From Thermoanaerobaculia bacterium (lineage in GTDB: Bacteria; Acidobacteriota; Thermoanaerobaculia; Multivoradales; JAHEKO01), in the NCBI GenBank assembly GCA_945787575.1, contig CALZKB010000056.1, positions 1 through 32,585 on the forward strand: a stretch of DNA of 32,585 bases. The letters run 5' to 3'. Under the pieces are notes generated by a model. The model was not told the origin of the DNA and made no database searches. It was given only the letters and a program-made list of their open reading frames with translations. Every line of letters starts with the position of its first letter. Position 1 is the stretch's first letter. The translations under genes were made by a program, and so were the position numbers. Positions 1 through 32,585 of this stretch are shown piece by piece.

Positions 1-227
1 GTCGTCAACGATAGCTCGTATCGCTTCCTCCTCGCGCCTTGCAGCTGCACCGTAAGCCCTTGCCGCGCGACCCGCAGGACTTCTGCCACGGGCTGCTAGG
101 ATCGGCTTTCACCTGAATCGGTGGGACGCGCGACGGGCATCCCAAGACGAACCAACCCGGGGGCGCAGGTCCCGGCTACCTCGACGTTCTGGAAGGCTCG
201 GACTGCCGGCGACGGTGGCGCGGGGGT
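1..227. other. Left edge, no supportable gene
   Basis: No convincing complete gene is seen here. A short minus-strand reading frame starts near a GTG around position 98, has fairly G/C-rich third positions and runs off the left edge, so it could be the 5' end of another minus-strand gene. It is too short to recognise. The stretch between it and the stop of the DUF1573 gene shows no clear hairpin. Confidence 0.3.
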
Positions 228-1235
228 TCAGAGGACGCTGCCGCGGACGTCGATCTCGACTTTCGGCTGGAGCCTGTTGTCGGTCGGGATCGTCAGCGTG
301 CCGCGGAAGGTTCCCTTGGGCATCGACGGGTCGAGAGTGAGCTTCAATCGGTAGTGCTGGCCGTCCTCGACCACCTCGATCTCTGAAGTCAGGCCCGCCA
401 CGGTGCTCTCGATCGGACCGAGAGTGACCGCCGAGTCGCCAAGATTGCGAACCTCGAGAATCTGAGTCTGGGGTTTGGAGAGATCCTTGCGCCCGAAATC
501 TGCCACTCGAGGTAGAACCGCGACGACCGGGCGGACGAAGCCCGATACCGGAATCTTCACCTGACGCAGCCTCGGATGGTCGATCTCGAGAGTGACGAAA
601 TCGGCGAACGCGCCTTCGGGTGCGTTGCGATCGAGGGAGATCTCGACGATCCACTGACGGCCCGACTTGCTGGAGACCCGCTCCTCGTCGGTCGCCTCCC
701 GGAAGTCGGCCTTGACGAAGCTGTGCGGCGAGCGAGCCTTGGTGATCCGGAACTCGCCCGTCTCCTCGGTCCACACCTTCTGGATGATCGGTTCCCCCCC
801 CTTGCCGAGCACCGCCAGGAAACGTGCATAGCCGGGGTCCGACTCCACGTAGGCTCGGACGTCGGCCTTGATGACGAGCTCGAGCCGCGGGTTGCGCTGA
901 TCACTGGTGTAGACCTGAATGGTCTTCGCAATCGGTCCGCGCAGACCCTTCGTGCTAAGCGACGCCGCCACCGCGCCGACCTCGCCGGGGGCGATCTTCG
1001 CGTCGTAATCGACCACCGTGCAGCCGCAAGCCGGCCTGACGTCGGTGATCTCGAGCGTCTGGTCTCCTTCGTTCCTGATCCGGAAGGTCTGCTCCACGGT
1101 CTCGCCGCGGGGGACCGTCCCGACGTCGAAGACCGACTCGCCAAGCACCGCCCGCGGCTGGGCTTCGGCAGCGGTCGCCACGATCCAGAGCAGCGCCGCA
1201 AGAGAGAGGACGGTTCGGTTTCCGGGTTTCTTCAT
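228..1235 (-). CDS. Secreted DUF1573-domain protein
   Basis: This encodes a 335-residue exported protein of unknown role. Residues 1-26 form a signal peptide (KK, then a hydrophobic stretch, then an AEA-like cleavage site). The first domain carries the DUF1573 hallmark: a DVGTVPRGE strand, then NEGDQTLEI, then a Cys-Gly-Cys at residues 70-72 in a PACGCT context. A second Ig-like beta domain (around residues 230-335, with VRNLGDSAVTLGPI) resembles the ASH/MSP fold family. DUF1573 proteins are periplasmic or surface beta-sandwich proteins without a settled biochemical function. The start is set by an ATG nine bases after a GGAGG ribosome site. A longer reading frame continues upstream but is the antisense shadow of mpl. 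The gene diverges from mpl with a 54-base spacer. Confidence 0.85.
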   Translation of the reverse strand: MKKPGNRTVLSLAALLWIVATAAEAQPRAVLGESVFDVGTVPRGETVEQTFRIRNEGDQTLEITDVRPACGCTVVDYDAKIAPGEVGAVAASLSTKGLRGPIAKTIQVYTSDQRNPRLELVIKADVRAYVESDPGYARFLAVLGKGGEPIIQKVWTEETGEFRITKARSPHSFVKADFREATDEERVSSKSGRQWIVEISLDRNAPEGAFADFVTLEIDHPRLRQVKIPVSGFVRPVVAVLPRVADFGRKDLSKPQTQILEVRNLGDSAVTLGPIESTVAGLTSEIEVVEDGQHYRLKLTLDPSMPKGTFRGTLTIPTDNRLQPKVEIDVRGSVL

Positions 1236-1258
1236 CGCCAGGAGCCTCCAAGGCCGAA

Positions 1259-1267
1259 TGGTATACT
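1259..1267 (+). promoter_or_regulatory. Putative extended -10 promoter for mpl
   Basis: The sequence TG-G-TATACT matches the extended -10 consensus (TGnTATAAT) at all but one position. It lies 22 bases before the mpl ATG, predicting a transcript start near 1274 and a 5' leader of about 16 bases. No good -35 element is visible, which is tolerated by extended -10 promoters. Confidence 0.45.
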
Positions 1268-1289
1268 GCGCCCTGTTCACGCCCAAGAG

Positions 1290-2696
1290 ATGCCGCCGCT
1301 CGAAATCCATTTGATCGCGATCGGCGGCACCGGAATGGCGCCTTTGGCCTGTCTGCTCAAGGAGCTCGGCCACCGCGTTCGGGGCTCGGACGGCCCGCTC
1401 TATCCTCCGATGAGCACCTTGCTCGCGGAGGCCGGAATCGAGCCCGTCGAAGGCTACCGGGCGGCCAATCTCCAACCGGCGCCCGACCTGGTCGTCGTCG
1501 GTAACGCCGTCCGGAGCGACAACCCGGAAGCCGTGGCCGCCCGCGAGCTCGGCCTCGAGCAGATCTCCATGCCCGAGGCGCTCGCACGGTTCTTCCTGAC
1601 CGGACGCAGACCCCTCGTCGTCGCCGGCACTCATGGCAAGACGACGACCTCGTCGCTCGCCGCCTGGGTGCTCACCGACTGCGGCCGGGACCCCGGTTTT
1701 CTCATCGGCGGCGTTCCGCAGAATCTCGGACGCAGCTTCGCGGCCGGCCGCGGCAAGGTCTTCGTCGTCGAGGGTGACGAATACAACGCCGCCTACTTCG
1801 ATCGGGGTCCGAAGTTTCTCCACTACCGACCACAGACGGCGATCTTGACGAGCGTCGAATACGACCACGCCGATCTCTACGGTAGCCCGGAAGATCTGCT
1901 GACGGCCTATCGCCAAATGGTCGAGATCATGCCTCCCGACGGCCTCCTGGTTGCGTGCGGCGACGAGCCGGAGGTGATCGAAATCGTCGCCGGTGCACCC
2001 TGCGAGGTCGTTTTCTACGGCCTCGACTCGGCCCACGCCGTCCACCCCGAAGAGATCGAGACTCGGGCCGGCGCCACCCACTGCCGGGTAGTCTGCGGCG
2101 ACGACGAGCCGCTCGCGCTCGAATTGGGGGTACCGGGACTCCACAACCTCCAGAATGCGCTCGCGGTTTGGGCGGTCGCTCGCGACGACGGCATCCCCGG
2201 CGACGACATCGCCCGCGCCCTCGCTCGCTTCCGCGGAGTACAGCGCCGTCAGCAGGAGCTCGGAACCGTCGGCGGGGTCACGGTAGTCGATGACTTCGCC
2301 CATCACCCGACGGCCGTCGCAGCCACGCTGCCGGCGCTGCGGCAGCGCTACGGCAGTCGACGGCTGATCCTCGTCTTCGAGCCCCGCAGCTTGACCGCCG
2401 GTCGCCGAATGTTCTTCGATGCCTATCGCGAGGCGCTCGCCGGCGCCGACGCCGCCTTCGTGGCACCGGTGTTTCACGCCAGCCGCCTGAGCGACGACGA
2501 ACGTCTCGACGTCGAGGCTCTGGTCGCGGAGCTCTCGGACACAGGCACGCCCGCCGCTACTGCCGCCACGGTCGAGGGGCTCGCCAGACAGGTGATCGAG
2601 TTCGTGAAAACGGGCGACGTCGTGGTCACGATGTCTTCCGGAGCCTTCAAGGGACTGCCCTACCGCCTACTCGAGTCCTTGGGCAGTCCAAAATAG
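1290..2696 (+). CDS. mpl: UDP-MurNAc:tripeptide ligase (murein recycling)
   Basis: This encodes a 468-residue Mur-ligase-family protein, best matched to Mpl, which in the cytoplasm attaches recycled L-Ala-gamma-D-Glu-meso-Dap tripeptide to UDP-MurNAc using ATP. Visible signatures are the N-terminal nucleotide-binding IGGTGMAPLA (11-20), the Mpl-type GSDGPLYPPMSTLL (32-45), the ATP P-loop GTHGKTTTS (113-121), the VVEGDEYNAAYFD segment, the HNLQNALA central motif, and the C-terminal VDDFAHHPTA and MSSGAFKGL. YPPMSTLL and DEYNAAYFD favour Mpl over MurC. The length agrees with the family (about 450-460). The ATG at 1290 is chosen because homology begins at once; no strong ribosome site precedes it. 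It is followed 84 bases later by the TPR gene on the same strand. Confidence 0.92.
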   Translation: MPPLEIHLIAIGGTGMAPLACLLKELGHRVRGSDGPLYPPMSTLLAEAGIEPVEGYRAANLQPAPDLVVVGNAVRSDNPEAVAARELGLEQISMPEALARFFLTGRRPLVVAGTHGKTTTSSLAAWVLTDCGRDPGFLIGGVPQNLGRSFAAGRGKVFVVEGDEYNAAYFDRGPKFLHYRPQTAILTSVEYDHADLYGSPEDLLTAYRQMVEIMPPDGLLVACGDEPEVIEIVAGAPCEVVFYGLDSAHAVHPEEIETRAGATHCRVVCGDDEPLALELGVPGLHNLQNALAVWAVARDDGIPGDDIARALARFRGVQRRQQELGTVGGVTVVDDFAHHPTAVAATLPALRQRYGSRRLILVFEPRSLTAGRRMFFDAYREALAGADAAFVAPVFHASRLSDDERLDVEALVAELSDTGTPAATAATVEGLARQVIEFVKTGDVVVTMSSGAFKGLPYRLLESLGSPK

Positions 2697-2734
2697 CGGC
2701 GGATGAAGCGGCGACATCCGGCAACGGCCCACTG

Positions 2735-2743
2735 TGCTACGAT
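2735..2743 (+). promoter_or_regulatory. Putative extended -10 promoter for TPR gene
   Basis: TG-C-TACGAT lies 37 bases before the ATG at 2781, in the 84-base spacer after mpl. It matches TGnTAnnnT but has no clear -35, so it is a weak call. Confidence 0.3.
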
Positions 2744-2780
2744 CGCCCGCGCCTTGAGCCGATAGAGGCTTGTATCTCCA

Positions 2781-4685
2781 ATGACTTACCCTGGCGACTC
2801 CAACCTCTCGGACGACGTTCGACAGCGCGTCGAGGATACTTTCAAGCAGTCCCGTCAGCTGGCGCTCGAGGGGAAGCAGCAAGAAGCAAGCCTCGGGTGC
2901 GAGTTCGTGCTGCGACTCGATCCGTTGTTCGAGCCGGCCCGAGAGCTGATGGACCGGCTGGCGAGCGGTCAACCGATCGAGGTGGTGGAGGGGAGCCCCC
3001 CCAGCGAGCCGCCGATGCCCGACTTCACGAGTCAGCCGTCGGCAGGCCCCGGTGACGACTTCACGGCCCAGGATTCGGCTGGCGCCGAAGATGCGGAAGA
3101 TGCGTTCGACCTCGCCGCCGAGTTCGACGATCTCTTGGATCGTCGTGACTTCCGAACTCTGATGAACCTGGCCGGTGAGCACACGCAGACGGTCCAGGAC
3201 AGTCCGGAGCTGGCAGCAAAGGTCGCGGAGGCCTCCGACAGGCTCGAGGCCGAGCCGTACATGCGGGAGTTCCTCGATGCCGCCGAAAAGGCCCAGCGGC
3301 AGGGGCGTCTCAATGAGGCCAACGCGCTGGTGACCAAGGCTCGCGCCCTCGATCCGTCCCATCCGGGGCTTCCCCCCGAAGCGCCCACGGACGAGATCCA
3401 CGAGAGCAACGACAGGATTCGCGAGCTGCTCGAGGAAGGCCAAGCCTCGCTCGAACGCGGCGACTTCCAGGACGCTATCGACTCCTGGTCGCGCATTTTC
3501 CTGATCGACATCGACCACGCCGAGGCCAACCAGCGGATCGAGCGCGCGCGACGGATGAAGGCCGAGAACGAGCGCCAGATCGAGCAGGCGTTCCACGAGG
3601 CGGTCTCGCTCTGGGAGCGCGGCACCACGGACGAGGCGCGCGAGCTGTTCGAGCGCGTCCTCGAGCTCGACGCGTCCCATGCCGGAGCGCGCGACTATCT
3701 CGATCGGATGTCCTCCCGGGAGGCGGCCGTCGTTGTCGACACTCCGGAGCCCGCGAGCGAACTTGGCAACGAGATCCTGAGCCCGCCGGGTCCGGACGCC
3801 GCCGCGCCGCCGCCGCCGCCGGGCGCCATCAACGGCGACCTGGCGGTCGACGACCTGCCTTTGGAGGACAGCGCGCCCGTTGCGGTTCCCAAACCCGCCA
3901 AGAGCGGTTTCTTCCAGAAGAAGTTCCTGTCGATTGCGGCCGGCGGGCTCTTTCTGCTGTTGGCGCTTCTCGCTGTCGCCTACTTCAAGAAGGACGTCTT
4001 TTTTCCCAACCCCGAAGCCGAGCCTCAGGCGGTGACGGTCGACATTCTGGCGCGTGCGCGGTCACTCCACGAGAGCGGCCAGACCGCGATGGCCATCGCC
4101 CAGCTCAATCGGCTGCCCACCGACCATCCTCAGTACGCGGAGGCTCAGGCGCTCGTCGCCCAGTGGGAGGCTCCCGTCGAGGAGACCGAGCCGGAAGGCC
4201 CCACTGAGGAGCAGCTGGCGCAGCGCGACGCGCTAGTCGCCCAGGCTCAGCAAGCGCGACAAGGGCGCGAGTACCTGCGCGCCCTGGAGCTGTTCGTCAA
4301 CGCCTCCGAGAGCGCTCCTCTCAGCGCCGAGGACGAGCTCGTGCAGGAGGAGGTTCGCCAGCGGCTCGCCGGCCTCCAACCCCAGATCGAGATGTTCGAG
4401 CAGGGGGATTGGGAGTTCGTGCTGCCCGAGCTGTGGAAGCTGCACTCGGCCGATCCCGCGGACCTGGACATCGTCCAGCTGATGGTCGACTCCTACTACA
4501 ACCTCGGCGTCAGGGACCTCCAGCGAGGGGATGCTCCGGCGGCGGCCGAGAAGTTCCTGCGCGCGAGCGAGCTCAAGCCGACCGATGCCGAGGTCGAACG
4601 GCTCTCGCGGTTCAGTCAGATCTACGGCGAACGGCGAGCCGACATGCTCTATCGCATCTTCGTCAAGTACCTACCGTTCCGATGA
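2781..4685 (+). CDS. Membrane-anchored TPR-repeat protein
   Basis: This encodes a 634-residue protein with no enzyme motif. The N-terminal part (10-60 and about 160-310) has helical tetratricopeptide-like repeats, for example LLEEGQASLERGDFQDAIDSW (219-236) and FHEAVSLWERGTTDEARELF (271-290). A proline/alanine-rich linker (335-375) leads to one transmembrane helix at 382-401, flanked by lysines. More TPR-like repeats follow (420-460, 485-535, 575-605, with LGVRDLQRGDAPAAAEKFLRA). Such proteins usually scaffold protein complexes. Two repeat blocks on opposite sides of a single helix would put one in the cytoplasm and one in the periplasm. The stop overlaps the start of the RDD gene (ATGA), so the two are probably translationally coupled partners. 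The function is unknown. Confidence 0.85.
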   Translation: MTYPGDSNLSDDVRQRVEDTFKQSRQLALEGKQQEASLGCEFVLRLDPLFEPARELMDRLASGQPIEVVEGSPPSEPPMPDFTSQPSAGPGDDFTAQDSAGAEDAEDAFDLAAEFDDLLDRRDFRTLMNLAGEHTQTVQDSPELAAKVAEASDRLEAEPYMREFLDAAEKAQRQGRLNEANALVTKARALDPSHPGLPPEAPTDEIHESNDRIRELLEEGQASLERGDFQDAIDSWSRIFLIDIDHAEANQRIERARRMKAENERQIEQAFHEAVSLWERGTTDEARELFERVLELDASHAGARDYLDRMSSREAAVVVDTPEPASELGNEILSPPGPDAAAPPPPPGAINGDLAVDDLPLEDSAPVAVPKPAKSGFFQKKFLSIAAGGLFLLLALLAVAYFKKDVFFPNPEAEPQAVTVDILARARSLHESGQTAMAIAQLNRLPTDHPQYAEAQALVAQWEAPVEETEPEGPTEEQLAQRDALVAQAQQARQGREYLRALELFVNASESAPLSAEDELVQEEVRQRLAGLQPQIEMFEQGDWEFVLPELWKLHSADPADLDIVQLMVDSYYNLGVRDLQRGDAPAAAEKFLRASELKPTDAEVERLSRFSQIYGERRADMLYRIFVKYLPFR

Positions 4686-5332
4686 GCGACGAACCGCTCG
4701 AGCTTCCCCTCTTCGAAGCTCCGCAAGAGTCGCCCGAAGAGCTCGAAGCGCTGTTCACCGATCCTCCAGAGCCGGCGGACCAGGACGTCGTCGTGGAGAA
4801 GATCGAACTCGGCCCGCCCGAGCGCGTGCCCAAGGAGCCGCCATCGGCGCCCGAGATGCCCAGCGCGATCACCGAGATGCCGCCCGTGGCGACGGCCATG
4901 AGCGGGGGCGAGCCGATCGACCGGGTGACTCCCTTCCGCTTGCTCCCCGCCAGCTTCGGGCAGCGCCTCACCGCCGGATCGATCGATCTGTTGGTCCACC
5001 TCGCGGTCGCCTCCCTGCTGGCCGCGGGAAGCGCGACGATGGGTGTCGACATCGCTCTTCGACACCTGTCACCTCTAGTCATCGCCATGCTCGCCTTCTC
5101 GTTCGTCTACCATGTCGTCCCCCTGACCTTCTGGGGCCGCACCCCGGGAATGGCGGTCGGCGGCGTGCGGGCGCGAGCCACGGGAAACCTCCCCCTCTCG
5201 ATTCCGCAGGCCTCGGCGCGTTTCGCCGGACTCGTGCTGACCGTCGCCACTCTCGGTCTCGGAGCACTCCTGGCGTTGGGCGGCCGCTCACTTGCCGACC
5301 GCCTGAGCAACTCGGGGACCTGGAAGGCCTAG
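4682..5332 (+). CDS. RDD-family membrane protein
   Basis: This encodes a 216-residue protein. The first 85 residues are acidic and proline-rich with no predicted fold. Residues 91-200 match the RDD family: the conserved Arg and Asp in FGQRLTAGSIDLLV (R95, D102), three hydrophobic segments (about 102-119, 132-150, 180-199), and the FWGRTPGMAVGGVRA motif (150-164). RDD proteins are small inner-membrane proteins; some have been linked to ion transport, but most have no known substrate. The start is fixed by the ATGA overlap with the TPR gene. It converges with the ATP synthase operon across 60 bases. Confidence 0.88.
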   Translation: MSDEPLELPLFEAPQESPEELEALFTDPPEPADQDVVVEKIELGPPERVPKEPPSAPEMPSAITEMPPVATAMSGGEPIDRVTPFRLLPASFGQRLTAGSIDLLVHLAVASLLAAGSATMGVDIALRHLSPLVIAMLAFSFVYHVVPLTFWGRTPGMAVGGVRARATGNLPLSIPQASARFAGLVLTVATLGLGALLALGGRSLADRLSNSGTWKA

Positions 5333-5392
5333 AACCGCGGGGCGAAGCCGGCCGCCTCAGGGGATCTCGGGAGAAAGCTGCAGCCTTCCAGC

Positions 5393-5782
5393 TTAGCTAC
5401 CGAGCCTTGCCTGCACTCGGGCGCGGCGCACTGCCTTGTCGCGGTTCGCCATCGCCACCGGATCGGTCGCCAGCTTCCCTTGCGCTTCCGCGAGTCGCGC
5501 CTCGGCCTCGGCGCGGTCGATGTCGGACGGGTCTTTGGCGTCCTCGGTTAGCACCGTCAATCGATTGTCGACCATTTCTGCGAAACCGCCGTCGACGTAG
5601 AGCAGCCGTTGGCCGTCCGGCGTCTCCGCTCGCAACAGTCCGACGTCGAGTTTGACGAGCAGCGGCGCGCGATCGCGCAGAAACCCGATCGCGCCATCGT
5701 GCGCCGGAAGCGTGACGTAGGTCGCTTCCACGTCGAGCACCGCCGCCTCCGGGGTGACTACCGATAGCTCGAACGTATTCAT
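5393..5782 (-). CDS. atpC: ATP synthase F1 epsilon subunit
   Basis: This encodes 129 residues, the usual length for the epsilon subunit of the F1 central stalk, which couples rotation to catalysis and can inhibit ATP hydrolysis. The N-terminal beta-sandwich is recognisable: ELSVVTPEAAVLDVEA, the LPAHDGAIGFLRDRAPLL motif, and the YVDGGFAEMVDNRLTVLTEDA strand. The C-terminal helical hairpin is alanine/arginine-rich (AEAEARLAEAQGKL). It is the last gene of the operon, 16 bases after atpD. The start is the ATG giving MNTFELSVV. Confidence 0.95.
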   Translation of the reverse strand: MNTFELSVVTPEAAVLDVEATYVTLPAHDGAIGFLRDRAPLLVKLDVGLLRAETPDGQRLLYVDGGFAEMVDNRLTVLTEDAKDPSDIDRAEAEARLAEAQGKLATDPVAMANRDKAVRRARVQARLGS

Positions 5783-5798
5783 CGCCTGCCGGCCCAGC

Positions 5799-7265
<1,467 letters not shown>

Positions 7266-8138
7266 CTAAGCGAGCGCATTGGCGCCGCCGACGATGTCGA
7301 GCAGCTCCATGGTGACCTGGGTCTGGCGCGCGCGGTTGTACTGCATGGTGAGGCGTTTGATCATGTCTTCTGCGGCGTCGGTCGCGGCCTTCATCGCGAC
7401 CATGCGCGAAACCTGTTCGCTGACCGCGGCATCGGTGAAAGCCTGGAAGAGTTGGACTCGCACTGTGGCAGGCAGCAGCTCGTCGAGCAGCTCTTCGGGA
7501 CTCGGCGAGAACTCGTAGTCGACGGGGCTCGCCGGCTCCTCGCCCGCCGCCGCCTCGTAGGACAGCGGCAGGATCTTCTCCACGACCGGCGCCTGCTTGC
7601 CGGCGGAGATGAACTTCATGTAGGCGACCCAGAGCGCGCCGATCTCGCCGCTGGTGTAGTCGTCCATCAGCCGGTTGGCGATCGGTTCCACCTGATCGAA
7701 GCGAGGGGCGTCGCCGATCCCGGTGATCGCCTCCGCCAGTTCGCGGCCACGGAAGGCGAAGTTGGAGATGCCCTTTCCGCCGATCATAGTGACCAGTGTT
7801 TCGACGCCCGCTGCAGCACGCGCGTCGAGGTGCTCCATCACCAGCCGCAGCACGTTGGCGTTGTAACCGCCGCAGAGGCCGCGGTCGGAGGTGAGAACGA
7901 CCAACGCCTCCCTGTGGACTTCGTCGTGGGTCTGCATCAGCGGGTGCTCGAGGCCCTCGGCGGCGCGGGCCAGGCCGCCCACCAACTGAGCCAACTTCTC
8001 GGTGTACGGCTTGCCGGCGACGGCCCGGCTGAAAGCCGCCTGAAAACGCGCCGTCGCGATCAGTTGCATCGTCCGCGTGATCTTGCGGATGTTGCGCGTC
8101 GAATTACGGCGCTTGACGAGAACTCTGCGGTTGGCCAT
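7266..8138 (-). CDS. atpG: ATP synthase F1 gamma subunit
   Basis: This encodes 290 residues, matching the gamma rotor shaft. The N-terminal helix has the conserved RRNSTRNIRKITRTMQLIAT pattern, and the C-terminal helix has the matching AAEDMIKRLTMQYNRARQ plus a TMELLDIVGGANAL end. The Rossmann-like middle contains VVLTSDRGLCGGYNANV. It rotates inside the alpha3beta3 ring. It sits 24 bases upstream of atpD and 45 bases after atpA. Confidence 0.97.
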   Translation of the reverse strand: MANRRVLVKRRNSTRNIRKITRTMQLIATARFQAAFSRAVAGKPYTEKLAQLVGGLARAAEGLEHPLMQTHDEVHREALVVLTSDRGLCGGYNANVLRLVMEHLDARAAAGVETLVTMIGGKGISNFAFRGRELAEAITGIGDAPRFDQVEPIANRLMDDYTSGEIGALWVAYMKFISAGKQAPVVEKILPLSYEAAAGEEPASPVDYEFSPSPEELLDELLPATVRVQLFQAFTDAAVSEQVSRMVAMKAATDAAEDMIKRLTMQYNRARQTQVTMELLDIVGGANALA

Positions 8139-8183
8139 GGTCGATTCGGGTCGGGGTCGCGGTGGGCTCGATCGGAAGGATCG

Positions 8184-9884
8184 CTAGCTCGCGGACCGGG
8201 TCTTGAACTTGCCGACGAGCTCGTTGAGAGTCGCTTCCAGTTCGTCCGAGATCGTGCGCTTCGCGGCGATCTCCTCGAGGACCTCGGGGAACTCGTCACG
8301 GATGTGGGCGAGCAGCGCCTTCTCGAAGGCGGAGACTTGCGACACCTCGAGATCGTCGAGGTAGCCCTTGGTGCCGGCGAAGATCGACACCACCTGCTCG
8401 GCCACGGAGAACGGTTGGTACTGCGGCTGCTTCAGGAGCTCGACCATCCGCTGCCCGCGATCGAGCTGCTTCTGAGTCGATTCGTCGAGCTCGGTTCCGA
8501 GCTGCGCAAACGCCTCCAGCGCCCGGAAGGCAGCTAGGTCGAGGCGGAGCGACCCCGCCAGCTTCTTCATCGCCTTGATCTGCGCGTTGCCGCCGACCCG
8601 CGAAACCGATATGCCGACGTTGACCGCTGGTCGGACGCCGGCGAAGAAGAGGTCGGGCTCGAGAAAGATCTGCCCGTCGGTGATCGAGATCACGTTGGTC
8701 GGAATGTAGGCCGAGACCTCGCCCTCGAGGGTCTCGATGATCGGCAGCGCCGTCATCGAGCCGCCACTGTTGGGGAACTTGTGCAGCTTGTGGCCGTCCC
8801 CCGCAGTCTCAAGCGCCGCTTCCGCGCGCTCACGGCCGGATCCGCGATGGAAGATGCCCTTCGACTCATCCGGTGGGTGCTCGGTAAACGCGTCGAGGTC
8901 GCTCACCGCCAGCGAGCGATCGTTGGAGTCGACTGCGGTGTCGGCCGGTACGATCGCATACTCGTCGCGCAGCTTGACCGCCCGCTCGAGCAGACGAGAA
9001 TGGAGGTAGAAGACGTCGCCGGGGTAGGCCTCGCGACCCGGCGGCCGGCGCAAGAGCAGCGACAGCTGACGGTAGGCGTGGGCCTGCTTGGAGAGATCGT
9101 CGTAGATGACGAGCGTCGCTCTCCCGTCCAAGTACATGAAGTACTCGGCCATCGCAGCGCCCGCGTAGGGGGCGATGTACTGCAGCGGCGCCGGATCCGA
9201 CGCCCCAGCGGAGACGACGATGGTGTAGTCCATCGCCCCGAGCTCGCGGAGCTTCTCCACCACGCCGACGACCGTCGATTCCTTCTGACCGACGGCGACG
9301 TAGACGCAGACCACGTCGCCCCCCCTCTGATTGACGATGGTGTCCAGAGCGATGGCGGTCTTGCCGGTTCGGCGGTCGCCGATGATCAGCTCGCGCTGCC
9401 CGCGACCGATGGGGATCATTCCGTCGATCGCCTTGATGCCCGTCTGCAGCGGCTCATCGACCGGCTGGCGGGCGGCGATGCCCGGCGCCTTGAACTCGAG
9501 CGGGCGGCGATGCGGAGTCTCGACCGTTCCCAGGCCATCGAGCGGACGACCGAGCGGATCGACGACGCGGCCGATGAGCGCCTCACCGACGGGCACGGAC
9601 AGGAGCTCACCGGTGCGGCGGACCTCGTCGCCCTCCTTGATCGTCAGATAGTCGCCGAAGATGACGACGCCGACCGAGCTCTCTTCGAGGTTGAACACCT
9701 GACCGTACTGGCCGTTCTCGAACTTCAGCTGCTCAGCCGCGAGGGCGTTGGTCAAACCGTAGACCCGGGCGATGCCGTCACCGACCTCGAGCACGCGTCC
9801 GACTTCGGACAGATCCACTTCGGTCCGGTAGCTACGGATCTCCTCGGTCAGGACCGATGAAATCTCATCCACCTTGAACTTCAT
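8184..9884 (-). CDS. atpA: ATP synthase F1 alpha subunit with insertion
   Basis: This encodes 566 residues, about 50 longer than the usual 500-515. The standard features are intact: the nucleotide-binding loop GDRRTGKTA (169-177), the VGQKEST region, [31 protein letters not shown] (a strong family block spanning about 262-292), the SRLLERA motif (296-302), [31 protein letters not shown], and the arginine-finger context [11 protein letters not shown]. Between [14 protein letters not shown] and GGSMTALP (about 309-373) there is a polar stretch far longer than in E. coli, where some 15-20 residues occupy this loop. The frame is unbroken and both flanks are highly conserved, so it is an insertion rather than a frameshift. 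Ribosome site GAGG precedes the ATG. Confidence 0.97.
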
Positions 9885-9897
9885 CTCGATACCTCGC

Positions 9898-10482
9898 TTA
9901 CGTCGTGAAATGGATCTCGCGCGTGGCGCGATCCAGCAACTGATCGTTCAACCGGCGTAGGTCCGACGCCAGGCTGTAGTCGATCTTCCGGTCGCCGACC
10001 GACACGATCAGGCCGCCCAGGGTCTCCGAGTCGACCGTCTCCGCCAGCCGTACCTGCCGCCCGGTGACGCGTGCCAGCGTCTCCCGGAGCTTCTCGCGAT
10101 TCGAGTCCGTGAGCGGAACCGCCGAGGTCACCGCCACGTCCACCCGTCCGCGCTTCTCGTCGAGCGCCTGACGGTAGGCGACCGCCAGCGCCCGCAAGAG
10201 GCCGAGCCGCCCCTTGCCGTTCATCACCTGTAGCGCGTCGACGACGAGCGGGCTCACCTCGTCCTGCAGCGTCTTGTCGATCGTCCTGCTCCGAGCGTCC
10301 TGAGCGACCAGCGGACTCGAGAAGAACCGCTCCAGGTCGGGATCCCGGTCTTGGAGCGCGACCAGACCGCGGAGCTCCTCGAGCACGCGGTCTCCGGCAT
10401 CCCGCTCTTCCGCCAGCGCGAGCAGGGACTCCGCATAGACGCGGGCCACCGCAAGCTCGCGATCGTTGACCTGAGCGCTCAT
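9898..10482 (-). CDS. atpH: ATP synthase F1 delta subunit
   Basis: This encodes 194 residues, slightly long for the delta/OSCP stator subunit. The N-terminal helical domain begins [17 protein letters not shown], as in the family. The C-terminal part holds the typical [25 protein letters not shown], then [29 protein letters not shown]. It connects the top of the alpha3beta3 hexamer to the b-subunit stalk. It lies between atpF (11 bases) and atpA (13 bases). Confidence 0.95.
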
Positions 10483-10493
10483 CTCGACGCCGC

Positions 10494-11087
10494 TCAGTTG
10501 AGGTCCTGCCCACCGAGCTGTTCGATCGCTTCCGCGATCAGCCGCTCGTGATCTTCGGCCTTGACTTCGCGCTTGAGGACGCGGGAAGCGACGTCGGTGG
10601 CGAGCGCGGCGCTGGTCTTGTAAAGGTCGCGGATCGCGGTCACCTTGGCGATCTCGATCTCGCGCTTGGCGCGTTCGATCATCTTGTCAGATTCGTCGCG
10701 CGCCTGCTCCTCGATCGTCGCCTTCACCACCTCGGCGTCGCGCCGACCTTCCTCGACGATCGCGGTCGCTTCAATGCGAGCGTCGTGGAGCTTGTCGGTG
10801 TACTCCGCGAGCGTCGCCTCGGCTTTCTCGCGGTCCTGTTTGGCCTCCGCCAGCGAGTCGCGGATGAAACTCTCACGTTCTTGAAGCACCGAGAGCAGGG
10901 GTCCCCAGGCGAACTTACCGAGCACGAAGACCACCAGCAGGAAGACGAGCAGAGTCCAAACCGCGTTGCCCAGATCTCCCGCGAAGATGTTGCTCTCGCC
11001 CCCGCTCGTAGCGAAGACTGCGGGAGTCGAGATCAGGACGACCCCGAGTGCTGTCGCCAGCGTTTGGATAGTGGTTTTTCCAACCAT
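10494..11087 (-). CDS. atpF: ATP synthase Fo b subunit, leader-like N-terminus
   Basis: This encodes 197 residues from the ATG giving MVGKTTIQ. An in-frame start 13 codons upstream would add an arginine-rich extension and is less likely. The protein has a hydrophobic leader-like segment (about 8-27, ending VFATSGG), then the true transmembrane helix (39-62, NAVWTLLVFLLVVFVLGKFAW). The hallmark FAWGPLLSVLQERESFIRDSLAEA and a long charged coiled coil to about 170 follow. This is the peripheral stator stalk. An extra leader before the membrane helix is not present in E. coli AtpF. Confidence 0.95.
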   Translation of the reverse strand: MVGKTTIQTLATALGVVLISTPAVFATSGGESNIFAGDLGNAVWTLLVFLLVVFVLGKFAWGPLLSVLQERESFIRDSLAEAKQDREKAEATLAEYTDKLHDARIEATAIVEEGRRDAEVVKATIEEQARDESDKMIERAKREIEIAKVTAIRDLYKTSAALATDVASRVLKREVKAEDHERLIAEAIEQLGGQDLN

Positions 11088-11159
11088 GGTTTCAATCCAT
11101 CGACGGCGTCGAGCCGTCCGAATCAACGGCGGCCGGGTCGAGCCCGGCCGCCTGGTGCA

Positions 11160-11564
<405 letters not shown>

Positions 11565-11612
11565 TTACGGCCCGCGTGCCCCGCGCATGTCCGGGCATGG
11601 CGAAGATCTGTC

Positions 11613-12461
11613 TTAGGGATGAGCCTCCTGCTGCGAGTCGCCGTGATCGTGATGAAAAACGATCGACTGGGCGATGAACATGATCGTCAGGAAGGTGAAG
11701 ATGAACGCCTGGATGAAGGCCACCAGAATCTCCAGAAAGGTGATGGCGATCGCTCCGGCGACGGCCGGGATGGCGATGAGAAAGCCCATGGTGGCGCTCG
11801 CCGCCCCGGCGCTGAGAATGAAGCCGATCAGCACCGCCAGCAGGATGTGGCCGGCCAGCATGTTGGCAAACAGACGCACCGTCAACGCGAACGTCTTGGC
11901 AATGAAGCCGATCAGCTCGAGCGGCACCAACAGCGGGGCCAGCCACAGCGGGCCCGGGCAGAGGTGCCCGATGAACTCCTTGGGTGCCAGGCGCAGACCG
12001 TTGACCACCATCATCAACAGGGTCAGGACCGCGAGCGTGCCGGTGGTCCAGATGTTGGCGGTGGCGGTGCCGCCGATGTGGAACTTGCTGAGCAGGGGAC
12101 TCACCGCGTTGATCGGAACCAGGCCGAGCAGATTGAGAGTCAGGATGAAAAAGAAGACCGTCCAGACATACTTGATGAAACGGTCGGTGTACTCACCCAG
12201 ATTGGGGCGGGCGAGCTCGTCGCGGAAGTAGGTACAGATGGCCTCGATCCCGTTCGCCGGACCGCTGGGCACCAGCCTCTCGATGCCCTCTCCGCGGCGA
12301 CGTCTCAGCGCCCTCGGCACGAACAGCATGAGGAGGATCCCGGCCAGCCAGATCATCGAGATCTGGTCGGACCAGAGCGTGTACTCGTGGCCGGCGATCT
12401 CGACGGTGCCATTCGTGTGCTGAATGACGTGCGAGAGCGGACTGGAGGTTTCAGCTGCCAT
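11613..12461 (-). CDS. atpB: ATP synthase Fo a subunit
   Basis: This encodes 282 residues forming the membrane half-channels for ion passage. Seen directly: the LTLNLLGLVPIN helix (107-117), the essential arginine R196 in FALTVRLFANMLAGH, and the final helices with FLEILVAFIQAFIFTFL and a histidine-rich tail. A long N-terminal segment with IEAICTYFRDELARPNLGEY matches the family. Its start overlaps the end of the preceding atpI-like gene by 11 bases, supporting translational coupling. Confidence 0.96.
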   Translation of the reverse strand: MAAETSSPLSHVIQHTNGTVEIAGHEYTLWSDQISMIWLAGILLMLFVPRALRRRRGEGIERLVPSGPANGIEAICTYFRDELARPNLGEYTDRFIKYVWTVFFFILTLNLLGLVPINAVSPLLSKFHIGGTATANIWTTGTLAVLTLLMMVVNGLRLAPKEFIGHLCPGPLWLAPLLVPLELIGFIAKTFALTVRLFANMLAGHILLAVLIGFILSAGAASATMGFLIAIPAVAGAIAITFLEILVAFIQAFIFTFLTIMFIAQSIVFHHDHGDSQQEAHP

Positions 12462-12849
12462 GACCGGGTCTGTCGTGCGTCGATTTGAGAATGCGGTGGG
12501 AGAGGAGCACGTCGATCGGCAGGAACGCGAGATAGCTGATTGCGACCCAGAGCAAGAACGGCACTGTCTGGTACCTGCCGCGCAGCACGACCACTACGGC
12601 CAGAGCCGCAACGGTCGCCATTCGGAGCAAGATCGCCGCCAGGTGCGGCGTCATCGCCAGGGTCGGCTTTGTCGTCCTTGCTTGCGAGCGAAAGACCGGC
12701 ACGGCACCGACGAGAGAGGCCATCAGGCTCACCCCGCATCCGGCCAACATCGCTCGAATCGCCGCCGTTCCTCCCAAGGTCCGTGTGGGTAACCACCCTA
12801 GCAGCGCCAGCACGCCGCCCGCCAAGATCAATAGTGTGGAGAACCGCAC
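12451..12849 (-). CDS. AtpI-like small membrane protein
   Basis: This encodes 132 residues with four hydrophobic segments (about 5-20, 31-51, 70-88, 94-116), a composition typical of the AtpI / ATP-synthase I-chain family, which assists c-ring assembly. The sequence is poorly conserved, so the assignment rests on its place between atpZ and atpB and on its topology. It starts at a GTG 20 bases after the atpZ stop and overlaps atpB by 11 bases. It could instead be an unrelated operon membrane protein. Confidence 0.7.
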   Translation of the reverse strand: MRFSTLLILAGGVLALLGWLPTRTLGGTAAIRAMLAGCGVSLMASLVGAVPVFRSQARTTKPTLAMTPHLAAILLRMATVAALAVVVVLRGRYQTVPFLLWVAISYLAFLPIDVLLSHRILKSTHDRPGHGS

Positions 12850-12869
12850 GTAGAGCGAGGCGGCACCTA

Positions 12870-13184
12870 TCAGTTCTCCTGGTTTCTGTTCTTCGCGTCA
12901 GCCTGACGGCTCGCGATCCAACTCTGACGAACCAGATTATACATACCGCCCACGATTCCGAGAACGGCCCCGATCGCCAGGCCGAGGAGCGCCCTGTCCT
13001 TGAGCCCGCCGAGCCAGTACCCGAACAAGCCCATGCCCAGAACGGCCGCCGCGAGCTCGAACCCCTTGCTGGAGTAGCGCATCCAGTACATCGGAGCGTC
13101 GCGCAGGTCACGCCGCCCCCCCGCCTTCCTGCCCTTGGAACCCTTGCCCCCGGGCGGCTCTCGCTCGTCGGTCGAACCGGCCAA
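12870..13184 (-). CDS. atpZ: AtpZ/AtpI-family Fo accessory protein
   Basis: The recognisable part is MRYSSKGFELAAAVLGMGLFGYWLGGLKD ... GLAIGAVLGIVGGMYNLVR: two transmembrane hairpin helices with the AtpZ family pattern. AtpZ partners AtpI, possibly as an ion transporter or assembly factor. The start is uncertain. An ATG at 13295 would overlap the upstream gene by over 100 bases. A TTG at 13184, two bases after that gene's stop, gives 104 residues with a basic N-terminus and is preferred. An ATG at 13091 would give 73 residues. No candidate has a strong ribosome site, so coupling to the upstream gene is likely. Confidence 0.85.
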   Translation of the reverse strand: MAGSTDEREPPGGKGSKGRKAGGRRDLRDAPMYWMRYSSKGFELAAAVLGMGLFGYWLGGLKDRALLGLAIGAVLGIVGGMYNLVRQSWIASRQADAKNRNQEN

Positions 13185-13186
13185 GG

Positions 13187-13636
13187 CTACGTCGGATACT
13201 CGATCCGAATCCAGGTTCCCGGGGTCCCCTCCCGGTAGGTCACCCAGATCGAGCGCCCGCCGCGCTCGAACGAGCCGTCTTCGCGCGGACGCCAACCGGC
13301 GGACTCGAGCTGGCTCGTGTAGCGTCTTTCGACGACTCCGGGCTGCGCCGGGATCGACAACTCGATGAACCTGCGATCGGGGTTCGCCGGTCCGTAGTTG
13401 ATGACGCTCGAGGAGGCATAGAGCGGCAGGTCGCGCGGGAAGTCACTCGGCAGCCGAACCCCCGTGTTGTCCTCGGTGGGCAGCGCTTGGAGATCGTATT
13501 CAGTGGTGAGGCCGGCGTCGATTCTCTCTCCGACGACTTCGGTCTCGAGCGGCTCGAGGCCGCTCTCGCCGGCCTCGCGTCGGCAACCGAGGAGAACCAG
13601 GGCCACGGCCCCGAGCAGTGCGGGTGTCCGTCTCAT
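13187..13636 (-). CDS. Putative lipoprotein, unknown function
   Basis: This encodes 149 residues with a short basic N-terminus, a hydrophobic segment and a lipobox LLGC (Cys18), so it is probably a lipid-anchored periplasmic protein. The body includes LPSDFPRDLPLYASSSVINYG, followed by a region with ERRYTSQLESAGWRP that reads like a compact alpha/beta domain of the kind that follows a 'P-x-YPGA' motif in other uncharacterised proteins. No enzymatic motif is seen. It is the first gene before atpZ on the same strand and may share the ATP synthase transcript. No ribosome site is visible before its ATG. Confidence 0.75.
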   Translation of the reverse strand: MRRTPALLGAVALVLLGCRREAGESGLEPLETEVVGERIDAGLTTEYDLQALPTEDNTGVRLPSDFPRDLPLYASSSVINYGPANPDRRFIELSIPAQPGVVERRYTSQLESAGWRPREDGSFERGGRSIWVTYREGTPGTWIRIEYPT

Positions 13637-13642
13637 GTGACG

Positions 13643-13651
13643 AATCTAACA
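13643..13651 (-). promoter_or_regulatory. Putative extended -10 at start of lipoprotein/atp operon
   Basis: On the minus strand TG-T-TAGATT ends seven bases before the first base of the lipoprotein ATG (13636). If used, transcription would begin at or very near the start codon, giving a leaderless mRNA, which fits the missing ribosome site. There is no obvious -35. It could drive the whole atp operon. Confidence 0.35.
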
Positions 13652-13664
13652 TGCGGGTACGACC

Positions 13665-14342
13665 CTACAGCCTCCGGGTGAGCGACTCGAGATCGGCGCC
13701 GTGCGGACGATCGATCAGCCCCGCCGCCATCCCGACCGCTTCCGAGCCCTCGACGTCTTCGAACGGTCGGTCACCCAGGTGAAGGACCTCCGCGGGCTCG
13801 AGCTCGAGCACCCTGAGCGCGGTCTGGAAGATCAGCGGATGGGGCTTCTCCACCCCAGTCCCCTGCGAGGTGATCACCGATTCGAAGTACTCGGCGAGAC
13901 CGAGGCGAGCGAGCAGCAGCGGAAGACGCTCGTCCCAGTTCGCGACCACCGCCAGCCGCACCCTCCTACCGCGCAGTCTCGACAGCACGTTCGGAACTTC
14001 CGGATAGACCTCCCAAGCGGCGGCCTGCCCGAAGCGGTCGTAGAGCTCGGCGGCGGCGAACCGACTCGGCCGCCGGCCTCCGAGGTGCTCGCAGAGCCGA
14101 TCGAGAAAGCGGCGCCACCAGCCGCGTGCCCCCTCCGGATGGGAACCGAACCGATCTTCGTGCACCGAGGTTGCGCAGTCGAACTCTTTCCACACCGTGT
14201 CGACGAGCCGGCGAGCCTGCGCCGCGTCGACGGTGTGACCGTGGCGGGTCAGCACTTCGGCGTAGAGCTCGCCGAGCCGGGGGCAGTGAATCAAGCTGCC
14301 GGTGGCATCCAAAGTCACGGCTTGGTAGCGGCTCTCGCCCAT
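13665..14342 (-). CDS. HAD-superfamily hydrolase (REG-2/HDHD3-like)
   Basis: This encodes 225 residues with the haloacid-dehalogenase fold. Motif I is VTLDATGSLI with nucleophile Asp12; the second Asp of the usual DxD is Thr, as in REG-2/HDHD3-type members. Motif II is VVANWDER, motif III lysine lies in GVEKPHPLIF, and motif IV is HLGDRPFEDVEGSEAVGM. A helical cap (about residues 20-105) sits between motifs I and II, as in subfamily IA. The substrate is unknown; absence of the second Asp often goes with altered or lost phosphatase activity. It starts 24 bases after the small ORF upstream. Confidence 0.85.
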   Translation of the reverse strand: MGESRYQAVTLDATGSLIHCPRLGELYAEVLTRHGHTVDAAQARRLVDTVWKEFDCATSVHEDRFGSHPEGARGWWRRFLDRLCEHLGGRRPSRFAAAELYDRFGQAAAWEVYPEVPNVLSRLRGRRVRLAVVANWDERLPLLLARLGLAEYFESVITSQGTGVEKPHPLIFQTALRVLELEPAEVLHLGDRPFEDVEGSEAVGMAAGLIDRPHGADLESLTRRL

Positions 14343-14366
14343 CGCTTGGCTCTCGCAGGGGCTGTG

Positions 14367-14708
14367 CTAGCGTCTCGACGAGTGACCAAGGACGACCAGC
14401 GGATTGTCGCCGCCTGCGCCGCGGTGTCGGCGTGGCTGGGTCTGCTGCTGATCGGCTGGACCCAGCACGGTGCCGTCCACCTCCTTCTCCTCCTCGGCCT
14501 CGTCGCCGTTCCCTGGCGCCGACTCTAGCCGGCCGTCAGGGTTCAATGGCCGCGGCCGCCAGGCGGCGAGATTCTGGACCGCGCGCACCGCCAGGAACGC
14601 CAGGGCACCCAACGCGAGGGCGACGAGGCCGGCTAGCGACCACGGAAATCCACGCCAGTAATGGAAGATCGGCGCCGCGACCGCCGCCGTGGTCACTCCC
14701 GCCACCAC
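14367..14708 (-). CDS. Small membrane ORF, hypothetical
   Basis: This minus-strand frame, from GTG at 14708 (113 residues), has two hydrophobic stretches (AGVTTAAVAAPIF and LAGLVALALGALAFLAVRAV) followed by a glutamate-rich, hydrophilic tail. Third positions are G/C-rich in the first half. It fits between the FAH gene and the HAD gene with short spacers, so an operon order is plausible. The tail is low-complexity and overlaps a competing plus-strand ORF, so the C-terminal half is doubtful. Confidence 0.45.
   Translation of the reverse strand: MVAGVTTAAVAAPIFHYWRGFPWSLAGLVALALGALAFLAVRAVQNLAAWRPRPLNPDGRLESAPGNGDEAEEEKEVDGTVLGPADQQQTQPRRHRGAGGDNPLVVLGHSSRR
14382..14528 (+). CDS. Competing antisense small ORF, hypothetical
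   Basis: This would encode 48 residues from a GTG: a charged start (TKDDQR), then a transmembrane-like stretch (AACAAVSAWLGLLLIGW) and a leucine-rich second helix, ending WRRL. About 90 percent of codons end in G or C, which favours real coding. The codon boundaries coincide with those of the minus-strand frame, so the G/C signal cannot separate the two. No ribosome site is seen. Confidence 0.3.
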   Translation: MTKDDQRIVAACAAVSAWLGLLLIGWTQHGAVHLLLLLGLVAVPWRRL

Positions 14709-14719
14709 CCGCGACCGGA

Positions 14720-15493
14720 TCAGAGGACCGCCTCCTCGACTCGGTTGGCGAGGGTACCGACCGACGACACCTCCACTTCGAGCGCTTGTCCGGCGACGAG
14801 CTCCCCGACGCCGGACGGAGTGCCGGTCAGCACCACGTCGCCCGCCTCGAGCGTCATCATCCGCGAGATGTAGACCAGCTGGTCGACGAGCCCCCATGTC
14901 ATCTCACGGACGTGACCGCGCTGACGCAGCTCACCGTCGATGCGGGTCACGACTTCCAGATCGTCGAGATCCGGCTCCACCTGGATCGCCGGACCGAGCG
15001 GGCAGAAGGTATCGAACGACTTGCCGCGGGCGAAGGTGGCATCCTTGCGCTGCAGGTCACGCGCCGTGACGTCGCAGGCAGCGGTCACGCCGAGAATGGC
15101 AGCGCGGGCCTTTTCGGCCGTCGCCCGCGTCAGGCGATGCCGAACGACTACCGCGATCTCCCCCTCGTACTCCACCTGCTGGCTCTCCGGGGGCAGGACG
15201 ATCGGCGCCCGCGGCCCGATCACCGCGCTCGGCGCCTTCAGAAAGAGCAGGGGCTCCTCCGGCATCGGATTGCCGAGCTCCGCCGCGTGCTCCCGGTAGT
15301 TGCGGCCGACGCCGACGATCTTGCCGGGGAGCACCGGCGGCAGAAGTCCAGACAGCTCCGCCTCGCGCCCGAGCTCCCACCCACCGGGGCGCACCTCGAA
15401 GGGGTCCGAGTAGAGAATCCGCGGCGGCGCCCCCTCCTCGTCGTCACGAGCGGCGTAGAAGCCCTCGGGGCCGAAGCGATAGAGCAGCATCAC
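14720..15493 (-). CDS. Fumarylacetoacetate hydrolase-family enzyme
   Basis: This encodes 257 residues with the FAH-family C-terminal fold. Visible are GVGRNYREHAAELGN (61-75), the metal-binding glutamates in EYEGEIAVVV (Glu110, Glu112), Asp141 in ACDVTARD, Lys158 in RGKSFDTFCPLGP, and the conserved TGTPSGVG near the end. Family members cleave carbon-carbon bonds or decarboxylate/isomerise beta-keto acids (fumarylpyruvate hydrolase, hydroxyhepta-diene-dioate isomerase, oxaloacetate decarboxylase); the substrate cannot be told from sequence. The start is GTG 15493 or ATG 15490. Confidence 0.88.
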   Translation of the reverse strand: MMLLYRFGPEGFYAARDDEEGAPPRILYSDPFEVRPGGWELGREAELSGLLPPVLPGKIVGVGRNYREHAAELGNPMPEEPLLFLKAPSAVIGPRAPIVLPPESQQVEYEGEIAVVVRHRLTRATAEKARAAILGVTAACDVTARDLQRKDATFARGKSFDTFCPLGPAIQVEPDLDDLEVVTRIDGELRQRGHVREMTWGLVDQLVYISRMMTLEAGDVVLTGTPSGVGELVAGQALEVEVSSVGTLANRVEEAVL

Positions 15494-15497
15494 CCGG

Positions 15498-15503
15498 ATT
15501 GTA
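15498..15503 (-). promoter_or_regulatory. Putative -10 box upstream of FAH gene
   Basis: TACAAT on the minus strand ends eight bases before the ATG at 15490 (five before the GTG at 15493). A start site six to eight bases downstream would fall on the initiation codon, as for the lipoprotein gene. No -35 or ribosome site is obvious. Confidence 0.35.
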
Positions 15504-15588
15504 GAACGGTCGGCCCCCTGGAAGGATCCGCTGGTGACGCTGCCGCCGGCAACGCGAAGCGAACGAGGCTCACGCTACGACCCGCTAG

Positions 15589-15798
15589 CTAGCCGTCGCG
15601 CGGGCTGTCGTCAGCCGCCGAGTGGACGACGTGCAGGCCGACCAGCCGGACGACGAGGACAGCCATGAACAGCTGACCGGCGACCGCCTCCATCCACGCC
15701 AGGGTGCGGGCGACCGGGCTGAGCGCAACGATCTCGCCGTAGCCGAGCGTGGTCAGCGTCACCGGCAAGTGGCGGCCGGGTCTGATGGGGTGAGGCAT
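15589..15798 (-). pseudogene. Ion channel pore fragment (truncated K+ channel)
   Basis: This 69-residue frame matches only the end of a two-transmembrane potassium channel: the selectivity filter region VTLTTLGYGEI (13-23), then SPVARTLAWMEAVAGQLFMAVLVVRLVGLH, the second pore helix. The first transmembrane helix and most of the pore helix are missing; in their place is PHPIRPGRH. Its ATG follows the RND pump stop codon directly (TAGATG). Such a product cannot form a normal channel, so it is best read as the remnant of a gene whose 5' part was lost where the efflux operon now ends. Confidence 0.65.
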
Positions 15799-18700
15799 CT
15801 AGACGCCGGCCGAGTACTCGTAGTCCTTGAACGAAACCCGGAAGAACAGAGAGTAGAGAACGGGCACCACCAACAGCGTCAGCGCGGTCGCGAAGACCAA
15901 GCCGAACATGATCGCCACCGCCATCGGCTGGTACATGACGCCGCCACCCAGGTAGAGCGGAATCAAGCCACCGAGGGTGGTGAAGGTCGTCAGCAGGATC
16001 GGCCGCATCCGGCGCTGCGCTGACTCCACGATTGCGTGCGCCGGGGTGAGGCCGTTCTCGTGGATCTCGATCTCGATCCGGTCGATCAGCACGATCGCGT
16101 TGTTGATGACGATTCCGGCCAGCGACACGATGCCGAGCAGGGTCATGAACCCGAAGTAGGAGCGCATGACCAGCAGACCGACGATCACGCCGATCAGGCC
16201 CAGTGGAATGGTGATCAGGATGATCGCCGGCCGCCGCAGGGAGTTGAACTGCCCTACCAGCAGCATGATGATGATCAGACCGGCGATCGGCAGCTTGGCG
16301 CTGATCGAGGCGTTCGCCTCCTCCGACGCCTCGTCCTCGCCGCCGATCTCGAACGAGTAGCCGAGAGGCCAAGAGGCGGCGTCTCGCTCGAGTAGCGGCA
16401 CCAGGACCTGGTTGACGCCGATCGCGGTATAGCCGGGATCGAGATCGGTCGAGATGGTGACCGTGCGCAGACGGTCGCGGCGGCGGACGTTGGAAGGCTG
16501 CCACGCGATCTCGAGATCGGCGACCTGCTTGAGCGGCACCGAGCGGCCGGTCGACTGGGCGAAGACGTTGAGGCTGTCGAGCTTCTGCAGATCGAGCCGA
16601 TCGGCGCCGACCGACCGCAGGGTGACGGGGATGATCTTGTCGCCCTCGCGGTACTCGGTGGTCGTGATGCCGGAGAGCAGGGTCTGCATCGACAGCGCGA
16701 CGTCCTGGTGGGTCACTCCCGCCCTCTGCGCCCGCGCCTCGTTGATGCGCACGAGAAGCTTCTTGGAGCGCGCGCCCCAGTCGTCGGAGATATTCCGCGG
16801 ACCGTCCACCTCTTGAAGCCGTCGTTTCACCTGGTCGACGAGCTCGAAGACCGTATCCGTATCGCGGCCGGAGATCCTGACCTCGATCGGGTCGCCGGCC
16901 GGTGGACCGAGCGGCAGCGGGTCGATCTGCGCCTTCAGGCCCGGGAAGCCCTTGCAGAACTCGCGCAGCTCGGCGACCGCGGTGTCGATGTACTCCCGCG
17001 ACGAGGCGTTGACGACGAGGATGGCGTACTCGGGGCTCGCCTGCTCCGGCCCGTAGCTGAGAAAGAAGCGTGGAGCGCCCTCGCCGATGAAGGTCGCCCA
17101 GTTGGTGATTCCGTCGCTGCCGGCCGCCACCTCCTCGGCGCTGACCTTCAGGTTCTCAGTGAGGAAGCGCTCGACCTCGACCGCGACCTCCTCGGTCCGT
17201 GCCAGGGGGGTGCCGGTCGGCAGGCGCAGCTCGGCGGTGAGGGTGGCTCGCTCGTTGGGCGGGAAGAAGATGTTGGGCAGAAACTGGAAGAGCTGCATCG
17301 CGCCGAAGAACACGAGGAGCGTCACCGCCACGGCCAGCCACGGCCGGCGCACGGCTCCGATCAAGAGACCGCGGTAGCGCTCGTACCAGATCGAGGTGAA
17401 GCCCTCCTCGGTCTTCGGCTTGATCTTCAGGAACAGCACGCACAGCGCCGGGATGATCGTAATCGCCAACAGCCACGAACAGAGCAAGGTGATCGTCACG
17501 ACCTGAAAGAGCGCCGCGGTGTACTCGCCGACCGCCGACTCCGCCAGGTAGATCGGCAGGAAGGCGGCCGCGGTGGTGAGCGACGAGACCAAGAGCGGGC
17601 CCTTCAGCTCCGAGGCCGCGTCGATCGCCGCCGCCTTGACTGGCTTGCCCTCCGCGGTCGCCACCATGATCGACTCGGACATCACGATCGCGTTGTCGAC
17701 GAGCAGACCGAGGGCGATGATGAGCGATGCCAGCGACATGGTGTTGATGCCGACGTTGAAAAAGGACATCAACAGAAAGCTCATGATGATCGCCATCGGG
17801 ATCAGGCTCGCGACGACGAGCCCGGTGCGCACTCCGAGGCTCACCAGCATGACGAGCATCACGATTCCCACCGCCTGCAGCAGGTTGCCGACGAAATCGT
17901 TGACCTTGGTCTCGACTTCCCCGGCTTGGAACTGGGTGAACTCGAACTCGATGCCGTGCGGGTAGCCTCGTTGGGCGCGCTCGATCGTCGCCGCGACCTC
18001 GTCGCCGAGCGCCAGGATGTTGCCCCCCTCACGAAGCGACACCGCCAGCGCCAGGCCCGGCTCGCCGCTCGCCCGCATCCTCCGGGTCGGAGGATCGACA
18101 TAGCCGCGATAGACGTCGGCGACATCTTCGAGATAGACCAGTTGGCCACCGGGAAGAGGGATGATCGTGCGCTTCAGATCCTCGACCGACTCGAAGTTGC
18201 CCGATGGCTCGAGGACGATCTGCTCCTGATCGGTGCGCACCTCCCCGCCGGGGTTGATGATGTTGCGGCTCGCCAGAATCGAGCGCAGCTGCCCTGGTGA
18301 GAGACCCAGCTCGGCGAGCCGGGCGTTGTTGTACTCGACGAACACCCGTTCGTCCTGGGCGCCGTGAATGTCGACCTTCGCGACCTCGTCGATCAGCAGA
18401 AGATCGTCGCGGACCGCGTCCGCCACGACCTTGAGCTCGGCGTAGGAATAGCCATCGCCGGTCAAGTTGACGACCGTACCGAAGACGTCGCCGAACTCGT
18501 CGTTGACGGTGGGGCCGATCACGCCGTCGGGCAGCTCGCCGCGAGCGCGGTCGACCTTGCGCCGCAAGTCGTCCCAAATCGGTCGCATCTCCGTGTAGCG
18601 CTCCCGGATGTCGACCATCACCAATGACACGCCGTTTTTCGACTGGCTCGTGATGTGGTCGACCTGCGGCATCTCCTGGATCGCTTTCTCCAGCTTGTCG

Positions 18701-18891
18701 GTGACCAACTGCTCGACCCGATCGGGGCTCGCACCCGGGAAGTGGGTGATGATCATCGCCGTCCGAATCGTGAACCCCGGGTCCTCGGCGCGCGGCATCC
18801 CGTTGTAGGCGAGAATCCCGCTGAGCATCAAGACCGCCAAGACGACGAAGGTGACGCGGTTCTTCTCGATCGCGATCTGGGTCAGACTCAC
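15799..18891 (-). CDS. RND-family efflux pump, inner-membrane permease
   Basis: This encodes 1030 residues, normal for HAE1-type RND transporters (about 1020-1050), which use the proton gradient to export drugs or other hydrophobic molecules through a TolC channel. Seen directly: the N-terminal helix IEKNRVTFVVLAVLML, a periplasmic PGASPDRVEQLVTDKLE block, helix 4 with the proton-relay aspartate in LGLLVDNAIVMSESI near residue 400, the duplicated second half beginning near RRPWLAVAVTLLVF, and MTLLGIVSLAGIVINNAIVLIDRIE for the second repeat. The start is a GTG overlapping the adaptor stop (GTGA). The substrate is not predictable. Confidence 0.95.
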   Translation of the reverse strand: MSLTQIAIEKNRVTFVVLAVLMLSGILAYNGMPRAEDPGFTIRTAMIITHFPGASPDRVEQLVTDKLEKAIQEMPQVDHITSQSKNGVSLVMVDIRERYTEMRPIWDDLRRKVDRARGELPDGVIGPTVNDEFGDVFGTVVNLTGDGYSYAELKVVADAVRDDLLLIDEVAKVDIHGAQDERVFVEYNNARLAELGLSPGQLRSILASRNIINPGGEVRTDQEQIVLEPSGNFESVEDLKRTIIPLPGGQLVYLEDVADVYRGYVDPPTRRMRASGEPGLALAVSLREGGNILALGDEVAATIERAQRGYPHGIEFEFTQFQAGEVETKVNDFVGNLLQAVGIVMLVMLVSLGVRTGLVVASLIPMAIIMSFLLMSFFNVGINTMSLASLIIALGLLVDNAIVMSESIMVATAEGKPVKAAAIDAASELKGPLLVSSLTTAAAFLPIYLAESAVGEYTAALFQVVTITLLCSWLLAITIIPALCVLFLKIKPKTEEGFTSIWYERYRGLLIGAVRRPWLAVAVTLLVFFGAMQLFQFLPNIFFPPNERATLTAELRLPTGTPLARTEEVAVEVERFLTENLKVSAEEVAAGSDGITNWATFIGEGAPRFFLSYGPEQASPEYAILVVNASSREYIDTAVAELREFCKGFPGLKAQIDPLPLGPPAGDPIEVRISGRDTDTVFELVDQVKRRLQEVDGPRNISDDWGARSKKLLVRINEARAQRAGVTHQDVALSMQTLLSGITTTEYREGDKIIPVTLRSVGADRLDLQKLDSLNVFAQSTGRSVPLKQVADLEIAWQPSNVRRRDRLRTVTISTDLDPGYTAIGVNQVLVPLLERDAASWPLGYSFEIGGEDEASEEANASISAKLPIAGLIIIMLLVGQFNSLRRPAIILITIPLGLIGVIVGLLVMRSYFGFMTLLGIVSLAGIVINNAIVLIDRIEIEIHENGLTPAHAIVESAQRRMRPILLTTFTTLGGLIPLYLGGGVMYQPMAVAIMFGLVFATALTLLVVPVLYSLFFRVSFKDYEYSAGV

Positions 18892-20006
18892 GAAGCGGTC
18901 CCCTGCACGAGCACTTCTTCGCCGTCGGTCAGCCGGCGAACGCCGGCCGTGACGATCCGCTCCCCATCCTGCAGCCCGCTCGCAATCTCGAGCCCCTCAC
19001 CCGTCAGCTCGCCGACTTCGACACCGCGCCGCCGCGCCACGCCGCGCCCCTCGCCCGTCAACTCGAGGACGAAGACGAAACGCCCCTCGCGATCTTCCCC
19101 GACGGCCACCGCCGGTACGACGATCGCGCCCGCCTCCCCGGTACCGAACCGAAAAGAGACCTCCGCCGCCATCCCCGAGCGGATGCCGGGATCGGAATCG
19201 CTGAGCCGCGAGACCACCGGAAAGGTCGTCGCGGAACCGACGGCGGCCGCGCCCGCCTCGGTCACGGCACCGGTGAATCGCCGGTCGGGCAACGCGTCGA
19301 AGGTGACCTCGACAGCCTGCCCGAGCTCGACGTCGGCGATCAGAGCCTCCGGAAGCGCCACCTCCACTTCGATCTCGGCGCCCGCGGCAAGGAGAAAGAG
19401 CGACTTGCCTGCCTGAATGTTCTCGTTGACCTCGGCGGTGCTCGACGCGACGATCCCGGCGACTGGGGCACGCAGCTCGCAGTAGGAGAGTTGACGGCGG
19501 GCCTGCTCGAGACGCTTCTCGGCCGCCTGTACCTGAGCTTCGGCCGATTCCGCGTTGGCGCGTGCCCCGTCGAGCTCGCGACGGGACGCGTTGTTGTTCT
19601 CGTAGAGACCCCTCACCCGATCGTAGTCCGACTCGGCGTTGCGGCGCGCGGCTTCGGCCTGAGCCAATCCGGCGAGGGCCTCCTGAACCCGCAGCTCGTA
19701 GTCGGTGGGGTCGAGCCTGGCGAGGACCTGTCCGCGAGCGACTCGCTGGCCGACCACGACGGGCACTCGCTCGACGATGCCCGGCACTCGGAAGCTGAGG
19801 TCAGACTCGAGTCCGGCCTTGGCGACTCCGGCGAAGGTCCGCAGCCGGGAGTCGGCGGTGACGCGCACCTCCTCGTAGCGCACCGGCCGCAAGACAACCT
19901 GGGCCTCCGGTGGCTCGGCACAGCCGCCGACCCACGACACCGTCAATGACACCAGGATCGAGCGCACCGTAGCTTGCGAGCATTGGAACGAGCGTCGGTT
20001 CTTCAT
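18888..20006 (-). CDS. Periplasmic adaptor lipoprotein of RND efflux pump
   Basis: This encodes 372 residues (membrane fusion protein family). The N-terminus carries a lipobox-like VGGC (Cys29). The lipoyl domain is split: FRVPGIVERVPVVVGQRVARGQVLARLDP (72-100) and SYCELRAPVAGIVASS (174-189). They flank a long alpha-helical hairpin (103-172, heptad-rich, AEAARRNAESDYDRVRGLY and QVQAAEKRLEQARRQL). Beta-barrel and membrane-proximal domains follow. It bridges the RND pump and the TolC channel. It overlaps both neighbours by four bases, so tight operon coupling is likely. Confidence 0.93.
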   Translation of the reverse strand: MKNRRSFQCSQATVRSILVSLTVSWVGGCAEPPEAQVVLRPVRYEEVRVTADSRLRTFAGVAKAGLESDLSFRVPGIVERVPVVVGQRVARGQVLARLDPTDYELRVQEALAGLAQAEAARRNAESDYDRVRGLYENNNASRRELDGARANAESAEAQVQAAEKRLEQARRQLSYCELRAPVAGIVASSTAEVNENIQAGKSLFLLAAGAEIEVEVALPEALIADVELGQAVEVTFDALPDRRFTGAVTEAGAAAVGSATTFPVVSRLSDSDPGIRSGMAAEVSFRFGTGEAGAIVVPAVAVGEDREGRFVFVLELTGEGRGVARRRGVEVGELTGEGLEIASGLQDGERIVTAGVRRLTDGEEVLVQGTAS

Positions 20007-22381
20007 GGCTGGAGTCTCCCGCCCGCGCGAGGGCGGGCACTCTCTGACTGGAGGTAGGCTTCGAGGCGGGTGACGAACGCCTCCCGTTCTTCCTCGTCGT
20101 GGACGAGGTCGAGCGCGCTGGCCGAACGCCGCGCCTCCAGCAGATCGATCAGGCAGTCGTAGAGCGCGTTGGCCGCTAGCTCCTCGGCGTTGAGGCTCGC
20201 GGTCTGGGCGTCGAGCAGGTCGAGCAACGACGCCACTCCGCGAGCGTAGGCGTCCTCGACGAGCTCGAGATTGCGCCCCGCAGCCTCGGCGCCGCGATTC
20301 GACAGATCGATTCCGAGCCGCGAGGCGCGCGCCTGCTCGAGGGCCACCCGGATCGCCTGTTCGATCTTCTCTTCGGTCGACGACCTCAACAGCTGCAGCC
20401 GCTCGAGCTCGATCGCCGCCTGGGCGCGCTCGGCCGCCCGCGAGCCGCCGGAGAAGAGCGGCAGCGAGCCGGCCAGAGCGAAACTCCAGCTCGAGTCGTC
20501 GGCAGCCGTCGGCTGAGATCCGGCACCGCCCTTCGAGAGCAGCTCCTCGAGGGTTGCCTGGAGCGACACCGTCGGTGCCCAGAAAGCCCGGCGCGTCGAC
20601 AGCTCGAAGCGATACTGAGCCGCGATCGCCGCGTCGATCGCCGCCAGATCGGGCGAGCGCGACAACCCCTCGCGCACCACGAACTGAGCGAAGGTGCGGT
20701 ACCCCGCGGGAGTGCCGGCGTACTCGGCGAAGAGCTCCGCACCGGCCAGCAGGTCGCTCGCGTTCATGTCGATCTCCTCGGCGATGAACACGGACTCGAG
20801 ATCGTGATGAAGGAGGCGGTTGATGGCGATCTCTGCACTCCGCCGGTCGGCTACCGCATCGATCAACGCCTTGCGCGCGCTGGCGATCTCGCTTTCCCAG
20901 CGCAGCACCTCACCGGCAGCGGCGACGCCGATCTCGCGCCGGATCTGCGACACCTCGAGGTTCGAGCGGGTCTGCTCCACGTTGTTGCGCTGCACTCGTT
21001 CCAGGGTCTTGGCCCGCATCAAGTTCAGGTAGGTGGTCGCCGCCTCGAGCATGAGGTCGAGTCGCAAGCTCTCGTACTCGTGCTCCCGGCGCTCTTGGAG
21101 GCTGCGCTGAACGGCGATATTGGCGTTGGCGCCCTCTGAAAAGAGCAGCTGCGACAACGTCGACGACAGCGTCGAAGCGCGTTCCGGCTGATTGCCGAAC
21201 GCCGCCGTCGCGCGATCGTCGTCGATGGTCAGATAGGTAGACGAAAGCTCGAGCTGCGGCCGCAGGTTGGCGCGTGCCAACGCGACCTCCTCGGCGCTGG
21301 CCGTCACCGAACGGCGTTCGACGATCAGGTCGAGATTGAGCTCGAGCGCTTGCTTGACCACTGCGTCGAGGGTCAGCCTGTAAGCGCCCTCGAGATTCTC
21401 CGGATGCAAGACCTCGGCCTCGATCAGGGTCTCCCACCGCGGCGAGACATCGATCGCGCGGGCGGTCGCCATGTTGATGACCAGGCGGTCGTGAAGGGTG
21501 AACTCGACCGGGATCTCGCCGGCGTTCTCCCCCAGCAGGATCCGCTGGAGGTTGAGGGCGACCCGGCGCACCAGCTTGGGGAAAAACTCCGGGGAGCCGG
21601 CGGTGGCGAGCATCCCCTGCTCGACATCGGTGCCCCCGAGGCCCGAGAAGCTCGGCAGTCCCCTGGCGATGAAGCCGTCGATCAGCTTCCGGTACTCGGC
21701 CGCGGAGAACTGAAAGAGCGGCCAGGCATAGACCGCATCGATGTCCGGCGGCAGCGACGCGAGCAACTCGTCGGCCGACACTCCGGCGGCCACGTAGTCG
21801 AAGTCGATGCCGGTTCCCGCCAGCCCGATCCGGGTTCGCTCCTCGAGCTCCGGGATCGCTTCCAGCAGCGAAGCCTGGGTGAGGATTGCCACGTGGCGGA
21901 ACGGCACGATCTCGAGAAAGTTCTGAACCTCCTGAGCGAGGTTGTCGGGGAGCGCGACGTAGTTCAGATTGTGCACGCCGCTCGCCCCGTCGACGAGCGG
22001 CAGCCCCTGCAGTGCCGGGTCGAGGATCACCGGGGCGATCACCGGCTTGGCAAGATCACCGAAGCAGCAAGCCGTATGCGACGCGAGAATGCCCCAGGCG
22101 ATGACGAGATCGACTTCCGGATCGTCGAGCAGCCGCTCGACGTTGGCCCGGGCGGTGTCATGGCTCCAGTCACCGACGAGGTAATCGCTGTCCCCGAAGC
22201 GAACGTCGAACTCGCCCTCGGTGAGCGCAGTCACCTCGTCGATGGTGAGCTGGCGAACCGTCGAATTGAGCGCCCACGGGCCGTCGACGACTACGCCGAT
22301 CCGCACGGTAGGCAGCTCGGCCGCCGCCATGCTCGCAGCGACGACGGAAAGCAACCCCGCGATCACCACTCGTCTTTTCAT
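20003..22381 (-). CDS. ABC substrate-binding-like domain fused to TolC
   Basis: This encodes 792 residues, far longer than a TolC protein (about 430-490). After a signal peptide (1-21), residues 22-330 look like an ABC_sub_bind-type periplasmic binding domain: TVRIGVVVDGPWALN, then VDLVIAWGILASHTACCF, LAKPVIAPVILDPA, and HVAILTQASLLEAIPELEERTR, with a bilobed alpha/beta pattern. From about 335 the TolC/OEP family begins: LTLDAVVKQALELNLDLIVERRSV, ANLRPQLELSSTY, LFSEGANANIAVQR, and a repeated second half with RAFWAPTVSLQATLEELL and LPLFSGGSRAAERAQAAIELE. It is the first gene of the efflux operon, with ribosome site GGAGA five bases before the ATG. The combined architecture is unusual; no frameshift joins the parts. 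Confidence 0.88.
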   Translation of the reverse strand: MKRRVVIAGLLSVVAASMAAAELPTVRIGVVVDGPWALNSTVRQLTIDEVTALTEGEFDVRFGDSDYLVGDWSHDTARANVERLLDDPEVDLVIAWGILASHTACCFGDLAKPVIAPVILDPALQGLPLVDGASGVHNLNYVALPDNLAQEVQNFLEIVPFRHVAILTQASLLEAIPELEERTRIGLAGTGIDFDYVAAGVSADELLASLPPDIDAVYAWPLFQFSAAEYRKLIDGFIARGLPSFSGLGGTDVEQGMLATAGSPEFFPKLVRRVALNLQRILLGENAGEIPVEFTLHDRLVINMATARAIDVSPRWETLIEAEVLHPENLEGAYRLTLDAVVKQALELNLDLIVERRSVTASAEEVALARANLRPQLELSSTYLTIDDDRATAAFGNQPERASTLSSTLSQLLFSEGANANIAVQRSLQERREHEYESLRLDLMLEAATTYLNLMRAKTLERVQRNNVEQTRSNLEVSQIRREIGVAAAGEVLRWESEIASARKALIDAVADRRSAEIAINRLLHHDLESVFIAEEIDMNASDLLAGAELFAEYAGTPAGYRTFAQFVVREGLSRSPDLAAIDAAIAAQYRFELSTRRAFWAPTVSLQATLEELLSKGGAGSQPTAADDSSWSFALAGSLPLFSGGSRAAERAQAAIELERLQLLRSSTEEKIEQAIRVALEQARASRLGIDLSNRGAEAAGRNLELVEDAYARGVASLLDLLDAQTASLNAEELAANALYDCLIDLLEARRSASALDLVHDEEEREAFVTRLEAYLQSESARPRAGGRLQP

Positions 22382-22479
22382 CTTTCTCCGCCCCCGACCG
22401 GCACGATCAGCCGGAGCGCAACCCTCTCCATGGATTGGCCTCGCTCGAGTTGAATCCTACCGTCGAATACGGCAACCCA

Positions 22480-22500
22480 CCAGCCGCACCAAGCGGCTGG
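22480..22500. terminator. Hairpin between btuC and efflux operon
   Basis: CCAGCCG at 22480-22486 pairs perfectly with CGGCTGG at 22494-22500 across a seven-base loop, in the 167-base spacer downstream of btuC. No T-run follows on either strand, so it may be a weak or factor-assisted terminator, or a regulatory structure in the efflux operon leader. Confidence 0.35.
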
Positions 22501-22548
22501 CACGGCGATCGGGCCGGCATCATTACCACTCCACCGACTGATTGCGGG

Positions 22549-23526
22549 CTAGCGCCCGTGGCCGGAGAGCAGCAGCCATAAGAAGAACGGTCCGCCCAGC
22601 AGCGCGGTGACCACCCCGACGGGAAGCTCGGCGGGCGCCAGCACCCGGCGGCCGATGAGGTCGCACAGAGCCAGGAAGGCTCCACCTCCGAGGACGCAGG
22701 CGGGGAGCAGCACCAGGTGGTCGTGCCCGAGCAACCGGCGCAGCACGTGCGGCACGATGAGACCGACGAAGCCGATCGGCCCCACGACCGCGACGAGGGC
22801 GCCGACCATCGCCGAGGCCGCCGCCAGCACCAGCCACCGCACCCGCGAGAGATCGACCCCCCGACTCGCCGCCACCTCTTCGCCGGTCAGCAGCAGGTTC
22901 AGATCCCAGCGCAGAAGCACGAGGAGGAGGAGTCCGAGAGCGACCCACGGGGCGAGCCAGAGGACTTCGCGATAGCCGACGACCGCCAGGCCACCCATCA
23001 TCCAGCGCACCATCCGGAAGGTCTCCGTGAAGTCGGCCCGATATTGAAGGAAGAGGATCAGCGCCGAGCAGGAGAGAGACACCGCGATCCCCGAGAGCAG
23101 CAAGGTGGAGGTCGTGAACCGGCGGCGTGAGGCGAGGCCGAGGATCAGCAGCGATACCGCCCCCGCCCCGGCAAAGCTCGCCACCCCGACGACGGAGAAA
23201 CCGGCGAGCGTCGCCCCAGCGCCCAACTGGATGGCGATGACCGCACCGAGCGCTGCGCCCGAGGCGACGCCGAGGGTATAGGGCTCGGCGAGGGGATTGC
23301 GAAAGAGGGTCTGGAAAGCGAGGCCGGCGGCGGCGAGCGCCCCCCCTGCCAGCAGCGCCAGCAACACTCTCGGCACTCGGATGTGCCAGAAGATGACGTA
23401 GCCGGTCGTACCCGGCTCGAGCAGCTCCCGCCAGCCGAGGGTGTGCTCACCCACCGCCGGCGCCCCAGCGAGGACCGCCAGCCAGACGACGGCGATGAGG
23501 GCGACCCCTCGCCCGTCTGCACTCAA
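22549..23526 (-). CDS. btuC: Cobalamin ABC transporter permease (BtuC/FecCD)
   Basis: This encodes 325 residues of the FecCD/BtuC permease family, with about ten transmembrane helices. Seen directly: IRVPRVLLALLAGGALAAAGLAFQTLFRNPLAEPYTLGVASGAALGA (the family-defining block), LLSGIAVSLSCSALILFL, the EEVAASRGVDLSRVRW coupling loop, and GPIGFVGLIVPHVLRRLLGHDH. It imports B12 across the inner membrane with BtuD and BtuF. The start is a TTG at 23526 preceded by GAGGAG, overlapping the btuD stop (TTGA). It is the last gene of the riboswitch-controlled operon. Confidence 0.93.
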   Translation of the reverse strand: MSADGRGVALIAVVWLAVLAGAPAVGEHTLGWRELLEPGTTGYVIFWHIRVPRVLLALLAGGALAAAGLAFQTLFRNPLAEPYTLGVASGAALGAVIAIQLGAGATLAGFSVVGVASFAGAGAVSLLILGLASRRRFTTSTLLLSGIAVSLSCSALILFLQYRADFTETFRMVRWMMGGLAVVGYREVLWLAPWVALGLLLLVLLRWDLNLLLTGEEVAASRGVDLSRVRWLVLAAASAMVGALVAVVGPIGFVGLIVPHVLRRLLGHDHLVLLPACVLGGGAFLALCDLIGRRVLAPAELPVGVVTALLGGPFFLWLLLSGHGR

Positions 23527-24314
23527 GCGGACTCCTCGGAATCGAGCTCGAGCACCGGCAGCACCTCGCCGCCGTCGCGCCACACTCGGAAGGGGGCGTC
23601 GAACAGGTCGCCGAGCACCTCCGGAGTGAGTACTTGAGCAGGAGTCCCTTCCGCCACCAGCGCCCCCTCGCGCATCGCCACCAGCCGATCGCACAGCCGC
23701 GCCGCGAACCGCAGATCGTGCGTCGCCACCACCAGCGTGTGGCGGCCCTTGCGCCCGAGGGCGAGTAGCAGCTCGGCCACCCGGCGGCGGTTGCCGGCGT
23801 CGAGATGGGTCGTCGGCTCGTCGAGAAGCAGGATCGGACTGCGTTGGGCGAGGGCGGCGGCGACGTAAGCGGACTGACGCTCGCCACCCGACAGCTCGGT
23901 CAGCCGGCGCTTCAGAAGAGACTCGATCCCGACCTCGTGCGCCGCCTGGCGAACGGCCGCGAAGTCTCCGGCGGCGGGCGCCAGCTGCCGGGCCGAAAGG
24001 TAGGGGTAGCGGGCCGAGAGCATCAGTTGGTGAACGTCGAGCGGCACCTGCACGGGGCTGAGCTGCGGAACGTAGGCGACGCGACGCGCGCGGGCCTTGG
24101 ACGACCAACTGGCGAGCGGGCGACCATCGAGCAACACCTCTCCGGTGCTCGGGCCCTCGAGCCCGGCCAGCAACCGCAGCAGGCTGGTCTTGCCCGCTCC
24201 GTTGGGACCGAGCAGACCCAAGCACTCTCCCTCCCTGACCGTGAGGTCGACGCGGTCGACGATCCTTCGATCGCCAATCACCCAGCCCGCCTTCCGGGCC
24301 TCGAGCAGTTTCAT
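23523..24314 (-). CDS. btuD: Cobalamin ABC transporter ATPase
   Basis: This encodes 263 residues with a complete nucleotide-binding domain: Walker A GPNGAGKT (36-43), Q-loop Gln84, signature LSGGERQ (141-147), Walker B ILLLDEP (161-167) and switch His199. It belongs to the iron-siderophore/B12 importer ATPases. The assignment to cobalamin rests on the riboswitch and on btuB/btuF/btuC next to it. Its ATG overlaps the btuF stop by four bases (ATGA). Confidence 0.93.
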   Translation of the reverse strand: MKLLEARKAGWVIGDRRIVDRVDLTVREGECLGLLGPNGAGKTSLLRLLAGLEGPSTGEVLLDGRPLASWSSKARARRVAYVPQLSPVQVPLDVHQLMLSARYPYLSARQLAPAAGDFAAVRQAAHEVGIESLLKRRLTELSGGERQSAYVAAALAQRSPILLLDEPTTHLDAGNRRRVAELLLALGRKGRHTLVVATHDLRFAARLCDRLVAMREGALVAEGTPAQVLTPEVLGDLFDAPFRVWRDGGEVLPVLELDSEESA

Positions 24315-25198
24315 GACCGCCGCGAGATACAGCGCTCGAGAGCCCGCCGGAGCTCGATGAGTACCTCCGGTAGCCGCGGACCGGGGATCATCATCTTCTC
24401 GCCGGCGACGATCTCGATGCAGCGCGGGCTGGCGCTGGTGAGACCGGCGAGCTGTGACCAGTCCGCCGTCAACGCCGCCGCCCGGCTTTCCGGCACCTCG
24501 AGCGGCTGGATCTCGAGTACTGCATCGGGCCGGCGGGCGAGGATCTCCTCGATCCCGATCTGCGGATAACGGGTATCGACATCGCCGAACACGTTGCGAG
24601 CGCCGATCTTGCCCAGAAGCTGATGGTAGAAGGTGCCCGGTCCGGCGACGAGCAGATCGCCCAGCCGCTGGGGCTCGCGCCCGATGACCATCGCCACCCG
24701 AAGCGACTCGGCCAGCACCTCGGGTGCCAGATCTTGTCGCCATTGGCGCAGAAAAGCCTCGCCCCGCTCCACGACCCCGCAAGCCTCGGCGATCGTCTCG
24801 ATGGCAAGCTCGACGTCGCCCAGCGTTTCGCTCGGTACCGTCATCACTTCGATGCCGACGCTCTCGAGTCGCGCTCGCAGCGATTCCTCACTCGTCAAGA
24901 GAATCGCCAGATCGGGCCCGAGACCCACGATGCGCTCGAAGTCGGGATTGAACAGGCCGCCCAGCCTGGGCTTGCCGGCGAGCTCCGGTGGCCAATTGAC
25001 GTAGTCGCCGACTCCGACGATCTTGTCTCCGAGCTCGAGAGCGTGCAACACCTCTGCAACGCTCGGAGCCATGGTGATGATGCGCTCCGGGGTGTCGGCC
25101 GTAGCCGTTGCCGGCGTTGGCAACCCCGGATCGCCTCCGCGACAGCCGACCGCCAGGGTCGCCGCCAGCAAAAGCAGACTCGTCGGTCGTCGCAACAT
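24311..25198 (-). CDS. btuF: Cobalamin-binding lipoprotein
   Basis: This encodes 295 residues with a lipobox AVGC (Cys19), so it is a membrane-anchored periplasmic binding protein. The helical-backbone binding-protein fold is recognisable: PERIITMAPSVAEVLHALELGDKIVGVGDYVNWPPE, the PRLGGLFNPDFERIVGLGPDLAILL segment, and a second lobe with LLGKIGARNVFGDVDTRYPQIGIEEILARRPDAVLE. This matches BtuF, which passes B12 from the outer-membrane receptor to BtuCD. It is 19 bases downstream of btuB. Confidence 0.92.
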   Translation of the reverse strand: MLRRPTSLLLLAATLAVGCRGGDPGLPTPATATADTPERIITMAPSVAEVLHALELGDKIVGVGDYVNWPPELAGKPRLGGLFNPDFERIVGLGPDLAILLTSEESLRARLESVGIEVMTVPSETLGDVELAIETIAEACGVVERGEAFLRQWRQDLAPEVLAESLRVAMVIGREPQRLGDLLVAGPGTFYHQLLGKIGARNVFGDVDTRYPQIGIEEILARRPDAVLEIQPLEVPESRAAALTADWSQLAGLTSASPRCIEIVAGEKMMIPGPRLPEVLIELRRALERCISRRS

Positions 25199-25217
25199 CG
25201 CCTTCCCTCCGCTCCGA

Positions 25218-27038
25218 TCAGAAGCCGAGGCTCACGCCTCCGATCAGCTTGATTCCCGGCGCCGGAAAGCCTAGCGCTTCCGAGTAGGCCTCATCCGTCA
25301 GATTCTCCACTCTCGCATAGGGCGCCCATCGCGGCCACCCCCGGTAGCGAGCCGCCACGTCGAGGCGCTCGTAGCTGGCGTTGTCTCGACGGATGAACGC
25401 GATCGGGTCGATGTCGGCACGCTTCCCGGTATAGAGCACGGTGCCGCTGAGCACCCAGTCGCGCGGTCGCCAGCTGACGACCACCGACCCCCGCCAGCTT
25501 GGGCGCCGCAAGAGGGCCAACCCAGTGTCGAGATTCTCGGTATGGAGGTAGGTGGCGTTGGCCCTGAGCTCGGTGGTCGATCCGTGCACGGTCAGGCCGA
25601 CCTCGACCCCTTCGGTTCGGGCGCGGCCGATGTTGACGGTGAAGAACTCGAGAAGGTCGAAGTCGATCAGATCCTCGAGCTCGGTGTAAAAGGCGACCAC
25701 CGTCCCGTCGACCTTCGTGCCGCTGAAGACCCAACCGAGCTCCAGGCTCTCGCTGCGCTCCGGCTCGAGCGTAGGGTTGCCGGTGAGCGGGAAGAACAGC
25801 TCACCGATCGACGGCGCTCGGAACCCCTCCGCCACCGCGAGATGCAGCCGGTGCCGCCCGCTGACAGCGACACCAAGCCCGAGGCGGGGAGTCACGGCGC
25901 TGCCAAAGGCATCGTGGTCATCGGCGCGCAGTCCGAGGTCGAGCCGCCAGCGACCAGCGGTGAAGAACAGCTGGCTGAAGATCGCCTGGGTGGTCTGACG
26001 CTCGCCGTCGAGGCCGACGCCAAAAGTCGACGCGCTGTCGACTTCCTGCCTCTCGTACTCGCTTCCGGCGGCGATCCACAGCTCCTCGCCCAATCGGCGG
26101 GTGACGACCACCCGCGCCCGTTCGGACGTGGACCGGTCCTCGGATGCGGTGAAGCCGAAGGCGTCGTCCGGATCCTCGAAGGTGCTCTCGAGCGATACCT
26201 TGGACAGCTGGCCGGCGATCTTCCAATCGCCCCTCTCGACCGCGAACGGAATCGCGGCTTCCGACTCGGTCCAGCTGGTCCGCCGGTTCGGACTCCGCTG
26301 TCCGCCGGCAAAAGGAATGCCGAGCTCCGATTCGTTGGCTCTCACCGTCAGACCGACTTCGACTCCGCTGCCCACCGCCCAGCGAGCGCTAGCCATGGCG
26401 TCGTCACTGTCGTAGAAGTCGTTCTCCACCTCGCCGTCGCCGCGCCGGGAATGGGCAGCGAAGTCGAAGCCAAACCGCTCGCGCTCGACTCGTCCGACCA
26501 ACGCAGCCCGCCCATAACCGTTCTCGCCCGCCTCGATCGAGAGCGAATTGGCAACGGCGCCGGTCAGAACCTGGACCACGCCGCCGACCGCGTCGCTGCC
26601 GTAGAGCGCACTGAAAGGACCGCGAATGACCTCGACTCGCTCCACCCCGTCGGTCGGCAGCAGACCCCAGTCGAAGCCGCCGAAGAAAGGGTCGTTGAGC
26701 TCGAGGCCGTTCCACAGGACGAGAGTTTGGTCCGACTCGGTGCCCCGGGTGAAGAGTGAGGTGACCTTGCCTGCCGTACCCGACCGGACGATGTCGAGTC
26801 CGGGCACCGTGCGCAGCAGGTCGGCGATGCTCGTCGCCTGCCGAGCTTCGATCTCGTCCCGCTCGATGACCTGGGCCGAGACCGGCAGGAGATCGGCCGA
26901 CTCCTCGGTCAACGCGGCGGTCACGAGGACCGATTCCGTGATCGTGGGTTTGTCTTCTCTCTCGGCGTCCGCCTGGTCGGCGGCAAGAGCCGGCATCGCT
27001 CCCCCGAGGAGCGCCAGCCACAGCAAGCTTCGGCGCAT
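25218..27038 (-). CDS. btuB: TonB-dependent vitamin B12 receptor
   Basis: This encodes 606 residues, similar to E. coli BtuB (about 614). It has a signal peptide (1-20), a TonB-box-like ESVLVTAAL (35-43), and a plug domain with SIADLLRTVPGLDIV and the BtuB-like VERVEVIRGPFSALYGSDAVGGVVQVLTG (132-160). A 22-stranded barrel with alternating aromatic strands follows, and the protein ends in phenylalanine (GGVSLGF). The start is the ATG at 27038; the frame stays open upstream through the riboswitch, which is not coding. Expression is controlled by the cobalamin riboswitch. Confidence 0.95.
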   Translation of the reverse strand: MRRSLLWLALLGGAMPALAADQADAEREDKPTITESVLVTAALTEESADLLPVSAQVIERDEIEARQATSIADLLRTVPGLDIVRSGTAGKVTSLFTRGTESDQTLVLWNGLELNDPFFGGFDWGLLPTDGVERVEVIRGPFSALYGSDAVGGVVQVLTGAVANSLSIEAGENGYGRAALVGRVERERFGFDFAAHSRRGDGEVENDFYDSDDAMASARWAVGSGVEVGLTVRANESELGIPFAGGQRSPNRRTSWTESEAAIPFAVERGDWKIAGQLSKVSLESTFEDPDDAFGFTASEDRSTSERARVVVTRRLGEELWIAAGSEYERQEVDSASTFGVGLDGERQTTQAIFSQLFFTAGRWRLDLGLRADDHDAFGSAVTPRLGLGVAVSGRHRLHLAVAEGFRAPSIGELFFPLTGNPTLEPERSESLELGWVFSGTKVDGTVVAFYTELEDLIDFDLLEFFTVNIGRARTEGVEVGLTVHGSTTELRANATYLHTENLDTGLALLRRPSWRGSVVVSWRPRDWVLSGTVLYTGKRADIDPIAFIRRDNASYERLDVAARYRGWPRWAPYARVENLTDEAYSEALGFPAPGIKLIGGVSLGF

Positions 27039-27065
27039 TGTCCGCTCCGTCCGTGGATCGACGCC

Positions 27066-27080
27066 CCGCCTGCGAGGCGG
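27066..27080 (-). other. Hairpin in the btuB leader
   Basis: CCGCCT and AGGCGG pair perfectly around a three-base loop, 28-42 bases before the btuB ATG. It is GC-rich but has no U-run, so it is not a standard intrinsic terminator. It could be part of the riboswitch expression platform that changes ribosome access. Confidence 0.35.
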
Positions 27081-27177
27081 ATCGTGGACGGCATGATGGC
27101 GCGCCCGGACCCCGCACCCCGCGGGACTCCCCATCCGGAACCGGCTACTGGAGCGCCGGAGGCGGGCTGGGGCGTCG

Positions 27178-27361
27178 GACGTCGGGGTCGGTCTCCTGGC
27201 TTCCGGGTCTTCCTCTGCCGGGCCTTCCCACGCGGTGAACGGCGGTTGCCATCCAGCCGCGCAGTGGTGATCCCGGTTTCGTCGCCGGTTACAGTGGCGG
27301 GGGCCGCGCCGGTATTCCACCGGCTTCCCAGGCAGCACGCTAGCTGCCGTACCCCAACGTC
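27178..27361 (-). ncRNA. Cobalamin (B12) riboswitch
   Basis: Read on the minus strand, this leader contains the conserved cobalamin-aptamer core: GGGAAGCCGGTGGAAT with its pairing CCGGC, the CCGCCACTGTAAC segment, an ACCACTG element, a GGGAAGG motif, and the 3' AAGCCAGGAGACC box. The P1 stem can be paired by eye: 27352-27361 with 27178-27187, ten base pairs including one G-U, just outside those boxes. It sits 139 bases before btuB and would shut down the btuB-F-D-C operon when adenosylcobalamin is plentiful. Together with its leader it explains the gene-free stretch from 27039 to 27446. Confidence 0.95.
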
Positions 27362-27446
27362 GGGTTATCAAAGAAGGGCTGCCTTCGAGCTCAGGGCCTC
27401 CCTGTGTCCGCTCGCGCAGACTATCCGATTCAGCGGCTCCAGGGGA

Positions 27447-27983
27447 CTACTGCTCGCCGGGCGGCCCGGTCGCGGCCGGCCTCGACGGCTGTCCCACTGC
27501 CACGCCGGCGGCGAACCCCGGTGCCGGGCGGGAGCTGGCGCCGATGCCGAAGCTCGACGGGAAGCCCGCCTGACCGGCTCGATCGGTGTTCACGAACTGG
27601 TCGACGGTCGCGTTGCCCTGCTGACCGTCCCTCTGCTGGAGATACTGGAGGAGTCGCGTCGACGGATCGGTCGCCGTCTCTTCCGCGGTCGCACTCTCGT
27701 TCGGTGCAAAACCGAGGCTGATCGTCGTGGTGTCGATCACCAAGCCGTAACCGCGCACCTCGAGATCGACCTCGACGCCGGCCACCCGCTCGACGGGAAA
27801 CGAGATCCAATTCCCCGTCGACGTCAACAGGATCGCCTTGTCTCCGTCCGGGTAGGAGAGCTTCGGCCGGTAGCGCGTTTCGAACGTCGCTCCGTTGTCG
27901 AGGGTGAGAGTATAGATCTCGGCGGCGGCGAGAGCCGGAAGGGCCACGGCGAGAGCTGCAAGCACGAACGCGATCCGTTTCAT
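27447..27983 (-). CDS. Secreted protein, unknown function
   Basis: This encodes 178 residues with a clear signal peptide (1-21, KRIAFVLAALAVALPALA). The middle (about 22-95) looks like a small beta-rich domain, beginning IYTLTLDNGATFETRYRPKLS and including GNWISFPVERVAGVEVD. The remainder is a Gln/Ala/Gly/Pro-rich, probably unstructured tail. No family is recognised. A ribosome site GGAGA precedes the ATG. It lies between yaaA and the riboswitch, but the btu operon has its own leader, so it is probably independent. Confidence 0.7.
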   Translation of the reverse strand: MKRIAFVLAALAVALPALAAAEIYTLTLDNGATFETRYRPKLSYPDGDKAILLTSTGNWISFPVERVAGVEVDLEVRGYGLVIDTTTISLGFAPNESATAEETATDPSTRLLQYLQQRDGQQGNATVDQFVNTDRAGQAGFPSSFGIGASSRPAPGFAAGVAVGQPSRPAATGPPGEQ

Positions 27984-28053
27984 GGCGTTTTTCTCCGTTC
28001 GAATCGAGGTTTCGACGGGCGACCTGCCGACTCACGGCCTGACGCAACTACGC

Positions 28054-28062
28054 ACTATAACA
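28054..28062 (-). promoter_or_regulatory. Putative extended -10 promoter
   Basis: TG-T-TATAGT on the minus strand matches the extended -10 consensus at all but one position, 70 bases before the ATG at 27983. It would give a leader of about 64 bases. There is no clear -35. Confidence 0.45.
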
Positions 28063-28117
28063 CCACTTTTTCGGCCTGCAGCTGTCGAAAACTCCACTTC
28101 GGCCCGGCGAGCGCCGC

Positions 28118-28897
28118 TCACGCTTTGGCCTGTTCGCGCGTAAAGACGAGCCGATCCTCCTCGGAGAGATCGGGCCGGTACTCGTAGCCTTCGTCCGAGA
28201 ACTCCTTGAGCCGTTCCGGGTCTTCAACCCGATTCCGGACCTGGAAGCGGGCCATGAGACCGCGCGCCCGCTTGGCCTTGAAGCTGATCGTCTTGGGCTG
28301 CCCGTCGCGAACCTCCTGGAAAACGGCAGTGACCAGTCGCGGTTCGAGCCTCCTCGCCGGCACCGCCTTGAAGTACTCGTTCGATGCGAGATTGAGCACC
28401 GCCGCCACCGGCCGCTCGGCATGCTCGGCGTTGAGACTGTCGACGAGCCGGTCTTTCCAAAACTCGTAGAGGTTCTTGCCACGGCTGTTCGCCAACCTAG
28501 TCCCCATCTCGAGCCTGTAGGGTTGGATCAGATCGAGGGGGCGCAGCACTCCGTAGAGCCCGGAGAGGATCCGCAGATGGTCTTGGGCGTAGCGCAGCTG
28601 CGGTTTGGTGAGAGTCGCGGCCTCGAGCCCCTTGTAGACGTCGCCTTGGAAGGCGAGCAGACACGGCTTGGCAGTGCCGTCGGTGAACGGCCAGGTCATC
28701 TGTTGGAACCGCTCGCGATTGAGCTCGGCGAGCGGTTCGCTCAGATTCATCAGCTCGCGAAGCCTCCGCACGCTGAGCTTTTTACAGCGCTTCATCAACA
28801 TCTCGGTGTCGTGCGCGAAGCGCGGCACGCTGGTGGGCAGGCTCTTGCCGCCGGGCGAGAAATCGAGTGACTTGGCGGGGGAAAGGAGCGTCAGCAC
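28118..28897 (-). CDS. yaaA: Peroxide stress protein YaaA (DUF328)
   Basis: This encodes 259 residues, the normal family length. Signatures include LLSPAKSLDF at the N-terminus, AFQGDVYKGLEA, LRILSGLYGVLRPLDLIQPYRLEMGT, NLASNEYFKAV, and ISFKAKRARGLMARF. In E. coli, YaaA limits damage during hydrogen peroxide stress by lowering available iron; it acts in the cytoplasm. The start is a GTG preceded by GAGGAG nine bases upstream. It diverges from the DUF4214 gene with an 86-base spacer. Confidence 0.95.
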   Translation of the reverse strand: MLTLLSPAKSLDFSPGGKSLPTSVPRFAHDTEMLMKRCKKLSVRRLRELMNLSEPLAELNRERFQQMTWPFTDGTAKPCLLAFQGDVYKGLEAATLTKPQLRYAQDHLRILSGLYGVLRPLDLIQPYRLEMGTRLANSRGKNLYEFWKDRLVDSLNAEHAERPVAAVLNLASNEYFKAVPARRLEPRLVTAVFQEVRDGQPKTISFKAKRARGLMARFQVRNRVEDPERLKEFSDEGYEYRPDLSEEDRLVFTREQAKA

Positions 28898-28983
28898 GGA
28901 AGAGTTCTCCTCGAAAGTTGAGGCGGCAGGCTACCAGAGGTACGACCCACTAGAATGATCTCTCCACGATTCTCGGAGGAGCT

Positions 28984-29775
28984 ATGAAGCGGATCCCAAA
29001 GATGGTTCTCGCGATCACCCTCACCTGGCTCGGCGCGGGCGGTGAGCCTGCCCTCGCCGACCCGTGCGCCGGCCCCGGCGATCGAGCGGCCGTCTGCACC
29101 GTTCAAGCCGTGGGCGCCGTCGGCGGCGGCCGGCCCCAACCGATCGATATCAACTCGCCGATCCTCGTGCCGGTCGGCGAAGTTCTGAACCTCGAGCTCG
29201 AGGCCTTCGATCAGTTCCGCCGCCCCTTTCCGGCCGATCGATTGGTCTACGGCTACGAAGTCGAACGCTGCTCGGACTCACTGTCGGTCGAGCAGCGCCA
29301 GGTCGGTCGGTTCCAGATCGAGGCCGGCGCTCGCCGCGGTGACTGTCGCCTCTGGATCTGGATTCCCGGCGATCTCAATTTCGAGTGGGCGATGGTGATC
29401 CGGATCGAGGGCCGCGATCGCACCGGCTACGACCGTTCCGAGGCCGAGTTCCTCGCCGGCCGCCTCTATCGCGCGCTCCTCGACCGCGAGGCGGATCCCG
29501 GCGGTCTGGCCGAGACCGTGGCGTCGATCCAGCGCGGCGACCTCTCCCAGCGGATCCTCTCCATAGTGCAGAGTCCCGAGTTCGACAACAAGACCAAGGG
29601 GAGAGACCCGAACGCGATCCTCGAGCGACTCTACCGCGGACTCTTCGATCGCGAGCCGGACCGCTCCGGAACCGCCGCCTTCCTTGGCGAGCTCCGCGCC
29701 GGGCGGTTGGTTCCGGTCGTCCTCGAGCTCGTCAACTCCGAGGAGTTCGAAACCAAGCTCATCGCCCGCGACTAG
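28984..29775 (+). CDS. Secreted DUF4214 repeat protein
   Basis: This encodes 263 residues: a signal peptide (1-26), a Cys-containing N-terminal domain (27-145, four cysteines at 28, 38, 96 and 121), and two DUF4214 repeats (about 155-200 and 208-256). The repeats share the pattern LYRALLDREADPGGL ... SPEF and LYRGLFDREPDRSGT ... SEEF. DUF4214 occurs in secreted and surface proteins, including S-layer and calcium-binding ones, but has no defined activity. The start follows a strong GGAGGA ribosome site. It is 22 bases upstream of the amidohydrolase gene, so they are probably an operon. Confidence 0.85.
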   Translation: MKRIPKMVLAITLTWLGAGGEPALADPCAGPGDRAAVCTVQAVGAVGGGRPQPIDINSPILVPVGEVLNLELEAFDQFRRPFPADRLVYGYEVERCSDSLSVEQRQVGRFQIEAGARRGDCRLWIWIPGDLNFEWAMVIRIEGRDRTGYDRSEAEFLAGRLYRALLDREADPGGLAETVASIQRGDLSQRILSIVQSPEFDNKTKGRDPNAILERLYRGLFDREPDRSGTAAFLGELRAGRLVPVVLELVNSEEFETKLIARD

Positions 29776-29797
29776 CAGAGCCACGAGGAGAGATCCC

Positions 29798-31477
29798 ATG
29801 AGTCCCATCCATTCAGGCCCGCCGGCGAACCATCGGCGCCTCTCGCTGGCGCTTCTGACCGCTGCCCTCCTTCTCGGGGTCCCCGTCCCGGCCACCTCGT
29901 CGGCAGTCCCGCAAGCCCAATCCGAGGAGGAGATCGAAGAGGAAGAGGAGCCGGTGACGCCCGCTCCGCCCCGACCCCAAGACGAAGGGGAAGGACCGTT
30001 CGAGCGGCTGATCATCCGCGGTGTCACCCTGATCGATGGAACCGGCTCGCCACCGATCGGGCCGGTCGATATCGTGGTCGAAGGCAACACCATCAGCGAG
30101 ATCGAGGTGGTCGGCACCCCCGGCGTCGGCTTCGAGGAGGACAAGCGACCGACCGAGGCGACGCGCGAGATCGACGCCGAAGGGTGGTTCGCTATGCCCG
30201 GCATCGTCGACCTCCACGTCCACACCGGAGGCGTGCCTAAGGCGCCAGAGGCGGAATACGTCTATAAGCTGTGGCTGGCTCACGGCATCACCACCGTGCG
30301 CGGCGTGCCCAGCGGCCCGCTGGAATGGTCGATCTCCGAGCGCGACCGGAGCGCCCGTAACGAGATTACCGCTCCGCGGATCGTCGTCTACCAGCGACCA
30401 GGCAACGGCGAAGAGTGGGAGGACCTCGAGATTCTGACTGCAGAAGACGCCCGTGAGTGGGTCCGCTACGCCAAGAAGAAGGGAGTGGAGGGTTTGAAGC
30501 TCGGCGCCTACCCGCCCGAGATCATGGCGGCGCTGCTCGACGAGGCGGGCCGGCTCGGGATGGGCTCGACGGCCCACCTCGCGCAGATGGGCGTCGCTCA
30601 GATGAACGCCATCGACGCGGCGCGTCTCGGGCTCGGCAGCACGACTCACTTCTACGGGCTGTTCGAGTCGCTCTACAAGGATCACGACGTGCAGCCGTGG
30701 CCGGCCGACATGAACTACCTCGACGAGCAGCACCGCTTCGGCCAGGTCGCCCGTCAGTGGAGCTTGATCCACCCTCGCGGCAGCGAGCCGTGGAACGACT
30801 TGATCGAGGAGTTCCTCGAGCTCGACTTCTACCTCAACCCGACGATGACCATCTACTCGGCCGGCCGCGATGTGATGCGAGCGCGCAACGCCGACTGGCA
30901 CGAGAGCTACACCCTCCCCACTCTCCAGCAGTTCTTCGACCCCAGCCGCGAGGATCACGGTTCCTACTGGTACGACTGGACGAGCTGGGACGAGGTCGCC
31001 TGGCGCAACTTCTACCGGGTGTGGATGAGCTTCCTCAACGACTTCAAGAATCGGGGCGGCAAGGTGACCGTCGGCTCCGACTCCGGTTTCATCTACCAGA
31101 CCTACGGGTTCGGCACGATCCTCGAGCTCGAGATGCTGCAGGAGGCCGGCTTCCACCCCCTCGAGGTGATCCGAGCGGCGACCATGCACGGCGCCATGGA
31201 GCTCAATAAGGCAAATGGAGAACCGATCGATCGCGGCGTCGTCCGCGAGGGCCTGCTCGCCGATCTAGTGTTGCTCGAGGAGAGCCCGATCCACAACTTG
31301 AAGACCCTCTACGGCACCGGCGCGGTGCGGCTCGACGATGCCGGGAAACCCGAGCGCGTCGGGGGTGTGCGCTACACGATCAAGGACGGCGTCGTCTACG
31401 ACGCCAAGGCGCTCCTGGCGGACGTGGCGGGGATGGCCGCGGCCCAGGCGGAGAGTCCGACCAGCCCGCCGGAGTAG
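29798..31477 (+). CDS. Secreted amidohydrolase-family enzyme
   Basis: This encodes 559 residues with a hydrophobic leader (about 15-36) followed by an acidic/proline-rich linker, then the metal-dependent amidohydrolase barrel. Metal ligands are visible: His140 and His142 in DLHVHTG, Lys234 in EGLKLGAYP (probable carbamylated lysine), His260 in STAHLAQ, His284 in STTHFYG, and an Asp near 428 in VGSDSGF. Flanking strands LIIRGVTLIDGTG and the C-terminal GLLADLVLLEESP match cytosine-deaminase/imidazolonepropionase-like members. The substrate is unknown; an exported location suggests peptide or cyclic-amide hydrolysis. Ribosome site GGAG lies nine bases before the ATG. Confidence 0.9.
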   Translation: MSPIHSGPPANHRRLSLALLTAALLLGVPVPATSSAVPQAQSEEEIEEEEEPVTPAPPRPQDEGEGPFERLIIRGVTLIDGTGSPPIGPVDIVVEGNTISEIEVVGTPGVGFEEDKRPTEATREIDAEGWFAMPGIVDLHVHTGGVPKAPEAEYVYKLWLAHGITTVRGVPSGPLEWSISERDRSARNEITAPRIVVYQRPGNGEEWEDLEILTAEDAREWVRYAKKKGVEGLKLGAYPPEIMAALLDEAGRLGMGSTAHLAQMGVAQMNAIDAARLGLGSTTHFYGLFESLYKDHDVQPWPADMNYLDEQHRFGQVARQWSLIHPRGSEPWNDLIEEFLELDFYLNPTMTIYSAGRDVMRARNADWHESYTLPTLQQFFDPSREDHGSYWYDWTSWDEVAWRNFYRVWMSFLNDFKNRGGKVTVGSDSGFIYQTYGFGTILELEMLQEAGFHPLEVIRAATMHGAMELNKANGEPIDRGVVREGLLADLVLLEESPIHNLKTLYGTGAVRLDDAGKPERVGGVRYTIKDGVVYDAKALLADVAGMAAAQAESPTSPPE

Positions 31478-31526
31478 AGCCTGCATTCCTCGACCCGTTT
31501 CGGCTTCAGGGACGGGCAGGCAGGCT
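31478..31526. terminator. Nested inverted repeat between convergent genes
   Basis: AGCCTGC (31478-31484) pairs with GCAGGCT (31520-31526), and inside it CCCGT (31494-31498) pairs with ACGGG (31512-31516). It lies exactly between the converging amidohydrolase and sigma-54 activator genes and could act as a bidirectional terminator. No T-tract is present. Confidence 0.45.
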
Positions 31527-32585
31527 AGCGGAAGTCCTCCTTGCGCAGCCCGAGCTCGCGCATTCGCGAGTAAAGAGTCCGTTCGCTGATTGCCGCTGCC
31601 TTGGCGGTCGCCGCGATGCGGCCGCGGTGGCTGCTCAACAGGCGGGAGAGATAGACTCGGTCGAAGTCGGCGAGGACCCGACTCCGAGCCTCGCCCAGCG
31701 GCAGCGCCAGTTTGTTCCGGGAAGGTGCCCTCGTCTCCTCGGCCAGCGCCGACGGCGAGCTGGTCAGTGCCTCGGGCAGATCCCCGACCTCGATTCGATC
31801 GCTCTCGCAAAGCAAGATCGCCCGCTCCATGACATTGATGAGCTCGCGGACGTTGCCGGGCCAGGCGTAGCCGACGAGCACTTCCCTTGCGGCGTCCGAG
31901 ACGGCGCGGATCTCGAGCCGACCGAGCTGTCGGCGGAAGCGCTCGAGGAGATGCTCGACCAGCGTCGGGATGTCCTCCCGCCGATGCCTCAGTGCCGGCA
32001 TCGTCAAGGTCATGACGCTCAGCCGGTAGAAGAGATCGCGCCGGAATCTCCCCCCCGCCATCGCCTGCTCGAGATCCTGGTTGGTGGCGGCGATGATCCG
32101 GGCGTCCACGCTCACCGGCGTTTCGCCACCCAGCCGTTGGACGGTGCCTTCTTGAAGCGCTCGCAGGAGCTTGGCCTGGAGGCGCACCTCCATGTCCCCG
32201 ATCTCGTCAAGAAACAGCGTCCCCTGGTGGGCGAGCTCGAAGCATCCGCGGCGGGCTCGCACGGCGCCGGTGAAAGCCCCTTTCTCGTGCCCGAAGAGCT
32301 CGCTCTCGAGCAGGCCTTCGGGCACCGCGGCGCAGTTGACGGCGATGAACGCCTCGGCGGCGCGCGGGCTGTCACCGTGAATCGCGCGCGCCAGCCACTC
32401 CTTGCCGCACCCGGTCTCTCCCAGAACCAGCAGCGACGGAGAGAACGCCATGCCGACCAGTGCGACTCCGCTTGTCGCGGCGGCGAGGCGGAGGCTGGTT
32501 GCAAAGCCGAGCCTTTGGGCCAATCGCCCCAGTGGGGCCGAGGCCACGGCCGAGATGGCGAAGTAGGAGGCGACGGCGAGCCCCA
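31525..32585 (-). CDS. Sigma-54 activator, N-terminus replaced, partial
   Basis: Seen from the window edge (a GTG lies at 32547, but the frame stays open to the end). The C-terminal 300 residues are a clear bacterial enhancer-binding protein: Walker A GETGCGKE, sigma-54-contact loop GAFTGA, Walker B region TLFLDEIGDME, the sensor region IIAATNQDLEQA, FRRDLFYRL, the WPGNVREL motif, and a Fis-type helix-turn-helix ending (ATAKAAAISERTLYSRMRELGL). It would activate sigma-54 promoters. Directly before Walker A there is no regulatory domain and not even the usual 20-odd residues of the AAA+ domain that precede it. Instead a hydrophobic segment resembling MFS transporter helices is joined in frame. 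Confidence 0.85.
   Translation of the reverse strand, partial: GLAVASYFAISAVASAPLGRLAQRLGFATSLRLAAATSGVALVGMAFSPSLLVLGETGCGKEWLARAIHGDSPRAAEAFIAVNCAAVPEGLLESELFGHEKGAFTGAVRARRGCFELAHQGTLFLDEIGDMEVRLQAKLLRALQEGTVQRLGGETPVSVDARIIAATNQDLEQAMAGGRFRRDLFYRLSVMTLTMPALRHRREDIPTLVEHLLERFRRQLGRLEIRAVSDAAREVLVGYAWPGNVRELINVMERAILLCESDRIEVGDLPEALTSSPSALAEETRAPSRNKLALPLGEARSRVLADFDRVYLSRLLSSHRGRIAATAKAAAISERTLYSRMRELGLRKEDFR
32452..32585 (-). other. MFS-transporter-like helices fused to the activator
   Basis: On the minus strand this reads GLAVASYFAISAVASAPLG and then RLAQRLGFATSLRLAAATSG, then VALVGMAF. Small-residue-rich helices with a G-R-L-A-x-R-L-G loop are typical of the MFS loop between helices 2 and 3. 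It continues in frame into the activator, with the join between about 32422 and 32451. Either the rest of the MFS gene lies beyond the window or the junction is an assembly error. Confidence 0.55.

Follow-up and report, generated by a model that had tools for sequence, protein, structure and literature searches.

In the genome of a Thermoanaerobaculia bacterium, a periplasmic binding-protein domain of the ABC_sub_bind/TrpX fold and a complete TolC-type outer-membrane channel are encoded as one protein, and this combination recurs in many poorly studied bacteria of other phyla beside two unrelated types of export pump. As the best explanation we propose, tentatively and with less than even confidence, that the additional domain is a ligand-responsive part of the exit channel and not a part of the pump; the mechanism is inferred, and no ligand is known. 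The features on which our analysis rests are compiled in Table 1, where the window denotes the whole stretch of DNA that was analyzed (32,585 nucleotides).

Table 1. Fused channel gene, its partner genes, and a receptor gene recurring upstream of related fused genes. Positions refer to the window unless a locus is named.
Feature	Position	Strand	Basis or remark
Signal peptide of the fused channel protein (residues 1-21)	22319..22381	(-)	Translation MKRRVVIAGLLSVVAASMAAA
Periplasmic binding-protein domain, ABC_sub_bind/TrpX fold (protein residues 22-326)	21404..22318	(-)	Family profile, AlphaFold, Foldseek
Short inter-domain junction	21383..21403	(-)	Sequence variable, length nearly constant
TolC/OEP outer-membrane channel, both repeats (protein residues 334-792)	20006..21382	(-)	Pfam OEP, PDB TolC, full-length model
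RND periplasmic adaptor (HlyD_D23/RND_mfp)	18888..20006	(-)	Pfam and NCBIfam
RND pump (AcrB/ACR_tran family; TM4 motif GLLVDNAIV)	15799..18891	(-)	ACR_tran match and motif
TonB-dependent receptor upstream of fused channel	L034 5158-7647; L038 1591-4239; L053 8058-10583; L056 3-2684		

The fused gene (window 20003-22381, minus strand) is a single frame of 792 amino acids that runs uninterrupted from its ATG to the stop codon. Its signal peptide ends with ...SMAAA/ELP, and a hydrophobic leader likewise precedes the binding domain in relatives. Residues 338-755 match the OEP family twice (Pfam E 4.7e-41), a sequence search of the PDB returned TolC with an E value of 1.5e-12, and the full-length model of the monomer matches the structures of TolC and OprM in addition to that of the TrpX protein 3lft; two OEP repeats, the beta-barrel hairpins, and the long helices expected of a TolC protein are thus all present. 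The adaptor and the pump encoded by the following genes were recognized by RND_mfp (E 9e-75) and ACR_tran (E 3e-166), respectively, and the channel gene overlaps the adaptor gene, and the adaptor gene the pump gene, by four bases each. Adaptor and RND pump, as expected of an RND tripartite exporter, are thus present in the same operon. A VGGC motif makes it possible that the adaptor is a lipoprotein. An earlier sequence-only reading of this DNA had described the unbroken frame with its signal peptide, binding-like domain, and complete TolC, followed by adaptor and pump genes with four-base overlaps, and our analysis bears this out; the bilobed binding-like domain does begin at residue 22, but its boundary lies nearer to residue 326 than to residue 335, where that reading had placed it.

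The nature of the N-terminal domain could not be established from the window protein alone, since single-sequence searches proved too weak to name it. Its match to ABC_sub_bind (PF04392; E 0.02, 14.6 bits) stays below the Pfam cut-off of 25.9, the NCBIfam search gave only an E value of 0.28 for TrpX, and a PDB sequence search with the window sequence alone yielded no credible match for this domain. A family profile was therefore required, and we built it from an alignment of 24 relatives (A2). Searched against the PDB, this profile found 3lkv (1.6e-10), 3lft (3.6e-8), and 6hni (1.7e-6), and besides these no match below 0.1. Twenty-two of the 24 family members match PF04392 at E values of 0.1 or better (best 7.7e-9), and a member from the Latescibacterota (L120) exceeds the cut-off by itself (32.1 bits). 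Hence, the sequence evidence for an ABC_sub_bind/TrpX-type protein is met by the family profile, although not by the window sequence. The AlphaFold model of the domain is two-lobed (pLDDT 92.1, pTM 0.87), and its best solved neighbor is 3lft, a TrpX protein with bound L-Trp (Foldseek E 3.6e-17, TM 0.77/0.82), so that the two-lobed class I fold of TrpX is recognized by AlphaFold and Foldseek alike. The TrpX-type identity that the sequence-only reading had suggested, together with the fold comparison by which it could be checked, is consequently upheld by TrpX-type proteins as the best solved matches in both profile and Foldseek searches; the outcome that would have refuted it, a domain without any binding-protein fold, did not arise. 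At the junction between the two parts of the protein, the spacing from A301 to A324 (domain numbering, here and below; adding 21 gives protein numbering) amounts to 22 residues in 52 of 60 relatives and never leaves the range of 21-23 residues. We considered this constancy as evidence of a rigid coupling but do not use it as proof, because a control showed other stretches of the protein to be equally constant.

The fused order of domains is present in over 60 loci from Acidobacteriota, Gemmatimonadota, Dadabacteria, Calditrichota, Bacteroidota, Rhodothermota, Riflebacteria, Gammaproteobacteria, and Campylobacterota. Among 99 related genomes, 30 possess the binding domain, and almost every full match is part of an open frame of about 790-940 residues that also encodes the TolC part and is followed by adaptor and RND genes. 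The genome of the window itself carries a second copy, cut by the end of its contig (C258). Strong matches in a phylum-wide draw were again mostly fused and come from about ten further families. A scan of contigs with the window protein alone gave no match; scanning with alignment A3 provided 42 loci from named genomes, some of them on the same contigs as in the set of related genomes. These loci represent the groups listed above, with Latescibacterota and without Campylobacterota; the locus from Bacteroidota belongs to Splendidivirga corallicola and that from Rhodothermota to the complete genome of Roseithermus sacchariphilus. In 41 of the 42, the domain profile and TolC match within the same frame, the exception being L129. 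The fused gene of the Riflebacteria has no adjacent pump. The recurrence of this two-domain order with adaptor and pump across phyla is far beyond chance, and the search for it beside RND genes in other genomes, as proposed along with the original reading, thus had a positive outcome. An error of assembly or annotation that merged two genes, for which the only support is that the window comes from a draft genome in 484 contigs, can be rejected with near certainty because the fused frame is conserved in over 60 independent loci, including complete records such as plasmid pSULKU01 of Sulfuricurvum kujiense. The situation in which all close relatives would have separate genes and the window an assembly error was not encountered.

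Within the related genomes, the fusion travels with a particular type of RND pump. At least 52% identity to the window pump was found for RND proteins of 27 of the 99 genomes (partial sequences counted), and 26 of these genomes also hold the binding domain; in the 27th (G013), the contig ends just upstream of the pump gene. RND matches of 38% identity or less mostly show no link to the binding domain, with the exception of G078, in which a fused channel adjoins a pump of only 33% identity. When we searched 199 genomes of the phylum with the TolC part, all matches with E values of 1e-60 or better were either fused or cut by a contig end; in G181, for instance, the frame begins within the final residues of the binding domain and is cut there by the end of the contig. 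Weaker matches comprise more distant fused channels (G078, G129) and ordinary TolC proteins, whose frames have 528-538 residues and whose identity is 27-28%. The fused channels are therefore a separate group. G013 and G181 had been considered as unfused relatives and were rejected, both being contig breaks. Only one complete, unfused close TolC protein was found (L129 6936-9338), and it derives from a MAG of the Deltaproteobacteria/Myxococcota, outside the phylum of the window. This protein has 38% identity, its own leader, and no binding domain. L129 branches at the base of the fused group, where the tree is not resolved, so that loss of the domain cannot be distinguished from a state that preceded the fusion.

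The same type of channel is also found in the company of a different pump. In about a dozen loci from gammaproteobacterial MAGs, the fused gene is preceded by genes for an HlyD adaptor, a large protein (about 910 residues) that combines two ATPase domains with a permease, and an ABC-2 permease; the second of these proteins is identified as an RbbA equivalog (NF033858; 1494 bits, cut-off 1050). On the complete plasmid pSULKU01 of S. kujiense, the genes are arranged in the order TetR, fused channel, HlyD, RbbA, ABC-2 permease, and TetR, the fused channel having 31% identity across 99% of the window protein and RbbA scoring 1515 bits against the same cut-off of 1050. The full set of RbbA, HlyD adaptor, and ABC-2 permease is present at L108 and L162 and not in the window. 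Whether built from the binding domain or from the TolC part, the tree unites the ABC-linked channels in one group, which joins a group of RND-linked acidobacterial channels. The two trees share many supported clades, and the pairwise distances of the two domains are correlated (0.86). This agreement makes the fusion look ancient and its two domains inherited together; the simplest reading, as far as it can be judged from sequence comparisons, would be a single old fusion that was inherited as a unit and whose pump was later exchanged. Because, unexpectedly, the pump of one clade with this fused channel is an ABC exporter of the RbbA type, we conclude that the binding domain belongs to the channel and not to the pump. 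The initial picture of the fusion as a component of RND operons is correct in that fused channels widely lie beside RND genes, but it is too narrow, as they also serve RbbA-type ABC exporters in gammaproteobacterial MAGs and Sulfuricurvum.

Inspection of the surrounding genes yielded several further observations. Directly upstream of the fused gene and on the same strand (window 22549-27371), there are genes for a FecCD permease, an ATPase, a Peripla_BP_2 binding protein, and a TonB receptor, together with a cobalamin riboswitch (98.6 bits) located at 27169-27371. This is a B12 uptake operon, apparently a chance neighbor; its genes were rejected as partners of the channel, as they are not found beside the fused gene in relatives. 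Four loci from the family of the window, one being the second copy from the genome of the window, have an orthologous TonB-dependent receptor (51-81% identity, not BtuB) encoded upstream of the fused channel and on its strand (Table 1), which offers a hint about the substrate. An ordinary set of ATP synthase genes (alpha, beta, gamma, a, b) occupies positions 5799-12461 of the minus strand. The same type of binding domain was also seen in proteins of 550-573 residues whose C-terminal end is formed by a BON domain and not by TolC (L173 2545-4266, L174 1438-3096, L179 2188-3840). Plasmids of Cetobacterium somerae (Fusobacteriota) encode TolC proteins of 723-726 residues (L203 5260-7440, L204 5167-7338), each followed by an RND adaptor and pump and each with an N-terminal part of about 265 residues; that of L203 matches the binding-domain profile weakly (14 bits), and these proteins are probably a diverged version of the same fusion.

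In TrpX, the amino and acid groups of the ligand are held by T108, A127, T129, D152, and N233 (S. suis numbering; PMC9382623; PMC6816091). This grip is not kept in the window domain, in which the aligned positions are I77, hydrophobic residues near 97-99, L123, and Q203; they are variable in relatives. An amino acid bound in the manner of TrpX is therefore unlikely, and binding could have been lost. Family-wide, conservation is also lower for the loops at the cleft (0.45) than for loops on the opposite side of the lobes (0.59). Both observations would suit a domain that has retained the fold without a ligand and only positions or stabilizes the channel or docks to the adaptor, to peptidoglycan, or to the membrane, resembling the lipoprotein YbjP, whose binding to the equatorial region of E. 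coli TolC shows that partners can attach there (PMC13095208). We nevertheless judge a mere scaffold to be unlikely, given that within clades the cleft is conserved as much as or above the rest of the domain (0.90 vs. 0.86 in the gammaproteobacterial and 0.79 vs. 0.76 in the acidobacterial sequences) and that D12, in the first cleft loop behind the first strand, is invariant in 60 sequences. The corresponding values for cleft versus far-side loops are 0.90 vs. 0.80 and 0.79 vs. 0.77. The ratio of cleft to rest conservation amounts to 1.11 within clades, to 0.80 between three clades, and to 0.74 between sister clades with different pumps; the contrast between the first two of these values was matched by 0.9% of 5000 random segment sets of equal lengths. 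For these comparisons, in which three clades were used, the limits of the cleft were derived topologically, with predicted secondary structure and not coordinates as the basis, and were slightly widened between the first and the second analysis. A pattern of this kind is as expected for ligands that differ between clades, a reading that rests on conservation alone in the absence of a known ligand and of binding data. A His residue and a Cys-Cys pair (ASHxxCC; domain residues 81 and 84-85, window 21377-22318) are conserved in the close acidobacterial group but not in other clades; they might form a metal or disulfide site.

How a ligand might matter depends on where the domain is placed. It is generally known that the TolC subunit chain starts by the equatorial domain, or neck, of a channel of about 14 nm in length, and that the helices pivot there upon opening (PMC13095208). 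We envision a TolC trimer in which each subunit would carry its N-terminal TrpX-type domain on a short junction. Inferred from the topology of TolC and without a trimer model, the domain would sit in the periplasm beside the neck of the channel; it may close on a small ligand specific for the clade, and binding could then help to decide whether the channel opens or the adaptor is recruited. Tethered by about 10 residues near the neck, the domain would be placed to influence opening or adaptor docking and poorly placed to feed the inner-membrane RND pump, and direct feeding of the pump looks on geometrical grounds like the least likely idea. The same inferred geometry weighs on the proposal that the domain acts as a binding protein in reverse, trapping the export substrate in the periplasm, passing it to the adaptor or channel, and thereby raising the affinity of the exporter. 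Such a role would be in keeping with the retained binding-protein fold, the clade-specific pattern of the cleft, and the low conservation ratio between the sister clades with different pumps, as if the ligand tracked the exported substrate. However, from a chain start near the neck and across so short a junction, the pump entry is unlikely to be reached, and the fused channel has been kept with two unrelated pump types; we regard capture as rather improbable. Since the domain would be located by the neck, we favor a ligand-responsive channel over both scaffold and capture, none of which has been shown. It remains possible, albeit doubtful, that the ligand-responsive channel is gated outright, the fused domain sensing a small molecule and controlling opening or assembly whichever pump, RND or ABC, drives export.

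We found no description of a binding-protein domain fused to an outer-membrane factor in the open-licence papers searched, including part of a 2021 Chem Rev review. Each half belongs to a known family; what seems to be undescribed is their fusion, how widely it is spread, and that it works with two types of pump. The usual view of outer-membrane factors is that of passive exits opened by adaptors, and the fused domain may, by inference, enable the channel to detect or retain a particular molecule. A conserved, phylum-crossing exit that carries a ligand-binding fold and retains it when the pump is exchanged makes control of export at the level of the channel testable, and this in cultured bacteria such as S. 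kujiense. Current annotation misnames this type of gene; in Sulfuricurvum, the product is annotated merely as 'ABC transporter substrate binding protein'.

Several known systems invite comparison. TolC and OprM (PF02321; PDB 1ek9, 1wp1) share with the window protein the complete two-repeat channel, its fold, and a place in an adaptor-pump operon, but lack the binding domain of about 305 residues that is added here at the mature N-terminus. The MdtABC/AcrAB-type RND exporters likewise have a multidrug-efflux-type adaptor and RND pump, encoded in the window in one overlapping operon; the window pump differs in belonging to a clade tied to fused channels. The usual TM4 motif of AcrB is LVDD. The window pump (15799-18891) has DN in place of the DD of AcrB, and LVDN is the TM4 proton-relay motif in nearly all RND pumps of fused operons. 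The YhiI-RbbA-YhhJ ABC exporter has its counterpart in the HlyD adaptor, RbbA ATPase-permease, and ABC-2 permease of the gammaproteobacterial MAGs and Sulfuricurvum, whose operons, in contrast, carry their own fused binding-domain channel. The YbjP-TolC complex offers a precedent for an extra partner at the neck of TolC (PMC13095208), where the placement of the fused domain is inferred; YbjP, however, is a separate lipoprotein. TrpX, CD0873, and VC_1101 (PDB 3lft, 6hni, and 3lkv; PF04392) have the same two-lobed fold, and the closing motif ...INMATARAIDVSP of the window domain corresponds to ...INKKIAQELGITIP of TrpX. Yet these are free or lipid-anchored uptake proteins for Trp, Tyr, or Phe, whereas the window domain is fused to TolC within export operons and is devoid of the residues that grip the amino acid, and the neighbors of the fused gene are exporter genes and, apart from the FecCD/Peripla_BP_2-type import genes upstream in the window, include no permease and ATPase that would partner an uptake protein.
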